Below, one piece after another: positions 1 through 64,000 of a stretch of 64,000 nucleotides of DNA; position 1 is the first letter of the stretch, and every line of letters starts with the position of its first letter. A program made the translations under genes and the position numbers. Source of the stretch: an uncultured Bacteroidales bacterium (lineage in GTDB: Bacteria; Bacteroidota; Bacteroidia; Bacteroidales; P3); assembly GCA_905234665.1 (NCBI GenBank), contig CAJOIV010000001.1, positions 31,150 through 95,149 on the forward strand. Reading direction: 5' to 3'. Under the pieces are notes generated by a model. It was not told the DNA's origin. It saw only the letters and a program-made list of their open reading frames with translations, and made no database searches.

Positions 1-2
1 TC

Positions 3-632
3 CTGTCCGACAACAGTCTCCCCGGCATGGGATTGGACTCCCTCGGACACGACAATGCCTACTTAGCCCTCTTTGCACAATCGCGCTCCGACACCTACGA
101 CGACCCCTACTTCCCCACCAAGGGACTCCGTTCCGACCTCCAGGCCCGCTTCTTTTTCCCGGCTTTCATCATGCCGACACCCTTCTTCTACACACTCTCG
201 GGCAACATCGGTGCGGCGCTCTCGACCGGCCGCTTCACATTCCAGCCCTACGCCGCCGCGCGCTATGTCAGCATCACTTCCGCCCCCTACATGAACGCCC
301 TGTCGGTCACCGCCTCCTCACGCATTTTCGAGCATCAGATTCCTTTCATAGGACTTGGCGACGCCGTAATCTGCCAGCGGCTAATATCGACGGCGGGACT
401 TTCCCTTCGGATGAATGTAACTGGCAAACATTACATTGCGCTCCTCGGCCAGGCACTGCACCAGAGCGACGAACTCTACAGCCACTTCCTCGCCGACCGT
501 TCCTCGTCGGCCCTGGGCCTCGGCCTCGAATACGCCTACCGCTCGCCCGTGGGACCCTTGCGCCTCATAGGCCACTGGTCCACCTTCGACCACAAATTCG
601 GCCTGCTCCTCAACCTCGGCGTGGACTTCTAA
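3..632 (+). CDS. C-terminal part of an outer-membrane beta-barrel protein (5' end outside window)
   Basis: The open frame runs in from the window edge, so the ATG at 27 in the ORF track is probably internal. The 201 visible residues alternate polar and hydrophobic/aromatic strands, contain the phrase DPYFPTKGLRSDL, and end in a terminal Phe (LGVDF), the C-terminal signature recognised by the BAM complex. The YFPTKG phrase followed by barrel strands is typical of BamA/TamA-like (Omp85, surface-antigen) domains, which in Bacteroidota are often fused to a patatin phospholipase; the N-terminal domain is not visible, so that part is inference. It is followed directly by a post-stop repeat and three-hairpin element. 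Confidence 0.7.
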   Translation: MSDNSLPGMGLDSLGHDNAYLALFAQSRSDTYDDPYFPTKGLRSDLQARFFFPAFIMPTPFFYTLSGNIGAALSTGRFTFQPYAAARYVSITSAPYMNALSVTASSRIFEHQIPFIGLGDAVICQRLISTAGLSLRMNVTGKHYIALLGQALHQSDELYSHFLADRSSSALGLGLEYAYRSPVGPLRLIGHWSTFDHKFGLLLNLGVDF

Positions 633-633
633 A

Positions 634-725
634 GAACTGTAAGCTGTGAGTTTTGAGTTTTGAGTGGGGCGCCAGCCACTCCTCCCCTAAGTTAGGGGAG
701 GTGCCCGAAGGGCGGAGGAGTGTGT
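634..725 (+). repeat. post-stop repeat tail plus three-hairpin interspersed element, copy 1
   Basis: Two bases after the upstream stop codon begins a purine-rich tail (gaactgtaagctgtgagttttgagttttgag), followed at 675-725 by a structured element. The outer stem CACTCCT/AGGAGTG encloses two hairpins: CCCCTAA-G-TTAGGGG and GCCC-GAA-GGGC. A second copy sits at 7155-7207 and a degenerate one at 5063-5117, each just downstream of a gene's stop codon and on that gene's strand. It could act as an RNA 3'-end structure or transcription terminator, or be a non-autonomous repeat; function is not shown by the sequence. Confidence 0.75.
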
Positions 726-736
726 CTTTCAATTCC

Positions 737-1357
737 CTAGAGCGGCATCCAGATGACCTTTTTGGTCTCGAAAAACTCCTCTTCGTAGAAGTCGGTGATG
801 TCCCATGTGCGGACTTTCTTTCGGAAGGGAGCCAGCTCGGCGGTGAGATCGCCGCCCTTGAGGTAGAGGATGCCGTTGCGCAGATTGTGGAAATGGCAGT
901 CCGACACTTTCCCCCGCACCCACTTGGTGAATTCCGACAGGTCGGTGACGGCACGAGAGACGATGAAGTCGAACTCCCCTTCGACTTGCTCTGCGCGGAT
1001 TTGCTCGGCGCGGGCGTTCTCGAGCCCGAGCTTGTCGATGACATCGCTCACCACCTTGATTTTCTTTCCGATGGAGTCGACCAGGAGGAATCGAGCATGG
1101 GGGAACATGATGGCCAACGGGATGCCCGGGAAACCGCCGCCGGTGCCCACATCGAGCACTTCGGCCATGGTCTTGAAGGGCTGCACCTTGGCGATGGCGA
1201 GGCTGTGGAGGACGTGGTGCTCATAGAAATGCTCCATGTCCTTGCGCGAGATGACGTTGATCTGGGCGTTCCACTCCTCATACAAAGGCAGCAGGGCGGC
1301 AAACTGTTCCCTCTGCCGCCCCGTAATCTCCGGGAAGTATTTCAGAATGAGATCCAA
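737..1357 (-). CDS. rsmG: 16S rRNA (guanine-N7)-methyltransferase RsmG
   Basis: The 206-residue protein matches RsmG (GidB), which methylates G527 of 16S rRNA using S-adenosylmethionine. The SAM-binding loop LDVGTGGGFPG lies at residues 68-78, and the N-terminal EEWNAQINVISRKD is characteristic of Bacteroidota members. The length is normal. The start codon is TTG at 1355-1357: no ATG lies near, and the family alignment begins at this residue. That TTG is the last unit of the AT-rich repeat separating it from the sigma-factor gene, so the repeat seems to have replaced the original start. It is downstream of the sigma gene on the same strand and probably cotranscribed. Confidence 0.93.
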   Translation of the reverse strand: MDLILKYFPEITGRQREQFAALLPLYEEWNAQINVISRKDMEHFYEHHVLHSLAIAKVQPFKTMAEVLDVGTGGGFPGIPLAIMFPHARFLLVDSIGKKIKVVSDVIDKLGLENARAEQIRAEQVEGEFDFIVSRAVTDLSEFTKWVRGKVSDCHFHNLRNGILYLKGGDLTAELAPFRKKVRTWDITDFYEEEFFETKKVIWMPL

Positions 1358-1387
1358 TTCTCAATTCTCAATTTTCAATTCTCAACT
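1358..1387 (-). repeat. TTGAGAA-type degenerate tandem repeat between sigma factor and rsmG
   Basis: The whole spacer between the sigma stop codon and the rsmG TTG start reads, on the minus strand, as units of gttgagaa/ttgaaaa/ttgagaa. Similar units follow sdaA (7113-7142) and guaA (about 61980-62020). All lie immediately 3' of a stop codon in the same orientation. Confidence 0.7.
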
Positions 1388-2248
1388 CTACAGGTACGCC
1401 TGCAGGTGTTTGCTCTTGCTGCTGACGCGAAGGCGTTTGATGCCTTTCTCCTTGATTTGGCGGACACGCTCGCGTGTGAGGCCGAACTTCATGGCAATCT
1501 CGTCGAGGCTCAGGGCGTGAGGCATGCCGATGCCGAAGTACATCTTGATGACCTCGCGCTCATACTCGGTGAGGGTCGAGAGGGCGCGCTCAATCTCTTG
1601 CGAGAGTGACTCCTGCATCAGGGCGCTGTCGGTGGGCGGGGTGTCCTCGTTGGGCAGCACGTCGACGAAGTTCACGTCCTCGTCGGCCACGAGGGGTGCG
1701 TCGATGGAGATGTGGCGGCCCGAGATGCCGAGGATGCTCTTGATTTTCTCCTCGGGGATGCCGAGCATCTCGGCCAGCTCCTCCTCCGATGGCGGGCGCT
1801 CGAGTTCCTGCTCGAGACGGCTGATTTCCTTCTTGAGTTTGTTGAGGGCTCCGAGCTGGTTGGAGGGCAGGCGCACGATGCGCGAGTTCTCGGCGATGGC
1901 CTGGAGGATGGACTGGCGGATCCACCACACGGCATAGGAGATGAACTTGAAGCCACGGGTCTCGTCGAAACGCTTGGCGGCCTTGATGAGACCGACATTA
2001 CCCTCGTTGATCAGGTCGGGCAGGGAGAGGCCCTGGTTCTGGTACTGCTTGGCCACAGAGACAACGAAACGCAGGTTGGCCTTCGTCAGTCGGTCGAGCG
2101 CGGCCTGGTCGCCTTGCTTGATGCGCTGGGCCAGCTGCACCTCTTCCTCGGGCGAGAGAAGCTCCTCGCTGCATATATCCTGCAGGTACTTGTCCAACGA
2201 CTTAATGTCTCTGTTAGTGATAGAATGGGTAATTTTCAGTTGTCTCAT
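1388..2248 (-). CDS. rpoD: primary RNA polymerase sigma factor (RpoD/SigA type)
   Basis: The 286-residue sigma-70 protein starts at MRQLKIT; the ORF track extends 129 codons further upstream, but that extension is low-complexity intergenic DNA. Region 1.2 occupies about residues 8-45. The region 2 core ([20 protein letters not shown], then [10 protein letters not shown]) is intact, regions 3 and 4 follow, and the C-terminal helix-turn-helix is [18 protein letters not shown]. Absence of region 1.1 and of the proteobacterial insertion is normal for the Bacteroidota housekeeping sigma factor, which recognises TTTG/TAnnTTTG promoters of the kind seen in this window. It is transcribed divergently from ffh. 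Confidence 0.93.
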
Positions 2249-2393
2249 AAATCCGCTTTTTTTATCCTTTTTTACCCATGTAACGCGGAATTGCCGAAAA
2301 TGTTTCATGGAAAAGAAAAAAAGTTTTATTTTCATTTCCCTCTCCATTGCCGCCCCCTCGCCGACGCCTCGTAACGGAGTTTTTTCTTCCATG

Positions 2394-2481
2394 TTTGTTC
2401 TTCGTTTGTTCTTCGATTGTATTCCGTTTTGAAAACGAAGAAGAATCGAAGAACAATCGAAGAACAAACGAAGAAGAAACG
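2394..2481. repeat. 88-bp palindromic array of eight 11-bp units
   Basis: Between the divergent sigma and ffh genes lie eight exact 11-bp units, each ending in CG: tttgttcttcg twice, attgtattccg, ttttgaaaacg, then aagaagaatcg, aagaacaatcg, aagaacaaacg and aagaagaaacg. The left half is the reverse complement of the right half; 2398-2420 and 2453-2475 form a perfect 23-bp inverted repeat. The unit length is close to one helical turn. Longer arrays with the same 11-bp rule lie at 29597-29813 and 63699-63906. The rest of 2249-2640 shows no gene. Confidence 0.85.
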
Positions 2482-2627
2482 AGCCCACGGCAAAGGCGCG
2501 GCAAAGCCGCCCCGACCCCATAGGAAAGTTGCGGCATAAGGAGGGAAGCCTGTTGGGGATGCCACAAAAACGACAGGCCTTTTCCTGCAGTGACGGATGG
2601 ACTTTCTGCCCCGTTAGCCAATCAAGT

Positions 2628-2658
2628 TTGGCCATATAAAAAAAAAGTTGTATATTTG
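2628..2658 (+). promoter_or_regulatory. Bacteroidota-type promoter of ffh
   Basis: TTTG at 2628-2631 and TATATTTG at 2651-2658 are separated by 19 bp, matching the TTTG-N19-21-TAnnTTTG consensus. The ffh start codon follows 28 bp downstream. Confidence 0.85.
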
Positions 2659-2686
2659 CACTTCATTAGACAGACACGAAGACGAT

Positions 2687-4018
2687 ATGTTCGAAAGTAT
2701 TAGTAGCAAGATAGAGAAAGCGTTACACACGCTGCGCGGAAAAGGAAGCATCACCGATATTAATGTCGCCGAGACCGTCAAGGAGGTGCGCAAGGCCCTG
2801 CTGGACGCCGACGTGAGCTACCCCGTGGCAAAAGAATTTACCGACAAGGTGAAGGCCGAAGCCATGGGCCGCAACGTCATCCAGAGCATCGAACCCGGAC
2901 AGTTGATGGTGAAGATTGTCCACGAGAAACTGACCGAGCTGATGGGCTCGGAGGCCGTGGATATCAACATCAAAAGCCAAGCCGGACAGCCCGCAGTCAT
3001 CCTCATCGCCGGCTTGCAGGGTTCCGGTAAGACCACCTTCAGCGCCAAGCTGGCCTACCACCTGAAGAACAAACGGGGCAAGAACGTCATGCTCGTTGCG
3101 GGCGACGTGTACCGTCCCGCCGCCGTCAGCCAGCTGCAGACCCTCGGCGAGCAGGTGGGCGTGCCCGTCTTCACCGAGGAGGGCAACACCAACCCCGTCG
3201 ACATCGCCCAGAAGGCCCTGCGCGACGCAAAACTGAAGGGCGTCAACGTGGTCATCGTCGATACCGCCGGCCGCTTGGCTGTCGACGAGCAGATGATGGA
3301 CGAGATTGCCAGCCTGAAGGAAAACCTCAAGCCGCAGGAGACCCTCTTCGTGGTCGACTCGATGACCGGCCAGGACGCCGTGAACACCGCCAAGGCCTTC
3401 AACGAGCGCATCGACTACGACGGCGTGGTGCTCACCAAACTCGACGGCGACACCCGCGGCGGCGCGGCCCTCACCATCCGCTACTCCGTCCAGAAACCCA
3501 TCAAGTTCGTCGGCATCGGCGAGAAGATGGACGCCCTCGACGTGTTCCACCCCGACCGCATGGCCAACCGCATCCTCGGCATGGGCGACGTGGTCTCCCT
3601 CGTGGAGCGCGCCCAGGAGCAGTACGACGAAGCCGAGGCCCGCAAGATACAGAAGAAACTCATCCACAACGAGTATAACTTCGAGGACTTCCTCTCGCAA
3701 ATCGCCCAGGTGAAGAAGATGGGCAGCATGAAGGACCTCATCGGCATGATTCCCGGCATGGGCAAACTGACCAAAGACGTGGAGATTGGCGACGACGCCT
3801 TCGTGCCCATCGAGTCGATGATCGGCAGCATGACCCCCTACGAGCGCCGCAACCCCTCGTGCCTCAACGGCAGCCGCAAACAGCGCATCGCCGCCGGCAG
3901 CGGCCGCAGCATCCAGGAGCTCAACCGCTTCCTCAAGCAGTTCGAGGAGACACGCAAGATGATGCGCACCATCAGCACCAAAGGCAAACTCCCCCAGCCC
4001 CAACGCCGCAGGCGGTAG
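2687..4018 (+). CDS. ffh: signal recognition particle protein Ffh
   Basis: The 443-residue protein is the SRP54 GTPase that binds 4.5S RNA and signal sequences for cotranslational membrane targeting. The N domain is followed by the G domain with P-loop GLQGSGKTTF, the DTAGRL motif and TKLDGDTRGGAAL, then an M domain with the RNA-binding GSRKQRIAAGSG. The start MFESISSKIE was chosen over the track's upstream ATG at 2648 because that ATG overlaps the promoter. The C-terminus ends in a basic tail (QPQRRRR) instead of a long Met/Gly-rich extension. The length is typical. Confidence 0.95.
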   Translation: MFESISSKIEKALHTLRGKGSITDINVAETVKEVRKALLDADVSYPVAKEFTDKVKAEAMGRNVIQSIEPGQLMVKIVHEKLTELMGSEAVDINIKSQAGQPAVILIAGLQGSGKTTFSAKLAYHLKNKRGKNVMLVAGDVYRPAAVSQLQTLGEQVGVPVFTEEGNTNPVDIAQKALRDAKLKGVNVVIVDTAGRLAVDEQMMDEIASLKENLKPQETLFVVDSMTGQDAVNTAKAFNERIDYDGVVLTKLDGDTRGGAALTIRYSVQKPIKFVGIGEKMDALDVFHPDRMANRILGMGDVVSLVERAQEQYDEAEARKIQKKLIHNEYNFEDFLSQIAQVKKMGSMKDLIGMIPGMGKLTKDVEIGDDAFVPIESMIGSMTPYERRNPSCLNGSRKQRIAAGSGRSIQELNRFLKQFEETRKMMRTISTKGKLPQPQRRRR

Positions 4019-4055
4019 AAGAAAACTAAAAGGTAAAAAAAAAGGGCGGGAACCA

Positions 4056-4090
4056 CTCACACATTCACACATTTACACATTCAAACATTC
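4056..4090 (+). repeat. ACACATTC-type octamer tandem repeat
   Basis: Between ffh and folD, degenerate 8-bp units (acacattc, acacattt, acacattc, aaacattc) run up to the folD start. This is a simple repeat; no other function is visible. Confidence 0.6.
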
Positions 4091-4098
4091 ATCATACT

Positions 4099-4968
4099 AT
4101 GCAGATTTTAGACGGCAAGGCTTTGGCCCTGCAAATCAAAGAAGAGATAGCCAACGAAGTGCGCCAGCTGAGAGCCAAAGGCATGCGCGCGCCCCATTTG
4201 GCAGCAGTAATCGTCGGCACCGACGGTGCCAGCCAGACCTATGTGGCCAACAAAGAGAAATCCTCGCACGAGGTGGGATTCACCTCCTCGGTCTACCGCA
4301 TGGCCGAAAGCACCACAGAGGAGCAGCTTCTCGAGACCATCCAGTTCCTCAACAACGACGAGGAGATTGACGGATTCATCGTCCAGCTGCCCCTGCCCAA
4401 GCACATCAACGAGCAGAAGGTCATCAACGCCATCTCGCCCGACAAGGACGTGGACGGTTTCACCCCCATCAACATCGGCCGCATGGTGCTGGGCGAAGAG
4501 GCTTTCGTCCCCGCCACCCCGATGGGCATCTGCACCCTCCTACAGCGCTACGGCGTGCCCACCAGCGGGCAGCACTGCGTGGTGCTGGGCCGCAGCAATA
4601 TCGTCGGCACTCCTGTGGCCAACCTGCTCAGCCGCAAAGGCGTGGACTGCACCGTCACCCTCTGCCACAGCCGCACCAAAAACCTGCCCGAACTGACCCG
4701 CCAGGCCGACATCCTCGTGGCAGCCATCGGCAAGCCCAAGTTTGTCACCTCCGACATGGTCAAGGAGGGCGTCACCATCATCGACGTGGGCATCCACCGC
4801 ATTCCCGACGACACCAAGAAGAACGGCTACAGCATCATCGGCGACGTGGACCACGCCAATGTCGACAAGCATTGCAGCGCCGTGACCCCCGTTCCCGGCG
4901 GCGTCGGCCCCCTCACCATCGTCTCACTCCTCCAGAACACTCTGAAAGCCTACAAAAAGAAGCTGTGA
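4099..4968 (+). CDS. folD: bifunctional methylenetetrahydrofolate dehydrogenase / methenyltetrahydrofolate cyclohydrolase
   Basis: The 289-residue cytosolic enzyme interconverts 5,10-methylene- and 10-formyl-tetrahydrofolate. The catalytic Tyr...Lys pair appears in TYVANKEKSSHEVGF, the substrate loop in DKDVDGFTPINIGRM, the NAD(P) motif in GRSNIVGTPVANLL, and the C-terminal signature in TPVPGGVGPLTI. The length is standard. The gene ends in AAG CTG TGA; the 14 bases aagctgtgagtttt across that stop recur in the repeat tail at 641-654, so the stop codon appears to come from an inserted repeat. Confidence 0.95.
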   Translation: MQILDGKALALQIKEEIANEVRQLRAKGMRAPHLAAVIVGTDGASQTYVANKEKSSHEVGFTSSVYRMAESTTEEQLLETIQFLNNDEEIDGFIVQLPLPKHINEQKVINAISPDKDVDGFTPINIGRMVLGEEAFVPATPMGICTLLQRYGVPTSGQHCVVLGRSNIVGTPVANLLSRKGVDCTVTLCHSRTKNLPELTRQADILVAAIGKPKFVTSDMVKEGVTIIDVGIHRIPDDTKKNGYSIIGDVDHANVDKHCSAVTPVPGGVGPLTIVSLLQNTLKAYKKKL

Positions 4969-5117
4969 GTTTTAAGTGATGCGACAGCCAGCTGCTCCCC
5001 CTATGAGAGCGGTCTCCAGTGGAGACCGCGAGGGCGACGAGGCGAATAGTCCGAGGAGCCGAGCCACTCCTTGCCTCCAAATCCTCCTCATGCTCCCCGA
5101 AGGGGGGAGGAGTGTGT
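4966..5117 (+). repeat. post-stop repeat with extra hairpin and degenerate three-hairpin element, copy 3
   Basis: The tail begins at the folD stop (tgagttttaag). At 5009-5029 a perfect hairpin GCGGTCTCC-AGT-GGAGACCGC is inserted. At 5063-5117 the flanks gccactcc and ggaggagtgtgt of copies 1 and 2 are recognisable, with the second hairpin as CTCCCC-GAA-GGGGGGAG, while the first hairpin has decayed to tgcctccaaatcctcctca. No gene is seen in this spacer. Confidence 0.6.
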
Positions 5118-5124
5118 CAGAAAC

Positions 5125-5814
5125 TCAAACCTCCAAAAGATAAACAAGCAACGTGCCACCGCGGACCATGAAGGTCTCAGCGGTGGCTTCATTTAATGTC
5201 CCTTGCCACCACTGCGTGAGGCAGCGTCCGTCGACAGGCCACTTCAGCCCTTCCAGCGTGACAGGCACATCGGGCGTGAGCGAGATGATGGACACTTGCT
5301 GCCCTGGCCACGTCGCGATGCGGGCCTCGCCCCGCACGGGGAGGAATGTGCCATAATCCGTCAGCAGGCGGAACGCGATTCCGGGGTACTGCTCCATATA
5401 ATATGCCAGCAGGCTGATGTTCCCCAGCGTGTGGTCCTCCCTCAGCCCTGTTGCCCCGAGAATCGTGATGCAGTCAGACTGCACCCCCTCGACAGCGCGG
5501 GCATCCCGTTGGGACCCGGAGGAGCGTAATTCCTTCACCACATACTTCACCGACTTGGTCAAGTCGTTGTATTCCTGTTCCTCCACCTTGACCCGCACGA
5601 AGTCGATTCCCATGGCCTCGGCCTCTTTCAACACCTCGGGCGAGAGAGAGTCCCCGTCGCCCACCACGGCGACCGGCTGCCGTCCTTTCCCTTCCCACCT
5701 GATGTATTTTTCGAATGCCCCGTCACAGCAGACCACCCTGTCGGCGGCTGCGAGAGTGTCGAGAAGACTCTTTCTTTGCGGGAAATCCCCATTGGCTATT
5801 ATCGTGATATTCAT
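5125..5814 (-). CDS. thiN: thiamine pyrophosphokinase
   Basis: The 229-residue protein converts thiamine to thiamine diphosphate with ATP. The start MNITIIANGDFP was preferred to the longer ORF because the upstream codons overlap a promoter. Family motifs are CCDGAFEKY near residue 35, the metal/ATP-binding VGDGDSLSPE, and LGATGLREDHTLGNISLL in the centre. The last third is the beta-rich thiamine-binding domain. It is divergent from the serine dehydratase gene and seems to be a single-gene unit; no TPP riboswitch-like leader was recognised. Confidence 0.88.
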   Translation of the reverse strand: MNITIIANGDFPQRKSLLDTLAAADRVVCCDGAFEKYIRWEGKGRQPVAVVGDGDSLSPEVLKEAEAMGIDFVRVKVEEQEYNDLTKSVKYVVKELRSSGSQRDARAVEGVQSDCITILGATGLREDHTLGNISLLAYYMEQYPGIAFRLLTDYGTFLPVRGEARIATWPGQQVSIISLTPDVPVTLEGLKWPVDGRCLTQWWQGTLNEATAETFMVRGGTLLVYLLEV

Positions 5815-5850
5815 AACAATTGGACGCTTGTGCAGAAAAGTATCCGAATG

Positions 5851-5858
5851 CAAAAGTA
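5851..5858 (-). promoter_or_regulatory. -7 element for thiN
   Basis: On the minus strand this reads TACTTTTG, the TAnnTTTG -7 element, followed by 36 bp to the thiN ATG. No good upstream TTTG is visible. Confidence 0.6.
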
Positions 5859-5889
5859 CAAATAATCCCGCAATATCGGAAAAAAATCG

Positions 5890-5897
5890 TACTTTTG
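5890..5897 (+). promoter_or_regulatory. -7 element for sdaA, start codon only 9 bp away
   Basis: TACTTTTG is followed by nine bases and then the ATG of the serine dehydratase gene. With initiation a few bases downstream of this element, the transcript would carry almost no 5' leader. Confidence 0.65.
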
Positions 5898-5906
5898 CAG
5901 TTTGGT

Positions 5907-7115
5907 ATGGAATCCATCAAGAAGATATACAAGCGGGGCTACGGCCCTTCGAGCAGCCACACGATGGGGCCCCACAGGGCCGCGGAGCTCTTCAAGGGAA
6001 GGGCGCCACAGGCTGTGCGCTACCGCGTGACGCTCTACGGCTCACTCGCCGCCACCGGCAAGGGACACCACACAGACATGGCCATCCGCCGCGGCCTCGC
6101 GCCCACGGATGTGGAGATTGTGTGGAAGCCCGACATCGTCAAGCCTTTCCACCCCAACGGGATGCTTTTCGAAGCACTGGACGCCGACGGCAACACAATG
6201 AAAGACTGGCTGGTGTACAGCATCGGCGGCGGCGACCTCTCTACTGAGAAGGGTCTCGTTCCGATAGATATACCTGCCAGCGGGTTCCCCGTCTACCCCC
6301 ACAACACCATGACCGAAGTCATGGAATACATGGCGAAAGAAGGCCTCGGTTTCTGGGAGTATGTAGAGCGTCACGAGGATGAGAGCCTGTGGGACTACCT
6401 CGAAGCCATGTGGCAGCAGATGCAGCTGACCATCGAGGCCGGACTGCAGAACGACCGCGTCATCCCCGGCGGCCTGCACCTGCGCAGCAAAGCACACCAA
6501 TACTATATCCGCGCCTCGGCATTCAAGCCTTCCCTCCAGAGCCGCGCGCTGGTGGCCGCCTATGCCCTCGCCACCAGCGAGGAGAACGCCTACGGCGGCA
6601 TGATTGTCACCGCACCCACCTGTGGCTCGTCGGGCGTGCTCCCCGCCGTGCTCTACCACCTGAAGAAAGCCCACAACTTCAGCGACACAGAGATACTCCG
6701 CGCCATGGCTACAGCGGGCATCTTCGCCAACGTCATCAAGTCCCTGGCCTCCATCTCGGGTGCCGAAGTGGGCTGCCAAGGTGAGGTGGGTAGCGCCTGC
6801 GTGATGGCCGCCGTGGCCGCCAACCAACTCTTCGGCGGGAGCCCCCAGCAGATAGAATACGCCGCCGAGATGGCCATGGAGCACAACCTGGGCCTGACCT
6901 GCGACCCGATGTGCGGACTTGTCCAGATTCCCTGCATCGAACGCAATGCCATGGCCGCCCTCCGCGCCCTCGACATCAACATCTACGCCATGATGAGCGA
7001 CGGCAAGCACATCATCTCTTTCGACAAGGTGGTGCGCACCATGAACCGCACCGGCAAGGACCTCCCCAGCCTCTACCGCGAGACCTCGATGGGCGGCCTG
7101 GCCGTGGATAATTGA
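5907..7115 (+). CDS. sdaA: L-serine ammonia-lyase, single-chain iron-sulfur type
   Basis: The 402-residue [4Fe-4S] enzyme deaminates L-serine to pyruvate and ammonia. It starts at MESIKKIYKRG; the signature GPSSSHTMGPHRAAE lies at residues about 13-27. Cysteines for the cluster are in TAPTCGSSGVLPAV and CDPMCGLVQIPC. N-terminal (beta) and C-terminal (alpha) domains are fused as in the bacterial one-subunit enzymes. The track's longer ORF would start upstream of the promoter. The stop codon TGA lies inside an inserted aattgagaattg repeat, so the natural C-terminus may once have been slightly different. Confidence 0.92.
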   Translation: MESIKKIYKRGYGPSSSHTMGPHRAAELFKGRAPQAVRYRVTLYGSLAATGKGHHTDMAIRRGLAPTDVEIVWKPDIVKPFHPNGMLFEALDADGNTMKDWLVYSIGGGDLSTEKGLVPIDIPASGFPVYPHNTMTEVMEYMAKEGLGFWEYVERHEDESLWDYLEAMWQQMQLTIEAGLQNDRVIPGGLHLRSKAHQYYIRASAFKPSLQSRALVAAYALATSEENAYGGMIVTAPTCGSSGVLPAVLYHLKKAHNFSDTEILRAMATAGIFANVIKSLASISGAEVGCQGEVGSACVMAAVAANQLFGGSPQQIEYAAEMAMEHNLGLTCDPMCGLVQIPCIERNAMAALRALDINIYAMMSDGKHIISFDKVVRTMNRTGKDLPSLYRETSMGGLAVDN

Positions 7116-7242
7116 GAATTGGAAAATGAGAATTGAAAATTGAAACCCGCGATAGCCACTCCTCCCCTAAGTTAGGGGAGGTGCCCCAAAGGGGCGGAGG
7201 AGTGTGTTAAGAACTAAGAATTAAGAGCTAAGAAGTAAGATA
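7113..7242 (+). repeat. post-stop repeat and three-hairpin element, copy 2
   Basis: After the sdaA stop come units of ttgagaattggaaaatgagaattgaaaattg, then at 7155-7207 the structured element: outer stem CACTCCT/AGGAGTG, first hairpin identical to copy 1, second hairpin GCCCC-AAA-GGGGC. Compared with copy 1 (GCCC-GAA-GGGC), the second stem is one pair longer with both sides changed together, which supports real base pairing. Further heptamers (aagaactaagaattaagagctaag) follow, up to the next gene. Confidence 0.75.
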
Positions 7243-7260
7243 AATAAAGACACAAGAAAT

Positions 7261-7794
7261 ATGAAGAAAATCATCCCTTCCCTTTTCCTGATGGTTGCCG
7301 CCCTCGGCGCCAGCGCCCAGACCCAGGCCACGGAAGAGCCTGTACGCAACCTTCAGTTCTCACTCCCCATCTGGCCCGAAAAGGTGTGGCCGTCGGAGTA
7401 CGCCAACTACAACAACGACGTGCACAACTGCTGCGAATGGCTGCTCAACGCCGCGGCGGGCTACAACGCTCCCAAGCGCGAGGAATGCACCAATTTCCTC
7501 CTTCGTTGGCTGGAAGGCTCACCGGAAGTGAGAGTCTATCTTGTCGACGGCCTGGTAGACGTGAACAACCCCGACCTTCTCATTGCTTATATCGCCGCCT
7601 GGACGCGCCACGAACTCGACAATCCCGAGGACAGCCCCCTGATCTGCGCCAACGTGGCAGTGGACGAAATGCTGAAGTACTACGATGAGAACAGCCAAGT
7701 CATCGGGAAGTCCAAGCTGGTCAAGAAACTGCTGAAACTCCGTTCCCAGAGCAAACTCGCCCCATACGTGAAGCAATGCCTGCTGGGAAAATGA
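7261..7794 (+). CDS. exported protein of unknown function
   Basis: I do not recognise a named family. The 177-residue product has a Sec signal peptide (MKKIIPSLFLMVAALGASAQ, cleavage likely after Ala-Ser-Ala). The mature part is about 157 residues, rich in Trp, Asn and acidic residues, predominantly helical in appearance, with a vicinal CC at HNCCEWLLN and two more Cys. It resembles small conserved periplasmic hypotheticals of Bacteroidota. It sits upstream of a lipoprotein on the same strand, with repeat-derived spacers on both sides. Confidence 0.75.
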   Translation: MKKIIPSLFLMVAALGASAQTQATEEPVRNLQFSLPIWPEKVWPSEYANYNNDVHNCCEWLLNAAAGYNAPKREECTNFLLRWLEGSPEVRVYLVDGLVDVNNPDLLIAYIAAWTRHELDNPEDSPLICANVAVDEMLKYYDENSQVIGKSKLVKKLLKLRSQSKLAPYVKQCLLGK

Positions 7795-7847
7795 AAAAGG
7801 ATCAACCCTCAACCTAATTCCTCATTTCTCATTCCTAATTCCTAATT

Positions 7848-8579
7848 ATGAAACACTCCCTCCCCCTTTTAGCTTTTAGTTTTTACCTTTTAGTTTCCCT
7901 GTCCTCCTGCACCACCAAGGAGCCTGCCCCCGAGCCCTTCAACCTCAACGGCACCTGCTGGACCGACGGCTACGAATTCTTCGTCGGACAGCCCGACACC
8001 ATCACCAACGACAGCACTCTCCTCCTCTTCATCGGAGGCAACCTCCACGAAGGGGGCTACGGATTCGCCCTGCAGCGCCTCTCGGCCGACACCTTCCTCA
8101 TCCGGGCCATCCCCGGCTCGCCCATGGTGGCCGTGGGCATGGAGGGTGACACCGCCACCCTCGACAGCCTCGCCAGCGGACGCATCCTCGTGTGCCACCG
8201 CCCCAACGATCCGGAATGCGACACCCTCGAGATGTACGACCCCGGCGACATGACGCCCTACGACGCCTTCGCACGCATCATCCTCCAGAAACGCCTCGAC
8301 GACCTGAAAGGCATCTACACTGACGCCAAGAGCGGCATGACCTTCGAGTTCGCCGACACCCTCTTCATCCGCACTCCCAGCAACGGCAAGGCCGACACCG
8401 CCACCTTCCACATCTTCTATTCTTTCGACATGCCGACCCACGCCCTCATCCTCTCCTCGGGCGAGAAGCTCTGGTATGAAAAGACCGCCGTCGGCCTCGA
8501 CCTCTTCACCGCCAAATACTGGATTGCCGAGGAAGATTACTCCCAGGACAAGCCCCTCTACCGCCTCACACGGCAGTAA
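7848..8579 (+). CDS. lipoprotein of unknown function
   Basis: The 243-residue product has a type II signal peptide with lipobox LSSC at residues 18-21, followed by TTKEPAPEP, so it should be lipidated and exported. The mature protein is beta-rich and acidic, with many Asp and Thr. No domain is recognised. The signal-peptide codons are built from the sequence cttttagcttttagtttttaccttttag, the same simple-repeat type found in the intergenic spacers at 24.55 and 63.66 kb, and the start codon directly follows cctaattcctaatt units. The 5' end of this gene therefore overlaps repeat DNA. Confidence 0.75.
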   Translation: MKHSLPLLAFSFYLLVSLSSCTTKEPAPEPFNLNGTCWTDGYEFFVGQPDTITNDSTLLLFIGGNLHEGGYGFALQRLSADTFLIRAIPGSPMVAVGMEGDTATLDSLASGRILVCHRPNDPECDTLEMYDPGDMTPYDAFARIILQKRLDDLKGIYTDAKSGMTFEFADTLFIRTPSNGKADTATFHIFYSFDMPTHALILSSGEKLWYEKTAVGLDLFTAKYWIAEEDYSQDKPLYRLTRQ

Positions 8580-8595
8580 GCCTTATGAACGTACC

Positions 8596-8637
8596 ATAAG
8601 AAAAGCGTCCGGGTTTTGAACCGGACGCTTTTCTTAT
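8596..8637. terminator. bidirectional terminator between lipoprotein gene and aqpZ
   Basis: A perfect 17-bp stem (ATAAGAAAAGCGTCCGG / CCGGACGCTTTTCTTAT) with an 8-base loop separates two convergent genes. The T-rich flank on both strands fits a shared intrinsic terminator. Confidence 0.85.
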
Positions 8638-8650
8638 AGACAGACTGTAA

Positions 8651-9385
8651 TCAGTCTTTCTTGCAGCCCTTCTTGCAGCAGCATTCACCGACGAGGCACT
8701 TGTATGCCAGACCGGCGAGGGCGGCACCCACGAGAGGCGCAACGATGAAGAGCCACAGCTGGCCGCAGGCGCTCCAGCCGTCGGCATTGCTGAAGATGGC
8801 CTGGCTGATGCTGCGGGCAGGGTTGACGCTGGTGTTGGTCAGGGGGATGCTGACGAGGTGGATGAGCGTCAGGGTGAGACCGATGGCGAGGCCGGCAGCC
8901 TTGGTGTTGCTGCGCTCGTCGGTGGCGCCGAGGATAACCATCAGAAAGACAAAGGTGAGCAGAGCCTCGACGAGGAAGGCACCCCACATGGAGACACTCT
9001 GGTAGTCGGCATTGCCCGTGGCGGCGGCGAAGTCGGCACCAAAGCCGTTGGCGGCGAAGACTCCCGTCTGTCCCAATCCCGCTGCATGCCAGACGGCATA
9101 GAGGACAGCACCGGCAACAATGGCGCCGATGACCTGGCTCACCCAGTAGAGAAGCATGTCCTTGAAGCTCATACGTCCATTGACCCACACGCCGAACGAG
9201 ACTGCGGGGTTGAGATGGGCACCACTGATATGGCCTATGCCATAAGCCATTGCGATGACGGTGAGACCAAAGGCGATAGCGACGCCCAGGAATCCGACAT
9301 GTCCGAACAGCGCGGTACCGCAGCCGCCAAGGACCAGCACGAAGGTTCCAAGCCCTTCAGCAAACATTTTGTTACAAATCTTCAT
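8651..9385 (-). CDS. aqpZ: aquaporin Z-type water channel
   Basis: The 244-residue MIP-family channel has six predicted membrane helices and the two half-helix signatures: SGAHLNPAVSFG near residue 54 and TNTSVNPARSI near residue 180. The Arg after the second NPA and the aromatic/His selectivity positions fit a water-specific channel rather than a glycerol facilitator. The C-terminus is unusual for its Cys/Lys cluster (VGECCCKKGCKKD). It is convergent with the lipoprotein gene; no neighbour suggests a specific pathway. Confidence 0.92.
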   Translation of the reverse strand: MKICNKMFAEGLGTFVLVLGGCGTALFGHVGFLGVAIAFGLTVIAMAYGIGHISGAHLNPAVSFGVWVNGRMSFKDMLLYWVSQVIGAIVAGAVLYAVWHAAGLGQTGVFAANGFGADFAAATGNADYQSVSMWGAFLVEALLTFVFLMVILGATDERSNTKAAGLAIGLTLTLIHLVSIPLTNTSVNPARSISQAIFSNADGWSACGQLWLFIVAPLVGAALAGLAYKCLVGECCCKKGCKKD

Positions 9386-9676
9386 GGTACAATAGGTTTA
9401 ATTGGTTAATACTTTAGCCCCTTTAACGAAACCTAACATAATTTATTGTATCCTTCGCAACAAAAAACAAGCCGGTGTAGGCTCTAACTGGACAAAAGAA
9501 AGAGCTGTCCTTTCTTTCAGGAAACATCGTAGAAATACGGTTTTCCACGAATAGAACAAATTATTTTTCGCTGAATGGAAAAAAATGAGTACTTTTGCAA
9601 ATTGAAAACATCCACTATCATGATCCCCAAAAGAGTCACTTTTCAAATATAACGTAAGAGAGGAGGGAATACAACT
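9386..9676 (+). promoter_or_regulatory. intergenic region with mntA-hepT promoter
   Basis: This spacer holds a TACTTTTG -7 element at 9590-9597 for the downstream toxin-antitoxin pair and a purine-rich ribosome-binding stretch (agaggagg) before the ATG at 9677. A perfect inverted repeat AAAGAAAG-N7-CTTTCTTT at 9495-9517 and a hairpin at about 9521-9545 lie further up, upstream of the divergent aqpZ. No convincing aqpZ promoter and no gene were found. Confidence 0.6.
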
Positions 9677-9988
9677 ATGAGCACACAGCAGATAACCCAG
9701 ACCATCGCCGACTACTTCAAGACACAACCTGTCTTGAAGGCGTGGCTTTTTGGTTCCTTCGCCCGTGGCGAGGAGACCCCCCGTAGTGATGTGGATATAC
9801 TTTTTGTGCCGGACTATGCTTCAGGCAAACCGTTCACGCTGTTTACCCACGGTGGTATGCTGATGGACTTGCAGGAACTATTGGGTCGTGATGTTGATTT
9901 GGTAGTGGACGGTACGCTTCGCCCATACGCTGAGAAAACTGCCAACCGCGATAAAATACTGATTTATGAGAGAAAGAGCGAGAGATAA
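9677..9988 (+). CDS. mntA: MntA-type minimal nucleotidyltransferase antitoxin
   Basis: The 103-residue protein is a MNT-domain nucleotidyltransferase with the GSX10DXD signature: Gly26-Ser27, then Asp38 and Asp40 in GSFARGEETPRSDVD. A third acidic residue is in GRDVDLVVDG. In type VII HEPN/MNT systems, MntA silences its HEPN partner by adding AMP units to a Tyr of the toxin. It overlaps the downstream hepT by 23 bases, as expected for a coupled pair. Confidence 0.88.
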   Translation: MSTQQITQTIADYFKTQPVLKAWLFGSFARGEETPRSDVDILFVPDYASGKPFTLFTHGGMLMDLQELLGRDVDLVVDGTLRPYAEKTANRDKILIYERKSER

Positions 9989-10463
9989 AGGCCGATTGGA
10001 GGACATTCTTGAGTACTCCGAGAATGTGACGAGATTTATCAACGGCCACACCTTTGAGTCGTTTGTCGCCGACAAAGTCACCTACTATTCTGTAATGAAG
10101 AACGTGGAGATTGTGGGTGAAGCGGCTTATATGTTGAGCAAAGCTTTCAAGAAGGCACATCCCGCGACTCCGTGGAAAGTAGTTCAAGGTATGCGTCATG
10201 TTCTGGTGCATGACTATGCTACAATTGACGACAAGGAACTCTATAACACCGCAATCAACGGCATTCCCGAACTACGTGAGCAGGTGGCCAAGTACCTCGC
10301 CGACACCGATTGGGAGGCATGGGAGTCTGCTCCCGACGACTACGAGGACTCCGTCGACGAAGAAATGGCGAAACTTGCCCGCCGCATGAAGGCCGACGGA
10401 CTGACGCCTGAATTGATTACAAAATACACAGGACTGACAGCGGAAGAAATAGAGAGATTGTAA
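9966..10463 (+). CDS. hepT: HepT-type HEPN toxin with extra C-terminal tail
   Basis: The 165-residue protein has a helical HEPN domain (residues about 1-115) with the catalytic/modified RX4HXY motif as R77-HVLV-H82-D-Y84, the arrangement in HepT RNases whose Tyr is AMPylated by MntA. Typical HepT proteins end near residue 115-140. Here a tail of about 50 residues (DWEAWESAPDDYEDSVDEEM...LTPELITKYTGLTAEEIERL) resembles the helical C-terminus of Rpn/PD-(D/E)XK transposase-like proteins, an unusual combination. The pair starts the AT-richer accessory island. Confidence 0.85.
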   Translation: MRERARDKGRLEDILEYSENVTRFINGHTFESFVADKVTYYSVMKNVEIVGEAAYMLSKAFKKAHPATPWKVVQGMRHVLVHDYATIDDKELYNTAINGIPELREQVAKYLADTDWEAWESAPDDYEDSVDEEMAKLARRMKADGLTPELITKYTGLTAEEIERL

Positions 10464-10542
10464 GCGTGAAATTGATAAAATGAATATGACATAAAACGTA
10501 GAAATAGAAAAGAAATAGATAGAGCTTGAAGTGCTTGTTCTA

Positions 10543-10659
10543 ACGAGTAAAGACTGGTAATCATTACGGAACTAGAATAAGTTTACGGAAAGTTCACGCA
10601 TTGGCGTGAAGCATTCGTACCTTATTTGTTCCAAGGCTTTTTACCAGTCGCCTACTCGT
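10543..10659. other. 117-nt nested inverted repeat (possible structured RNA or MITE-like element)
   Basis: Within the 341-bp gene-free spacer 10464-10804, six paired segments nest concentrically: ACGAGTA/TACTCGT, ACTGGTAA/TTACCAGT, GGAAC/GTTCC, AATAAG/CTTATT, TACG/CGTA and TTCACGC/GCGTGAA. They are separated by short asymmetric internal loops and capped by a 4-base loop. This makes one long interrupted hairpin on either strand. It follows hepT by 79 bp and precedes an exported-protein gene. It is not a simple terminator, because it is too long and lacks a T-run. The bases gaactgtaagctg at 10732-10744 also occur in the repeat tail at 634-646. Confidence 0.7.
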
Positions 10660-10804
10660 AAATAAGGATTCACAAACGAAGGTTTCGCGCCTTTTTTATA
10701 TTCTTATCACGACATCGGCTTCCTGCACTATGAACTGTAAGCTGAATTTGTTTAATCATTATAAAACTGTAGAGGCAACAGGATAAAAACGCCAATAAAA
10801 AACA

Positions 10805-11344
10805 ATGAAGAGAATAATACTTGTGTGCATCACCTTTCTGTGTATAGGGAATATCCATGCTCAAAAACTAGACTTCAAATACTGGGATAAAACTGGTGAG
10901 TATGCATACGCCCACAAAATCATCATACCAACAAAAAGTAATCTAATAACTCTCGTTGATTTGTCACAATCAAGTTTTATTTCACTAATGAAACAATATG
11001 GTTATTTCCAAGATGCTAATATGGTAGAACCTTCTGACTATACTTTTGCTGCATTTTGTAATTATAGTTTGGACTTTTACATGGAACCCTTAAATGGATT
11101 TGGAACAAACACTATAGAACAGAGTGAAATTCGAAAATGTGTTAGGTTCATTGGTAAAATGAATAATCTTTCTCCCCGCGATGCATTAACTAATCTTGCA
11201 AAGGAATTACAAGAGTACTACACCAAAATGGTTGATGGGAAGGACTGTTTTGTGATACCGACTGAACAAGGAGGAGGGTACGTAATTCTAATAGGAATGT
11301 CAAACGGTTTCTATGTAGTAGAATGTATGCATTTAAATAAATAG
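10805..11344 (+). CDS. exported protein of unknown function (accessory island)
   Basis: The 179-residue product has a Sec signal peptide (MKRIILVCITFLCIGNIHAQ) and an AT-rich coding sequence unlike the GC-rich flanks. No family is recognised. The mature part has an AYAHKIIIPTKSN segment, two Cys (C106-like in AAFCNYSL and CVRF), and a C-terminal beta-like part (GGGYVILIGMSNGFYVVECM). It lies 94 bp upstream of the two-TM protein below on the same strand, so the two may act together at the envelope; that is inference from position only. Confidence 0.65.
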   Translation: MKRIILVCITFLCIGNIHAQKLDFKYWDKTGEYAYAHKIIIPTKSNLITLVDLSQSSFISLMKQYGYFQDANMVEPSDYTFAAFCNYSLDFYMEPLNGFGTNTIEQSEIRKCVRFIGKMNNLSPRDALTNLAKELQEYYTKMVDGKDCFVIPTEQGGGYVILIGMSNGFYVVECMHLNK

Positions 11345-11346
11345 GA

Positions 11347-11433
11347 ATGGTCATGAATACATTTGCATTAGTAATCATCAAGGATGAGGTCAACGATATT
11401 ATTCGGCACGGAAAACAATTAGCAATAGAATAA
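11347..11433 (+). CDS. possible 28-residue small ORF
   Basis: ATG at 11347 opens a frame encoding MVMNTFALVIIKDEVND... to a TAA five bases before the next gene's ATG. It exactly fills the spacer between two island genes. It could be a real small protein or the remnant of a longer gene; there is no ribosome-binding evidence. Confidence 0.25.
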   Translation: MVMNTFALVIIKDEVNDIIRHGKQLAIE

Positions 11434-11438
11434 CAAAG

Positions 11439-12806
11439 ATGAAAAGGAATAGTATTATTTGGATTATTATCGCAGTATGGCTTGTTGGCCTCGTTGGAAC
11501 CTTTTTCTTTACCCAAATGGCAGTTGACAAGAAAGAGAAAAAACTGTGGATGCAGGCACACGATGCATTAAGTGATTATTTCGACAGCCAATCAACCTAC
11601 ATGGATGTTGTTTATTCAGGGAAAAATGTGGCATACGAACAAATTTCCATCCCCGAAAGGCCTCAAAAAATTGACAACCCTCAGCAAGATTGGCAAAGAA
11701 GTCTAAACGATTCTTATGGGAGAAATCTTGAACAGTGGAAATCTGAATATGGTGATATTTGGAAATTATACAAGTTAAAGCCCAAATATAAAGCAGAAAA
11801 CAGTTGGAATTCGGACAACGAATGGACCGGATGGATGTTCCATGGGTTAAAATACTATAATGCCTGGGAGGGAATTGACGAGTTTATTGAATACCCTTAT
11901 CAAGTTGGATTAAAAAAGCAGGATGACAATTTCTTTTATGGCTTTATGCCAACAATACAGGAGGCTCTTAATAGTGCATACGAGTTTGAAACAGAAGACC
12001 CCAAATCATCAAATAGAAACAAATTTGCAGGTGGAAATAAATCCAGTATTTGGAACCTTAAAGATATGGTAGATAATGAATACTTTTTTCTTTGGAGTTA
12101 TGATTATGATTGCAATAGGTGGGGAAAAGAAAGCACCGACAGCATGCTTCGAGCAACTGATTGGGATAAATATCATGTAAATAGTGCTAGCTCCTTGCCG
12201 ACAACATATTCCTTTGTTGACGGTTTATTTGGCAAAACAGACTACCCAGGAGTATATAATGGATATTACCAAGTATACAACAGAATGCAAAGAACAGCTA
12301 TTTGGGAAGTGAAGTATGATTGGCGTTTTGATAATAAAAGTCGTGACTTGAAGAAATACCGCATTTGGTGGGCGGCAATTATTACCTTTCTAATGCTTGG
12401 CTCAGTTATTCCTCTTTCTATCATTGAAAACAAGAAAAAGAAATTGGCAGAGGAAACATTGCAGGATAGGCTTATACGACTTTGCAATCCTCAAAATTTC
12501 ATGAAAAAATATGACATGAAGAAAGTCGAGACAGCAAATGCCTTGTACCAAAGACTAATGACTGTTGGACTTGGGGAGCAAGCATTGAATGAGATTTCGC
12601 AAACGGCCATCACAGAATTGGGCATTACGCTGATTGATGAAACGCAATTGAAGAGACTGAAGGAGAAAGTGAATCCTCAGCACTATTTGAAGCCATACAA
12701 TGCAGAAAAGGTTTCATTGGCAAATGAATTGTTCGCAAGAATCTGTAAAGATGGATTGACTTATGAGGAATATATTGAAATAGAAAAAGAATCAAGAAAA
12801 CTATAG
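11439..12806 (+). CDS. two-TM protein with duplicated C-terminal module, function unknown
   Basis: The 455-residue protein has TM1 at about 5-27, a roughly 280-residue Trp/Tyr/Asp-rich region probably outside the membrane, TM2 at about 309-330 followed by NKKKK, and a cytoplasmic C-terminus. That C-terminus contains two diverged copies of one module: CNPQNFMKKYDMKKVETANALY (from residue 349) and VNPQHYLKPYNAEKVSLANELF (from 411), sharing NPxxxxxxYxxxKVxxAN. The layout suggests an outside sensor or binding domain linked to a repeated cytoplasmic adaptor. I do not recognise a named family. The coding sequence is AT-rich, like its upstream neighbour. Confidence 0.7.
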   Translation: MKRNSIIWIIIAVWLVGLVGTFFFTQMAVDKKEKKLWMQAHDALSDYFDSQSTYMDVVYSGKNVAYEQISIPERPQKIDNPQQDWQRSLNDSYGRNLEQWKSEYGDIWKLYKLKPKYKAENSWNSDNEWTGWMFHGLKYYNAWEGIDEFIEYPYQVGLKKQDDNFFYGFMPTIQEALNSAYEFETEDPKSSNRNKFAGGNKSSIWNLKDMVDNEYFFLWSYDYDCNRWGKESTDSMLRATDWDKYHVNSASSLPTTYSFVDGLFGKTDYPGVYNGYYQVYNRMQRTAIWEVKYDWRFDNKSRDLKKYRIWWAAIITFLMLGSVIPLSIIENKKKKLAEETLQDRLIRLCNPQNFMKKYDMKKVETANALYQRLMTVGLGEQALNEISQTAITELGITLIDETQLKRLKEKVNPQHYLKPYNAEKVSLANELFARICKDGLTYEEYIEIEKESRKL

Positions 12807-12931
12807 CATCATAAGGAGAATATTACTGAATATTTCGATGGTATCGAGTATTATTTCATCATTCCCCCAAAGCATTTCATTTTTTATTTTGCCATGTCGG
12901 GGGGGGGCTTATGCACTCGCAAATTATACAG

Positions 12932-12975
12932 AAATCATGAGCATGGTTTTTCGGAATCATACTCATGATTTTTAA
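12932..12975. terminator. bidirectional terminator between two-TM gene and abiH
   Basis: A 10-bp stem AAATCATGAG/CTCATGATTT with an A/T-rich interior lies between the convergent genes, and both flanks are T-rich in the direction of transcription. The rest of 12807-13030 holds a run of nine G (12899-12907) and no gene. Confidence 0.6.
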
Positions 12976-13030
12976 TATATATAATCTTGAAGATTTTACA
13001 ACAAAGAAATGAACTCACCATGGGGATACC

Positions 13031-13996
13031 TTACTTTATTCCCATTTTTTTCATCATCATTCTGTTTGTAAGAGTAAAAAGGATTTCATTGAGTTTTGCA
13101 AAATCGTTTTTATCGTCCGTAATGATAAAATTCAAATGAGATTGCTCAAATAGCCGCCGTAATTCAACATCCATTTCCCGTATTCTTTGCTTGATTGCCA
13201 ACTGTGATTGATTGTCCTTTGTTACGATAGTAATGTTTTGCTTGCTTGTTTCCTCGATAGCTCTTCCAGTGGAAAGTTCCTTTAAATATCTTTCAAAATA
13301 TATAAAATCGATGCTACCAAATGACAACCCAAAGAAAATGATATCATTTGCATTTTCTAATGAATTATTGATGTCATGATGCGGATAATGACGGTTCGAC
13401 GTTTTATGCAACCATTCATATCCTGTAGGCAATGGTGTTTCATCTACACCTAAAATAATAGAACTATTTGATAGTTCTCCATGTAAATGCTGACAATGCA
13501 TTTCTTGGTACTGACCTATTAATTTGCTAAAATAGTTTATGTCCGTATAGTTAAAGGAATAAACCATATCAAAACAGTTCGCCCTTAATATCGAAGCAGC
13601 GCAACATTCATTTTTTATTGTGTTTATAGAATTTTTCTGCGCCTCTTCAATGAATTTCTGCAATCCTGATTGGAGATTGTTAAAATAGATTTCATCTTCT
13701 TTTGCTGTGCTAAATGTATTATTGACTGCAATATTGGCTGCAAAGTTCAATAATTCTTTTTCCAAATCAAACCAAGCATTTTCTTCTAATACCATAGTTC
13801 GAATTGTTTCTATATAGTCTTTCATACAAATGTTATGGGGTTCTTCACCTAAATCAAGAATCCCATTTTTTGAAATTGGGAGTTTGTTGAACTCCACATG
13901 TGGCCAACAATTGGATTTCGCAAAGTCGGAATATTTAGTTTTAAGACCTAAATCCAAATCAAATCCATTTCCAATGACAAGTATTGAATTACTCAT
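13031..13996 (-). CDS. AbiH-family protein (phage abortive-infection family)
   Basis: The 321-residue protein begins MSNSILVIGNGFDLDLGLKTKYSDF, the N-terminal hallmark of the AbiH family (ILVIGNGFDLxxGxxTxYxDF). Other family traits are HLHGELSNSSIILGVDE in the middle and IIFFGLSFGSIDFIYFERYL towards the C-terminus. AbiH was named for lactococcal phage abortive infection; the mechanism is unknown. The ORF track's extra 11 N-terminal residues were dropped because the motif normally starts within a few residues of the Met. The gene is AT-rich and transcribed against the island's other genes, so it is probably an independent unit. Confidence 0.85.
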   Translation of the reverse strand: MSNSILVIGNGFDLDLGLKTKYSDFAKSNCWPHVEFNKLPISKNGILDLGEEPHNICMKDYIETIRTMVLEENAWFDLEKELLNFAANIAVNNTFSTAKEDEIYFNNLQSGLQKFIEEAQKNSINTIKNECCAASILRANCFDMVYSFNYTDINYFSKLIGQYQEMHCQHLHGELSNSSIILGVDETPLPTGYEWLHKTSNRHYPHHDINNSLENANDIIFFGLSFGSIDFIYFERYLKELSTGRAIEETSKQNITIVTKDNQSQLAIKQRIREMDVELRRLFEQSHLNFIITDDKNDFAKLNEILFTLTNRMMMKKMGIK

Positions 13997-14069
13997 ATTC
14001 TTTTTATTATGTGTTCCATTTCGGAACAAAAAATGTCACAATTCATAAGTTGTCGCATTATTTTGCAAT

Positions 14070-14101
14070 AACTTGTCGGAATTCCCGACAGGTTGAACCT
14101 G
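14070..14101. promoter_or_regulatory. overlapping palindromes upstream of abiH, possible operator
   Basis: AACTTGTCGG-AATTC-CCGACAGGTT (14070-14094) is a 25-bp inverted repeat with one mismatch. It overlaps a second palindrome, CAGGTT-G-AACCTG (14089-14101). Both lie 74-105 bp upstream of the abiH start, a plausible repressor-binding position. No matching regulator gene is present. Confidence 0.5.
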
Positions 14102-14239
14102 TAAAATCTCCCAACAAGTTGATTTTATAACGCAGAGACCACTTTATTATTGTGTTTCCTTACAAAGAATCAACAATAGCTCTGGGAACTAATGGACTTT
14201 ATACAAATACATGCTGATGAGAATTGAGATTGGTAAGCA

Positions 14240-14407
14240 GACCGCCGACACTCCGTCGAGAGATCACCGAGAGATCACCCAATAATAGTGCTGTAAATCA
14301 GCATTTTGTGCACTTTATATGCAGTTTCTTGTATTCTGTTGGTTTTCAGTGGTTTTAATATTGCCACAAAGAAGGCACAAAGAACCCACACATAACCCAC
14401 GAAGTGG
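14240..14407. repeat. candidate fourth 11-bp-unit array
   Basis: Within the gene-free stretch 14102-14655 are four consecutive 11-mers at 14364-14407 (ccacaaagaag, gcacaaagaac, ccacacataac, ccacgaagtgg) and two gagagatcacc units near 14257-14280. Upstream, ggttttcagt/ggttttaata units look like the opposite, pyrimidine-rich arm. A further gtctctttgtt/gtctctctgtc/gtctatcgggt series lies at about 14542-14574. The unit length matches the arrays at 2394, 29597 and 63699, but the symmetry is weaker. Confidence 0.45.
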
Positions 14408-14442
14408 TATGCCTGCCGAGCATGTTGAGGCAAACCACAAAC

Positions 14443-14473
14443 AAAAAAGAGAGGCCAATCGGTCTCTCTTTTT
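14443..14473. terminator. intrinsic terminator-like hairpin downstream of dnaK
   Basis: AAAAAGAGAGGCC-AATC-GGTCTCTCTTTTT forms a 13-bp stem (one G-T pair) with A- and T-rich ends. It could terminate in either direction. It lies about 180 bp beyond the dnaK stop, so its use by dnaK is uncertain. Confidence 0.6.
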
Positions 14474-14655
14474 CGCATTTCGAGAATTACTCAATCACCT
14501 TTTTTATGGTGGTGAGGTTTTAGAGAGGGGGTGTTGCCCGGAGTCTCTTTGTTGTCTCTCTGTCGTCTATCGGGTTTCCCCGTAGACTTTGCAATCCTTT
14601 TCGGACCTGGTTTGATTCCCATAGTTCTTCCGATTTAATTGGTTAAACATTATTT

Positions 14656-16593
<1,938 letters not shown>

Positions 16594-16632
16594 AATATTA
16601 CTTGTTTTTTGTTTTATTCTTTGTGGTTTACC

Positions 16633-16654
16633 TGCCAGTCGACGTAGACTGACA
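16633..16654. promoter_or_regulatory. palindrome TGCCAGTC-N6-GACTGACA upstream of dnaK
   Basis: This 22-bp near-perfect palindrome lies 40 bp upstream of the dnaK ATG. Its half-site recurs in a second palindrome at 16702-16720, making a shared regulatory protein plausible. Confidence 0.5.
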
Positions 16655-16701
16655 CCTCACTATTATCAACTAATGTGCCACCCTCCTGCCACCGCCGCCC
16701 C

Positions 16702-16720
16702 GACTGACAATATGGCAGTC
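16702..16720. promoter_or_regulatory. palindrome GACTGACA-N3-TGGCAGTC between dnaK and murF
   Basis: The half-sites are those of 16633-16654, but in the inverted order. A single TGCCAGT copy follows at 16777-16783, closer to murF. The rest of 16594-16819 shows no gene. Confidence 0.45.
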
Positions 16721-16819
16721 TCCGAACAGCAAGCCGCCCATTATGAGAAAGTTTGTCTGTGGGTATACTAAAATCCTGCCAGTATCGTTAAAAGGGTTAG
16801 TAAATTAATGGTTTGTTTA

Positions 16820-18121
16820 ATGGATATCGAACAACTCTATCAAGTATACCTCCAGTCGAGGACGGTCACTACCGACTCGCGACAGATCATCCCCGGATGC
16901 ATCTTTTTTGCCTTCAAAGGGGATAATTTCGACGGCAATGCCTTCGTACCCCAAGCGCTGAAGCAAGGGGCGGCATTGTGTGTCACCTCCGACCCGCAGT
17001 ACACCGACGACAGCCGCTGCATGGTAGTGCCCGATGTCTTGACCACATTGCAGGACTTGGCCCGCGAACACCGCCGGCATATCACGATGCCCGTCATCGG
17101 CATCACAGGCACCAACGGCAAGACCACCACCAAGGAGTTGGTCCATGCCGTGCTCAGCAAGCGGTACCGTACCTCCGCCACCAAGGGCAATTTCAACAAC
17201 CACCTCGGGGTGCCGCTGACACTGCTTTCCATCCCCTCCGACACCGAGTTGTCCATCGTGGAGATGGGAGCCAACCACCCTAGGGAGATAGAGGCCCTAT
17301 GCCATATTGCCGACCCCGACTGCGGACTCATCACCAACGTAGGTCGTGCCCACCTCGAGGGCTTCGGCAGTTTCGAAGGGGTGGTGCACACCAAGACAGA
17401 GCTATACCGGCACTTATCCGGAAAGCACGGCCTTGTATTCGTGAATGCCGGCAATTCCATCCTCACCTCCCACCCCTCACTTCTCACCTCCCACCTCCAC
17501 GTGGTATCCTACGGCAGTCCTGCCAATGCCGACGTACGCGGCACCCTCGTGGGCAGCGACCCCTACCTCCATTTCTATTTCGAGGTGGGCGACAACGTCT
17601 ACAACGTCCGCACCCATCTGCTGGGCAACTACAACTTCGACAACTGCATGGCCGCCGTGGCCGTGGGGCTCCATTTCGGTGTAGAGCCGTTCGACATCAA
17701 GGAGGCCCTCGAACAATACGAACCCACCAACCGACGCTCGCAATACAAGGACACCGGCCGTAACCGTTTGTTCCTCGACTGCTACAATGCCAACCCCTCC
17801 AGCATGAAGGCTGCGCTGGAAAGTTTCGCCGCCCTCCCCTACCCTTGCAAGGTGCCCCTCCTGGGCGGCATGAAGGAACTCGGCAAGGAGAGCCAGCAAG
17901 AACACCAGGCCGTCGTTGAGCAGGCCCTCGCGGGCGACTACAGCCAGATTGTCCTTGTCGGTCCTGAATTCCAACCCATGTCGGGAGGCGACAAGGTTCT
18001 CTGGTTTCCCGATGTCGAGGCCGCTGTTGCCCATTTCCACCAGCACCCCCTCAACGGTGCCACCATCCTGCTGAAAGGCTCCAACAGCACCCGCATGTGG
18101 CTGCTGGAACCGGAATTCTGA
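16820..18121 (+). CDS. murF: UDP-N-acetylmuramoyl-tripeptide--D-alanyl-D-alanine ligase
   Basis: The 433-residue Mur ligase adds D-Ala-D-Ala to the peptidoglycan precursor. N-terminal TDSRQIIPGCIFFAFKG is the substrate domain, the ATP loop is GITGTNGKTTTKE, and NNHLGVPLTLL and ANHPREIEAL follow. The C-terminal domain carries NANPSSMKAAL. The start MDIEQLY was preferred over an ATG four codons upstream. Residues about 215-226 (LTSHPSLLTSHL) are encoded by a direct repeat and are absent from the usual family pattern, so this looks like an in-frame insertion. Confidence 0.93.
   Translation: MDIEQLYQVYLQSRTVTTDSRQIIPGCIFFAFKGDNFDGNAFVPQALKQGAALCVTSDPQYTDDSRCMVVPDVLTTLQDLAREHRRHITMPVIGITGTNGKTTTKELVHAVLSKRYRTSATKGNFNNHLGVPLTLLSIPSDTELSIVEMGANHPREIEALCHIADPDCGLITNVGRAHLEGFGSFEGVVHTKTELYRHLSGKHGLVFVNAGNSILTSHPSLLTSHLHVVSYGSPANADVRGTLVGSDPYLHFYFEVGDNVYNVRTHLLGNYNFDNCMAAVAVGLHFGVEPFDIKEALEQYEPTNRRSQYKDTGRNRLFLDCYNANPSSMKAALESFAALPYPCKVPLLGGMKELGKESQQEHQAVVEQALAGDYSQIVLVGPEFQPMSGGDKVLWFPDVEAAVAHFHQHPLNGATILLKGSNSTRMWLLEPEF
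17463..17495 (+). repeat. direct repeat inside murF
   Basis: The 12-mer ctcacctcccac occurs at 17463-17474 and 17484-17495, a 21-bp (seven-codon) period that keeps the reading frame. The surrounding DNA is pyrimidine-only and resembles intergenic simple repeats rather than coding sequence. Confidence 0.7.
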
Positions 18122-18128
18122 TTCGGTC

Positions 18129-19052
18129 ATGGACAAGAGAATTGCACTCGGACACCTGTCTGCCGCCGGGGCCTACTTCATCTTCGGCCTCAATGTGGTG
18201 ATGTGCCGCGATATCGCCAACAGCGGCGGCCTGCCCCCCATCGTGCTCTTTGCCATGCGCACCGCCGGCGCAGGGGTGCTGTTCTGGCTCCTCTCGCTCG
18301 TCACCCCGAATGAGAAGGTGCCGCCCCGCGACCTGCTGAAAATCGCAGGAGCCTCCATGCTGGGTGTTTTCCTTCCGCAATTGACCTTCTTAAATGCCAT
18401 CGCGCTGACCACTCCCGTCGACCTGACCGTCATCAACACCATCACCCCCATCCTCACCATGTTCGTGGCAGCCATCTTCCTGCGCGAACCCATCACCTGG
18501 AAGAAAGCCCTGGGCGTCGCCGTCAGTTTCGGCGGCATCGTGTGGCTTGTATTGCAGAGCGTCGCCTTGGGCGGCGGTCCCAGCGAGACACAACCGTTGG
18601 GACTGGTATTCTGTTTCAGCAACGCGACAGTCTTCGCCCTCTACCTGGGAATATGCCGCCCCATCATCGCGCGCTACTCGGTGGTGACACTGATGAAATG
18701 GATGTTCCTTGTGGCCTTCCTACTGTGCATTCCCTTCACCCTCCCGCAACTGGCCAACGTGCATCCCGAGGCGATGAACGCCCGGATATGGTGGGAGGTT
18801 GCCTTCGTCATCGTATTCTCCACCTTCGTGGCCTACTACCTCATCCCCTACGGGCAGAAACGCATCCGCCCTACACTGGTGAGCATGTATGGTTACCTGC
18901 AGCCCATCATCGCCATTGCCGCGGCCATCCTCACAGGCATGGACCGCCTGACCGGGACCAAACTGGCCGCCGCCCTGCTGGTTTTCGCTGGCGTGTATAT
19001 CGTCAACCAGAGCCGTTCCGCCCCACCGCCATCTGTGGGAAAAAGGACATAA
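18129..19052 (+). CDS. DMT-superfamily transporter (EamA domains)
   Basis: The 307-residue membrane protein has about ten hydrophobic helices in two EamA repeats, the drug/metabolite transporter layout. Typical pieces are FGLNVVMCRDIANSGGLPPI in the first helix and ALLVFAGVYIVNQ in the last. The substrate cannot be predicted. It begins seven bases after the murF stop and is probably cotranscribed with it. Confidence 0.85.
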   Translation: MDKRIALGHLSAAGAYFIFGLNVVMCRDIANSGGLPPIVLFAMRTAGAGVLFWLLSLVTPNEKVPPRDLLKIAGASMLGVFLPQLTFLNAIALTTPVDLTVINTITPILTMFVAAIFLREPITWKKALGVAVSFGGIVWLVLQSVALGGGPSETQPLGLVFCFSNATVFALYLGICRPIIARYSVVTLMKWMFLVAFLLCIPFTLPQLANVHPEAMNARIWWEVAFVIVFSTFVAYYLIPYGQKRIRPTLVSMYGYLQPIIAIAAAILTGMDRLTGTKLAAALLVFAGVYIVNQSRSAPPPSVGKRT

Positions 19053-19081
19053 AAAGAGGGGACCCGGATAACCGAATCCCC
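19051..19081 (-). terminator. intrinsic terminator of tRNA-Pro
   Basis: Read on the minus strand, GGGGATTCGG-TTAT-CCGGGTCCCC with a 2x2 internal loop is followed by TCTTTTTAT. It starts about 10 bases after the tRNA 3' end and touches the end of the convergent transporter gene. Confidence 0.75.
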
Positions 19082-19090
19082 TTCTCTCTG

Positions 19091-19164
19091 TCGGGGCGAA
19101 AAGACTCGAACTTTCGACCCCTTGCACCCCATGCAAGTGCGCTAGCCAACTGCGCCACGCCCCG
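19091..19164 (-). tRNA. tRNA-Pro (anticodon GGG)
   Basis: The 74-nt cloverleaf on the minus strand has acceptor CGGGGCG/CGCCCCG, D stem GCGC/GCGC, anticodon stem CTTGC/GCAAG with loop ATGGGGT (anticodon GGG), variable GGGTC, T arm GAAAG-TTCGAGT-CTTTT, and discriminator A. The 5' C1 and A73 are typical of tRNA-Pro. CCA is not encoded. Confidence 0.93.
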
Positions 19165-19198
19165 AACTAAAAGGTGTTTTTCTCTCTGAAAACGGTTG

Positions 19199-19229
19199 CA
19201 AAAGTACTACTTTTTCTTGTACTGACAAA
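19199..19229 (-). promoter_or_regulatory. promoter of tRNA-Pro
   Basis: On the minus strand TTTG (19226-19229) and TACTTTTG (19199-19206) are spaced by 19 bp, a consensus Bacteroidota promoter, 34 bp from the tRNA 5' end. Confidence 0.8.
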
Positions 19230-19281
19230 ATTTTTTTCAAAAAAAATTTGCCCAACCCTCAATACCGATATTTCAATCCAT

Positions 19282-19300
19282 TGTAGTTTAACTAACTACA
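19282..19300. terminator. weak hairpin at the 3' end of the PD40/OmpA-like gene
   Basis: TGTAGTT-TAACT-AACTACA forms a 7-bp stem five bases beyond the gene's stop. It has no clear T-run, so terminator activity is uncertain. Confidence 0.35.
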
Positions 19301-19304
19301 GAAA

Positions 19305-20744
19305 CTATTCCGCATGGCGAAGGAGCACCGTCAATCTGTTTTGCCTGCTGGCCGACGGTGTGTTTTCCCCTGTTTCCGTGCCGTTATGAAAGAAAATCGG
19401 GGTACCTGTAGGTAGCTGAGACGACACGTATGTACGTAAAGAACTGATTCTTTGCTCCGTAAGCAGAATATTAAACGTCTGGTCGGTGGTCTGGTCGCAC
19501 TCAAGAGTGAAATGGGCCTCCACCTCCGGGTTGTCGCGCAGGAAGCTGATTACCGATGTCAAGGCCTCCATCCTGCGGGGTTCCAAGTCGGTTCCTGCAT
19601 TGGTGCCGAAGATGCTATCGTACGTCAAAGGTGTGCCGAGGGGCAGTGCTTCCAGCCGCACGTCGTAGCGCATCTCCGCAATCAAGGCGTTGTCATCCAC
19701 GCGAGCGGACGAGAAAACGTAACTCTTTTTGAAATAGTCGGGTTTCTCAATGCTCAGCCTGCCTTCCACATTAGGCTGTACGAAGAGGCCGTAGGTGCCG
19801 TCGGCACGGGTCTGTGCCGAGCCAATCTTGCGCCCCTCATGGGTCACCACCACATTGGCGCCCCCCAATGGAGTGCCATTGTGGTCTGTCACGGTGCCTT
19901 GCAGCATCATTCCATCGAGGCGGCCTTTGAAACGGAACAGCTCTTCATGTCCGTTGCGGGTGGAAATCCAGTAGCCGCAGCGGGCGGCGGTGTCGACCAC
20001 CATCTCCCAATCGTCGACCGAACTGTTAATAGGCTCGGGCAACCGCTGGACGATGTAGTTGTCGAAGATAATCATGTCGGAACTGGCGTTGGGCCGCACA
20101 TGGGTGGCACAGATGCTGTATCCGCGACCGTCGTTCAATCCGTCGGAGGCGAAGAGCAGATAGTCGTAATAGAATGTCGGATGGATTTCGTTGCCGGCAG
20201 TGTTGACTCGCACCCCCATGTTCACCGGGGTCTCCCATATTCTGCCGTTCCAGTGCGAACACCAGAGATCGTAGCCCCCGAGGGAGCCCTTGCCGCGTGA
20301 CGAGAATACCATGTAGTTTCCGTCGGCCGAGAAGGTGGGGTGGTTGATATCGTCCGTCCAACCCCGCGGGGTCACCCGCCGGTTCTTGCGGGCCAGCCAT
20401 CCTTTGTCCTTCACCCTTACAAACAACTGCGACCCTCCTTCGGCGGCGACACAAAAGTAGAGTCGTCCGTCGCGCGGGTTGCGTACCACATACTGCAACC
20501 CCTCGTGCATCCGTTTCAGCAGGGTGTCGGGCTCCATCGCCCACACGTAATCGCCCGACTGCACATCGGTCATCATCATGCCGGCGCTGCATCCATACAG
20601 GCGACCGTCGACCACCGAGAGGTTATAGAGTCCCCACGGAAGTTTCACGTTCTCCTGACATTCAATGGTCAGGAACGCCTCACCCTGGCCTCTCACTGGC
20701 CCGAGAGCCAAGAGGGCTACCGTCAGCAGAACAAACTTTCTCAT
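19305..20744 (-). CDS. PD40 beta-propeller / carboxypeptidase-regulatory / OmpA-like envelope protein
   Basis: The product of about 479 residues has a signal peptide (MRKFVLLTVALLALGPVRGQ). Residues about 90-260 carry PD40-type propeller blades (HPTFSADGNYMVFSSRGKGS, GGYDLW, EIHPTFYYDYLLFASDG). A carboxypeptidase-regulatory-like domain follows (LQGTVTDHNGTPLGGANVVV), then an OmpA-C-like region (FLRDNPEVEAHFTLECDQTTD...RISSLRTYV) with degenerate peptidoglycan-binding residues. The order propeller-CRD-OmpA recalls PorE of the type IX secretion complex but without its TPR region. An alternative start four codons upstream (20756) is possible. It lies downstream of lon on the same strand. Confidence 0.72.
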   Translation of the reverse strand: MRKFVLLTVALLALGPVRGQGEAFLTIECQENVKLPWGLYNLSVVDGRLYGCSAGMMMTDVQSGDYVWAMEPDTLLKRMHEGLQYVVRNPRDGRLYFCVAAEGGSQLFVRVKDKGWLARKNRRVTPRGWTDDINHPTFSADGNYMVFSSRGKGSLGGYDLWCSHWNGRIWETPVNMGVRVNTAGNEIHPTFYYDYLLFASDGLNDGRGYSICATHVRPNASSDMIIFDNYIVQRLPEPINSSVDDWEMVVDTAARCGYWISTRNGHEELFRFKGRLDGMMLQGTVTDHNGTPLGGANVVVTHEGRKIGSAQTRADGTYGLFVQPNVEGRLSIEKPDYFKKSYVFSSARVDDNALIAEMRYDVRLEALPLGTPLTYDSIFGTNAGTDLEPRRMEALTSVISFLRDNPEVEAHFTLECDQTTDQTFNILLTEQRISSLRTYVSSQLPTGTPIFFHNGTETGENTPSASRQNRLTVLLRHAE

Positions 20745-20766
20745 GTAGGCACGCATTGTCTATGGG

Positions 20767-23256
20767 TTATTTCTCTGTGCCGAAGGCTATCGGAAGCGCC
20801 TCGCACATCTCTTCAATATAATGGAATGTCAGTCCCGCGAGGTATATCTGCGGAATCTCCTCAATATCGCGACGGTTCTCCTCGCAGAGGATGATATCGG
20901 TGATGTCGGCCCGCTTGGCAGCCAGAATCTTCTCTTTGATGCCGCCAACCGGCGTCACTGCCCCGCGAAGCGTGATTTCGCCCGTCATGGCCACCGAAGG
21001 CAGCACCGCGCGCTGCGTGAATGCCGACACCATGGCGACAAACATCGTGATACCCGCCGAAGGACCGTCCTTGGGTGTCGCCCCTTCGGGCACATGGATA
21101 TGGATATTGCTGTTCTCCAACTTCTCGCTATCCACGCCGAATTGTTCGGCGTTGGCCTTCAGGTATTCGAACGCCAACGTGGCCGACTCCTTCATCACAT
21201 CGCCCAGGTTGCCCGTCATCGAGAGGGTTCCCTTGCCTTTGCTGATGCTGGACTCGATAAAGAGGATTTCGCCCCCTACCTGCGTCCATGCCAGCCCGGT
21301 CACCACGCCCACCTTGGGCTGCTTGCCCCGACGTTCGCTGTTGTGGATGGGCAGACCGAGGATGTCCTTCAACTCGTCGGCCGAGATGTTTTTCGAGAAC
21401 TCTTTGCCCGAAGTCTTCTGGACGGCACGACGGCGTACAATCTTCGCGATGGTCTTCTCCAGCTGTCGCACGCCGCTCTCACGGGTGTATTTATTAATGA
21501 TTTCAGTCAGCACCTCGGGCGAGAACTTAATCCCGCTCTTGGCAAAACCGTGGTCGGCCAGCTGACGGGGAATCAAGTGCCGCTGGGCAATCTCAATTTT
21601 CTCTTCCAGTATATAGCCGCTGAGGTCTATCACCTCCATGCGGTCAAGCAACGCCGGCTGGATGGTGCTGAGCGTATTGGCCGTGGCGATGAAAAGCACC
21701 TTCGAGAGGTCGTAATCCAAATCCAGGTAGTTGTCGTGGAACGCGTTGTTCTGCTCCGGGTCCAGCACTTCCAACAGGGCCGACGTGGGGTCGCCGTTAT
21801 GGCTCATACCCTGCACCTTGTCGATCTCGTCCAGCACAAACACCGGATTGCTGACACCGGCTTTCTTGATATTCTGGATGATGCGACCCGGCATTGCACC
21901 GACATAAGTTTTGCGATGGCCGCGGATTTCGGCTTCGTCGTGCAGGCCACCCAAAGCCATCCGCACATATTTGCGGCGCATGGCCTTGGCTATGCTTTTA
22001 CCAAGCGAGGTCTTGCCTGTGCCCGGAGGTCCCACAAGACAGAGAATGGGGCTCTTCATATCGCCCTTCATGCTGAGGACGGCGATATATTCCACGATGC
22101 GCTCCTTCACCTTTTCCAGTCCATAGTGGTCTTTGTCTAGCACCTTCTGGGCATGGTCGGTGCGGAGGTCGTCTTTGCTGTACGACTCCCATGGCAGCTC
22201 CAGCAACAACTCGGCATAATTCAGTTCCACCGTATAGTCGGGGGTTTGCGGCTGGGAGCGGCGCAGCCGCTCGATGCTGTGTTCGAATGCCGCCGCCACC
22301 GTCTTGCTCCAGTGTTTCTTCTGTGCCCGCGCCATCAGACGCTCGATATCCTGGTCGGCAGGAGAGCCACCGAGTTCGTCCTGAATCACCCGCATCTGCT
22401 GATTGAGGTAGTACTCCCGCTGCTGGCGGTCTATCTCCTGACGGGTCTTGTCCTGCACGTCATCGCGAATGCGGAAATACTCCTGCTCGCCCTCGATATA
22501 TCCCATCAGCATCTCTGCCCGACGCTCATAGCCGAAACACTCCAGCATCTGCTGCTTGTCGGCCACCGACACATCCAACCGCGAGGCCACATAGTTGACC
22601 AATACGCGGTCCGACGTGATATTGCCGAGCGAACTGAGGATGTCGTTCTTGCTGATGCCGTGGCCACCTACCGATAATTTCTTCTGCTGCAGGTCGGCAA
22701 ACCGCTTGCGTATCTCCGACACCTGGCTATGGAACTGGCGTGGATGTTCAGGTTTGAAGTTCTCGTCAATCAGGGTGGCGTGGCCTGTATAGTAGGGCTG
22801 GGTGCGCACAATGTTGTCGAGACTGCACTTCATTGTGCTTTGCAGCACCGCCATGCTTCCCTGAAGGGGCAAATCGATTACCCGCAACACCCGCGCGACA
22901 ACACCGATTTTGTACAGGTCTTCCATCGTGGGCTCGTCGGTGTCGTTAATCTGCGACACCACTACAATGCGCATGTTCTTGCGTTCAGCCAGCCGCAGCA
23001 ACTGCAGCGACCGCTTGCGCGACACCCCGATGGGCATCACCACGCCGGGGAACATCACGTTGTCGCGGATGGGAAGTATGGGGAGCTCATCGGGCAGCAC
23101 ATCCTCATTCAGCAGAAATGCCTCGTCCTCCTTCGACACAACGGGGATTATCTCCGTCCTCGCCGCAAGGCCGTCGACATCGGTGCCGTCCAACGTCAGC
23201 TTATCTAGTTCGATATCCATTTTCAACAGTTCTTCAGGTGTAGAATATTTCTTCAT
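20767..23256 (-). CDS. lon: ATP-dependent protease Lon
   Basis: The 829-residue LonA-type protease has an N-terminal substrate domain (LPDELPILPIRDNVMFPG), AAA+ Walker A GPPGTGKTSLGKSIAKAM and Walker B VFVLDEIDKV. The C-terminal peptidase carries the catalytic Ser in PKDGPSAGITM and Lys in GGIKEKILAAKRA. The start MKKYSTPEELLKM was chosen because the extra 22 residues in the track are Arg-rich and not family-like. Upstream, TGTCC-TGCC-GGACA (around 23344-23357) is a small palindrome of possible regulatory interest. Confidence 0.96.
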   Translation of the reverse strand: MKKYSTPEELLKMDIELDKLTLDGTDVDGLAARTEIIPVVSKEDEAFLLNEDVLPDELPILPIRDNVMFPGVVMPIGVSRKRSLQLLRLAERKNMRIVVVSQINDTDEPTMEDLYKIGVVARVLRVIDLPLQGSMAVLQSTMKCSLDNIVRTQPYYTGHATLIDENFKPEHPRQFHSQVSEIRKRFADLQQKKLSVGGHGISKNDILSSLGNITSDRVLVNYVASRLDVSVADKQQMLECFGYERRAEMLMGYIEGEQEYFRIRDDVQDKTRQEIDRQQREYYLNQQMRVIQDELGGSPADQDIERLMARAQKKHWSKTVAAAFEHSIERLRRSQPQTPDYTVELNYAELLLELPWESYSKDDLRTDHAQKVLDKDHYGLEKVKERIVEYIAVLSMKGDMKSPILCLVGPPGTGKTSLGKSIAKAMRRKYVRMALGGLHDEAEIRGHRKTYVGAMPGRIIQNIKKAGVSNPVFVLDEIDKVQGMSHNGDPTSALLEVLDPEQNNAFHDNYLDLDYDLSKVLFIATANTLSTIQPALLDRMEVIDLSGYILEEKIEIAQRHLIPRQLADHGFAKSGIKFSPEVLTEIINKYTRESGVRQLEKTIAKIVRRRAVQKTSGKEFSKNISADELKDILGLPIHNSERRGKQPKVGVVTGLAWTQVGGEILFIESSISKGKGTLSMTGNLGDVMKESATLAFEYLKANAEQFGVDSEKLENSNIHIHVPEGATPKDGPSAGITMFVAMVSAFTQRAVLPSVAMTGEITLRGAVTPVGGIKEKILAAKRADITDIILCEENRRDIEEIPQIYLAGLTFHYIEEMCEALPIAFGTEK

Positions 23257-23383
23257 AATGCGGTTTACCTTGCCTCTGCGACGGGGCTCACAAGCCACGT
23301 CCACAGCTATAAGTATACGCAAAACCGCTTAAAAAGTTTCATTTGTCCTGCCGGACAGCCCCTTTTACGGGAAACAGCCCTCT

Positions 23384-23839
23384 CTAGGGCTCTTCGTCCT
23401 GCTTCTTTCGTTCGATGCGCTGCTCGATATTCTTCAGTATCCAGTTGACCGCCACGACCACCGCCACCGCAAGTGCTGCCTGACGCCACATGCCGTAGCC
23501 ACACAGGCATCCCACCGCGGCACTGCACCACAGGGTGGCTGCGCTATTGAGGCCATGGACGGTGAATCCATCCTTCATAATCACGCCGGCCCCCAGAAAA
23601 CCGATGCCGCACACCACCTGCGAAAGCACCCGCAGGTTGTCGTTGTTGACGGGTCCGCCCGTCTGCATGGCGCCCATGATAACGCTCTCTGAAATAAGGA
23701 TATACACGCACGCGCCCACGGACACGAGGGTGTTCACTGACAGCCCTGCACTGCGACGGCGCAGTTGCCGTTCTATGCCGATAATCAATCCGCACACCAA
23801 GGCGCAGAGCAACCGATTGATAAATACCTCCAGTGGCAT
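23384..23839 (-). CDS. MgtC/SapB-family membrane protein
   Basis: The 151-residue protein has about four membrane helices and the MgtC signature near the N-terminus (RLLCALVCGLIIGIERQLRRRSAGLSVNTLVSVGA), then GIGFLGAGVIMKDGFTVHGLNSAATLW. The family is linked to growth at low magnesium and to virulence in some pathogens, but this short form lacks the C-terminal ACT-like domain, so only a general role at the inner membrane can be inferred. Confidence 0.85.
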   Translation of the reverse strand: MPLEVFINRLLCALVCGLIIGIERQLRRRSAGLSVNTLVSVGACVYILISESVIMGAMQTGGPVNNDNLRVLSQVVCGIGFLGAGVIMKDGFTVHGLNSAATLWCSAAVGCLCGYGMWRQAALAVAVVVAVNWILKNIEQRIERKKQDEEP

Positions 23840-23874
23840 ACGTTCAACGCATTTTTGTTACACAATCACCCGTC

Positions 23875-24546
23875 TCAGTCATCCTGTCCCGCCACGACCA
23901 CCACAATCTCGCCTTTGACTTCCTTGGCGGCGAAGTGGGCGTGCACCTCCTCCAGCGTTCCGCGGGCGGTCTCGGCGTGCAGTTTGCTGATTTCGCGCGA
24001 CACGCTCACGTTTCGGTCACCGCCCAGCACCTCCTTCAACTCTTCCAGCAGTTTCACCAGCCGGAATGGCGACTCGTAAATCACCATCGTGCAGCTCTCG
24101 CCCGCCAGCTGCACAAGGGCTGTCTGACGGCCTTTCTTATGAGGCAGAAAGCCCAAGAACACAAACCTGTCGCATGGCAAGCCGCTATCCACCAGCGCCG
24201 GGACAAATGCCGTCGCCCCAGGAAGTGTCTCGACGGCGATGCCGTTGCGAACCGCCTCGCGCACCAGCAGGAAGCCCGGGTCACTGATGCCCGGTGTGCC
24301 CGCATCGGTCACCAGGGCGATATTCATGCCTCCCAACAATCGGTCAACAATCGACTGCAGGGTTTTGTGCTCGTTAAAGATATGATAGGGCTGCAGCGGT
24401 GTATCGATACCATAGTGTTGCATCACCACCCGCGATGTGCGGGTGTCCTCTGCCAACACTAAATCGACCCCCTTGAGGACCTCGACGGCACGATAGGTCA
24501 TGTCGCCGAGGTTCCCAACAGGCGTCGGTACTAAATAAAGTTTCAT
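23875..24546 (-). CDS. rsmI: 16S rRNA (cytidine-2'-O)-methyltransferase RsmI
   Basis: The 223-residue tetrapyrrole-methylase-fold enzyme methylates C1402 of 16S rRNA. The N-terminus MKLYLVPTPVGNLGDMTYRA, then VLAEDTRTSRVV, GTPGISDPGF and ATAFVPALVDSGLP are family blocks. It is slightly shorter than many RsmI proteins because the C-terminal helical tail is absent, as in Bacteroidota homologues. The gene is followed by mgtC-like on the same strand. Confidence 0.93.
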   Translation of the reverse strand: MKLYLVPTPVGNLGDMTYRAVEVLKGVDLVLAEDTRTSRVVMQHYGIDTPLQPYHIFNEHKTLQSIVDRLLGGMNIALVTDAGTPGISDPGFLLVREAVRNGIAVETLPGATAFVPALVDSGLPCDRFVFLGFLPHKKGRQTALVQLAGESCTMVIYESPFRLVKLLEELKEVLGGDRNVSVSREISKLHAETARGTLEEVHAHFAAKEVKGEIVVVVAGQDD

Positions 24547-24629
24547 CGTTTTAGTTTTCAGTTTCTAGTTTAAGTTCTTGCTGCTGTTACCAACAACTGT
24601 AAACCAAAACCAAAAACTTACACACAAGA

Positions 24630-25370
24630 CTATTCCTCCTCGAAATCGTCGGGGATTTCCATATCATGATAAACGTTGGTCACGTCGTCGTCCTCTTCAA
24701 GGATTCCGATGACCTTCATGACCTTGCGGATAGTGTCCTCATCGACCTGACGGAGGGTGTTGGGGATGCGCTGCAACTCGGCGCTCTCGCATTCGATACC
24801 TTTCTGCTCGAGCATCTTCACCATGTTGCCGAAGTCCTCATAGGCGGTGTAAAGGGTCAGGTACTCGTCGTCGGCCTCCATCTCTTCGAGACCACCGTCG
24901 ATGAGTTCCATCTCCAGTTCCTCAATATCCATATCAGGTTTGCGGGGAACGACAAAGACACCCTTACGGTCGAAAAGGAAGCTGAGGCTACCGTTGGTTT
25001 CGAGGGTGCCGCCATTCTTGTTCATGATAGACTTGACGTTGGCAACCGTGCGGTTGTTGTTGTCGGAAAGGGCCTCGATGAAGAGGGCGATGCCGTGACT
25101 GACGTGGCACTCAAACGTGAGTTCCTGCATCTGGGCGGCATCCTTGTCGTTGGCCTTGTTGATAGAACGCTGCAAAGTATCCTTGGGCATATTGCATCCG
25201 CGGGCGTTCTGGACAAGCAGACGCAGACGGGGGTTGCTGTCGGGATCGGGGCCGCCTTCACGCACGGCGATGGTGACCTGTTTCAGAATATTGCTCCACT
25301 GTTTCGAGCGCTTGGCATCGGCTGCGCCTTTGGCTCTCTTAATCTTTGACCATTTGTTGTGTCCTGACAT
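24630..25370 (-). CDS. yebC: YebC/PmpR-family protein (TACO1 family)
   Basis: The 246-residue protein begins MSGHNKWSKIKRAKGAADAKR, the YebC hallmark, and has three family domains in order (helical N-terminus; VSHGIALFIEALSDNNNRT; acidic C-terminus ending DDFEEE). Members have been reported both as DNA-binding regulators and as translation factors easing polyproline stalling; the sequence does not decide between them. It lies upstream of rsmI on the same strand, separated by a simple-repeat spacer. Confidence 0.9.
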   Translation of the reverse strand: MSGHNKWSKIKRAKGAADAKRSKQWSNILKQVTIAVREGGPDPDSNPRLRLLVQNARGCNMPKDTLQRSINKANDKDAAQMQELTFECHVSHGIALFIEALSDNNNRTVANVKSIMNKNGGTLETNGSLSFLFDRKGVFVVPRKPDMDIEELEMELIDGGLEEMEADDEYLTLYTAYEDFGNMVKMLEQKGIECESAELQRIPNTLRQVDEDTIRKVMKVIGILEEDDDVTNVYHDMEIPDDFEEE

Positions 25371-25411
25371 AAAATTAGATTTTTTATATTGTTAATATTA
25401 ATCAGCTTTGT

Positions 25412-26098
25412 CTAGTTCAGATAGAATTTCAGATAGGTGATGGGCTTCCTTTCGGCCAGGTACATCCGCTCATAGAATGTCTGCGTCATCTGTGCCTCAG
25501 CCAGACAAGGGATGTCTGGCCGACTGTCGGCTGGAGTGGCATAGAGGTCGGCCGTGGCATACTCGATGCGGTAGCCGCCGGCGGGTATCACCTCGTCACG
25601 GGTATACTCATGCAGTTCCTGCGAATCGGTCTTCAGATGCAGCGGGGCACCCTGGCACAAGAAGTGTTTGTAGCGGTTTAAGAAACGCTCGCAGGTAAGC
25701 CGTTTGAACTCTTTCTTCGGCTGCGGGTCGGGGAAGGTAATCCATATCTCAGACACCTCGTCGGGGGCGAAGAACTGCTCAATCAATTCGATGCGGGTTC
25801 GCACAAACGCCACATTACCCATCTTCTCCTCCACACCGGTTTTGGCGCCACGCCACAACCGCGCCCCTTTGATGTCGATGCCGACATAGTTGCGGTCGGG
25901 GTGGATGCGCGCCAAGGCGATGGTATAATCGCCCTTTCCGCACCCCAGTTCCAACGTCACCGGGTTGTCGTTGCCGAAATAGTCGCGCCAATGGCCACGC
26001 AAAGCAAACCCCTCATGCTGCAGCATCTCATACGACACCTGAAACAGGTTGGGGAAGGTGAGGTTCTCCGCGAAGCGTTCTAACTTATGGTGACCCAT
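25412..26098 (-). CDS. trmB: tRNA (guanine-N7-)-methyltransferase TrmB
   Basis: The 228-residue enzyme methylates G46 of tRNA. Starting at MGHHKLERFAENLTFPN, it has SAM motif LELGCGKGDYTIALA, then NYVGIDIKGARLW and the family block IWITFPDPQPKKEFKRLTCERFL. The ORF track's 52 extra N-terminal residues read through the upstream gene's end and were rejected. It sits 16 bp downstream of the HU/SPOR gene and is probably in one operon with it. Confidence 0.92.
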   Translation of the reverse strand: MGHHKLERFAENLTFPNLFQVSYEMLQHEGFALRGHWRDYFGNDNPVTLELGCGKGDYTIALARIHPDRNYVGIDIKGARLWRGAKTGVEEKMGNVAFVRTRIELIEQFFAPDEVSEIWITFPDPQPKKEFKRLTCERFLNRYKHFLCQGAPLHLKTDSQELHEYTRDEVIPAGGYRIEYATADLYATPADSRPDIPCLAEAQMTQTFYERMYLAERKPITYLKFYLN

Positions 26099-26114
26099 CG
26101 GCGTGCGGCAAGTA

Positions 26115-27965
26115 TCATTCGTTCCAGTTCTTAATCGAGATGTCGCCCTTGTACCAACTCTTGATATGGCTGTACAACGCCTCGGCGGCAGTCTGCGAGG
26201 AAGCGGAGCCCATACTGACATAGTAGAGACCGCTGCGATTGATGATATAAGCATCGCAGCCCAGGCTCTTCAGCTGGTTGGTCATCTTGTCGGCATGGCT
26301 CTTCTGTGTGCAGAAACCGGCAATGATGTCGAAGCCCTGCTTGCTGGCCTTGAACGTGGGAGCCGGCGGCACATTCTCAACATATTCCGCGTTCTTGGCT
26401 GCGTTATTGGCGGCAGCGCCATTGCCAGCGGCAGCACCGGCACGGGTACCGTCGGGATGCAGACCCATCTCGCTGATAAGGGCATCCAAGAACTGGTCAA
26501 GCCGCTCGGCATCCATCAGCTCGCCTTGCACACGGCAGCGGGCACGATAAGCACCCGCCTGCTGCAATTCGCCATAGCAGAAGTTGAAATAGTAGTCGTT
26601 GAACGGGAAGAGACGCTGCACGGCGAAACGGTCGTCGGTCATCAGCTCGTGCAGGCGCTGGTTGGCATACTCGTCAATACGCTCCATCACCACGGCACGG
26701 GCATTGAGGTAGTGGCGGTCGGACAGATAAGCACGGATGTACTCGTCCATGAAAGCGTCCACCTTCATACGGCTGTCGTCGATTAACGCCTCGTCGTAGG
26801 CCACAGTCCCCAAATCGCGCGAGAAGCGGCTGTAGGGCGGCAGTTCTATATGTTGCGCGTTGTTTGTACCTTGGGTTTCGGGCACATAGCCACGGTAGAA
26901 CCTGTACCCTGCAACGCCTGCGCCGAACAGTACCAGTGCAATGATGGCCACCCACACAATGGCACGCCCCTTGTGACGGTCCGGATCGGCAGGTTTGGCT
27001 TCTTTGCGGGCCGCTTTCTCGGCCTTCTTGGCGGCCTTCAGGGCCTCGCGAGCCTCCTTGGCGGCGGCCTTCTCGGCAGCTCTCACTGCCTTGGCCGACT
27101 CTCTCTTCGCCTGTTGGCTGGTCTTCTCCACCGACTTGGCGGCAGCGATACGCTCTTTCTCAGCCTTGGCAGCCTCCTTGGCGGCTTGTTTCTCGGCATT
27201 GCGTTGCTGTTTCTCCAATTCCTTGGCCTCCTTGGCGGCCATTTTCTCAGCCTCGGCCAATGCCTTGGCGGCTTCCTTCTCGGCCTTGGCAGCCTCCTTG
27301 GCGGCCTGACGGGATGACTTCCCCTTGTCGGCCGACGAAGGCATATTCTCCAGCTGTTTCTTTATCTCGCTGAGGTCGGCGGCAGAAGCCGTCGCAGCGG
27401 CAGCCGTTGCAGCCACAGCGGCCGCGGTCTCAACCTCTGGTTCAGGCTCGGCGGCCATGGGTTCTGGGGCTGTCTCGACAGGGGCCTCTGCCGGGGTGGC
27501 AGGCTGCGGGGCGTCGAAAGCGGCAAAGGGGTCGGGGGCCTCTTTGGGAGTATAGGTAGCCACATGTTCCAGCGGCTGCTCATGCTTTTTGCCGGCGTCA
27601 AGGTCAAGACCCTCGATGGCCTCGAAGACCACCTTCCCGCCTTGCTGGCGCAGGGTGCCGAGACCGGGGAATTCGTGTCCGGCGGTATCTTTCTTCAACT
27701 TCTCGTCCAATGCGGCCACGAAATTGCCCCACATCTGTTCGGCGATGTCAATAGTGACACACTCCTTGTCGGCGATATGGCGGACAATGGCCTTGTTGCC
27801 CGACATAGTGGCGGTGAGAGCCACTGTGCGGCGTGCGGGGTAGTAGGTGCCGGTGGCGGCATCGTGATGCGCACTCACATTGCTGCCGGTCAGCGTACCC
27901 ATGCCCGGAAACTCTACCACATTGCCCTGCTGGACGAATTCTACGATAAGTTCTGTTATATTCAT
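26115..27965 (-). CDS. HU-CCDC81 and SPOR domain-containing membrane protein
   Basis: The 616-residue protein has two N-terminal HU-like (CCDC81-type) domains (VEFPGMGTLTGSNVSAHHD; HEFPGLGTLRQQGGKVVFEA). Next come a Pro/Glu/Ala linker and a long Ala/Lys/Glu coiled coil of about 130 residues (AAKEAAKAEKE-type repeats). One transmembrane helix follows near 345-365 (VWVAIIALVLFGAGVAGY), and a periplasmic part ends in a SPOR domain (GFDIIAGFCTQKSHADKMT...). SPOR domains bind denuded peptidoglycan at the septum, while HU-like domains may touch DNA, so this protein could link nucleoid and division site. That link is inference. Confidence 0.85.
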   Translation of the reverse strand: MNITELIVEFVQQGNVVEFPGMGTLTGSNVSAHHDAATGTYYPARRTVALTATMSGNKAIVRHIADKECVTIDIAEQMWGNFVAALDEKLKKDTAGHEFPGLGTLRQQGGKVVFEAIEGLDLDAGKKHEQPLEHVATYTPKEAPDPFAAFDAPQPATPAEAPVETAPEPMAAEPEPEVETAAAVAATAAAATASAADLSEIKKQLENMPSSADKGKSSRQAAKEAAKAEKEAAKALAEAEKMAAKEAKELEKQQRNAEKQAAKEAAKAEKERIAAAKSVEKTSQQAKRESAKAVRAAEKAAAKEAREALKAAKKAEKAARKEAKPADPDRHKGRAIVWVAIIALVLFGAGVAGYRFYRGYVPETQGTNNAQHIELPPYSRFSRDLGTVAYDEALIDDSRMKVDAFMDEYIRAYLSDRHYLNARAVVMERIDEYANQRLHELMTDDRFAVQRLFPFNDYYFNFCYGELQQAGAYRARCRVQGELMDAERLDQFLDALISEMGLHPDGTRAGAAAGNGAAANNAAKNAEYVENVPPAPTFKASKQGFDIIAGFCTQKSHADKMTNQLKSLGCDAYIINRSGLYYVSMGSASSQTAAEALYSHIKSWYKGDISIKNWNE

Positions 27966-27986
27966 AATCTTGGTTGTTTTTTCTTG

Positions 27987-28760
27987 TTACATTGTCACTG
28001 TGTCGGTTGCGGAACCGATATATTTTGCGGCCTCCTCCAGGTCGGCGGGGGTGTCGATACCGATATTGGCGGCATCGGTCTCGCTGACGCGGATTGTATA
28101 GCCGTGTTCAAGCCATCGTAATTGTTCCAGGGATTCGCTGCATTCCAGTGCCGACGGGACCAGCCGTGTCACCTCATGCAACGTGGCGGAACGGAAGGCA
28201 TATATGCCTACATGCTTGTAATATCGCTGATGATCCAACCACTGCTCGGGAGCCACTCCACGCAGATAGGGCAGCGGCTGACGGCTGAAGTATACCGCCT
28301 TCCCCTCGGGGGTGCAGATAACCTTCACGTTGTTGGGCGATACCAGTTCGTCATAGCTGTGGATTTCTGTCTTGAGGGTGGCAATCTGCGTGTCTGCATC
28401 GGCGAAGCAGTCCACCAGGGCGGACAGTTGCCCTGCACGGACAAAAGGCTCGTCGCCCTGCACATTGATCACGACATCGTACCGACGGTCCTGCGACTCG
28501 CAGGCTGCAAGCACCTCGCCACAGCGGTCGGTGCCGCTGCGATGGGTGGCGAGAGTCATCGCCGCACGGCCGCCAAAGGCTTGCACAGCCTCCATGATAC
28601 GGCAATCGTCGGTGGCCACCACCGTGTGGTCCTCGCCGACATAGGCCGACACGCGCTCCCACACCCATTGCACGACAGGCTTCCCTGCCAGCAAAGCCAG
28701 CGGCTTGCCGGGGAATCGCGTGGAGGCGTAACGGGCGGGTATGACGGCTAGGAGATTCAT
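27987..28760 (-). CDS. kdsB: 3-deoxy-manno-octulosonate cytidylyltransferase (CMP-Kdo synthetase)
   Basis: The 257-residue enzyme activates Kdo with CTP for LPS inner-core synthesis. It starts MNLLAVIPARYASTRFPGKPLA, with nucleotide-binding VVATDD, the VINVQGDEPFV block, and KHVGIYAFR towards the C-terminus. The length is normal. It starts one base after the stop of the upstream kinase gene, so translation is probably coupled. Confidence 0.94.
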   Translation of the reverse strand: MNLLAVIPARYASTRFPGKPLALLAGKPVVQWVWERVSAYVGEDHTVVATDDCRIMEAVQAFGGRAAMTLATHRSGTDRCGEVLAACESQDRRYDVVINVQGDEPFVRAGQLSALVDCFADADTQIATLKTEIHSYDELVSPNNVKVICTPEGKAVYFSRQPLPYLRGVAPEQWLDHQRYYKHVGIYAFRSATLHEVTRLVPSALECSESLEQLRWLEHGYTIRVSETDAANIGIDTPADLEEAAKYIGSATDTVTM

Positions 28761-28761
28761 C

Positions 28762-29382
28762 TCAAACGGTAAAGAGGGAGTTGATTTCGGCATCAATCAT
28801 GTTGTACACCACCCCCAAATCCTCCTCGTGCGACACGAAATCGAGTTTGGTGAGGTCCACGATAATCATCTTGCCTTTGTTATATTTCTCAATCCAGTCC
28901 TCATAGCGTTTGTTGAGGCCTGTAAGGTAGTCCAGACGGATGCCGCTCTCGTACTCGCGGCCGCGGGTCTGGATGTTGCGTATCAGTGTCGGCACATCGG
29001 CACGGAGGTATATCAGCAGGTCGGGCGGCTGCAGGAACGAGGAGACCAGCTCGAAGGTGTGCTGGTAGTTATCGAAGTCGCGGGTGTTCATCAGCCCCAT
29101 GGCATGAAGATTGGGGGTAAAGATATAAGCATCCTCGTACAGCGTGCGGTCCTGGATGATATTCTTGTTCTCCTTGTGTATGTCCAGCAGCTGGCGGGTG
29201 CGGGTGTGGAGATAGTAAATCTGGATATTGAACGACCACCGGCGCATATCCTCGTAGAAACTGTTGATATAGGGGTTCGTCTCCGTGGACTCATAGATGG
29301 GGCGGTAGCCGTAATGGCGCGCCAGCATCTTTGTCAATGTGGTCTTTCCTGAGCCTATATTGCCCGCAATAGCTATATGCAT
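28762..29382 (-). CDS. deoxynucleoside kinase
   Basis: The 206-residue P-loop kinase of the dNK/dGK family phosphorylates deoxynucleosides for salvage. The start MHIAIAGNIGSGKTTLTKML includes the ATP loop; YESTETNPYINSFYEDMRRW and DRTLYEDAYIF (the ERS/DR-type catalytic motif region) follow, then the LID-like TRGREYESGIRLDYL. Specificity cannot be told from sequence. The longer ORF start at 29430 was rejected because it overlaps an inverted repeat. First gene of the kdsB operon. Confidence 0.88.
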   Translation of the reverse strand: MHIAIAGNIGSGKTTLTKMLARHYGYRPIYESTETNPYINSFYEDMRRWSFNIQIYYLHTRTRQLLDIHKENKNIIQDRTLYEDAYIFTPNLHAMGLMNTRDFDNYQHTFELVSSFLQPPDLLIYLRADVPTLIRNIQTRGREYESGIRLDYLTGLNKRYEDWIEKYNKGKMIIVDLTKLDFVSHEEDLGVVYNMIDAEINSLFTV

Positions 29383-29397
29383 AACATACCCAAATTT

Positions 29398-29428
29398 GTC
29401 TATTATTTTGTAGCACAAAACAATAGAC
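29398..29428. promoter_or_regulatory. 31-bp inverted repeat upstream of the deoxynucleoside kinase gene
   Basis: GTCTATT-A-TTTTGT-AGC-ACAAAA-C-AATAGAC is symmetric except for one mismatched pair. It lies 16-46 bp upstream of the start codon and may be an operator or a 5'-UTR hairpin. No consensus -7 element was found. Confidence 0.5.
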
Positions 29429-29596
29429 ATTTTATAACACTATTTTATAAAAGGCAAATATACGATTTTTTTCTTAAAATTGACAACATTGTGCAAAAAA
29501 ATCCTCCTTTCCCCGTCACTGGATCCCCCTTAAAACGCCTCCAAATTTTCCCCTAACAATGATGCAATAGCGGCTTCTATCCAGTCCTAATGTTCT

Positions 29597-29813
29597 TTCG
29601 GTGTGGCTTTTATGTTCCTTTTTCCATCCTTTTACTCTTATCTTGCACATACCCAACACTTTTCCCACACTTCTCCTAAGGTACGTTAGAGAAGTGTTAG
29701 AGAAGTGTTAGAGAAACGTTAGAGAAGGACCGAAAGAACAGCGAAGGAACACAAGCGTCACATAAGAACCACACCGAAACCGCCCCCTGCCACCACCCAT
29801 GTCGCCGTGTGAC
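29597..29813. repeat. 11-bp-unit inverted-repeat array, long form, copy A
   Basis: The gene-free 29383-29901 region contains a left pyrimidine-rich arm and a right purine-rich arm ending in TTCGGTGTGG (29597-29606) and CCACACCGAA (29769-29778). Inside, successive 11-mers can be read: cacttttccca, cacttctccta, then cgttagagaag, tgttagagaag, tgttagagaaa, cgttagagaag, gaccgaaagaa, cagcgaaggaa, cacaagcgtca, cataagaacca. A tail with GTCGC-CGT-GTGAC (29801-29813) follows. The right arm and tail are shared with 63699-63906, including aagcgtcacataag and ccacaccgaa. Confidence 0.85.
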
Positions 29814-29866
29814 AGAGGAATAGAAGAAAAACGGATTTTGGATACGCCATATTCAGATTTTTTTTG

Positions 29867-29874
29867 TATCTTTG
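29867..29874 (+). promoter_or_regulatory. -7 element of the GT84/GH94 gene
   Basis: TATCTTTG lies 27 bp before the chosen ATG at 29902. The track start at 29872 falls inside this element. Confidence 0.7.
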
Positions 29875-29901
29875 CAAGATATTTTCCGCAACACAAACGA
29901 T

Positions 29902-32900
29902 ATGGCAAGCACGTATAAAGCATTTAGAGAGAATATTAAGACTATCACCCACTACTATTTGCTGCTGGTGGAGGAGACGAAATCGCAGCGGTTGGTGGGC
30001 AGCACCAACGAATGGGTGCTGGACAACTACTATATGCTCAGCGAGCAGGAGAAAGTGATGAAGGAGGACCTCCGGGGACGCGAGTTCCGGCGCATTGACA
30101 GCCGACGCATACAGCAGTTGCAACAGCTGCTGACCGGATTTCTGCAGAAGAGCCACCACCAAATCGACAAGAAGCTGCTGTTCCGTTACCTGAGCCAAGT
30201 GCAGGTGAAACAGCACGACTACCTGACCTATCCCGAAGTATGCGCCTTGCTGCCGCTTATCAAACACATCCTAATCCAGGAACTGGCCGACTTGTGCCGC
30301 CAACTGGAAGAGGCTCACGCCTACCACTACTCCCCCACCGACAAGAAATTGGCCGACATGGAGCACCTCAACGAGGCGGCGGGGCAGAACCTGATGATGA
30401 TGAACATCTTCAATTCGCTGAAGAAGATGACGAAACTGCCGATGGCGGAGTTGCTGGATGCCGTGAGTTTCTCGGAGCGGATGCTGAAGAGCGAGAAGGC
30501 GGGGATGTACGACCAGATGTACGACAAAACGAAAGACGACTACCGCGCCAAGATTGTCCGCATGGCCAAGAGGCGGAAGATGAAAGAGTACGACCTGGTG
30601 AAGGAGGTGGTGGAGAAGGCTGACGGGAGGGAGGAGCACGTAGGTTGGCAGTTGTTCCCGCCGAAACGGTGGAACGCGCGTGCCCACTGGTATGTGTGGA
30701 TTGTGGCGCTGGCCTCGCTGCTATTGTCGACCCTCTTTGCCTGCGGCGCCACATGGGGCGGTTTTTCATGGGTCACCGCCTTGATAACTGTGCTGATGCT
30801 GGTACCGATGAGCCAGGTGGTGATAGACCTCTTCAACCAGCTGCTGTACAGGATACACAAGCCCGTGAACACTTTCAAGATAAAGTTCAAGGACGGCCTC
30901 ATCCCCAAGGAGTACGCCACGATGGTCATCATGCCCACCATACTGAAGAACAAGGCGAAGACGGTGGAGTTGCTGGAGCAGCTGGAGGTATATTATCTGA
31001 GCAACATCAACCGCGCGAGCGAGGGGCAGCGACTGGAGAGCCGCCCGCAGAACCTCTACTACACCCTTATCGGCGACGCCGCGGCGTACAAAGAGGCCGA
31101 CGCCCCATGGGATGACGAGGTGGTGGAAGCGGGATTGGAGAAGGTGAAGGAGCTGAACGAGAGATACGGTGCACCGATATTCAACTTCGTCTATCGCCGC
31201 CGCGCCTGGAGCGAGGGGGAGCGGACCTGGCTGGGGCACGAGCGCAAACGCGGAGCCATCCTGCACTTCAACGACTTGGTGTTGGGACAGACCTCTGAGG
31301 CGGAAAGGGAGAGACGTTTCCGCTGCGAGACCCTCACGGAATGGAAGAGGGGCGTGAACGGATATAGGGGTCCGGACGACTGCCCGATACAGTTCATCAT
31401 CACGCTGGACACGGACACGGAGCTGGTGCTCTATTCGGCACAGAAGCTGATCGGGGCGATGGCGCACCCGCTGAACCGGGCGCGTCTGAGTGCCGACGGC
31501 CGGAGGGTGGATGCGGGCTACGGCATCATGCAGCCGAGGGTGAACGTGGATGTGGAGGTGACTAACAAGAGCCGTTACGCGCAGCTGTTTGCCGGCCTGG
31601 GCGGACTGGATGTCTACACGACGGCGAGCTTCGAGCTGTATCAGGATATCTTCAACGAGGGTTCGTTCTGCGGCAAGGGCATCTATGACCTGCGCGTGTT
31701 CCAGCAGGTGCTGAAGGGCACGTTTCCGGAGAACCTGATATTGAGCCACGACTTGATCGAGGGCTGCCACATCCGCTGCGGCCTCATCAACGACCTGGAA
31801 CTGTTTGACGACAACCCCTCGAACTATATTGACGACGCCAAAAGGCACCACCGCTGGACGCGCGGCGACTGGCAGATTATAGGCTGGCTGAAGAGGAGGG
31901 TGCGCAACGAGAGGGGCGAAAGGGTGAAGAACCAGGTGAACACGATAGGCCGCTGGAAGATATTCGACAACTTGCGCCGGAGCGTGCTGAGCCTGGCGGT
32001 GATGGTGATGATCCTTGCAGGGTATGTCAACGCCACTGGCACAGGCTATTGCAGTATGCATATCAGCCCTGCGTGGTACATCCTGGCGGCGTTCATCGTG
32101 GTGGCCAGCCCGATTGTCTTCTTCATCCTCGGACAGATTACGAAGCTGCCCTCCTTCGGCAAACGATACCACTATTACGCCACCCTGATCCGCGGCTTCA
32201 GGGTGATCATCTATCGTTCCCTCGTCCAGTTCGCCCTGTTGCCGAAGGAGGCGTGGATGTACACGGACGCGGCGGTGCGGGCCTGCTGGCGCATGTGGGT
32301 GAGCCACCACGACTTGCTGGCATGGATTACGAGCGACGAGGCGGCCAAGAGCACGAAAGGCACGCTGGGCGACTACCTCGGGAAATTCTGGTTCAACTAT
32401 GTATGCGCCATTGCCCTCGCGCTGCTGACTGGTATGATGCTCAACAACCGCAGTGGGATGGCCCCCGCGGACATCATGGCCGTCATCGCTTCAGCGCTCG
32501 CTTGCGTGGTGTGGTGTGCCGCGCCGTTGCTCATGTTCTGGCTGGGCAAGAAATTCCCGCAGAACAAGAAGCACCTCACCGAGAAAGAGACCGCCGAGGT
32601 GCGCCGACTGGCCCAGGACACCTGGCACTTCTTCGACAGCCTGCTGACGGAAGAGAAGCACTGGCTCATCCCGGACAACTACCAGCTGAACCGCGAACAG
32701 AAGACGGACTACAAGACCTCGCCGACGAATATCGGTTACTCGCTCACCGCCGTTGTGAGCGCCGCCGAACTGGGATTCATCACCTCGAGAGAGGCCCTCT
32801 CGCGCATCGGTCATATCGTCGACACCGTCGGGCGGCTGGAGAAATGGAACGGCCATCTGTACAACTGGTACGACCTCCAATCCCTCAACAAGTTGCCCAA

Positions 32901-35900
32901 CTATTTTGTAAGCACTTGTGACAGCGGTAATTTCATCGCCTGCCTATATGTCGTGAAAGGGTGGCTCACCGACCTGCCGGACCCTTCCGAACTCTCCGAG
33001 ACCATTCTCAACAAGGTCAATCACCTGATTGTGCAGACGGACTTCATGAAACTCTACAATCCCGAGCTGGATGTCTTCAGCATCGGCTACGATAGCGGCA
33101 GCCACACCCTCCTGCCCTACCACTACAACAACTTCGCCTCGGAGGCGCGCCTCACCTCGTTCCTCACCATCGCCCAGGGGGACGCCCCGTACAAGCACTG
33201 GTTCTGTCTCGACAAAACCCTGGTGCAGTACAAGGGGTACAAGGGGGTGGCCTCATGGTATGGCACTCTGTTTGAGTACTTCATGCCCCTTATCTTCCTG
33301 CCCACCTACAAGCACACGCTGATGGACGAAACCTACAATTTCGCCATCCGCGCCCAACGGGCCTTTATCAAAAACACGCTCAAGCAATCAAACACCCAGA
33401 CAAGCCGCCAAATCCTCCCGTGGGGAATATCCGAGACTGCCTACAACGAACTCGACGACGCACAGAACTACAAATACCACGCCTTCGGTGTGCCATACCT
33501 GAAATTCCAGAACACCACTCCCGACCGCATTGTCATCTCGCCCTACAGTTCGCTGATGGCCATCGGTGTGGACGACCGCGCTGTATACGACAACATTCAG
33601 CAGCTCAAGCAGCTGGATATGTACTCACCCGCCACAGAGGGCGGCTTCGGCTTCTTCGAGAGCTACGACGAGGAGGACCACGTGCCGGTGAAAGCGCACT
33701 ACGCACACCACCAAGGCATGATACTGGCCTCGCTGGCCAACTATCTCGGCGAGCGCTGCCTGCAGCGGTACTTCATGCAGGAACCCGCCATGCGCTCCAT
33801 GGAAACCCTCCTGAAGGAAAAAGCGCAGGTAAAGCCATATATCGACCTGAAAGTCACGCAGTACAAGCGCTACCGCTACTCGAAGGTGCAGACGGAGAGC
33901 GACGCCCGCGATTTCGACACCATCGCCAACGTGCCCGAAATCGGGGTCATCAGCAACGGCCAATACACCGTGCTCCTCAACGACCGCGGAAGCGGCTTCT
34001 CGCGCTACCGCAACATACTCCTCAACCGCTACCGGAAAATCAGTTCCGACCACTACGGCACCTATCTCTACATCCGCGACCTGCGCAGCGACCGCCTGTG
34101 GTGCGGTACCTACGCCCCGCTCGACGTCATGCCCGAAAGCTACCACGTGAGCTTCGCCAGCGACAAGATAAGCTACCTCCGTGTGGACGAAGACATTGAA
34201 ACCAAAACCGAGATTACTGTCCTGAAAGACCGAAGCGCCGAGATTCGCCGCTTCACATTCACCAACAAGGGCACCCTCGACATCGACCTCGAGATTACCT
34301 CCTACGGCGAGGTGGTACTGGCGCCCTCCGAGGAGGACGAGAACCACCGCGTGTTTGCCGGCATGAAGGTGTTCTCGGAATACGACCCCGAGCACGAGGT
34401 GCTCCTGTTCAGCCGCCCGGGCGCCCACGACACCCGCCACTTCATGATTCACAGCCTGTGGGTCTCCGAGCCCACCGACACTGACAGCGGCGCGGAATGG
34501 AACAACCTCGTGGAATACGAAACATCGCGACTGAAATTCCTCGGCCGCGGCGGAAGCCTGCTCCACGCCGACATCATCGAGAGCCACCGCACCCTCACCG
34601 GCACCGTGGGCACCACCCTGGACCCCGTGATGAGCATGCGTCGCCGGCTCCACATCCCCGCGGGAAAGAGCACCGAAGCCTACCTGCTTACCGGCTTCGC
34701 CAAAGCCCGCGAGCAACTCCTTCAGCTCGCCGAACAGTACCACACCCCCGGCGACATCGAGCACGCTTTCAAGACCGCCTCGGTGTTCAACAACATGCGC
34801 ACCAGCATGTCCCTCCTCAAAGGCTCCCAGATGCGCCTCTACAGCAGCATCTCGAAATACATGGCCCAGACGGCCACCCTCGGAAACAAACGCAACGACC
34901 TGCTCGCCAAGAACACACTCTCCCAAAGTGGCCTGTGGCGCTTCGGCATCAGCGGCGACCTGGCCATCCTGCTCATGGAAATCGACAACCCCGAATACAT
35001 AGGGTTCGCCAAGGAAATGCTGCGTGCCTTTGAATATTTCAAGGTCCACGGCCTCCGACTCGACCTCGTCTTCATCAACGACGTGAAAGAGGGCACCAAG
35101 GAACGCGACGGCCTCACCCACTTCATCCGCAATATGGCCAACACCGAGCACCTCTGGGCCGAACACACCGACGCCGGCCACGTCTACGTGCTCAACGGCG
35201 AGGAACTGTCCGATGCCGAACGCACCCTCCTGCACGTCGTGGCGCGCCTCTCCTTCAACACCCGCGAGGGTATCACCATCGCACAGCAGCTGCGACGACT
35301 CGAGATTGCCAACCAGCACTACCAAGACAAGGTCGAGTACCCTGTCCTGCAACCCAAGAAGGAGTTCCGCGTGTGGAGCGGCCTCGACTTCTACAACCAG
35401 TATGGCGGCTTCGACAACAACGGCCACGACTACGTCGTCACCAACACCAACACCCCCATGCCCTGGGTAAACGTCATTGCCAACAGCTTTGACGTCGGCG
35501 GCCAAAGTGGAGCCAACGTCAAAGATGTCTTCGGTTGCGTCGTCAGCTCCACCATGGCCGGATTCACCTTTGCACACAACGCCCAGCAGTTCAAACTCAC
35601 CAGCTGGAGCAACGACATCGTGCGCGACAACGCCAGCGAGATGCTCCTCATCGACGGCCACCAGTTCGTACCCGCCACCGCGCGCCACGGACAGGGCTTC
35701 TCCGCCTTCGACGCCGACTACGACGACATCAGTGTCAAGGTGCGACTCTTCGTCGCCACCGACCGCCCGGAGAAATACTACCAGATTGCCGTCCAAAACA
35801 AATGCGACGACGAGCGGGAAGTGCAAATCGGCATGGCCTTCAAGCTGGTCTTGGGCCTCTGCGAGGAGCAGACCGCCCGCTACCTGCACTCCGAGTGGAA

Positions 35901-37704
35901 CCCCGACGCCAACACCCTCCGCGTCCGCAATGTCTACCACCCCATCTACCGCGACACCACGCTCCGCATCACCGCCACCGAACCCCTCTCCGACATCTCC
36001 CTCCAATACCCCAACCGCAAGCGGCTCGGCACCCTCCTCCGCATCCCTGCCAAGGGAGAAAAGGAACTCGCCTTCATCCTCGCCGTCGACAGCGGTACCG
36101 AAACCCACACCTCCACTCCCACCATCCACTCCATCCACGACGAATTCTCCCGCGTGCTCGCCTATTGGGACGAGAAACTCGGCCACATCCAGGTCGAAAC
36201 CCCCGACCGCAGCCTTAACTACATGCTCAACCGCTGGTACCTCTATCAAGTCTATTCCTCGCGTCTCTTCGCCCGCGCCGGCTTCTACCAAGTCGGCGGC
36301 GCCACCGGCTTCCGCGACCAACTTCAGGACGTGATGAGCATCCTCTACAGCGACCCCGACTACGCCCGCCGGCAGATTCTCGACCACGCCGCGCACCAGT
36401 TCACCGAAGGCGACGTCCTCCACTGGTGGCACGAAAGCCTACACCTCGGCGCCCGCACCACCTTCAGCGACGACTACCTCTGGCTACCCTTCGTCACTTA
36501 CCAATACATCTCCGTCACCGGCGACACCGATATCCTCTCCGAGCAGGTCCCCTTCTGCCAAGGCGACCGCCTTGCCTCTGGCGAGGCCGAACGCGGCATC
36601 AACTACCGCTCCGGCCAACCCCTCGCCGCCACCGACCACGCCAACCCCGACTTCGAATATGCCACCCTATACGAACACCTCCGCCGCGCCATCAACCGCG
36701 CCATGGCCCGCACCGGCGCCCACGGCCTGCCTCTTATGGGCTGCGGCGACTGGAACGATGGTATGTCCCACGTCGGTGTCCAAGGCCGCGGCGAGAGCGT
36801 CTGGGTCGCCTTCTTCCTCGCCGACCTCCTCCCCAAGATGGAACACCTCACCGCCCTGATGCCCAACGCCGACCTCTCCTACTGCGAAGAACTCTCCAAC
36901 TTCCGCAAACGCATCGTCCTCGCCCTCCAGCATAACGCATGGGACGGCGCATGGTTCCTCCGCGCTTTCTACGACAACGGCGACCCCATGGGCAGCCGCA
37001 ACAACACCGAATGCCAAATCGACCTCATCAGCCAGGCCTGGAGCATCCTCACCGACGTGGCAACTCCCGAACAGAAGCAGAGCGTCATGCGCGAGACCGA
37101 CAACCGGCTGGTCAACCGCGAACACGAAATCATCCAACTCCTCACCCCTCCTTTCGTCCGCAATAACGGCGACCCCGCACAGAGCGACCGCCACAACCCG
37201 GGCTACATCGCCAACTATCCCCCCGGCGTCCGCGAAAACGGCGGCCAATACACCCACGGCGCCATGTGGTACATCATGGCACAACTCAAAGAGGGCCGCT
37301 ACGATATGGCCTACTTCCTCTACTCGCTCATCAACCCCGTCCATCGCACACAGACCCTCGCCGACGTACTCAAATACAAAGTCGAACCCTACTGCATCGC
37401 CGCCGATATCTACAGCAACCCGCAGCACCCTGGCCGCGGCGGCTGGACATGGTACACCGGCTCCGCCTCATGGGCCTACAAAACCGGTATCGAAAACATC
37501 CTCGGTCTCCACAAGCAAGGAGACCGCATCACCCTCGACCCCCGGGTGCCCACCGACTGGGAATCCTTCACCATCCGCTACCGCCACGGCGCCAGCACCT
37601 ACCTCATCCAATACGAGCGTGGCGCTACCCGTGAAACGACATCTGCACCAACCACGATAGAACTCATCGACGACGGCCAGCAACACGTCATCGTCATCCA
37701 CTGA
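29902..37704 (+). CDS. giant cyclic beta-1,2-glucan synthase-like protein (GT84 + glycoamylase-like + GH94)
   Basis: The 2600-residue protein has the architecture of cyclic beta-1,2-glucan synthases (NdvB/ChvB/Cgs). There is a helical N-terminus of about 265 residues and two TM helices near 268-330. The GT84 domain has DTDTELVL near residue 503 and RHHRWTRGDWQ near 648. Further TM pairs sit near 690-740 and 815-890. A glycoamylase-like domain follows (SWYGTLFEYFMPLIF; AHHQGMILASL near 1266). The long C-terminal GH94 phosphorylase region carries CGDWNDGM (Cys2281-Met2288, with the Asp acid) and GGWTWYTGSASWAYK. In known enzymes GT84 makes the chain from UDP-glucose and GH94 trims its length. 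No dedicated exporter gene is adjacent. Leucine codons shift from mainly CTG to mainly CTC along the gene. Confidence 0.9.
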   Translation: MASTYKAFRENIKTITHYYLLLVEETKSQRLVGSTNEWVLDNYYMLSEQEKVMKEDLRGREFRRIDSRRIQQLQQLLTGFLQKSHHQIDKKLLFRYLSQVQVKQHDYLTYPEVCALLPLIKHILIQELADLCRQLEEAHAYHYSPTDKKLADMEHLNEAAGQNLMMMNIFNSLKKMTKLPMAELLDAVSFSERMLKSEKAGMYDQMYDKTKDDYRAKIVRMAKRRKMKEYDLVKEVVEKADGREEHVGWQLFPPKRWNARAHWYVWIVALASLLLSTLFACGATWGGFSWVTALITVLMLVPMSQVVIDLFNQLLYRIHKPVNTFKIKFKDGLIPKEYATMVIMPTILKNKAKTVELLEQLEVYYLSNINRASEGQRLESRPQNLYYTLIGDAAAYKEADAPWDDEVVEAGLEKVKELNERYGAPIFNFVYRRRAWSEGERTWLGHERKRGAILHFNDLVLGQTSEAERERRFRCETLTEWKRGVNGYRGPDDCPIQFIITLDTDTELVLYSAQKLIGAMAHPLNRARLSADGRRVDAGYGIMQPRVNVDVEVTNKSRYAQLFAGLGGLDVYTTASFELYQDIFNEGSFCGKGIYDLRVFQQVLKGTFPENLILSHDLIEGCHIRCGLINDLELFDDNPSNYIDDAKRHHRWTRGDWQIIGWLKRRVRNERGERVKNQVNTIGRWKIFDNLRRSVLSLAVMVMILAGYVNATGTGYCSMHISPAWYILAAFIVVASPIVFFILGQITKLPSFGKRYHYYATLIRGFRVIIYRSLVQFALLPKEAWMYTDAAVRACWRMWVSHHDLLAWITSDEAAKSTKGTLGDYLGKFWFNYVCAIALALLTGMMLNNRSGMAPADIMAVIASALACVVWCAAPLLMFWLGKKFPQNKKHLTEKETAEVRRLAQDTWHFFDSLLTEEKHWLIPDNYQLNREQKTDYKTSPTNIGYSLTAVVSAAELGFITSREALSRIGHIVDTVGRLEKWNGHLYNWYDLQSLNKLPNYFVSTCDSGNFIACLYVVKGWLTDLPDPSELSETILNKVNHLIVQTDFMKLYNPELDVFSIGYDSGSHTLLPYHYNNFASEARLTSFLTIAQGDAPYKHWFCLDKTLVQYKGYKGVASWYGTLFEYFMPLIFLPTYKHTLMDETYNFAIRAQRAFIKNTLKQSNTQTSRQILPWGISETAYNELDDAQNYKYHAFGVPYLKFQNTTPDRIVISPYSSLMAIGVDDRAVYDNIQQLKQLDMYSPATEGGFGFFESYDEEDHVPVKAHYAHHQGMILASLANYLGERCLQRYFMQEPAMRSMETLLKEKAQVKPYIDLKVTQYKRYRYSKVQTESDARDFDTIANVPEIGVISNGQYTVLLNDRGSGFSRYRNILLNRYRKISSDHYGTYLYIRDLRSDRLWCGTYAPLDVMPESYHVSFASDKISYLRVDEDIETKTEITVLKDRSAEIRRFTFTNKGTLDIDLEITSYGEVVLAPSEEDENHRVFAGMKVFSEYDPEHEVLLFSRPGAHDTRHFMIHSLWVSEPTDTDSGAEWNNLVEYETSRLKFLGRGGSLLHADIIESHRTLTGTVGTTLDPVMSMRRRLHIPAGKSTEAYLLTGFAKAREQLLQLAEQYHTPGDIEHAFKTASVFNNMRTSMSLLKGSQMRLYSSISKYMAQTATLGNKRNDLLAKNTLSQSGLWRFGISGDLAILLMEIDNPEYIGFAKEMLRAFEYFKVHGLRLDLVFINDVKEGTKERDGLTHFIRNMANTEHLWAEHTDAGHVYVLNGEELSDAERTLLHVVARLSFNTREGITIAQQLRRLEIANQHYQDKVEYPVLQPKKEFRVWSGLDFYNQYGGFDNNGHDYVVTNTNTPMPWVNVIANSFDVGGQSGANVKDVFGCVVSSTMAGFTFAHNAQQFKLTSWSNDIVRDNASEMLLIDGHQFVPATARHGQGFSAFDADYDDISVKVRLFVATDRPEKYYQIAVQNKCDDEREVQIGMAFKLVLGLCEEQTARYLHSEWNPDANTLRVRNVYHPIYRDTTLRITATEPLSDISLQYPNRKRLGTLLRIPAKGEKELAFILAVDSGTETHTSTPTIHSIHDEFSRVLAYWDEKLGHIQVETPDRSLNYMLNRWYLYQVYSSRLFARAGFYQVGGATGFRDQLQDVMSILYSDPDYARRQILDHAAHQFTEGDVLHWWHESLHLGARTTFSDDYLWLPFVTYQYISVTGDTDILSEQVPFCQGDRLASGEAERGINYRSGQPLAATDHANPDFEYATLYEHLRRAINRAMARTGAHGLPLMGCGDWNDGMSHVGVQGRGESVWVAFFLADLLPKMEHLTALMPNADLSYCEELSNFRKRIVLALQHNAWDGAWFLRAFYDNGDPMGSRNNTECQIDLISQAWSILTDVATPEQKQSVMRETDNRLVNREHEIIQLLTPPFVRNNGDPAQSDRHNPGYIANYPPGVRENGGQYTHGAMWYIMAQLKEGRYDMAYFLYSLINPVHRTQTLADVLKYKVEPYCIAADIYSNPQHPGRGGWTWYTGSASWAYKTGIENILGLHKQGDRITLDPRVPTDWESFTIRYRHGASTYLIQYERGATRETTSAPTTIELIDDGQQHVIVIH

Positions 37705-37734
37705 CACCTCAGACCCAAGTCTGCGTGACAGACC

Positions 37735-37775
37735 TCAAACGGGACTGACCTTTTGTCGGGGTCAGTCCCGTTTGA
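37735..37775. terminator. bidirectional terminator overlapping the end of ugd
   Basis: TCAAACGGGACTGACC / GGTCAGTCCCGTTTGA forms a perfect 16-bp stem with a 9-base loop. The right arm contains the last codons and stop of ugd (FKRD-stop), so one hairpin seems to serve both convergent genes. Confidence 0.85.
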
Positions 37776-39024
37776 AAATATCTCTCGTGTAGACCTTCTC
37801 CCTTACATCGTCAAGGCTGGCATCGTAGCGATTGGCAACAATGGCCTGGCTGCGACGCTTGAATTCGGCCAAATCGTTGACCACCTGGCTGCCGAAGAAA
37901 GTCGTGCCGTCTGCAAGCGTAGGCTCATAAATAATCACCGTTGCCCCCTTCGCCTTGATACGCTTCATCACCCCTTGGATACTCGACTGCCGGAAATTGT
38001 CCGACCCCGTCTTCATCGTCAGCCGATAAACCCCGATCACACACTCCCGCTCCTGCTCCCGGCTCCAACGGTTATTGTCGCTGTAATAAGTATAATACCC
38101 GGCCATCTCCAACACCCGGTCGGCGATGAAATCCTTCCGCGTGCGGTTGCTCTCCACAATCGCGCTCATCATATTCTGCGGCACATCCGCATAATTCGCC
38201 AGCAACTGCTTCGTATCCTTCGGCAGGCAGTAGCCGCCATAGCCGAACGACGGATTGTTATAATGCGTCCCGATACGGGGGTCCAGACACACCCCGTCGA
38301 TAATCTGCTTCGTGTCCAACCCCTTCAACTCCGCATATGTGTCCAACTCGTTGAAATAACTCACCCGCAACGCCAGATACGTATTCGCGAACAACTTCAC
38401 CGCCTCCGCCTCAGTCGAACCCATAAACAGCACCGGCACATCCCTCTTCACCGCCCCCTCGGCAATCAAGTCGGCAAACAGATGGGCACGCTCCGCAAGA
38501 CCCGCGTCCCCCTGGTCATACCCCACAATAATGCGGCTGGGATAAAGATTGTCATACAACGCCTTGCTCTCCCTCAGAAACTCCGGTGCGAAAATGATGC
38601 GGTCACACCCATAACGCCGGCGCACACCCTCCGTATACCCCACAGGGATGGTGCTCTTAATCACCATCGTCGCCCGCGAGTTCACACGCAACACCCTCTC
38701 AATCACATCCTCCACCGCCGAAGTGTCGAAGAAATTCTTCACACTGTCGTAATTCGTCGGAGCCGCGATAACCACAAACTCCGCGTCTCTGTACCCCTCT
38801 TCAGAATCGAGCGTCGCCGTGAGGTCCAACTCCCGGTGCGCAAAAAAATCCTCTATACACTCATCCTGGATCGGCGACACCCTACGGTTCACCATCTCCA
38901 CCCGCTCCGGCACGATATCCACCGCCGTTACACGGTTGTGCTGCGACAACAACGTCGCTATTGAAAGACCTACATAACCCGTCCCAGCGACGGCTATCCT
39001 ATACGGTGCGTGACTGCTACTCAT
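37762..39024 (-). CDS. ugd: UDP-glucose 6-dehydrogenase
   Basis: The 420-residue enzyme oxidises UDP-glucose to UDP-glucuronate with NAD. The Rossmann motif is [16 protein letters not shown]. The catalytic Cys is in [18 protein letters not shown], and APTNYD and [10 protein letters not shown] are typical of the short UDP-Glc dehydrogenases. The start [14 protein letters not shown] was chosen over a longer frame that crosses the promoter. It is divergent from rfbB and supplies a sugar acid for the polysaccharide locus. Confidence 0.92.
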
Positions 39025-39050
39025 ATTGATGTCCAATTTTTTGTGCGCTG

Positions 39051-39058
39051 CAAAAATA
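39051..39058 (-). promoter_or_regulatory. -7 element of ugd
   Basis: Minus-strand TATTTTTG, 26 bp from the ugd ATG. Confidence 0.6.
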
Positions 39059-39090
39059 CTGAAAAAAATCAATATTACAAGAAAAAATCT

Positions 39091-39098
39091 TATCTTTG
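39091..39098 (+). promoter_or_regulatory. -7 element of rfbB
   Basis: TATCTTTG, followed by a 56-bp AT-rich leader to the rfbB ATG. It probably drives rfbB, the HAD gene and the dehydratase gene. Confidence 0.65.
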
Positions 39099-39154
39099 CA
39101 ATTGGAGCATCTTGTGTCCATATTAATTAACATATTAATTCTAAAAACGTTGCA

Positions 39155-40282
39155 ATGAAAAGAAACATTATAATCACTGGTGGTGCTGGCTTTATCGGAA
39201 GCCACGTCGTACGTCTGTTTGTCAACAAATACCCCGATTATCACATCTTCAATGTCGACAAACTCACCTACGCAGGCAACCTCGCCAACCTCAAAGACAT
39301 CGAGGACAAGCCCAACTACACCTTCGTCAAGGCCGACATCTGCGATTTCGACACCATCTTCGACCTCATGCAGCGCCAACACATCGACGGCATCATCCAT
39401 CTCGCCGCCGAAAGTCACGTCGACCGTTCCATCAAAGACCCCTTCACCTTCGCACAGACCAACGTCATGGGCACACTCTCCCTCCTCCAAGCCGCTAAAC
39501 TGGTGTGGGACGGAAACTACGAAGGCAAACGCTTCTACCACATCTCCACCGACGAAGTCTACGGTGCGCTGGAAATCACCGACCCCGAGGGCATCGTCCC
39601 ACCTTTCTCCACCAAAGCCTCCAGCGGAAAGCACCACCTCGCCTACGGCAAAACATTCTTCACCGAAGACCTCAAATACCAACCCCACTCCCCCTACAGC
39701 GCCGCCAAGGCCTCCAGCGACCACTTCGTCCGTGCCTTCCATGACACCTACGGACTGCCCACCATCGTCACCAACTGCTCCAACAACTACGGCCCCTACC
39801 AATTTCCCGAAAAGCTCATCCCGTTATTCATCAATAACATACGCCACCGCAAACCACTTCCCGTCTACGGCAAGGGCGAAAACGTCCGCGACTGGCTCTA
39901 CGTCGTCGACCACGCCCGCGCCATCGACACCATCTTCCATAACGGGAAAATCGCCGAAACCTACAACATCGGCGGATTCAACGAGTGGAAAAACATCGAC
40001 ATCATCAAAGTCGTCATCGCCACCGTCGACCGACTCCTCGGCCGCCCCGAAGGCGCCGACCTCGACCTTATCACCTACGTCACCGACCGCGCCGGACACG
40101 ATATGCGCTACGCCATCGACTCCACCAAACTGCAACGCGAACTCGGTTGGGAGCCCAGCCTCCAGTTCGAAGAAGGCATCGAACTCACCGTTAAATGGTA
40201 CCTCGACAATCAGGAATGGATGGACAACGTCACCAGCGGCGACTACCAGAAATACTACGAACAAATGTACGCCAACCGCTAG
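39155..40282 (+). CDS. rfbB: dTDP-glucose 4,6-dehydratase
   Basis: The 375-residue short-chain dehydrogenase/reductase makes dTDP-4-keto-6-deoxyglucose. NAD motif GGAGFIGSHVVRLF, the catalytic block ISTDEVYGAL, and YxxxK in SPYSAAKASSDHFVRAF are present; NCSNNYGPYQFPEKLIP is the classic RfbB signature. No rfbA, rfbC or rfbD is in the window, so later deoxysugar steps must be elsewhere. It is followed 13 bp downstream by a HAD phosphatase gene. Confidence 0.92.
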   Translation: MKRNIIITGGAGFIGSHVVRLFVNKYPDYHIFNVDKLTYAGNLANLKDIEDKPNYTFVKADICDFDTIFDLMQRQHIDGIIHLAAESHVDRSIKDPFTFAQTNVMGTLSLLQAAKLVWDGNYEGKRFYHISTDEVYGALEITDPEGIVPPFSTKASSGKHHLAYGKTFFTEDLKYQPHSPYSAAKASSDHFVRAFHDTYGLPTIVTNCSNNYGPYQFPEKLIPLFINNIRHRKPLPVYGKGENVRDWLYVVDHARAIDTIFHNGKIAETYNIGGFNEWKNIDIIKVVIATVDRLLGRPEGADLDLITYVTDRAGHDMRYAIDSTKLQRELGWEPSLQFEEGIELTVKWYLDNQEWMDNVTSGDYQKYYEQMYANR

Positions 40283-40295
40283 TGCGCCACACCCC

Positions 40296-40895
40296 ATGAA
40301 CCTCATCTTCGACTTCGGAAACGTACTGGTGCGATGGGAACCCGAGCGGGTCTTCCTCCCCTATTTCGGCGGCGACCAAGCCCGCCACTGGTACTTCTGG
40401 GGCCACATCTGCGACAAACACTGGCGCGACCGCATCGATGCCGGCGACGACACCCAAACGGCCATCCGCCAGCTGCAGGAACGCTATCCCGACTACGCCG
40501 AAGCCATCTCCCTCTACCAAACCCGTTGGGCAGAAATGCTCCCCGGCGAGATGCCCGGAATGCGTGCGCTGCTTCAAGGGCTTAAGAAAAACCCCAACTA
40601 CCGCATCTACGGCCTCACCAACTGGTCCATGGAGACCTTCCCCGCCGCCCGTCAGCGTTTTGAAATACTGCAGATGATTGACAACTACATCGTCTCCGGC
40701 GACGTCAAACTCGTCAAACCCGACCCGCAAATCTTCCATCTGCTTCTCGACCGATACCACCTCGACCCCGCCGACAGCACCTTCATCGACGACAACCCCG
40801 ACAATGTCCAGGCCGCCCGCAACCTCGGGATGCAGGGCATCGTCTTCCACGGCGCCGACGACCTGCGGTTCCAGCTGGGACTGCACTCCGCATAA
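40296..40895 (+). CDS. HAD-family phosphatase (YihX-like)
   Basis: The 199-residue protein is the tail of a longer spurious frame in the track; the real start is MNLIFDFGNVLVRWEPERV. Motif I is DFGNV, the D-x-G-N variant of YihX-type sugar phosphatases, motif II lies in YGLTNWS, the motif III Lys in KLVKPDPQIF, and motif IV in FIDDNPDNVQAA. YihX removes phosphate from glucose-1-phosphate. In this locus a sugar-phosphate substrate is plausible but not shown. Confidence 0.85.
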   Translation: MNLIFDFGNVLVRWEPERVFLPYFGGDQARHWYFWGHICDKHWRDRIDAGDDTQTAIRQLQERYPDYAEAISLYQTRWAEMLPGEMPGMRALLQGLKKNPNYRIYGLTNWSMETFPAARQRFEILQMIDNYIVSGDVKLVKPDPQIFHLLLDRYHLDPADSTFIDDNPDNVQAARNLGMQGIVFHGADDLRFQLGLHSA

Positions 40896-40918
40896 AGAAT
40901 ACCAAACAACCACACAAT

Positions 40919-42850
40919 ATGTTCAAAAGACTCCTTTTCCTGTTTGCCAAACGATACCGCCACACCACCGCCTCCCGATGGATTATCCTGGTCATCGACC
41001 TCATCACGCTGGCCGTGGCATTCGGAATCACCGAAGTATTCCGCAACCATAACAACTCTCTGCCCATCGAGTGGGTGGAAGTAATCGGCAAATACCTCAT
41101 CCTTGCCACACTGTCAATCTTCTGCTACATCGGTGTGGGCACCCACCGCAGCATCATCCGCCACTCAGGCATGTACGACATATACAAAATCCTGTTGGCC
41201 AACATCATCCCCATTATAGCGCTGTCCGCCTTCAACATCGTCAACAACAACCACCCCATCGTCAACAACCGTTATACACCCTCATATAACGAGTTGATTA
41301 TGACCTTTGCAATACAAATCGGACTCATGGCCAGCGTACGACTGATGCTACAACGACTCTACAACGACTACGTCCGCAAACGCCGGCCCACCACCAACGT
41401 CATTATATATGGTGCCGGCGCCGCCGGCGTGATTGCCTATAACGCCTTAGTCCAAGACCCGCTGAACGAATACCGCATCGTAGCCTTCATTGACGACGAC
41501 CCCAAGAAAACCGACACCGCCCTCAACGGCATCCATGTCATGCAGTTCAATGACGTCCTCAACGAACAGTTCATCAAGCAAAAGGACGTCAAGCTGATGG
41601 TCATCGCCATCCCCAACATCCGACTGATGCACAAACAGGCCATCACCACCCGTGGTCTGGACCTCGGCCTCACTGTCAAGGCCGTGCCCCACATCAGCAA
41701 ATGGATCAACGACTCCTTCAACCTCAACCAAATCCAGGACGTCAAAATCGAAGACCTTCTGGAGCGTGAGAGCATCCGGCTCGACAACGTCAACATCGTT
41801 CGCGAAGTCATCGACAAAGTGGTGCTGGTCACCGGTGCCGCCGGCTCTATCGGAAGCGAGATTTGCCGACAGCTCATCCAATACAAACCCAGCAAAATCA
41901 TCATGCTCGACCAAGCCGAGTCGCCGATGTACGACCTGCAATTCGAACTGAAAAGCGATGAACCCTACCGTCAGTATGTGGACCGCATGGAGTTCGTCAT
42001 CGCCAATGTGAAAGACCAGCGCCGCATGGAAGAGGTCTTTGCCCATTACCGCCCGCAGATTGTCTACCACGCCGCCGCCTACAAGCACGTTCCCTTCATG
42101 GAAGAAAACCCCTACGAGGCCATCTATGTCAACGTCTTCGGGACAAAGAACGTAGCCGACCTCGCCATCCAGTACGGAGCGCAGAAATTCGTCATGATTA
42201 GCACCGACAAGGCGGTGAACCCCACCAACGTCATGGGGGCCACCAAGCGGATGGCCGAGATATACATCCAGAGCCGCAGCACCGAGCAGACCCACTTTGT
42301 CACCACCCGCTTCGGCAACGTGCTGGGCTCCAACGGCAGCGTCATCCCGCTGTTCAAGAAGCAACTCGCCGCCGGCGGCCCGCTGACGGTCACCCACAAA
42401 GATATCATCCGCTATTTCATGACCATCCCCGAGGCCTGCAACCTGGTGCTCGAGGCAGGCGCCATGGGCGAAGGGGGCGACATTTTCGTCTTCGACATGG
42501 GCAAGCCCGTCAAGATATACGATATGGCCCGCAAGATGATACAGCTCTCGGGCAAGCATGGAATCGAAATCAAGGAAATCGGCCTGCGTCCCGGCGAGAA
42601 ACTGTACGAAGAGCTGCTGGCCACCAAGGAGAACAACATGCCCACCTACCACCCCAAGATCATGCGGGCACAGGTACGCAAATACCCCATCGACGAAATC
42701 AACCGCGAATATGCCGAGCTATGGGACCTCATGCCCACCCTCGACGACCGGCGCTTGGTGGCGAAGATGAAACACATCGTGCCCGAGTTCAAGAGCAACA
42801 ACAGCATCTACTGCGAACTCGACCACCAGGCTATGCCTGGAGATAATTAA
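40919..42850 (+). CDS. membrane-bound nucleotide-sugar 4,6-dehydratase (FlaA1/CapD/WbpM family)
   Basis: The 643-residue protein has four N-terminal TM helices (residues about 20-150) and a first Rossmann-like segment (VIIYGAGAAGVIAYNAL). The catalytic SDR domain follows from about residue 300, with VTGAAGSIGSEICRQL, HAAAYKHVPFME, STDKAVNPTNVMGATKRMAE and GLRPGEKLYEELL. Long family members convert UDP-GlcNAc to the 4-keto-6-deoxy sugar for O-antigen or capsule initiation. It closes the rfbB-HAD-dehydratase unit. Confidence 0.9.
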   Translation: MFKRLLFLFAKRYRHTTASRWIILVIDLITLAVAFGITEVFRNHNNSLPIEWVEVIGKYLILATLSIFCYIGVGTHRSIIRHSGMYDIYKILLANIIPIIALSAFNIVNNNHPIVNNRYTPSYNELIMTFAIQIGLMASVRLMLQRLYNDYVRKRRPTTNVIIYGAGAAGVIAYNALVQDPLNEYRIVAFIDDDPKKTDTALNGIHVMQFNDVLNEQFIKQKDVKLMVIAIPNIRLMHKQAITTRGLDLGLTVKAVPHISKWINDSFNLNQIQDVKIEDLLERESIRLDNVNIVREVIDKVVLVTGAAGSIGSEICRQLIQYKPSKIIMLDQAESPMYDLQFELKSDEPYRQYVDRMEFVIANVKDQRRMEEVFAHYRPQIVYHAAAYKHVPFMEENPYEAIYVNVFGTKNVADLAIQYGAQKFVMISTDKAVNPTNVMGATKRMAEIYIQSRSTEQTHFVTTRFGNVLGSNGSVIPLFKKQLAAGGPLTVTHKDIIRYFMTIPEACNLVLEAGAMGEGGDIFVFDMGKPVKIYDMARKMIQLSGKHGIEIKEIGLRPGEKLYEELLATKENNMPTYHPKIMRAQVRKYPIDEINREYAELWDLMPTLDDRRLVAKMKHIVPEFKSNNSIYCELDHQAMPGDN

Positions 42851-42879
42851 TTTGATAAGGCTATCTAATCTGAAAAGGG

Positions 42880-43845
42880 TTAGGTGACGGGATGGATTTT
42901 CCCCTTCTGGTTGCAAAAGAAGAAAAAGAGGCCGTAGGCCAGCACCAACACCATGGCGACAAGGAAGGTATAGAGGTTCTTGTCGGGCACCATGATATAG
43001 CCCACATTGATTAACAGCTGCGCCAACGCATAGCCCCCCGACACCCACAAGTGGGGAACCTTGAGGTCGTTGACAAGCGTCTCGTAAGCATGTTCACGGT
43101 GGGCCTGCAGGATGTTGCGGCCATTGAGAAACCGCTTGGCGATGGTGAGCAATCCATCGGCCAGGAAGACGATGATGAGACAGAGATAACTCACCGTCTC
43201 GCCGATATCGGGCTTTGCGCCGTCATAGCGCACAAAAAGGAACAGCACAACCAAACCCATAACGATACTGCCCACGTCACCCGAGAAACAACGCGCCTTG
43301 TTGCGGAAATTGAAAAATCCGAAGATGAGGATGCCGATAAGAATCGTGGCAATGAATGCGTTGTCGACAAACGGGGTATCGAAGATATTGAGGTATCCGA
43401 ACGTACCGACCACAACAAGCGAATAGGCCGCCAACATACCGTTGATGCCGTCCATGAAGTTGTAGACGTTGAGCACGCCGCAAAAGACGACAAGCAGCAG
43501 TATCATCTGCCATACCTGCAGCGTGGAGAGTTCCACATAAAATGCCAGAATCACGGCACCGAACTGCACCCCCAGTCGCAACCAACTGGGCAACTGCCGC
43601 AAGTCATCGATATAACTCACCACCGCCAGGAGGGTGGCGGCAATAAGGAATCGCGGATAGGGGATGTGGTGAACCAGCGCATGATAAAGGATGGCGAAAT
43701 AAAAGATGACTCCGGCGCCCAGCAGCACAGCCTTGTGATGGGAACTGCGCTCGTTGGGGCGGTCGACGACATGGAATTTTTTGGCCAGGAGGAAATAGAG
43801 CATCTCAATGGCCAGCAGAGCGAAAACAGTGATAAGGTAATACAT
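42880..43845 (-). CDS. WecA/MraY-type undecaprenyl-phosphate sugar-1-phosphate transferase
   Basis: The 321-residue multi-TM protein starts MYYLITVFALLAIEM; the track's extra four residues would require a TTG inside the promoter. Family blocks are FHVVDRPNERSSHHKAV, YIDDLRQLP, YNFMDGINGMLAAYSL (DDxxD-like metal region) and FSGDVGSIVMG. It should transfer a HexNAc-1-phosphate from UDP to undecaprenyl phosphate and so start the O-unit. The TATTTTTG promoter ends nine bases before the ATG, so the mRNA may be leaderless. Confidence 0.88.
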   Translation of the reverse strand: MYYLITVFALLAIEMLYFLLAKKFHVVDRPNERSSHHKAVLLGAGVIFYFAILYHALVHHIPYPRFLIAATLLAVVSYIDDLRQLPSWLRLGVQFGAVILAFYVELSTLQVWQMILLLVVFCGVLNVYNFMDGINGMLAAYSLVVVGTFGYLNIFDTPFVDNAFIATILIGILIFGFFNFRNKARCFSGDVGSIVMGLVVLFLFVRYDGAKPDIGETVSYLCLIIVFLADGLLTIAKRFLNGRNILQAHREHAYETLVNDLKVPHLWVSGGYALAQLLINVGYIMVPDKNLYTFLVAMVLVLAYGLFFFFCNQKGKIHPVT

Positions 43846-43854
43846 TTCGAAATG

Positions 43855-43862
43855 CAAAAATA
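43855..43862 (-). promoter_or_regulatory. -7 element of the WecA-type gene, 9 bp from ATG
   Basis: Minus-strand TATTTTTG directly precedes C-ATTTCGAA and the start codon, leaving essentially no leader. Confidence 0.65.
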
Positions 43863-43894
43863 CGATTTTTTTTTCGTAACTCGTGTTTTTTTCG

Positions 43895-43902
43895 TATATT
43901 TG
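43895..43902 (+). promoter_or_regulatory. -7 element of the wbpA-like operon
   Basis: TATATTTG lies 64 bp upstream of the ATG at 43967 and is divergent from the WecA-type promoter. Confidence 0.7.
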
Positions 43903-43966
43903 CAGATAGTTTTAACCGATGCCGGCGCACGATAGTGCGCGGTATATAATTATATAAAAACAATTT

Positions 43967-45247
43967 ATGGAGAAGAAAGAGATACGAATAGCGGTGATAG
44001 GATTGGGGTATGTGGGGCTTCCGCTGGCCCGACTTTTCTCGACGAAGTTTCCGACGATAGGGTATGATATGAACCGATCGCGGGTGGCGGCGCTGATGGC
44101 GGGCCACGACGCGACGCTTGAGGTGGCTGACGAGTTGTTGCAGGAGGCCATCGAGAAGCACGGTTTCCGCTGCACGGCGGAGCTGGAGGATATCCGAGAT
44201 TGCAATTTCTATGTGGTGGCGGTTCCGACGCCGGTGGACCGGAACAACACGCCGGACCTGACGCCGCTATACGGTGCCAGCGAGACTGTGGGGAGGGTGA
44301 TTGGCAAGGGAGACGTAGTGGTGTATGAGTCGACGGTGTATCCGGGGGTGACGGAGGACGAGTGCCTGCCGGTGGTGGAGCGCACGTCGGGTCTTCGCTA
44401 TAATGTGGATTTCTTCGCAGGTTATAGCCCCGAGCGCATCAATCCCGGCGACAAGGTGCATACGGTGGAGAAGATTCTGAAAATCACTTCCGGTTCTACC
44501 CCAGAGGTGGCCGACCTTATTGACAGCGTGTACAACGCCGTTCTCATCAACGGCACGCACAAGGCGCCGAGCATCAAGGTGGCGGAGGCTGCGAAGGTTA
44601 TCGAGAACAGCCAACGGGACATCAACATCGCATTTGTCAACGAATTGAGCAAGATATTCACCCTGATGGGCATTGACACGTACGACGTGCTGGAGGCCGC
44701 GGGGACGAAATGGAATTTCATCAAGATGAATCCCGGCCTGGTGGGCGGGCACTGCATCTCGGTGGACCCCTACTACCTAGCCCAATGTGCCCAGCGGATG
44801 GGGTACAACCCCGAGATTATTCTCGCGGGGCGCAGGATGAACGACGGCATGGGAGCCTACGTGGCGGACCAGACGATCAAGCTGATGCTGAAGAAGGGCA
44901 TCCAGGTGCTGGGGTCGAAGATTATCATCATGGGGTTCACGTTCAAGGAGAACTGCCCAGATGTGCGCAACACGAGGGTAATCGACATTTACCGTGCGCT
45001 GCAGGAGTACAATGCAGACATCACGGTGTTCGACCCGTGGGCATCGCCGGAGCGGGTGAAGGCAGAGTACGGCATCAGGATTGTCAACGAGTTGCCGAAG
45101 GATAAATACAGTGCGGCGATTGTGGCGGTGGCACACCGTCAGTTCCGCGAGATGGAGATTGATTTCGACGCGCTGCTGGAGAAGAACCATGTGATTTTCG
45201 ACGTGAAGGCCATTATGCCGAGGGAGTTGGTTGACGGAAGACTCTAA
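43967..45247 (+). CDS. UDP-N-acetylhexosamine 6-dehydrogenase (WbpA/WbpO/TviB type)
   Basis: The 426-residue NAD-dependent nucleotide-sugar dehydrogenase has VIGLGYVGLPLARLFSTKF, the YSPERINPGDKVHTVEKI block that marks the UDP-HexNAc group, and catalytic Cys in GGHCISVDPYYLAQ. The product would be UDP-GlcNAcA or UDP-GalNAcA. It leads a run of genes matching the UDP-diacetamido-mannuronate pathway (dehydrogenase, Gfo/Idh oxidoreductase, aminotransferase, epimerase). Codon use is G-rich (CTG, GTG, GGG), unlike the C-rich genes after 46.3 kb. Confidence 0.9.
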   Translation: MEKKEIRIAVIGLGYVGLPLARLFSTKFPTIGYDMNRSRVAALMAGHDATLEVADELLQEAIEKHGFRCTAELEDIRDCNFYVVAVPTPVDRNNTPDLTPLYGASETVGRVIGKGDVVVYESTVYPGVTEDECLPVVERTSGLRYNVDFFAGYSPERINPGDKVHTVEKILKITSGSTPEVADLIDSVYNAVLINGTHKAPSIKVAEAAKVIENSQRDINIAFVNELSKIFTLMGIDTYDVLEAAGTKWNFIKMNPGLVGGHCISVDPYYLAQCAQRMGYNPEIILAGRRMNDGMGAYVADQTIKLMLKKGIQVLGSKIIIMGFTFKENCPDVRNTRVIDIYRALQEYNADITVFDPWASPERVKAEYGIRIVNELPKDKYSAAIVAVAHRQFREMEIDFDALLEKNHVIFDVKAIMPRELVDGRL

Positions 45248-45284
45248 AGCACAGAACTATTAAACGACTAAACTACTAAACCGA

Positions 45285-46265
45285 ATGTCCAACTTTGCAT
45301 TGATAGGGGCGGCAGGGTATATCGCCCCGAGACATTTGAAAGCCATTGCTGACACGGGCAACAACCTTCTGGCCGCCTACGACAGGTTCGACAGCGTGGG
45401 CCGATTGGACAGTTTTTTCCCCGAGTGTTCTTTTTTCACGGAGCATGAGCAGTTCGACCGCTACTGTTCGAAGCAGCAGCGCACGGAGAACCCGCTGGAT
45501 TGGTTTTCGATATGCACGCCGAACTATACGCACGATGCCTTTATCCGCTACGGACTGCGGCTGGGGTGCAACGTAATTTGCGAGAAGCCGCTGGTGCTGA
45601 ACCCGCGCAATATCGACAATCTGGTGGATTTGGAGCGGGAGACGGGCCACGAGGCATACACGATTCTGCAGCTGCGCCTGCACGACTCTATCGTGGCGCT
45701 AAAGAAGAAGGTCGACGAGGGTCCGCAGGACAAGGTGTACGATGTGGACCTGACCTACATCACCTCGCGCGGCAAATGGTACTACACTTCTTGGAAGGGC
45801 GACGTGCACAAGAGCGGCGGGGTGGCCACGAATATCGGGGTCCACTTCTACGATATGCTGCAGTGGATTTTCGGACCGGTGCAGGAGAATATCGTGCATG
45901 TGATGAGCCACGACCGGGTGGCGGGATTCCTGCGCCTGAAGAAAGCCCGGGTGCGTTATTTCCTGAGCATCAACGCCGCCTGTCTGCCGCCGAATGCGGT
46001 GCAGGGCGAAAAGAAGACCTACCGCACAATCATGATTGACGGCGACGAGTTTGAGTTCAGCCAGGGGTTCACGGAACTGCACACGAAGAGTTACGAGGAG
46101 ATTCTGGCCGGCCGAGGCTTCCGCATCAGCGAGGCGCGGAACTGCATCGAGATTGTCGCCGACATCCGACACGCAACGCCCATCGGACTGAAAGGGGACT
46201 ACCACCCCCTGGCGAAACTGTCCCTGGCGCCGCACCCCTTTGGCTGGGACGACATGAAATACTGA
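45285..46265 (+). CDS. Gfo/Idh/MocA-type oxidoreductase (WbpB/WlbA-like)
   Basis: The 326-residue protein starts MSNFALIGAAGYIAPRHLKAI, an NAD-binding motif seen in WbpB/WlbA, and carries VICEKPLVLNPRNID, the EKP signature of the family. WbpB/WlbA oxidises the 3-position of UDP-GlcNAcA, the step between dehydrogenase and aminotransferase, which matches gene order here. The C-terminal half holds the beta-sheet domain (FGPVQENIVHVM; GDYHPLAKL). Confidence 0.88.
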   Translation: MSNFALIGAAGYIAPRHLKAIADTGNNLLAAYDRFDSVGRLDSFFPECSFFTEHEQFDRYCSKQQRTENPLDWFSICTPNYTHDAFIRYGLRLGCNVICEKPLVLNPRNIDNLVDLERETGHEAYTILQLRLHDSIVALKKKVDEGPQDKVYDVDLTYITSRGKWYYTSWKGDVHKSGGVATNIGVHFYDMLQWIFGPVQENIVHVMSHDRVAGFLRLKKARVRYFLSINAACLPPNAVQGEKKTYRTIMIDGDEFEFSQGFTELHTKSYEEILAGRGFRISEARNCIEIVADIRHATPIGLKGDYHPLAKLSLAPHPFGWDDMKY

Positions 46266-46268
46266 CCC

Positions 46269-47378
46269 ATGGCCACGCGCATCTGTCATATCACGAGTCT
46301 GCACCCCGCCAACGACATACGCATCTTCCACAAGGAGTGTGTTTCGCTGGCGAAGCAGTACGAGGTGTGGCTCATTGCCCCCAACATCGAGGACGACACA
46401 GTCCGTGGGGTTCACCGCATCGGTGTCCCCTTGCCCAAAAGCCGGCTGAAACGCCAGTTCCATCTCAAGCGAGTGCTGCAGAAGGCGCTCGAGGTGGATG
46501 CAGCCGTATACCACCTACACGACCCCGAGTTGCTATCCATGGGCCCCAAGCTCCGCAAGAGGGGGAAGAAGGTCATTTTCGACTCCCATGAGGACGTACC
46601 GATGCAGATACTCACAAAAGAGTACCTGCCCCGCTGGAGCCGGAAACCGTTGTCGCGCCTCTACGCACGCTACGAGCGCAGGCTCATGAAGCGCTATGAC
46701 GCCCTCGTGACCGTCACCCCCAGCATCCTGGAACGGCTCTCCGCCATCAACCGGCAGAGCGTCATGGTGACGAATTATCCAGACTACAGAGAGTTGCCGC
46801 CCCACACGCCCCACGAGGGCGAACCCCACTACATCTGCTTTGCCGGCGGGGTCGACGAGCGATACATGCACGAATACGTCATCCAAAGCCTTCAATACAC
46901 CTGCACCCGCTATCTGCTGGCGGGGCCCTGTTTCATCCCCTCTTATTTCAAGAATCTGCAAGACCTCCCCATGTGGAGTCGCGTGGACTACCAAGGCATC
47001 CTGCCTCCGGAAAAGGTAATGGAACTTTACGCACGCGCCGATGTGGGCATCGTGCTGCTGGACTACTCGCCCAACGTGGGCTACCGGAAAGGGACCCTCG
47101 GGGTGCTGAAGATGTTCGAGTACATGATGGCGGGCATTCCCGTGGTGGCTACGGACCTCGAGCTATGGAAAGAAATCATCGAAGGCTATGACTGCGGCAT
47201 CTGCGTCGACCCGCACGACCCGCACGCCATCGCCAACGCCATCAACACCCTGGTCAACAACCCCGACAAAGCGCGGCAGATGGGTGAGAACGGACGCCGT
47301 GCGGTGAAAGAAAAATACAACTGGGCCACCCAGGAGCAAACACTTCTCAGCCTGTACAAAACATTAATACCCGAATAA
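46269..47378 (+). CDS. glycosyltransferase, GT4-like
   Basis: The 369-residue protein has a GT-B fold. The N-terminal CHITSLHPANDIRIFHKEC and HLHDPELLSMG are typical of a GT4 subgroup, and the donor-binding C-terminal half includes YARADVGIVLLDYSPNVGYRKG, KMFEYMMAGIPVVAT and the EX7E-like end. It starts three bases after the WbpB-like stop. The sugar added is unknown; it probably builds the O-unit. Confidence 0.85.
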   Translation: MATRICHITSLHPANDIRIFHKECVSLAKQYEVWLIAPNIEDDTVRGVHRIGVPLPKSRLKRQFHLKRVLQKALEVDAAVYHLHDPELLSMGPKLRKRGKKVIFDSHEDVPMQILTKEYLPRWSRKPLSRLYARYERRLMKRYDALVTVTPSILERLSAINRQSVMVTNYPDYRELPPHTPHEGEPHYICFAGGVDERYMHEYVIQSLQYTCTRYLLAGPCFIPSYFKNLQDLPMWSRVDYQGILPPEKVMELYARADVGIVLLDYSPNVGYRKGTLGVLKMFEYMMAGIPVVATDLELWKEIIEGYDCGICVDPHDPHAIANAINTLVNNPDKARQMGENGRRAVKEKYNWATQEQTLLSLYKTLIPE

Positions 47379-47392
47379 ACAACACAAACGCC

Positions 47393-48589
47393 ATGGAGTT
47401 CAGAGACCTAAAGAAACAGTACCAAACACTGAAGCCCGACCTCGACCGGGCCATGCAAGACATCGCCGCCGCCGGCAACTACATCATGGGCGCCCCCGTG
47501 AAAGAACTGGAGCAGCAGCTGGCCGAATATGTCGGCACAAAGCACTGCCTCACATGCGCCAACGGCACCGACGCCCTGACGCTGGTCCTCAAAGCCCTCG
47601 GCATCGGTAAGGGCGACGCCGTCTTCGTCCCCGACTTCACCTTCTTCGCCAGCGCCGAAGTGGTGGCACTCGAAGGTGCGACGCCTGTCTTCGTCGACGT
47701 GGATCCCGAAACGTTCAATATCGACTGCGATAGCCTCCTCGAAGCCCTGCAGGCCGTGCGCGACAACATGACCCTCCGTCCCAAGGCCATCATCGCCGTC
47801 GACCTCTTCGGCCTCCCCGCCGACCATCTGCGCCTGCGCGCCATCGCCGACCGCGAAGAGCTCTTCATCATCGAGGACGGCGCACAAGGGTTCGGCGGCC
47901 AGTTGCGGGGCCCTTCGTCCGACGGCAAAGGCCTCCTCAACTCCAAACGGGCCTGCGGCTATGGCGACATCGGCACCACCTCCTTCTTCCCGGCCAAACC
48001 GCTGGGTTGCTACGGCGACGGCGGCGCCGTGTTCACCGACAACGACGACTGGGCCGCACTGATTGACTCCCTCCGCGTCCACGGCAAGGGAAGCTACAAA
48101 TACGACAACGTGCGCATCGGCATGAACTCCCGCCTCGACACCCTCCAGGCCGCTATCCTCAAAGTCAAGCTGGAAGCCTTCCGCACCCACGAACTCGCCG
48201 ACGTCAACCGCTGCGCCGAATACTACACCCAGCTCATCACCGGCATCACCCGATACAGCAAGAAAGAAATCAACGTCGCACCGCCCATAGTTCCCGAAGG
48301 TCGCTACAGCAGCTGGGCGCAATACACCGTCCGTCTCAGCGTTCCCTCGGGCAACGGCACCTTCAACCGCGAAGCCCTCCAGGCCAAACTCAAAGCCAAA
48401 GGCATCCCCACCATGGTATACTACCCCATCCCCATGAGTCGCCAAACAGCATTCAAGGAGCTCCACCGCTACGTCGAAACCCCGAACGCACAACTCCTCT
48501 CCCAGAGCGTCCTCTCCCTCCCGATGCACCCCTACCTCTCCCGCGAAGAAATGCGTTCCATCGTGGAATCCCTCGTGTCGAGCCTATGA
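47393..48589 (+). CDS. DegT/DnrJ/EryC1-family sugar aminotransferase (WbpE/WlbC-like)
   Basis: The 398-residue PLP enzyme starts MEFRDLKKQYQTLKPDLDRAM. The substrate/PLP segments are CANGTDALTLVLKALGIG and EDGAQGFGGQ, and the Schiff-base Lys lies in TTSFFPAKPLGCYGDGGAVF. WbpE-type members aminate the 3-keto group produced by WbpB. Its stop overlaps the next gene's ATG (ATGA), showing translational coupling. Confidence 0.9.
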   Translation: MEFRDLKKQYQTLKPDLDRAMQDIAAAGNYIMGAPVKELEQQLAEYVGTKHCLTCANGTDALTLVLKALGIGKGDAVFVPDFTFFASAEVVALEGATPVFVDVDPETFNIDCDSLLEALQAVRDNMTLRPKAIIAVDLFGLPADHLRLRAIADREELFIIEDGAQGFGGQLRGPSSDGKGLLNSKRACGYGDIGTTSFFPAKPLGCYGDGGAVFTDNDDWAALIDSLRVHGKGSYKYDNVRIGMNSRLDTLQAAILKVKLEAFRTHELADVNRCAEYYTQLITGITRYSKKEINVAPPIVPEGRYSSWAQYTVRLSVPSGNGTFNREALQAKLKAKGIPTMVYYPIPMSRQTAFKELHRYVETPNAQLLSQSVLSLPMHPYLSREEMRSIVESLVSSL

Positions 48590-49806
48590 ACATCTTGATG
48601 ATTAGTCACTATGCCGGGGCGCCCCAATACGGCATGGAATTCCGCTCCTACTACATGGCTCGCGAGTGGGTCCGCATGGGCCACCGCGTAACCATCGTCG
48701 GAGCCTCCTTCTCGCACCTCCGCAAAACGCAACCCGCCCCCGGCCGCGAAACTCTCGATGGAATCCAATACCTCTGGCTCCCCACCGCCCAATACCAAGG
48801 CAACGGACTGAAACGGGTACAGACCATGTTCCAGTTCGTGGCGCAAGTCTACCGCCACCGCAAAGAACTGATCTCTTTCAACCCTGATATCGTCATCGCC
48901 TCTTCCGTCTACACCTTCGACATCTACCCCTGCCGCTACATCGCACGCCGCACCGGCGCACGCCTCGTCTACGAAGTCCACGACCTCTGGCCACTCTCCG
49001 TCATCGTCATCGGCGGCTACAAGCCGTGGCATCCCTTCATCTTCATGCTCCAGCACTGCGAAAACTACGCCTACCGCCATTGCGACATGGTCGTGTCCAT
49101 GCTCGACAAAGCCCTCCCACACATGCAGCGCCACGGCCTCACTCCCGACCGTTTCTGCTGCATCCCCAACGGATACGTGCAAGAAGAATGGGAACACCTC
49201 GACCACATCCAACTGCCCGAAGAGCACACCCGACTCCTCAACCAACTGCACGACGAAGGCAAAACCATCGTGGGATTTGCCGGAGGGCACACCCAGTCCA
49301 CCGCCATGCACATCCTGGTCGAGGCCGCACGCCAACTGCAGGAAGACCCCACCCTCGCCTTCGTCCTCGTGGGCGACGGGCCACAGAAAACCGCACTCAT
49401 CGAGACAGCCCAACACTACCAACTCCGCAACATCCACTTCCTGCCCCCCATTCCCAAGCAAAGCATCCCTCTGCTGCTGCAAAACTTCGACATCTGCTAC
49501 GCCGGCGGCGTCCACAGCACCCTCCACCAGTACGGCACCTCCTTCAACAAAATCACCGACTACATGCTCTCTGGCAAACCCATCGTCAACTCCGTCGACG
49601 AACCCAATAGCCTTATCGAACGCGTGGGTTGTGGCATACAAGTCGAAGCCGAGAACGTGCAACAAGTCTGCCACGCCCTGCACACCCTCGCCCTGATGCC
49701 CCCCTCCGACCGCGCCGCCATGGGAGAGAAAGGCCGCCTCTACGCCACCCAGCACCTCAACTACCGCACCCTGTCGGAACAATTCATCCACTATGTCACA
49801 AAATAG
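48586..49806 (+). CDS. glycosyltransferase, GT4 (WbuB-like)
   Basis: The 406-residue GT-B enzyme begins MNILMISHYAGAPQYGMEFRSYYMAREW, close to WbuB-type fucosamine/HexNAc transferases. The C-terminal half has KTIVGFAGGHTQSTAMHILVEAA, FVLVGDGPQK and KITDYMLSGKPIVNSVDEPN. It is coupled to the aminotransferase gene by 4 bases and overlaps the epimerase gene by 14 bases. Confidence 0.88.
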   Translation: MNILMISHYAGAPQYGMEFRSYYMAREWVRMGHRVTIVGASFSHLRKTQPAPGRETLDGIQYLWLPTAQYQGNGLKRVQTMFQFVAQVYRHRKELISFNPDIVIASSVYTFDIYPCRYIARRTGARLVYEVHDLWPLSVIVIGGYKPWHPFIFMLQHCENYAYRHCDMVVSMLDKALPHMQRHGLTPDRFCCIPNGYVQEEWEHLDHIQLPEEHTRLLNQLHDEGKTIVGFAGGHTQSTAMHILVEAARQLQEDPTLAFVLVGDGPQKTALIETAQHYQLRNIHFLPPIPKQSIPLLLQNFDICYAGGVHSTLHQYGTSFNKITDYMLSGKPIVNSVDEPNSLIERVGCGIQVEAENVQQVCHALHTLALMPPSDRAAMGEKGRLYATQHLNYRTLSEQFIHYVTK

Positions 49807-50965
49807 CAGCCACCTCCGCATCCGCAAAGCCCCGCTGCATCTTCTCACCGTGATTGGGGCTCGCCCCCAGATTATCAAGGCCGCGGCCGTCAGCCGCGCC
49901 ATCGCCAACGGATTCTCCGATACCATCACAGAACATATCCTCCACACCGGCCAGCATTACGACAGCAATATGTCGCAGGTCTTCTTCGATGAACTGGGGA
50001 TCCCCCGAGCCGAGTACAACCTCGGGGTCGGTTCCGGCACCCACGGGGCCCAGACCGCCAAGATGATTGCCGGCATTGAAGAGGTGCTGCTCCAACAACC
50101 TTTCGACGGCATCATCCTGTACGGCGACACCAACAGCACCCTTGCCGGCGCCGTGGCTGCCGCCAAACTGCATATCCCCATCTTCCACATTGAGGCTGGG
50201 CTGCGTTCCTTCAACATGGATATGCCCGAAGAAATCAACCGCATCGTGTGCGACCAACTCTCCACCCTCCTCTTCGCCCCCACACAGACCGCCGTCGACA
50301 ACCTGCAGCGAATCGCCACCGAAGGCCGCATCGGAGGACAGCGGCAGCAAATCATCCTCAGCGGCGACGTGATGTACGATAACAGCCTCCACTTCGCCCG
50401 TATCGCCGCCGAGCGGTGCGACATCAAGCAACGGCTGGCGCTTCCGCGCGAAGGGTACATCCTCGCCACCATCCACCGCGACCACAACACCGACCAGCCC
50501 GAGCGGCTGGAAAGCATCCTGCGGGCGCTATGCCATATCGCCCACACCGAGAACATCCCAGTTGTCCTGCCCCTGCACCCGCGCACCCGCGGCAAACTCA
50601 CCCCGCTCCACCAATCCCTGCTGGAGGTCGAGCCGCTGGTGAGAATCCTACCGCCGCTCCCCTTCCTTGAGATGACCCTCTTGGAGCAGAACGCCCTGTT
50701 GGTGATGACCGATAGCGGAGGCGTGCAGAAAGAAGCCTTCTTCTTCGAACGGCCCTGCGTCATCCTGCGGCCTGAGACCGAGTGGGTCGAGATAGTCCAA
50801 CACCATGCCGGCCTCATTGCCGACGCCGACTACAAGCGGATTCTCGATGCCTACGGCCAACTGGCTCACCGCCCGGTCCACTTCCCGCCACTTTTTGGCG
50901 ACGGCCATGCCGCCGAGAATATCTTGAACCATATCGTTGAGTTTCTAACGGGACTCTCCCGTTAA
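49793..50965 (+). CDS. non-hydrolysing UDP-N-acetylglucosamine 2-epimerase family (WbpI/WlbD/WecB-like)
   Basis: The 390-residue protein has LLTVIGARPQIIKAAAVSRAI, ILYGDTNSTLAGAVAA, FHIEAGLRSFNMDMPEE and MTDSGGVQKEAFFFERPCV, the classical epimerase blocks. With the WbpA/B/E-like genes upstream, WbpI-type activity (UDP-GlcNAc3NAcA to UDP-ManNAc3NAcA) is the best guess; plain WecB activity cannot be excluded. The start overlapping the upstream gene keeps the whole conserved N-terminus. Confidence 0.9.
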   Translation: MSQNSSHLRIRKAPLHLLTVIGARPQIIKAAAVSRAIANGFSDTITEHILHTGQHYDSNMSQVFFDELGIPRAEYNLGVGSGTHGAQTAKMIAGIEEVLLQQPFDGIILYGDTNSTLAGAVAAAKLHIPIFHIEAGLRSFNMDMPEEINRIVCDQLSTLLFAPTQTAVDNLQRIATEGRIGGQRQQIILSGDVMYDNSLHFARIAAERCDIKQRLALPREGYILATIHRDHNTDQPERLESILRALCHIAHTENIPVVLPLHPRTRGKLTPLHQSLLEVEPLVRILPPLPFLEMTLLEQNALLVMTDSGGVQKEAFFFERPCVILRPETEWVEIVQHHAGLIADADYKRILDAYGQLAHRPVHFPPLFGDGHAAENILNHIVEFLTGLSR

Positions 50966-50988
50966 ACCTGCCCCATCCAAGCCAGCCC

Positions 50989-53895
50989 ATGAGCCTGCCT
51001 ATCATCCACACCGACCCGCTCCACCGCATAGCCTACGCCACCGACGCCTCGGCCTACCGCGAAATACCGCTGGGCGTGGCCTACCCCGAATCCGAAGCCG
51101 ACATTGTCGACCTCCTCGCCGAAGCCCGTCGGCGCCACACCCACCTCATCCCGCGTGCCGGCGGCACCAGCATTGCCGGTCAGGTGGTCGGCAACGGCAT
51201 CGTGGTGGACATCAGCCGACACTTCAACCACATCCACAAAATCAATACCGAGGAACGCTGGGCATGGGTCGAACCCGGGGTGGTGCGCGACGAACTCAAT
51301 ATCATCCTCAAACCCATGGGGCTTTTCTTCAGCCCCGAAACCTCAACCAGCAACCGCTGCTGCATCGGCGGCATGGTGGGCAACAACTCCTGCGGGACGC
51401 ACTCCCTCGTCTATGGGAGCACCCGACACCATGTCCTCGCTCTGCAAGGGGTGCTGAGCGACGGCAGCCATTTCGACACCGACGTGCCGCCAGAAAACCC
51501 GAATGGGGACAGCCTGCTGAACAAGATATACGCCCAACTGCAAGGATGGGCCGACGACCCACACATCCGCCAGCTGATTGCCAACAACTTCCCCGACCCG
51601 TCGCTGCGCCGCCGCAGTTGCGGTTACGCCATCGACGAGGCCGTTCAGGTTCTCAAGCAATCCGGCAGTCAGGCCCTGTGCAACCTTATCTGCGGAAGCG
51701 AGGGAACCCTCTGTTTCGTCACCGCCGTCAAGGTGTCGCTCGATCCGCTCCCACCGAAACAGAAAATGGTGCTCTGCGCCCACTGCCACTCCCTGCCCGA
51801 CAGCTACCAGGCCAACCTCGTCGCCCTGCGGCACAACCCGGTTGCGGTAGAGTTGATGGACGGCAAGATATTGGAACTCTGCCGTAACAACCGCACCCAA
51901 GACCGCAACCGCTTCTTCATCCAAGGTGAACCCGCCGCCCTGCTTATCGCCGAATTCAATGGCGACACAACGTCCGGACAGTCCTCACCCATGGAGCAGC
52001 AGGCCGATGCCCTGGAGCATGAGTTGCTGGAAAGCGGCCTCGCCTACCACTGCAGCCGTGTCTACAACGACGACATTGACCGTGTATGGGCGCTGCGCAA
52101 AGCCGGCCTCGGCGTGCTCACCGGGGTCAAAGGCGACCGAAAACCCATCGGAGTCATCGAAGACACCGCCGTGGCACCCGAGCAACTGCCCGCCTACCTG
52201 GAAGAATTCCAGCAGATGATGGAGCGGCTGGAAATGAGTTGCGTATATTACGGCCATATCGGCACCGGCGAGCTGCATCTGCGCCCTGTCCTTGACATCA
52301 AGCAGCCGCACGACCGCGGCCTCTTCCGCCAAGTGGCGGAGGAGACGGCACGTCTGGTCCGGAAATACCGCGGAAGCCTCAGCGGCGAACATGGCGACGG
52401 ACGGCTGCGAGGCGAATTCATACCGATGGTATACGGCGAAGAGGTCTACCAACTGATGCGCCAAGTGAAGCAATGCTGGGACCCTGACGGAGTGCTCAAC
52501 ATGCACAAAATCGTCGATGCCCCGCCCATGGACACCTCCCTGCGCTATGAAGTCCACCAGCAGTACCTCTGCCCCGACGGCGACCTCATGTGCCGCATCG
52601 AGCAGTGCAACGGCGCCGGCGACTGCCGCAAAAGCAACACCATCGGCGGCACCATGTGCCCCACCTTCAAGGTGTCGCACGACGAACTGCTCTCCACCCG
52701 TGCCCGGGCCAATATCCTGCGCGAAGTGCTCACCCGTGGAATCCCCACCTCCGACAACGGACAGTCCCGCCGCCGTGGCAAAGGTCCCGTCGCCGACCCC
52801 GAATTAATCGAGGAAGTGCTGTACAGCTGCCTGGCCTGCAAAGGCTGCCGGGGTGAATGCCCGTCGAATGTCGACATGACCCGCATCCGCTCGCAAGTCC
52901 TGCAGATGCTCTACGACCAACAGGGCACCCCCTTCCGCAGCTGGATGGTGGCCCGCATGGCCGCCATCGAACGTCTGGGGCACCTCGTCTATCCCCTCTA
53001 CAACCTTTTCGCCCGAATGCCCTGGAGCGCGGCACTCATCAAGAAAACCGTCTCCTTCGCCCCCGAGCGCAGCATCCCCACCCTCTCGCCACGCACCATG
53101 CGGCAACAGGTCCAACATATCAAACAGAATGATTCCGGCAAACTTGTATACCTTTTCGCCGATGAATTCACCGACCTGCAGGAGGCCCATCTGGGGCTCA
53201 CCTTTGCCCTTCTACTTACCCGTCTGGGATACCGTGTCGTCATTCCCAATCATGCCGAGAGCGGCCGCGCCGCCATCTCGAAAGGATGCCTGCATCTGGC
53301 CGCCCGCTATGCCGAGCGCAACGTGCGAAAGCTCAAAGATCTCGTCACCGAAAACACGCCACTCGTAGGTATCGAGCCCAGTTGCATCCTCTCCTTCCGC
53401 GACGAATATCCCGACCTCGTGCCCGCCGACCTGCGTGGCGATGCCGAGCGGCTGGGGAAGCACTGCCTGCTCTTCGACGAATTCATCATGCGCGAAGTGG
53501 ACAAAGGCAATATCACCCCGCAGCAGTTCAAATCCGAGCATCTGGAGGTATGGCTCCACGGCCACTGCCACCAGAAGTCCCTCGTAGGCATTGAGAAAAC
53601 CGCCGCCATGCTCCGCCTCCTTCCCGGATGCAGCCTGCATGTCATCCCCTCCTCCTGCTGCGGCATGGCCGGCTCGTTCGGCTACGAGAAGGAGCACTAC
53701 GCCACCTCGCTGGCCATCGGCGAAATGCTACTCTTCCCCACCCTCCGCAAGGCCCTCGACTCCGTGCCGCACGAAATTCCCACCTATGTGGCCGCCCCCG
53801 GGACCTCCTGCCGCCAGCAGATTCTCGACGGCACCGGCATCCACGCCCTGCACCCCATCGAAATCATGTACCAATACCTATCCGACGACCGATGA
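50989..53895 (+). CDS. FAD-linked oxidase / Fe-S oxidoreductase (YdiJ/D-lactate dehydrogenase-like)
   Basis: The 968-residue protein has an FAD-binding PCMH domain (LIPRAGGTSIAGQVVG, GGMVGNNSCGTHSLVYGS) and an FAD-oxidase C-terminal domain with GHIGTGELHLRP and SGEHGDGRLRGEF. Ferredoxin-like segments follow (CNGAGDCRKSN; CLACKGCRGECPSNVDM). A cysteine-rich half has CCG motifs (HGHCHQKSLVG; SSCCGMAGSFGYE). YdiJ-like members oxidise D-2-hydroxy acids and pass electrons to the quinone pool. Its location inside the polysaccharide operon, ATGA-coupled to the ligase gene, is unexpected. Confidence 0.88.
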   Translation: MSLPIIHTDPLHRIAYATDASAYREIPLGVAYPESEADIVDLLAEARRRHTHLIPRAGGTSIAGQVVGNGIVVDISRHFNHIHKINTEERWAWVEPGVVRDELNIILKPMGLFFSPETSTSNRCCIGGMVGNNSCGTHSLVYGSTRHHVLALQGVLSDGSHFDTDVPPENPNGDSLLNKIYAQLQGWADDPHIRQLIANNFPDPSLRRRSCGYAIDEAVQVLKQSGSQALCNLICGSEGTLCFVTAVKVSLDPLPPKQKMVLCAHCHSLPDSYQANLVALRHNPVAVELMDGKILELCRNNRTQDRNRFFIQGEPAALLIAEFNGDTTSGQSSPMEQQADALEHELLESGLAYHCSRVYNDDIDRVWALRKAGLGVLTGVKGDRKPIGVIEDTAVAPEQLPAYLEEFQQMMERLEMSCVYYGHIGTGELHLRPVLDIKQPHDRGLFRQVAEETARLVRKYRGSLSGEHGDGRLRGEFIPMVYGEEVYQLMRQVKQCWDPDGVLNMHKIVDAPPMDTSLRYEVHQQYLCPDGDLMCRIEQCNGAGDCRKSNTIGGTMCPTFKVSHDELLSTRARANILREVLTRGIPTSDNGQSRRRGKGPVADPELIEEVLYSCLACKGCRGECPSNVDMTRIRSQVLQMLYDQQGTPFRSWMVARMAAIERLGHLVYPLYNLFARMPWSAALIKKTVSFAPERSIPTLSPRTMRQQVQHIKQNDSGKLVYLFADEFTDLQEAHLGLTFALLLTRLGYRVVIPNHAESGRAAISKGCLHLAARYAERNVRKLKDLVTENTPLVGIEPSCILSFRDEYPDLVPADLRGDAERLGKHCLLFDEFIMREVDKGNITPQQFKSEHLEVWLHGHCHQKSLVGIEKTAAMLRLLPGCSLHVIPSSCCGMAGSFGYEKEHYATSLAIGEMLLFPTLRKALDSVPHEIPTYVAAPGTSCRQQILDGTGIHALHPIEIMYQYLSDDR

Positions 53896-55154
53896 CCCGC
53901 AATCCGTTCAACGGCCTGCCCTGGCAGGAAAAACTCACTTTCGGCGCTTTGTGCCTGTCCGTGGCCGCTGTCGTGCTCTGGTGGCGGCTCGGCGTCATCG
54001 CCATCATGCTGCTCGTGGTTGCCTCCCTCGTCAAACTCATAAGCACACGACGTATCGGGAATCCCTCCCTTGACCGACTGCAACGGATATGCCTGTGGGC
54101 CATGGTTGCCTATTGGATACTCTATGCGGTCTCCGCCATCGTCAGCACCGACCATGCCGAAGGATGGTCCACGGCGGGCATCAAGCTCTACTTCCTCCTG
54201 CTCCCGCTCCTTTGCCTCTGCAACGATACCAACTACCTCACCCGCCACCGCATTCGCTCCCTGTTCCAAGTGCTCACCGCCACACTCCTCCTACGCTTCA
54301 TCGTCTGTTTGGCCGTCAGTGGCATCCAATACTTGAAAGGCGTCCCACTTGCCGAATTGAGAGACTGGCAGATGGACCCCCTAGGGTTGCACCACAACTA
54401 CTTGGCCTTGTACCTCGTCACCGCTTTGGCATTCCTATACACCCAATTCGTCGAGAGGGACAAAAGCACCCGTCAACGGCGACTGCTCCTGCTGATACCC
54501 GCCGCTGCCGCACTGGTGGCCTACCTCTTCATGAGCGCCTCCCGTTCCGGAATACTCACCATCGGACTTCTGGCCATTGCCTGTCTCGTCCATCTCACAT
54601 TTGTCCGCAAACGCTGGAAGACGGGCCTCTGCATCACACTCTTCTCCATCGGTCTGCTTGCCGGTGCCTATTGGGCGGTTCCCTCCACCTTCTCGAGGTT
54701 CACTACACCATTACAAAACCGGGATGCCAACCATGTGGCCGACGAGCGGGAAATCCTATGGGAATGCGGACTGAAGACAGCGAAGAGGAGCCTCCTCTTC
54801 GGATACGGCTCCGGCGACTACATGCCGCCGCTCCTCGAGTCCTACACCCAGAGGGGCTACCACAAAGCCGTCCGGGAAACCCTCGGGACCCACAACCAAT
54901 ACCTCGAAACCATCCTCGAAACAGGGTTGGTCGGAGCGGCGATGCTTCTCTTCATGCTTTTCACCCCGTTTGTGGCCTCCCTTCGCAAAAACCGACGTAC
55001 CCTTCTGGTCCCGCTAGCCATTCTCGCCATGACCAGCCAGATGGCATTCGAATCCATGCTGAACCGACAGATGGGCGCACAATTTATCGCCATCGTATAC
55101 TGCCTGCTGGTTTTATCCCTGGCGTCCCGAAAAGAAAAGGCTATCGCGTCCTGA
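53892..55154 (+). CDS. O-antigen ligase / polymerase family membrane protein (Wzy_C domain)
   Basis: The 420-residue protein has about ten or more TM helices. It starts at MTRNPFNGLPWQEKL, overlapping the upstream stop (ATGA); the track start at 53628 lies inside the previous gene. The Wzy_C domain is in the C-terminal half: SASRSGILTIGLLAI, then the large loop with GYGSGDYMPPLLES and GTHNQYLETILETGLVG, whose H-N-Q-Y matches WaaL/Wzy-type enzymes. WaaL ligase is favoured because a separate polymerase-like gene lies nearby, but the roles could be exchanged. It ends overlapping the convergent flippase gene by 14 bases. Confidence 0.82.
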   Translation: MTRNPFNGLPWQEKLTFGALCLSVAAVVLWWRLGVIAIMLLVVASLVKLISTRRIGNPSLDRLQRICLWAMVAYWILYAVSAIVSTDHAEGWSTAGIKLYFLLLPLLCLCNDTNYLTRHRIRSLFQVLTATLLLRFIVCLAVSGIQYLKGVPLAELRDWQMDPLGLHHNYLALYLVTALAFLYTQFVERDKSTRQRRLLLLIPAAAALVAYLFMSASRSGILTIGLLAIACLVHLTFVRKRWKTGLCITLFSIGLLAGAYWAVPSTFSRFTTPLQNRDANHVADEREILWECGLKTAKRSLLFGYGSGDYMPPLLESYTQRGYHKAVRETLGTHNQYLETILETGLVGAAMLLFMLFTPFVASLRKNRRTLLVPLAILAMTSQMAFESMLNRQMGAQFIAIVYCLLVLSLASRKEKAIAS

Positions 55155-56427
55155 TGCCCTTGGCATATCGACGGGTCATCAAGATACTGATAAGGTAGGC
55201 AACGCCGCGCAAGACGGCGAAGAGAATCAGCGTGGCCTCCATCGTGCCCAAAAGCCATCCACCCACCAGCACCGACACCAGCGTAGTCACCACATAGATG
55301 ACCTGCCAGTAGAAGAAGGCGCGCAGCTTCTCAGTGACGATGAAGATGCCGCTCAGCGGACCCGCCACCAGCGAAAGCACCATCGCCGGGGCCAATATCT
55401 GGGCATACTGTCCTGCCGGCAGCCATTGCGCCCCCAGGAAAAGCTGGGTGAGCCACGGAAGGAACCACACAAACAGCAACAGTCCCGCACCGCCCAACAG
55501 CAGCAGGAGCTTCAGCAGCCGGTCGAAACTGGCAAGGCACTCGCCCCGTTGGCGGTATTCCTCGTTGGCACGCTGGCGGTACACATCACGCAACGCCGTG
55601 CTGATTACATTGATTGGAATGGCAAATATCGTCATGGCCATGGAGAACTGTCCCACCTCGTCCTTGCTGAAGAAGGCGGTGATAAGCAAGATAGGTATTG
55701 CCTGGCCGATGGTGTTGAGCAGCTGCCCCGGCATCGTGTACTTCGGAAATTCCTTGAACTTGACGGCACAGCGCCGCATCTCTGCCCACCGTGTCTGGCG
55801 GAAGGTGTTCCCGTCGTGATACAGGGCCCGCACCACACACCCGGCGGCCGAGATGGCGCGTCCCACTAAATCGCCCACCACCAGCCCTTGGCTGCAAATC
55901 TTCACGAAGCCCAGCAGGGTCTTGCTCAGCGTGATGGCGGCCGAATTGACAATCTTGTTCACCGAGAGGGCTTTGAAATACGACTCCCGCACACACCACT
56001 CGTTATAGACGTTAAAGACGATGATGAAGAATGCCGCCAACGGACAGACGAATATCCAGTGCTCCAGTTGCGGCTCGTCCAGCCACGCTGTGAGGGGCCG
56101 AATCAGCACAAACTGCATCAGCACCCAGCTGACAGCCATCGTTGCCAGTCCCATGACCACGGCGAAGAGGGCCAGGTTGGCCGCCTCGTTCTTGTCGCCG
56201 GCCACCAATATGCCGCTTTCATATTTTCCGGAACCCACCACCGCCAAGACGGAGGTGATGGAGGTCAGCACCGCCAGCAGGCCGAATTCCTCGGCGGTGA
56301 AGATTCGTCCCAAGACAGGATAGAACAGAAACGGCAGCACCTGTGCGAGCGCCACCCCGCCGGAAAGCGTCAAGCTGTTCTTGATAAAATCACTGGAACC
56401 GATTTTTTTCAGCAAACGATTGCTCAT
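55141..56427 (-). CDS. Wzx-type polysaccharide flippase (MOP superfamily)
   Basis: The 428-residue protein has about 12 hydrophobic helices and the Wzx opening DFIKNSLTLSGGVALAQVLPFLFYPVLGRIFTAEEFGLLA, typical of lipid-linked O-unit flippases. It moves undecaprenyl-linked repeat units to the periplasmic face. Its start overlaps the stop of the upstream polymerase-like gene by four bases (TCAT on the plus strand). Confidence 0.88.
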   Translation of the reverse strand: MSNRLLKKIGSSDFIKNSLTLSGGVALAQVLPFLFYPVLGRIFTAEEFGLLAVLTSITSVLAVVGSGKYESGILVAGDKNEAANLALFAVVMGLATMAVSWVLMQFVLIRPLTAWLDEPQLEHWIFVCPLAAFFIIVFNVYNEWCVRESYFKALSVNKIVNSAAITLSKTLLGFVKICSQGLVVGDLVGRAISAAGCVVRALYHDGNTFRQTRWAEMRRCAVKFKEFPKYTMPGQLLNTIGQAIPILLITAFFSKDEVGQFSMAMTIFAIPINVISTALRDVYRQRANEEYRQRGECLASFDRLLKLLLLLGGAGLLLFVWFLPWLTQLFLGAQWLPAGQYAQILAPAMVLSLVAGPLSGIFIVTEKLRAFFYWQVIYVVTTLVSVLVGGWLLGTMEATLILFAVLRGVAYLISILMTRRYAKGIRTR

Positions 56428-57710
56428 GTCTCCCTCCTCCCCTCAGGTATCAAAAACAAAGCCGCCAGCAGCAACACCAGCCCGCCGTGTGTCAGCAGCG
56501 AGGTGAACAGCGCACTGTTCAGGAATGTGATTGTCAGCAGTGCCAGCAGCCCGAAGAAACGGGCGTTACCCAGATGGGCGTCGATACAGCGGAGCAGCAG
56601 TGCACCCGCCGACACAAAGAACAGCGCCCCCAGATGGCCGAAATTCATAAACCCATCGGCCACGATGCCTGTATTGCAGTTGGTCGTCGCCCGGTTGTAC
56701 ATCATGGTGCCAATCAGCCGGGAGGGCTCCATCTCATAGGGATAGTTGAACCAATGGCCCAGAAAACTATGCGACAGACACACCGGGTGCCCGTCAAAGA
56801 AGGTGAAATAGTTGTCGCAGACAATCACCGGGATAAAGAACAGCCGCCGCACCGCTATCGACTCCGCCATCAGATTTCCCGTGACCAGATTCAGCAGCAC
56901 CGTGGCGATACATACCGCCGTCAGCCCGTAAAGCAACATCCCCGCCTTGGCGTGGTAGCTCTTGAAGAGAAAGAATACCAGCACCACCGCTATCGAGAAG
57001 AAGATGCTCTTCTGAGGGTTGAGCATAAAAAGCAGCAGCAGTCCCGCGACCCCCAGCAAGGCCATCCACCAGTCGCGCTTCACATTCATGAGGCCATAGA
57101 CAATCAGCAGCGGCAGCAGCACCATGCGGAGCGGTCCCATCAGATAGGCGGTCAGCAGCGTGTCGTGGCCAGCCACCTCGGCCCTCACGTCATAGGTATG
57201 GCTTCCCATGGAAAACACCGACCAATCGATATGAAACCCATAGGCCAGCGGGAAGGGCAGCAGGCAGAGGACACACACCGCCGGAAGCACCCACCGTTGC
57301 CAACGGACAGGTATCCGTGGCAGCGGCCACGGCTGCACCCGCAGCAGCGGCGTCCGAAGCAAAATCAGGAACAGCAGGGTATACAAGGGGATGAAGCCGG
57401 AGGTCCCCGCCAGTTGATACATCACGATGGCAGGCAGACAGAACAGCACCGCCACAATCATCGACACGGCATAGGCCCCTTCGTCGGATCGCGGCGTGGC
57501 AAACATCACCCACACCAGTATCGCCAGGAACAGCAGGCCCGTCATGATAGCAACGGGGTTCAGCCGAAGGTCAAACCCCATCAAATAGGAATAATTCCGA
57601 TACACGAAACGCACGTACTCGACGGCCAACAACACATACAAGGCCAGAAAGACCCCCATGTGGCCCATCTTCGAGACCAGCATCCGATGTCCGAAATCAG
57701 CAATTCTCAT
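56424..57710 (-). CDS. polytopic membrane protein, probable O-antigen polymerase (Wzy)
   Basis: The 428-residue protein has about 10-12 TM helices and a long periplasmic loop near residues 310-370 (CDNYFTFFDGHPVCLSHSFLGHW ... NTGIVADGFMNFGHLGALF). The last part resembles the TG-x-VADGF-x-NFG motif of Wzy-like polymerases. Position between a Wzz-like and a Wzx gene supports the call. Wzy proteins diverge strongly, so confidence is moderate. Confidence 0.7.
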   Translation of the reverse strand: MRIADFGHRMLVSKMGHMGVFLALYVLLAVEYVRFVYRNYSYLMGFDLRLNPVAIMTGLLFLAILVWVMFATPRSDEGAYAVSMIVAVLFCLPAIVMYQLAGTSGFIPLYTLLFLILLRTPLLRVQPWPLPRIPVRWQRWVLPAVCVLCLLPFPLAYGFHIDWSVFSMGSHTYDVRAEVAGHDTLLTAYLMGPLRMVLLPLLIVYGLMNVKRDWWMALLGVAGLLLLFMLNPQKSIFFSIAVVLVFFLFKSYHAKAGMLLYGLTAVCIATVLLNLVTGNLMAESIAVRRLFFIPVIVCDNYFTFFDGHPVCLSHSFLGHWFNYPYEMEPSRLIGTMMYNRATTNCNTGIVADGFMNFGHLGALFFVSAGALLLRCIDAHLGNARFFGLLALLTITFLNSALFTSLLTHGGLVLLLAALFLIPEGRRET

Positions 57711-58440
57711 CTTCCGTCCGTTTGCCTCTCCCCATCCATGACAAATCTTTCAGCAGGCATACCGCCACGCCGAACAGCAATGCCACCAGGGTCGAGAGCA
57801 GCACAATCCATCCCCGCGAAGGGGTCTTCCCCACTTGCTGGAGCTCGGCACCATTCAAGAGGTATACGTATTTGATGCCGCCCGCATTGTCGGCCTCCAG
57901 GGTAGCCAGCTGTGCATACAACTCCTTCTGCAGCGCCTCCAGGCTATCCGTTGTCGGGGCAGGCAGCTGGGCAATCTGGCGACGGAGTTCCATGGCCACC
58001 CTGCCGCACATCTCGTCCCCGTAACGGGCCATTGTGTCGCACGCCAGCCTATACAATCCGGCGGCATAGTCTGCCACCGTCGTGCTGTCCATTCCCCGCA
58101 CCAAGAGCGTGATTTTCTCCGTCGGGTCGTACTGCATCCGCCGGGTCAGCCCTTCCGGCACCGGTAGGCTGTCGACATACTTGCACAGCCAATAGCTGTC
58201 GCGCAGCGCGAGACCCGCCATCACCCGTTCAGGGCCTTCCACATTTCTGAAATAATTGCGAACACGGAATTCATACCGTGCCTCATACATCCGTGGCCGC
58301 GGCAAATTGCTCGTCACCGCAAGCGCCACTGCCAGCACTGCCAGCGTGGCGGCCGCCACCAGCCACAACTCTTTCCGCTTCCCATGCAGCGGACACCTCC
58401 GCCCGTCGGGTGCGGACTGACACTTTTCCGACTGTGCCAT
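57697..58440 (-). CDS. divergent Wzz-like chain-length regulator
   Basis: The 247-residue protein has a cytoplasmic N-terminus, TM1 near 28-46 (LWLVAAATLAVLAVALAV), a periplasmic helical region of about 160 residues, and TM2 near 210-230 (GWIVLLSTLVALLFGVAVCLL) after PSRG, the layout of Wzz/PCP proteins. The Pro/Gly motif at TM2 is only weakly conserved (KTPSRGW). The gene overlaps the polymerase-like gene by 14 bases, which fits a chain-length partner. Confidence 0.65.
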   Translation of the reverse strand: MAQSEKCQSAPDGRRCPLHGKRKELWLVAAATLAVLAVALAVTSNLPRPRMYEARYEFRVRNYFRNVEGPERVMAGLALRDSYWLCKYVDSLPVPEGLTRRMQYDPTEKITLLVRGMDSTTVADYAAGLYRLACDTMARYGDEMCGRVAMELRRQIAQLPAPTTDSLEALQKELYAQLATLEADNAGGIKYVYLLNGAELQQVGKTPSRGWIVLLSTLVALLFGVAVCLLKDLSWMGRGKRTEDENC

Positions 58441-58452
58441 CGTACCCGTGTG

Positions 58453-58686
58453 CTACTCCGCGATTACCTCAGGGGTACATTTCTGCATGACGATGTCGCT
58501 CGAACCGTCGGCGGCCTCCCAGTCTTTGTCGAGGTCGGCACAGTCGCTGACGCCGTCCATCGGCACCAGGCTGCGGGCCTTCTCAGTTCCACGGATGGTG
58601 ATACATTCGCAGCGGCTGCTTTTGCTGCACGAGGCAAGGGCGGTCACACACACCACTGCCAGCACAATAAGTATCTTCTTCATCAT
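58453..58686 (-). CDS. small Cys-containing lipoprotein
   Basis: The 77-residue product has a type II signal peptide (MKKILIVLAVVCVTALASC, lipobox ALASC). The mature part is about 58 residues with Cys pairs (SRCECITIRG; SDCADLD; QKCTPE), so disulfides are likely. No family is recognised. It lies between the Wzz-like gene and lpxA with 10-12-bp spacers on the same strand, so it is probably cotranscribed with lipid A and O-antigen genes. Confidence 0.7.
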   Translation of the reverse strand: MMKKILIVLAVVCVTALASCSKSSRCECITIRGTEKARSLVPMDGVSDCADLDKDWEAADGSSDIVMQKCTPEVIAE

Positions 58687-58696
58687 ATTCTTGGTA

Positions 58697-59482
58697 TTAG
58701 TCTCTTTTCATAAACGTATAGCCCTTCATCAGGCCCGTGGTGGCGGCGCCGATGAAACTGAGCACCTGCTTGCCTTCGTCGGTGTGGCCGTACTGCTCCT
58801 TGATTTCCTCAACGGCATGGCTGATAGACCATCCCTTCTGGAAGACAAAACGGTAGATGTCGGTAATATTGTTGATGGCCTCGCGCGAGAAGCCGCGGCG
58901 CTGCAACCCGAGGGAGTTGACCCCGGCATAGGAGATGGGATAGCGTGCCGCCTTGACGAAGGGCGGGATATCCTTGTCTACCAACGAGCCGCCGCTGGTG
59001 ATGGCATGCGAGCCGATATGGATGAACTGCAAACAGGCCGTCTTGCCGCCAAGGATGACATAGTCGCCCACCACGATATGGCCGGCGAGGGTGGCGTTGT
59101 TGGCAAAGACGCAGTTGTCGCCCACAATGCAGTCGTGCGCAATATGGACATACGCCATCAGCAGGTTGTTGTTGCCGATGACGGTCTTGCCCGAGGCCGA
59201 GGTGCCACGGTTGACGGTGCAGCACTCACGGATGACATTGTTGTCGCCGATTTCGCAGATGGTGTATTCGCCGGCAAATTTAAGGTCCTGCGGGATGGCC
59301 GAGATGACCGAGCCGGGGAATATCTTGCAGTTCTTTCCTATGCGGGCGCCGGGGAAGATGGTCACATTGGGGCCCACCCATGTTCCGTCACCAATCACCA
59401 CATCGTCGTATATCGTGGTAAAATTTCCGATAGTCACATCCTTGCCTATTTTGGCGTTGGGGTTGAGGTCGTATAGTATCAT
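58697..59482 (-). CDS. lpxA: UDP-N-acetylglucosamine acyltransferase LpxA
   Basis: The 261-residue left-handed beta-helix enzyme performs the first lipid A step. Hexapeptide repeats run from IGKDVTIGNFT to about residue 190; the catalytic His is in MAYVHIAHDCIVGDN, and NNATLAGHIVVGDY and GLQRRGFSREAINNI are LpxA-specific. The start MILYDLNPNAKIG overlaps the lpxC stop by four bases. The ORF's 31 extra residues come from lpxC DNA and were rejected. Confidence 0.95.
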   Translation of the reverse strand: MILYDLNPNAKIGKDVTIGNFTTIYDDVVIGDGTWVGPNVTIFPGARIGKNCKIFPGSVISAIPQDLKFAGEYTICEIGDNNVIRECCTVNRGTSASGKTVIGNNNLLMAYVHIAHDCIVGDNCVFANNATLAGHIVVGDYVILGGKTACLQFIHIGSHAITSGGSLVDKDIPPFVKAARYPISYAGVNSLGLQRRGFSREAINNITDIYRFVFQKGWSISHAVEEIKEQYGHTDEGKQVLSFIGAATTGLMKGYTFMKRD

Positions 59483-60393
59483 GCGTTTTTTATATGTTCC
59501 ATTAAATATTTGCCGAAAGCGGCATTGGCCTTGTGGCCGGGTTTGTAAATCGAGAAATGGCCTTCGAGGGGGCATCCCACGAGGCGTATGTCGCCCACGA
59601 AATCGAGCAGCTTGTGCCGCGCGGGTTCGTTGGGATAATAGGGGTCGGTGGTGTTGAGCACCCCGTCGTGCACCCGGAACTGCGACGGATCCTTATGGAA
59701 TGTCCGTTCCAGACGCCGCATCTGACGCGAACTCAGTTCGCGGTTGACGAACACCAGCGCGTTGTCGAGGCTCCCGCCCTTAATCAGGTTGAGGTGCAAC
59801 AGCGGCAGGATTTCGTGCAGGAATACGAAAGTGCGGCAGGGGGCGATACCTGCGGCATATTGGGACAGGTCGTCCATGTGGGCCGTCTGGCGGCCGATGA
59901 CGCTGTCGGGGAAATCGATGGTGCACTCCACCGAGAAAGTCTCGGCAGGAGTGATGTCGAACACTGAGCCGGTGGGCTTGTATTCGAAATGGACGGGCTC
60001 AGCAAAGCGGAACGGTTTCCGATCGGCATCAAGTTCACACGACCCCACGCGTGCCAACTGCAGCAGCCACGGACGCGCCGAGCCGTCGAGGATGGGCACC
60101 TCGCCGCCGTCCAGCTCAATCAGGGCGTTGTCAATCTGACAGCCGTGCAAGGCCGACATCAGATGTTCGATGGTGGCGATGCTGTGGCGGCCGCTCCCGA
60201 TGGTGGTGCCGCGGGCAGTCTCGGTGACATTGGTCGAAAGGGCCGGCTGGGTGAGGATATTGAAGCGGTCGGTGCGACGGAAGGCGATACCGAAGTCCGC
60301 CGGCGCGGGGCGCACGGCGACCGTCACGGTACGGCCCGTATGGAGGCCGAGGCCGGTAAGGCGGAACTCTTTCTTGACGGTGGTTTGTTTCAT
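59479..60393 (-). CDS. lpxC: UDP-3-O-acyl-N-acetylglucosamine deacetylase LpxC, without fused FabZ
   Basis: The 304-residue zinc deacetylase catalyses the committed lipid A step. Glu/His of the active site are in ATIEHLMSALHG, the other zinc ligands in ARHKLLDFVGDI, and the catalytic His in GHKANAAFG. Most Bacteroidota encode LpxC fused to the dehydratase FabZ (about 460 residues). Here the protein stops after the LpxC domain and the stop overlaps lpxA directly, so no FabZ remnant is present. Its own start overlaps the LysM gene's stop by four bases. Confidence 0.93.
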   Translation of the reverse strand: MKQTTVKKEFRLTGLGLHTGRTVTVAVRPAPADFGIAFRRTDRFNILTQPALSTNVTETARGTTIGSGRHSIATIEHLMSALHGCQIDNALIELDGGEVPILDGSARPWLLQLARVGSCELDADRKPFRFAEPVHFEYKPTGSVFDITPAETFSVECTIDFPDSVIGRQTAHMDDLSQYAAGIAPCRTFVFLHEILPLLHLNLIKGGSLDNALVFVNRELSSRQMRRLERTFHKDPSQFRVHDGVLNTTDPYYPNEPARHKLLDFVGDIRLVGCPLEGHFSIYKPGHKANAAFGKYLMEHIKNA

Positions 60394-61961
60394 TGGACGG
60401 GGGTGAAGTGGAAGTCGGTCATACGATACAGGAGGGCCGACTGGTTCTCGAAACCGCAATCGACACGGGTATGGGAGAACGTCATCGGGCTGAGCATCCC
60501 CTGCGGGGCGGCGATGGCGGGGTTCTTGAAGAAATCAGTCCCCTTGGCCTGCAGTCCGGTGACAAAATAGAGTATCACATCATACGCCCGTCCGGCATAG
60601 GGACCCACGGGCTCGGTTTTGTATTTTTCGCGGAAAAGGTCCACGAAATCCTTCTGCCGCTTGTCGGACAGGTCCCACTCGGTGTAGAAGGTATGGTACG
60701 AGAGGTTCTGCAGCTGGGCGAAGTCCACATCGGTATAGTTGGCAACCCAGTCGTCGAAGGTGAAAAGCATGGGCATCTTACCCTTTGACGACGAAAGTTT
60801 GTTCAGCAGCTGCGACACATAAATGCGCTTGCTCGACTTATCCTTGTCGAACACGCTCACCACGGCCATCCGCGGATTGCTCTTCAAGATAGGGGTCACC
60901 TTGGCCGGATTGGACCATTCCAGTTGCGAATACTTCATATCGCCATAGCGGTCCATCTCGGCGGTCAAGGCTTTCAGCAGGGGCTTCTCCTCGCGGGCGG
61001 GGGAATGGATGACCAGCACCGGTGCCTCGGGCATCGCCCGCCGCACCGCACGCACCACGGCGGCGGCACAAGCCTCGCGCGACGGGGTGCATTTGAACAC
61101 ATACGGGTTCCCTTTCACTATCTCCGAGCGGTCGGCCACGGGATTGACGATGAACAGCTGCGCCTCGCGGGCCAGGCTGGCGGCCTTCTCGAAAGGCTGG
61201 CGCGTCAGCAGCGCTATCAGCAGGTCCGACTGCGCCACGTTGTGCGAGCGGAACGCCTGCTCCACCGCCTCGTCGCTCGTGCCCTCCACATCCACCACGT
61301 TCAGGGTGATATGGTAGCCCTGCCGCTCCAGTTTGTCCAATCCCAACAGGAGCCCTTCATAGAACTGGATAAATTCCAAGCTCTTGTAGGAAATCTTGCC
61401 CCGCTGTTCGACATCGAACTTGGAGGTCGATATCTTGTCCATCTGGCTGAGGTTGAACGGCATCATCAGCGACACCACAATACTCTGGCTGTTCACCCGC
61501 GGCCGCACGATGGCGGGAGGGCCTTGCGGCTCCTCGGGGGTGTCGGCCTCCTTGGCCGCAGTGCCCGTCTTGGCGGCGGAGCCCTGCGGACGGATGTCCG
61601 TGGTGGCCGCGCCGGTGGCTTGCGGTGCCTGCGTGCCGTCCGAAAGGCGCTGTCCCTTGCAAGGCAGCCACACCGTGTCGCCCACCTGCAGGAAATGGAT
61701 ATCCTTCTTGGTCACCGCCTCGACCTCCTTCAGGCCGTAGGCGCGCGAAATGGCGTAGACCGTCTGTCCCTGCTCCACAATATGGATGAAAAACCGCTTG
61801 CCGTTGACAATCTCGGTCTTGTGCGAGAGTTGCACGGCCTTGCCACCGGGCATCTGCGCCTGAGCCGAATTGAAAGGTAAAAGGGGGAAGGTGAAAAGCA
61901 TGCCCATGAGGAACAGCGTCTTCAACTTCCGACCGTGATATTTCAGATGGCGTTGCTTCAT
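60390..61961 (-). CDS. LysM domain plus periplasmic-binding-like protein
   Basis: The 523-residue exported protein has a signal peptide (LKTLFLMGMLFTFPLLPFNSAQAQ), one LysM domain at about 58-105 (HIVEQGQTVYAISRAYGLKEV...VGDTVWLP), and a low-complexity Ala/Thr/Pro linker. A periplasmic-binding-protein type I fold follows from about 160 (VVSLMMPFNL; QFYEGLLLGLDKLERQGYHI; PVADRSEIVKGNPYVFKCTP). LysM probably anchors it to peptidoglycan. No transporter genes are near; it is the first gene of an ATGA-coupled chain with lpxC and lpxA, suggesting an envelope role. Confidence 0.82.
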   Translation of the reverse strand: MKQRHLKYHGRKLKTLFLMGMLFTFPLLPFNSAQAQMPGGKAVQLSHKTEIVNGKRFFIHIVEQGQTVYAISRAYGLKEVEAVTKKDIHFLQVGDTVWLPCKGQRLSDGTQAPQATGAATTDIRPQGSAAKTGTAAKEADTPEEPQGPPAIVRPRVNSQSIVVSLMMPFNLSQMDKISTSKFDVEQRGKISYKSLEFIQFYEGLLLGLDKLERQGYHITLNVVDVEGTSDEAVEQAFRSHNVAQSDLLIALLTRQPFEKAASLAREAQLFIVNPVADRSEIVKGNPYVFKCTPSREACAAAVVRAVRRAMPEAPVLVIHSPAREEKPLLKALTAEMDRYGDMKYSQLEWSNPAKVTPILKSNPRMAVVSVFDKDKSSKRIYVSQLLNKLSSSKGKMPMLFTFDDWVANYTDVDFAQLQNLSYHTFYTEWDLSDKRQKDFVDLFREKYKTEPVGPYAGRAYDVILYFVTGLQAKGTDFFKNPAIAAPQGMLSPMTFSHTRVDCGFENQSALLYRMTDFHFTPVQ

Positions 61962-61975
61962 ATCTCCAACGTTAG

Positions 61976-62020
61976 TTTCTTTTCAATTCTTAACTCTCAA
62001 TTTTCGATTCTCAACTCTCC
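61976..62020 (-). repeat. TTGAGAA-type repeat after guaA
   Basis: On the minus strand gagttgagaatcgaaaattgagagttaagaattg follows the guaA stop, matching the rpoD-rsmG spacer (gttgagaattgaaaattgag) at most positions. Confidence 0.65.
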
Positions 62021-63547
62021 TTATTCCCACTCAATCGTTGCCGGGGGTTTGGAACTGATGTCGTACACCACGCGGTTGACCCCCTTGACGCGGTTGATGA
62101 TGTCGTTGGACACCTTGGCCAGGAAGTCGTAGGGCAGGTGGCTCCAGTCGGCGGTCATGCCGTCGACCGACTCCACGGCCCGCAGCGCGACGACGCTCTC
62201 ATAGGTGCGTTCGTCGCCCATCACGCCTACCGACTGAACCGGCAGCAGCATACAGCCTGCCTGCCACACCTTGTCGTACAAGCCGTAGTCGCGCAAGCCC
62301 TGCACAAAGATGTCGTCGACCTCCTGCAGGATACGCACCTTCTCGGGCGTGACATCGCTCAGTATGCGGATGGCCAGACCGGGACCCGGGAACGGATGCC
62401 GCCCGATAAGCTCGGGGGCGATGCCCAGCTGTCGGCCCACACGGCGCACCTCGTCCTTGAAAAGACTGCGCAGCGGTTCGACCAACTGCAACTTCATATA
62501 GTCGGGCAGGCCGCCCACGTTGTGGTGCGACTTGATGGTCTGCGACGGGCCCTTGACCGAACTGGACTCAATCACATCGGGATATATCGTGCCCTGGCCA
62601 AGCCATTTGGCATCGGTAATCTGTTTGGCCTCGGCATCGAAGACATCGATAAAGGTCTTGCCGATGGCTTTGCGTTTCTTCTCGGGGTCGGTCACGCCGG
62701 CCAGCACGCTGTAGAAACGCTCCTTGGCATCCACCCCTTTCACGTTCAGCCCCATGCCCTGGTAGGACTTGAGCACATTCTCGAACTCGTTCTTGCGCAA
62801 CAACCCGTTGTCCACAAAGATGCAGTGCAGCCGATGGCCAATGGCTTTGTTGAGCAACACGGCGGCCACGGTGGAGTCCACACCGCCCGAAAGGCCCAAC
62901 ACCACCTTGTCGTCACCCACTTTCTCACGCAGGGCGGCCACGGTGGTCTCGACAAACGACTCGGGAGTCCACGACTGGTCGCAGCCGCAGATGTCCACCA
63001 CGAAATTGCGCAGCAGCTGCAGGCCGTCGACCGAGTGGTGCACCTCGGGATGAAACTGGATGGCATAGGTAGGTTCGCCCTCGATTTGGTAGCCGGCATA
63101 GCGCACACTGGCCGTGGAGCAGATGCAGCGGTACCCCTCGGGTACACGCTCGATGGTGTCGCCGTGGCTCATCCACACCTGGCTGCCTACGGGGACCCCT
63201 TTCATCAGCGGGTTTGCGGCATCGACAAACTGGAGGTTGGCACGGCCGTACTCGCGCGTGCCGCTCTGCTGCACACTGCCGCCGCCATACTTGGCCAGAT
63301 ACTGTGCCCCATAACACACCGCCAGCAATGGCAGACGCCCCTTGATGCCACTCATGTCGGGCACCGGCGCGTCGGGCGCGTTACAACTATAGGGGCTGCC
63401 CGAAAAAACAACGCCCTTCACCTCCTCGGTGAGGGCGGGAATCTTGTTAAACGGGTGTATTTCGCAATAAACATTGAGTTCGCGTATCTTGCGTGCGATA
63501 AGCTGAGTGTACTGAGAACCAAAGTCTAAAATGATAATAGTATCCAT
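62021..63547 (-). CDS. guaA: GMP synthase (glutamine-hydrolysing)
   Basis: The 508-residue two-domain enzyme converts XMP to GMP. The N-terminal glutamine amidotransferase has nucleophile Cys in [16 protein letters not shown] and His/Glu in QFHPEVHHS. The ATP-pyrophosphatase loop is [16 protein letters not shown], and the C-terminal dimerisation domain ends [18 protein letters not shown], the family's typical terminus. The length is normal. Confidence 0.96.
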
Positions 63548-63570
63548 AGCAGTAGGTGCTTAATAAATGG

Positions 63571-63578
63571 CAAAGATA
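63571..63578 (-). promoter_or_regulatory. -7 element of guaA
   Basis: Minus-strand TATCTTTG, 23 bp from the guaA ATG; the upstream -33 box is not clear. Confidence 0.6.
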
Positions 63579-63698
63579 CGCAAAAAAATCGATATATTTA
63601 GAAATATATAAAATAAAAATATCGTTATGAGTGATTAGTGACTCGTTATTTTTTAGTTTTTACATTTTAGTTTTTAGTTTTAATCTTCTCCTAGTCGT

Positions 63699-63906
63699 CT
63701 CTCGGTGTTCCTTTTATGATCTTTCTTCCTTCCTTCGGTACTTACCCTGCTGATATTCAACTGTTCTCCCACTGTTCTCCTATCCTACGTTGGAGAACAG
63801 TTGGAGAACAGTAGGGAAACAGTTGGAGAACAACCGAAGGAACACCGAAAGAACATAAGCGTCACATAAGGACCACACCGAAGTCACTCCCTTGTCACCC
63901 TGTGAC
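63699..63906. repeat. 11-bp-unit inverted-repeat array, long form, copy B
   Basis: The gene-free 63548-64000 region carries, from 63699, a pyrimidine-rich arm and a purine-rich arm readable as 11-mers: tattcaactgt, tctcccactgt, tctcctatcct, acgttggagaa, cagttggagaa, cagtagggaaa, cagttggagaa, caaccgaagga, acaccgaaaga, acataagcgtc, acataaggacc, acaccgaagtc. A tail with GTCAC-CCT-GTGAC (63894-63906) follows. Units differ in sequence from copy A, but the period, arm polarity, right-end block and tail are the same. Confidence 0.85.
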
Positions 63907-63920
63907 CAAAATGTTAAAAA

Positions 63921-63952
63921 TTTGCAAGATTGAAGAATTCTGCGTACTTTTG
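63921..63952 (+). promoter_or_regulatory. consensus promoter for a gene beyond the window
   Basis: TTTG (63921-63924) and TACTTTTG (63945-63952) are spaced by 20 bp. No start codon follows before the window end, so the driven gene lies outside. Confidence 0.75.
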
Positions 63953-64000
63953 CAAAAATTTTTTCTCCCACACGCATCAATAATTTTATTACCCCAAAAA

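Follow-up and report, generated by a model that had tools for sequence, protein, structure and literature searches.

The intergenic region between a primary sigma-factor-like gene and the divergent ffh gene of an uncultured Bacteroidales bacterium contains a block of near-repeated 11-bp words facing one another in inverted orientation, which raises the question of what kind of element this is and what holds its step so constant. The locus lies in a stretch of 64,000 nucleotides, referred to here as the window, from a genome denoted G000. Eight units, each closed by a CG dinucleotide, make up the core (Table 1), with CG at positions 2403, 2414, 2425, 2436, 2447, 2458, 2469 and 2480, so that the 11-bp step described previously is exact through both arms and the centre. 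The placement of the array between the two divergent genes and its perfect 23-bp inverted repeat, both stated in the preliminary description, were also confirmed, whereas the eight units, which had been called exact, proved to be similar: TTTGTTCTTCG occurs twice and is accompanied by ATTGTATTCCG, TTTTGAAAACG, AAGAAGAATCG, AAGAACAATCG, AAGAACAAACG and AAGAAGAAACG. The 23-bp repeat, the longest perfect one in the array, is centred at about 2436.5 and thus off the dyad of the long imperfect palindrome, the arms of which are 83% complementary. The promoter assigned to ffh was called on the Bacteroides −33/−7 consensus.

Table 1. Features of the element and its neighbourhood (positions counted from the first nucleotide of the window).
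Feature	Position	Strand	Evidence
Core array, eight similar 11-bp units, CG closing each	2394..2481	.	Sequence, CG positions, lag-11 score, TRF period 11
Imperfect palindrome, 48-nt arms 2383-2430 / 2432-2479, dyad 2431	2383..2479	.	Strand fold z = −8.1
Perfect 23-bp inverted repeat, left arm	2398..2420	+	
Perfect 23-bp inverted repeat, right arm	2453..2475	-	
Degenerate left outer arm, GC-rich 11-bp units, consensus GCCGCnCCTTC fading outward	2327..2393	.	Alignment of 26 copies
Degenerate right outer arm, GC-rich 11-bp units, consensus GAAGGCGCGGC fading outward	2482..2535	.	Alignment of 26 copies
Neighbouring gene, primary sigma factor like, MRQLKI start at 2248	1388..2248	-	ORF translation, intergenic comparison
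Neighbouring gene ffh (signal recognition particle GTPase)	2687..4018	+	Homologues in 32/37 genomes
Bacteroidetes-type ffh promoter, TTTG ... TATATTTG, outside the element and downstream of it	2627..2658	+	Sequence

A chance or low-complexity origin, in favour of which only the AT-rich composition could be cited, is refuted by two observations and its probability is virtually nil. The best lag-11 self-match in the sigma-factor/ffh intergenic region scored 27, against a maximum of 9 among 1000 dinucleotide-preserving shuffles, none of which reached half of the observed score, and about 26 homologous copies exist. Indeed, the array belongs to a non-coding repeat family scattered through the intergenic DNA of G000, in which about 26 separate loci were matched at 85-97% identity besides the self-match of the window copy. 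In copies aligned on the dyad, pairwise identity is 0.92 over units 0 to ±3 and drops symmetrically outward, to 0.70-0.49 at units 4 to 7 and to the background of 0.25 near unit 10 on both sides; in the alignment of 26 copies, the left outer arm fades from 0.58 (unit −4) to 0.34 (unit −9), and the right one from 0.70 (unit +4) to 0.31 (unit +9). While the sequence decays, the 11-bp frame persists for about nine units per side, with no evident shift in runs of up to about 19 units, and the inner-unit consensus (GWTTGTTCTTC / GAAGAACAAWC) gives way to that of the outer arms. Since both frame and consensus extend into these arms, the full element measures approximately 200-230 bp, beyond the 88 bp first noticed. 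Within the core, A is exchanged for T, or C for G, in 69% of pairwise differences, where composition predicts 38%, and transitions account for only 17%. The pattern of strong and weak bases is thereby kept, which could also arise if only a few alternative unit words circulate.

Two more 11-bp arrays of the same design, belonging to another family, are found in the window at 29685-29727 and 63789-63855, with the words GTTAGAGAAGT / GTTGGAGAACA followed by ACCGAAGGAAC, ATAAGCGTCAC and ATAAGGACCAC. A third palindromic 11-bp family of G000, AT-rich (TATAGTTATAC) with GC-rich flanks, was seen in L218 (13863-13967) and L222 (8556-8634), the latter also containing a non-palindromic array of nine 11-bp units, GGGTACAGAAG / GGATGCAGAGG, at 8696-8797.

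Further species of this uncultured genus of rumen Bacteroidales have high-copy 11-bp-step elements of their own; although the units often have unrelated sequences, the step invariably measures 11 bp, and the arms are usually mirrored. In genome G029, a 103-bp version has about 140 candidate copies, 40 of which were scored and found to be 95-99% identical to the query. Among 44 aligned copies of this family, identity is 0.98 at the centre, a near-identity of cores that could stem from recent spread or gene conversion instead of binding constraint, and falls to 0.86-0.90 at units 4, 0.61-0.64 at units 5 and 0.45 at units 6, reaching background beyond about unit 9. G012 yielded a further palindrome, (ACGGTAGTATT)3 plus a mirror arm, with about 72 candidates, and G009 a third, built on YNNCAACTCCG plus a mirror arm, with about 50. 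The design varies in G001, where each of 24 half-arrays runs from (CGAAGAACARN)2-6 into about four units starting with CCT; these conserve CC(T) at positions 1-2(-3), the other positions being much less conserved. Outside the CGAAGAACA block, CC occupies positions 1-2 in 23, 20, 15 and 20 of the 24 copies (units 1-4) and in five at the next unit; with units 1-5 taken together, it stands in frame in 83 of 120 cases, against 1-36 of 120 at other offsets. As these half-arrays have no mirror arm, dyad symmetry is not essential.

Units of different families may also share a single array. Chimeric arrays combining two or three families in one frame were found at the RGIG4772 loci L106 and L109 and at L414 of G012, one frame being held on each side of the dyad, and several unrelated families have frame and dyad symmetry in common. 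Several species have unrelated 11-bp arrays in the intergenic regions upstream of ffh and lon; other species have none there. A half-array in the lon leader, between promoter and start codon, is common to G001, G004 and RUG134 (L307, L305 and L158, respectively), and its frame is held despite changes at other bases and in the spacer towards the promoter, making it a good candidate for a functional test. The lon starts were located with an approximate query (the first 60 residues of the Lon of L110 plus 47 generic Lon residues), which served for locating only. Taken as a class, these genus-wide elements have a core in which about nine 11-bp units are homogeneous, generally arranged as two half-arrays facing across a dyad, and outer arms that are degenerate but in frame.

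The very stable fold of one strand of the window array (−47.2 kcal/mol for 2380-2490; z = −8.1) could indicate an element acting as RNA, as a transcribed hairpin, a terminator or an mRNA leader, in which the 11-bp step would match the turn of an A-form stem. Several G001 half-arrays do lie between promoter-like sequence and start codon, in probable leaders and mostly in the direction of the gene, and paired changes in the two arms are in excess in G009, lending some support to hairpin selection in that genome. No such support came from covariation in G000 or G029, where compensatory changes numbered zero in 26 copies (0.4 in shuffles) and one in 44 copies (0.5 in shuffles), respectively. Furthermore, many copies are placed between divergently transcribed genes and precede both promoters (the 14 of 24 G000 copies between divergent genes do not clearly exceed the make-up of long intergenic regions), the G001 half-arrays form no hairpin, and no Rfam family was matched at gathering score: the window locus yielded only sub-threshold microRNA hairpins, which are generic stems, and for G001 and related loci the only hits were tRNA and 5S rRNA. 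A role as RNA is therefore very doubtful. For the G001 leaders, Rho-utilisation sites, in which pyrimidine-C dimers recur about every 11 nt, were also weighed and set aside, as the spacing is exact and eight of the 24 half-arrays follow an opposite-strand gene.

The distribution of periods was assessed by scanning lags 4-40 under one scoring rule. The sequence covered amounted to approximately 460 kb from G000 and 400 kb each from G029 and from other members of the genus, plus about 360 kb from other families; extra stretches of G009, G012 and G022 were also included in the period sample. Segments in G000 (463 kb) concentrated at lags 7 (40), 11 (22) and 8 (10), with few elsewhere except at multiples; those of G029 fell at lags 11 (43) and 22 (53), with none at lag 7, and the genus sample contributed 27 segments at lag 7 and 19 at lag 11. 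The sampled Bacteroidales of other families gave three segments at lag 7 and two at lag 11, both of the latter being A- or T-rich low complexity. According to the preliminary description, a genome-wide scan finding such periodicity to be common in shuffled intergenic sequence would have spoken against the array; lag 11 is instead among the few enriched lags in this genome, and local shuffles of the window produced no lag-11 segments. By midpoint, 80 of 83 11-bp arrays from five species are intergenic, the next start codon typically lying about 200 bp away, and 20-55% of the intergenic regions of at least 200 bp carry one.

Tandem arrays of 7 bp, by comparison, are found in short gaps and appear to form a class apart, with a fixed period of their own. 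They occur in the window at 1355-1389, 7813-7847 and 63646-63681 and about 40 times per 463 kb in G000, usually with four to five units of words such as CAATTCT, CCTAATT and TTAGTTT, or elsewhere AGGTTAT and TTCTTAG, and are absent from the G029 sample. An 8-bp array, TCACACAT, was also observed in the window at 4057-4091, and about ten similar arrays of the CACATTTA type in the 463 kb of G000.

These distributions bear on a neutral origin by hairpin-templated copying, in which slippage and template switching in quasi-palindromes would amplify and homogenise 11-nt units without selection. Palindromes are substrates of template switching, the units inside one array are alike, and in G009 the variants TCCG/CGG and TCCC/GGG tend to co-occur in both arms, with 18 paired changes against 6.9 in shuffles. 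On the other hand, paired changes do not exceed shuffles in G000 or G029, and slippage explains neither the restriction to a few periods (7, 8 and 11 in G000; 11 in G029), nor the near-complete avoidance of genes by 11-bp arrays, nor the one frame common to unrelated units and chimeras. Template switching may thus help to homogenise the arms, leaving the fixed period and the intergenic restriction unexplained, and as a full account of the arrays it is unlikely.

By their spread and turnover, the repeats behave like non-autonomous mobile DNA, and they could be nothing else: miniature mobile elements of REP or MITE type, in which the 11-bp repeats would be only the ends recognized by a transposase and serve no function for the cell. 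There are 26 to about 140 copies per genome, with near-identical cores, the families are species-specific and the design is palindromic. At the window locus itself, the element is missing from the corresponding region of relatives G017, G018 and G020, the Ffh proteins of which are 88-90% identical to that of G000; the intergenic region upstream of ffh measures 160-162 bp in these genomes and 438 bp in G000. Such multiple, dispersed non-coding copies, polymorphic between relatives, are one of the features of MITEs, and the arrays resemble bacterial MITEs of the RUP, Correia, NEMIS and RU-1/2/3 type in their length (about 100-250 bp), intergenic dispersal, inverted symmetry and presence or absence between relatives. 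They differ in their internal 11-bp tandem structure and in the gradual fade of identity in G000 and G029, without a sharp border; even in the sharpest family, that of G012, in which the ends are fairly well defined (CCTCCGCC...GGCGGAGG), no target-site duplication could be read. Neither an autonomous copy nor a parent transposon was recognized, no paired arrays around a gene, the sign of such a parent, being seen among the loci viewed, and the frame of the lon-leader arrays is held across three species. Purely mobile DNA is a somewhat improbable explanation.

Nor does the RAYT transposase account for them as a mobiliser. The arrays share with REP/BIME sequences, the GTAG- and CGTC-tagged palindromes associated with RAYT, their high copy number, intergenic position and palindromic form. 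REPs span 20-40 bp (PMC3733652), whereas the present core of about 100 bp lies on an 11-bp grid and carries no GTAG or CGTC tag in 2380-2490, which excludes it from the REP class. The Y1 transposase (PF01797) is missing from the two high-copy genomes G029 and G009, which are 97% and 95% complete and carry about 140 and about 50 copies, respectively, and RAYT was rejected as the mobiliser. Two Y1/RAYT-like genes exist in G000 (L077, 1494-1943; L078, approximately 1470-1943), flanked by other, ordinary REP-type palindromes, GTGCCTCCGGCAC and GGGCGTAC...GTACGCCC. A CRISPR array was likewise discarded, as the units are contiguous and have no spacers. Phage and plasmid collections gave no match, IMG/VR viral contigs gave none, and such Bacteroidales elements were not described in the open-licence PMC literature. 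The arrays are of a broad kind, the bacterial interspersed repeat; they do not conform to the REP/RAYT definition, and none of the database records or papers found describes their modular 11-bp design.

The frame outlasts the sequence, words are interchangeable within it and the strong/weak pattern of G000 is kept, all of which points to a lattice read by a candidate protein. Our preferred reading, which we hold at even chances, is that the 11-bp grid of this dispersed non-coding repeat sets out helically phased sites for a cooperative DNA-binding or DNA-wrapping protein, with a plausible role in topology or domain organization, and that the copies have spread in the manner of a non-autonomous mobile element. 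Each step, about one turn of underwound DNA, would most likely offer the same face to one protein subunit, the core providing strong nucleation sites and the outer arms weaker ones into which the complex could spread. The preliminary description had suggested helical phasing for a protein bound to one DNA face, with DNA bending or a footprint of replication or recombination as alternatives; the constancy of the frame despite unit change and family mixing agrees with helical phasing, the protein itself being predicted, although a step of exactly 11.0 bp, against 10.5 bp in relaxed B-DNA and 10.75 bp in the gyrase motif, does not guarantee alignment on one face over many units. A more tentative possibility is that the whole genus uses such a modular lattice, composed of interchangeable 11-bp words on a strict helical grid with dyad mirroring, borne by dispersed repeats in a fifth to a half of the long intergenic regions and read by a predicted wrapping or filament protein, the word preferences having changed between species and the grid having remained unchanged.

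Head-to-tail 11-bp sites that are bound cooperatively are found in the PhoB box and in parC of plasmid R1, which is bound by ParR, and the array likewise presents tandem head-to-tail 11-bp sites. Those systems occupy one or a few loci beside the cognate gene, whereas the present arrays are dispersed by the dozen, often mirrored and built from many unit families. Periods of about 11 bp are commonly taken to reflect the helical pitch under negative supercoiling (PMC4132750). The ~11-bp AA/TT periodicity of bacterial genomes has the same period, but as a weak statistical bias, while here whole 11-mers repeat. The E. coli gyrase motif is roughly symmetric and spans 130 bp with a 10.75-bp GC periodicity in both flanks; the enzyme prefers BIME-2 repeats, the units of which bind it (PMC6379681). 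Strong gyrase sites are similar to the arrays in their rough symmetry, extent, helical-period GC modulation of both flanks and location in interspersed repeats (PMC6379681); they differ in that the E. coli motif is degenerate, whereas discrete 11-bp words recur exactly here, and the parallel is to be taken as an analogy only. By that analogy, the most plausible function of elements lying between transcription units would be in local DNA topology or domain organization, as for the gyrase-binding BIMEs of E. coli.

If the lattice is real, the arrays would be the sequence-visible footprint of a chromosome-organizing or regulatory complex in abundant, uncultured rumen bacteria, and they would make it testable whether proteins select for the helical phasing of bacterial intergenic DNA whatever its exact bases. 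Even as plain mobile DNA, they would constitute a non-RAYT repeat class that reaches more than 100 copies in a 2.1-Mb genome with no recognized mobiliser. Arrays of the CGAAGAACA type with an 11-bp step were also observed in other lineages, in L120 (Limisphaerales) at 4894 and in L157 (Marinilabilia sp. UBA5340) at approximately 2950; the latter is mirrored and has CG every 11 bp, and the class may thus extend beyond this genus.

Follow-up and report, generated by a model that had tools for sequence, protein, structure and literature searches.

What is the long array of 11-bp units that lies beside guaA in an uncultured Bacteroidales bacterium? We examined this array, which we call copy B, in a window of 64,000 nucleotides (the whole stretch of DNA that was analyzed). 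The window comes from a 2.67-Mb draft genome (G000) that is 90.5% complete, with 5.6% contamination. The features that we refer to are:

63699–63906, no strand: copy B, family F4 (core unit GTTGGAGAACA), an imperfect inverted repeat with its arms on an 11-bp lattice
63760–63780, minus strand: inner left arm of copy B, two inverted units (ACTGTTCTCCC and ACTGTTCTCC), from the TRF row at 63760–63780 and inverted repeats
63789–63832, plus strand: inner right arm of copy B, four core units (GTTGGAGAACA), one of them degenerate (TRF period 11, 4.0 copies; spacing 11, 11, and 11)
63833–63893, plus strand: outer right arm of copy B, diverged units (ACCGAAGGAAC, ACCGAAAGAAC, ATAAGCGTCAC, ATAAGGACCAC, and ACCGAAGTCAC) on the same lattice, with a shift-11 match of 0.57 by itself
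63894–63906, no strand: tail of copy B, GTCAC-N3-GTGAC, common to copy A, by direct reading; a small separate stem (5 bp in the fold)
63921–63952, plus strand: Bacteroidetes-type −33/−7 promoter (TTTG at 63921–63924 and TACTTTTG at 63945–63952), facing off the contig, by direct reading
62021–63547, minus strand: guaA, the divergent neighbor of copy B (Pfam GMP_synt_C and GATase)
29602–29795, no strand: copy A, the second F4 element (core unit GTTAGAGAAGT), 76% identical to copy B
2383–2487, no strand: an element of family F1 (units CGAAGAACAAT and CGAAGAACAAA; about 30 copies in the genome), which includes the array at 2394–2481 and lies between rpoD (minus) and ffh (plus)

From 63789 onward, the right arm of copy B reads GTTGGAGAACA twice, then GTAGGGAAACA, GTTGGAGAACA, ACCGAAGGAAC, ACCGAAAGAAC, ATAAGCGTCAC, ATAAGGACCAC, ACCGAAGTCAC, and TCCCTTGTCAC, and each of these units is 11 bp long. 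At a shift of 11, the self-match of the whole element is 0.53, versus 0.25 for shuffled sequence, and none of 2000 shuffles reached this value. The remaining shifts from 5 to 23 give 0.40 or less. (The outer left arm by itself has a weaker shift-11 match of 40%, with p = 0.11.) The inverted arms (63714–63780 and 63792–63858) are 75% complementary, and the element folds as one hairpin of about 190 nt, with z = −8.5 as DNA and z = −9.1 as RNA; no shuffled sequence was equally stable. The original prediction that copy B is an array of 11-bp units is borne out by the shift-11 match and by the hairpin. As it also claimed, copies A and B share a right-end block (they align at 76% identity over 194 bases), the tail fits GTCRC-N3-GTGAC, the internal units of the two copies differ (TTGGAGAACAG in B versus TTAGAGAAGTG in A), and a promoter lies just downstream of copy B. 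(The promoter call uses the general consensus for Bacteroidetes promoters.) Its grouping of the array at 2394–2481 with A and B was mistaken: that array belongs to the separate, roughly 30-copy family F1, while A and B, which share the same plan, are the only two copies of F4 that we found in the 2.67-Mb assembly.

All three of these arrays lie between divergent genes. Besides rpoD and ffh for the F1 element, the neighbors are a deoxynucleoside kinase gene (minus) and a large gene of unknown function (plus) for copy A. For copy B, guaA has a −7-type box (TATCTTTG) on the minus strand near 63570–63577, by direct reading. On the other side, the contig ends at window position 64000, and the gene of the plus-strand promoter falls off the contig. 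Judging from a second guaA locus in the assembly, this gene would be a homolog of bamD (YfiO). The second guaA (contig C6, 106159–107682) is 92% identical to the guaA in the window, which is on contig C1, and the arrays upstream of the two genes belong to F1 and F4, respectively. With two guaA genes that have different array families, and with this level of contamination, the bin could contain DNA from two related species.

Family F1 is dispersed across the genome. We found 52 forward and 54 reverse matches to its unit, and none in either orientation for a reversed control pattern. These matches form about 30 inverted elements, of which we inspected 25–26 as sequence. The genome contains additional families as well, with units such as TATAACTATAA and TTTGACATAAG. 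Intergenic arrays with a 7-bp period (AATTGAG, TTAGGAA, GTTCTTA, and similar) are found at 1355–1389, 7110–7145, 7207–7240, 7813–7847, 7866–7896, and 63646–63681 in the window and at many other loci. These 7-bp arrays outnumber the 11-bp arrays in G000 and in another species of the genus (G007). Other Bacteroidetes genera also have them, but more sparsely, and there are none in 100 kb of G029.

We looked for perfect tandem duplications in the non-coding DNA of seven species. Arrays with period 11 are abundant in the non-coding DNA of all of the species that we sampled from this uncultured genus, and periods 10 and 12 are no more frequent than expected by chance. In G029 (97% complete and very rich in 11-bp arrays), there were 110 duplications at period 11 and none at periods 10 or 12. 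The corresponding counts were 20, 1, and 0 (periods 11, 10, and 12) in G000, and 2, 6, and 0 in 885 kb from other Bacteroidetes genera. Except for 7-bp arrays and units of very few bases, no period other than 11 stands out, and the other Bacteroidetes genera lack the 11-bp arrays.

The spelling of the units is specific to each species. Units include TCGAAGAACAA and TTGAGTAGGAG in G029, AAATGCAAACT-like units in G072, TACAAGTACTG in G025, GTAGGGAGTTG in G007, CTGTAACGATG in G021 and G027, and ACTGAACAACG in RGIG3262 (G091). For the RGIG3262 unit, we counted 263 and 277 matches in RGIG3262 itself, compared with zero in five other genomes that we tested. An F1-like pattern has 350 and 327 matches in G029 and is missing from most other species. 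At the divergent guaA/bamD region, many species have arrays with unrelated units, and several species have no array. We found no motif that is common to all units. (AAC is present in 17 of 42 unit families, versus 10.3 expected, which is too weak.) The claim that 11-bp phase and arm polarity are kept while the units drift is supported, and the phase holds across the genus even though the units are unrelated. Separately, a leader-like motif recurs shortly 5' of start codons at several loci in the genus (L010 around 13036–13064, L013 around 16245–16275, L005 around 1766–1792, and L195 near 1690): GCACAATAAA is followed by a short GC-rich segment and then by CGTTA or GTTAC.

How do individual elements vary? 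In 26 F1 elements, the distance from the inverted to the forward unit is 27, 38, or 49, and in 28 G029 elements, it is 27 or 16, so that arm spacing is 5 modulo 11 in all 54 measurable elements of the two families. A caveat is that this agreement is partly due to shared descent of the copies; still, no copy is off the lattice. Also, between G021 and G027, which are 92% identical, one array differs in length by exactly 11 bp. (The spectrum of indel lengths for this pair of genomes contains just two 11-bp events, and one of them is inside a period-7 region.) The spacings and the 11-bp difference agree with the expectation that unit number changes by whole 11-bp steps.

The expectation that the arms change together failed. 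Among 27 aligned G029 elements, the two arms of an element are alike at 50.6 of 66 positions on average, versus 51.8 of 66 for arms from different elements, and 99% of permutations gave a value at least as high as that observed. The arms of one element are, if anything, slightly less alike than arms across elements, and we reject co-evolution of the arms. In one G021/G027 pair of elements, the change is confined to the right arm. Variant units in the G029 elements (CGGACATCAAT and CGGAGAAC, at set places) occur on one arm and, barring rare exceptions, are absent from the opposite arm. These one-sided variants fit descent from a polar master copy and count against selection for base-pairing. 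The units of the arms are nearly identical near the dyad and ever more diverged outward: the 27 aligned elements have a conserved core that decays outward in 11-bp steps, with no sharp edge. This is unlike a classical transposon and leaves room for homogenization from the center by conversion. In a second G029 family (for instance at L219:262 and L221:15511), many copies have in common, in addition to the inverted 11-bp units, a one-sided outer block (CTGATTTACAG ... TTACCCCCTGC) that partly resembles the outer arm in family 1.

Do these arrays belong to a known kind of element? REPs are 20–40 bp long, with stems of 5–13 bp and a GTAG or CGTC tag (PMC3733652). Like the elements of REP/REPIN and RAYT (TnpA-REP) systems (PMC3116915, PMC2817692, PMC3733652), the arrays are high-copy, intergenic, palindromic, species-specific, and non-coding, with inverted pairs predominating. 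But the elements here are about 100–200 bp long, their arms consist of tandem 11-bp units, and no tag is shared across families. Copy B in particular is about 190 nt, with arms of about 50–90 bp, instead of a single 20–40-bp stem-loop. Instead of an unpaired tag, CGTC is found only in family 1 of G029, where it is paired with GACG; it is not common to F1, F4, or the G072 family. As for RAYTs, we found no matches to the Y1 transposases (Y1_Tnp, PF01797) in G029 or in G016 and two in G000, with no relation to the number of arrays. Because the elements are too long and have no common tag, and because the nearly complete and array-rich G029 lacks Y1 transposases, we do not count them as REPs, and we reject the idea that they are REPs driven by a RAYT.

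Other dispersed, imperfect palindromes in intergenic DNA include BIMEs, ERIC, and the pneumococcal BOX elements, and the internal modules of BOX vary in number. We know of no BIME, ERIC, or BOX element that is entirely an 11-bp lattice of inverted polarity and is spelled differently in each species. ParR/parC-type centromeres have 11-bp direct repeats, one per turn, that are read by an assembling protein. The likeness is only in how they work, as arrays of 11-bp sites: parC is a single plasmid locus by parM/parR, while here there are dozens to hundreds of chromosomal arrays. Heptamer direct-repeat arrays of TAACTGA are found in Beggiatoaceae, Cyanobacteria, and some Bacteroidetes (PMC4679880). 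These also consist of short, tandem, intergenic units and are patchy among lineages. However, their period is 7 bp instead of 11, they have one fixed spelling, and they are direct repeats that immediately precede start codons (PMC4679880), in contrast to dyads between promoters.

The original prediction also held that the arrays are unlike ordinary transposon remnants, and this stands only in part. MITEs would have defined terminal inverted repeats and target-site duplications; we saw no such duplications in comparisons at species distance and no sharp edge in the 27 aligned elements. On the other hand, near-identical, dispersed copies do resemble mobile elements. An origin from phages or plasmids can be rejected: no similar DNA was found in the phages and plasmids that we searched, and three F1-like matches in viral contigs are single coding coincidences, with no arrays. 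We also reject intrinsic terminators, as the arrays are mostly between divergent genes and no T-run follows the stems that we inspected. An Rfam search of the window and of loci L219 and L220 found only tRNAs and no other known structured RNA. In open-licence papers, we found no account of arrays like these from Bacteroidales, which is weak evidence of novelty. Apparently, copy B belongs to a large and previously undescribed set of interspersed palindromic repeats.

We think it somewhat probable that copy B is a member of a genus-wide set of non-coding, dispersed, REPIN-like palindromic repeats, which spread from polar master copies, change length by 11-bp slippage, and are retained between divergent promoters. 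Each species would have one or more families, whose members are inverted repeats of 11-bp units. Copies would spread within a genome from a polar master, as REPINs or MITEs do, by a putative mobilizing activity that acts in trans. The number of units would shift by slippage, in whole 11-bp steps. Copies would then persist chiefly where two divergent promoters leave the DNA between them untranscribed, so that a strong hairpin would harm neither an mRNA nor a promoter; elsewhere, they would be selected against if transcribed. The 11 bp may correspond to about one helical turn that is read by a bound protein. We infer mobility from the dispersal of the copies and from their presence and absence at orthologous sites. 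For instance, a divergent region has an array in G001, but its orthologs have none in G070 and G009, with both neighboring genes conserved, or in G002 and G036, with conservation of the downstream gene. We identified no mobilizing gene, Y1 transposases are absent from G029, and about 106 kb of G021/G027 alignment contained no clean insertion or empty site. An ortholog-wise test of array position between G000 and G072 had only 3 comparable regions. (At G021:C47 around 48362, G027 has a wholly different hairpin at the orthologous site: TTGATATG, a heptamer hairpin, versus AATGCGTCCGTATG...CATACGGACGCATT.)

The main rival is that the arrays serve the host between divergent promoters. They could be topological or insulating elements, such as a cruciform that absorbs the negative supercoils generated between these promoters. 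Or, they could be platforms for a nucleoid protein, whose subunits would each take up 11 bp (about one turn) along one face of the DNA, separating the two promoters. The location of the arrays speaks for this. (For comparisons of location, we used our own hexamer-scored gene predictions.) In G029, 25 of 38 divergent intergenic regions of at least 80 bp contain an array, or two thirds, versus 19 of 102 other regions (Fisher p = 2.7e-7). With the length of the arrays subtracted, 25 of 44 arrays are in the divergent 29% of intergenic bases (p = 1.2e-4). Every recognizable −7 box in G029 is on the gene side of its array, so the arrays are upstream of all of the detected promoters. For F1 in the window's genome, 12 of 24 elements are in divergent regions, which account for 22% of intergenic bases (p = 0.0025). 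The strong hairpin, and the retention of period 11 but not of sequence, would also fit a host element. However, density is far lower in unbiased samples from G072 (7/77 divergent regions versus 11/252 others) and G000 (4/25 versus 8/83). The bias in these two genomes is in the same direction yet weak, so a strong preference for divergent regions is established for G029 and F1 only. Arrays are also present in convergent and tandem regions, and several species lack an array at guaA/bamD. Finally, the arms do not covary, so pairing itself does not appear to be selected. We consider a host function rather unlikely.

Another possibility is that geometry, and not sequence, is inherited: species of the genus would keep an inverted 11-bp lattice between divergent promoters, and each would respell the unit across its genome. 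The cause would be a genus-specific protein or machinery that reads helical phase and the dyad and either co-evolves with the spelling or ignores it. We are doubtful of this.

Alternatively, a peculiarity of replication or repair in this genus might generate 11-bp tandem duplications and fold-back copies in non-coding DNA, with no need for selection or mobility. This would account for a period that is common to families with unrelated units, for changes of exactly 11 bp, and for one-armed arrays, for example in G001. It does not explain how one polar master was dispersed to dozens of unrelated sites per genome, nor the enrichment between divergent genes, and we judge it quite unlikely. Concerted evolution, in which arrays keep their positions and ectopic conversion from the hairpin tip replaces only their core units across the genome, would fit the peak of identity at the dyad and its outward decay. 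It would also fit family F4, which has new core units within older-looking outer units, and the differing units at guaA/bamD in many species; but some orthologous regions have no array at all, and this explanation seems very unlikely. That the arrays act as RNA (as a terminator, attenuator, or small RNA, with the unit being one turn of an A-form stem, which has 11 bp per turn) is highly improbable despite the stable RNA fold (z = −9.1), as they are commonest between divergent genes and upstream of detected promoters, where the transcript of neither gene would include them, match no Rfam family, and have no compensatory changes across their arms.

Our preferred explanation, of REPIN-like repeats that spread from polar masters, leaves unexplained why all of these unrelated families use 11 bp. 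One possibility is an ancestral 11-bp lattice of which only the spelling has drifted; the other is some factor that reads this period or produces it.

The arrays may also affect genome assembly. The window's contig stops soon after copy B, and in RGIG3262, many contigs have their start within hairpin arrays. These repeats appear to break assemblies of rumen Bacteroidales, which matters for the quality of metagenome-assembled genomes.

The usual definition of an interspersed palindromic repeat in bacteria rests on a conserved sequence together with a transposase. In these arrays, what is constant is a number, 11 bp, and the sequence of the unit turns over between species. In one genome (G029), two of every three spaces between divergent genes contain an element. 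Whatever enforces the 11 bp, be it a mobilizing enzyme, a nucleoid protein that reads phase, or a quirk of replication, would be new and could be tested directly.
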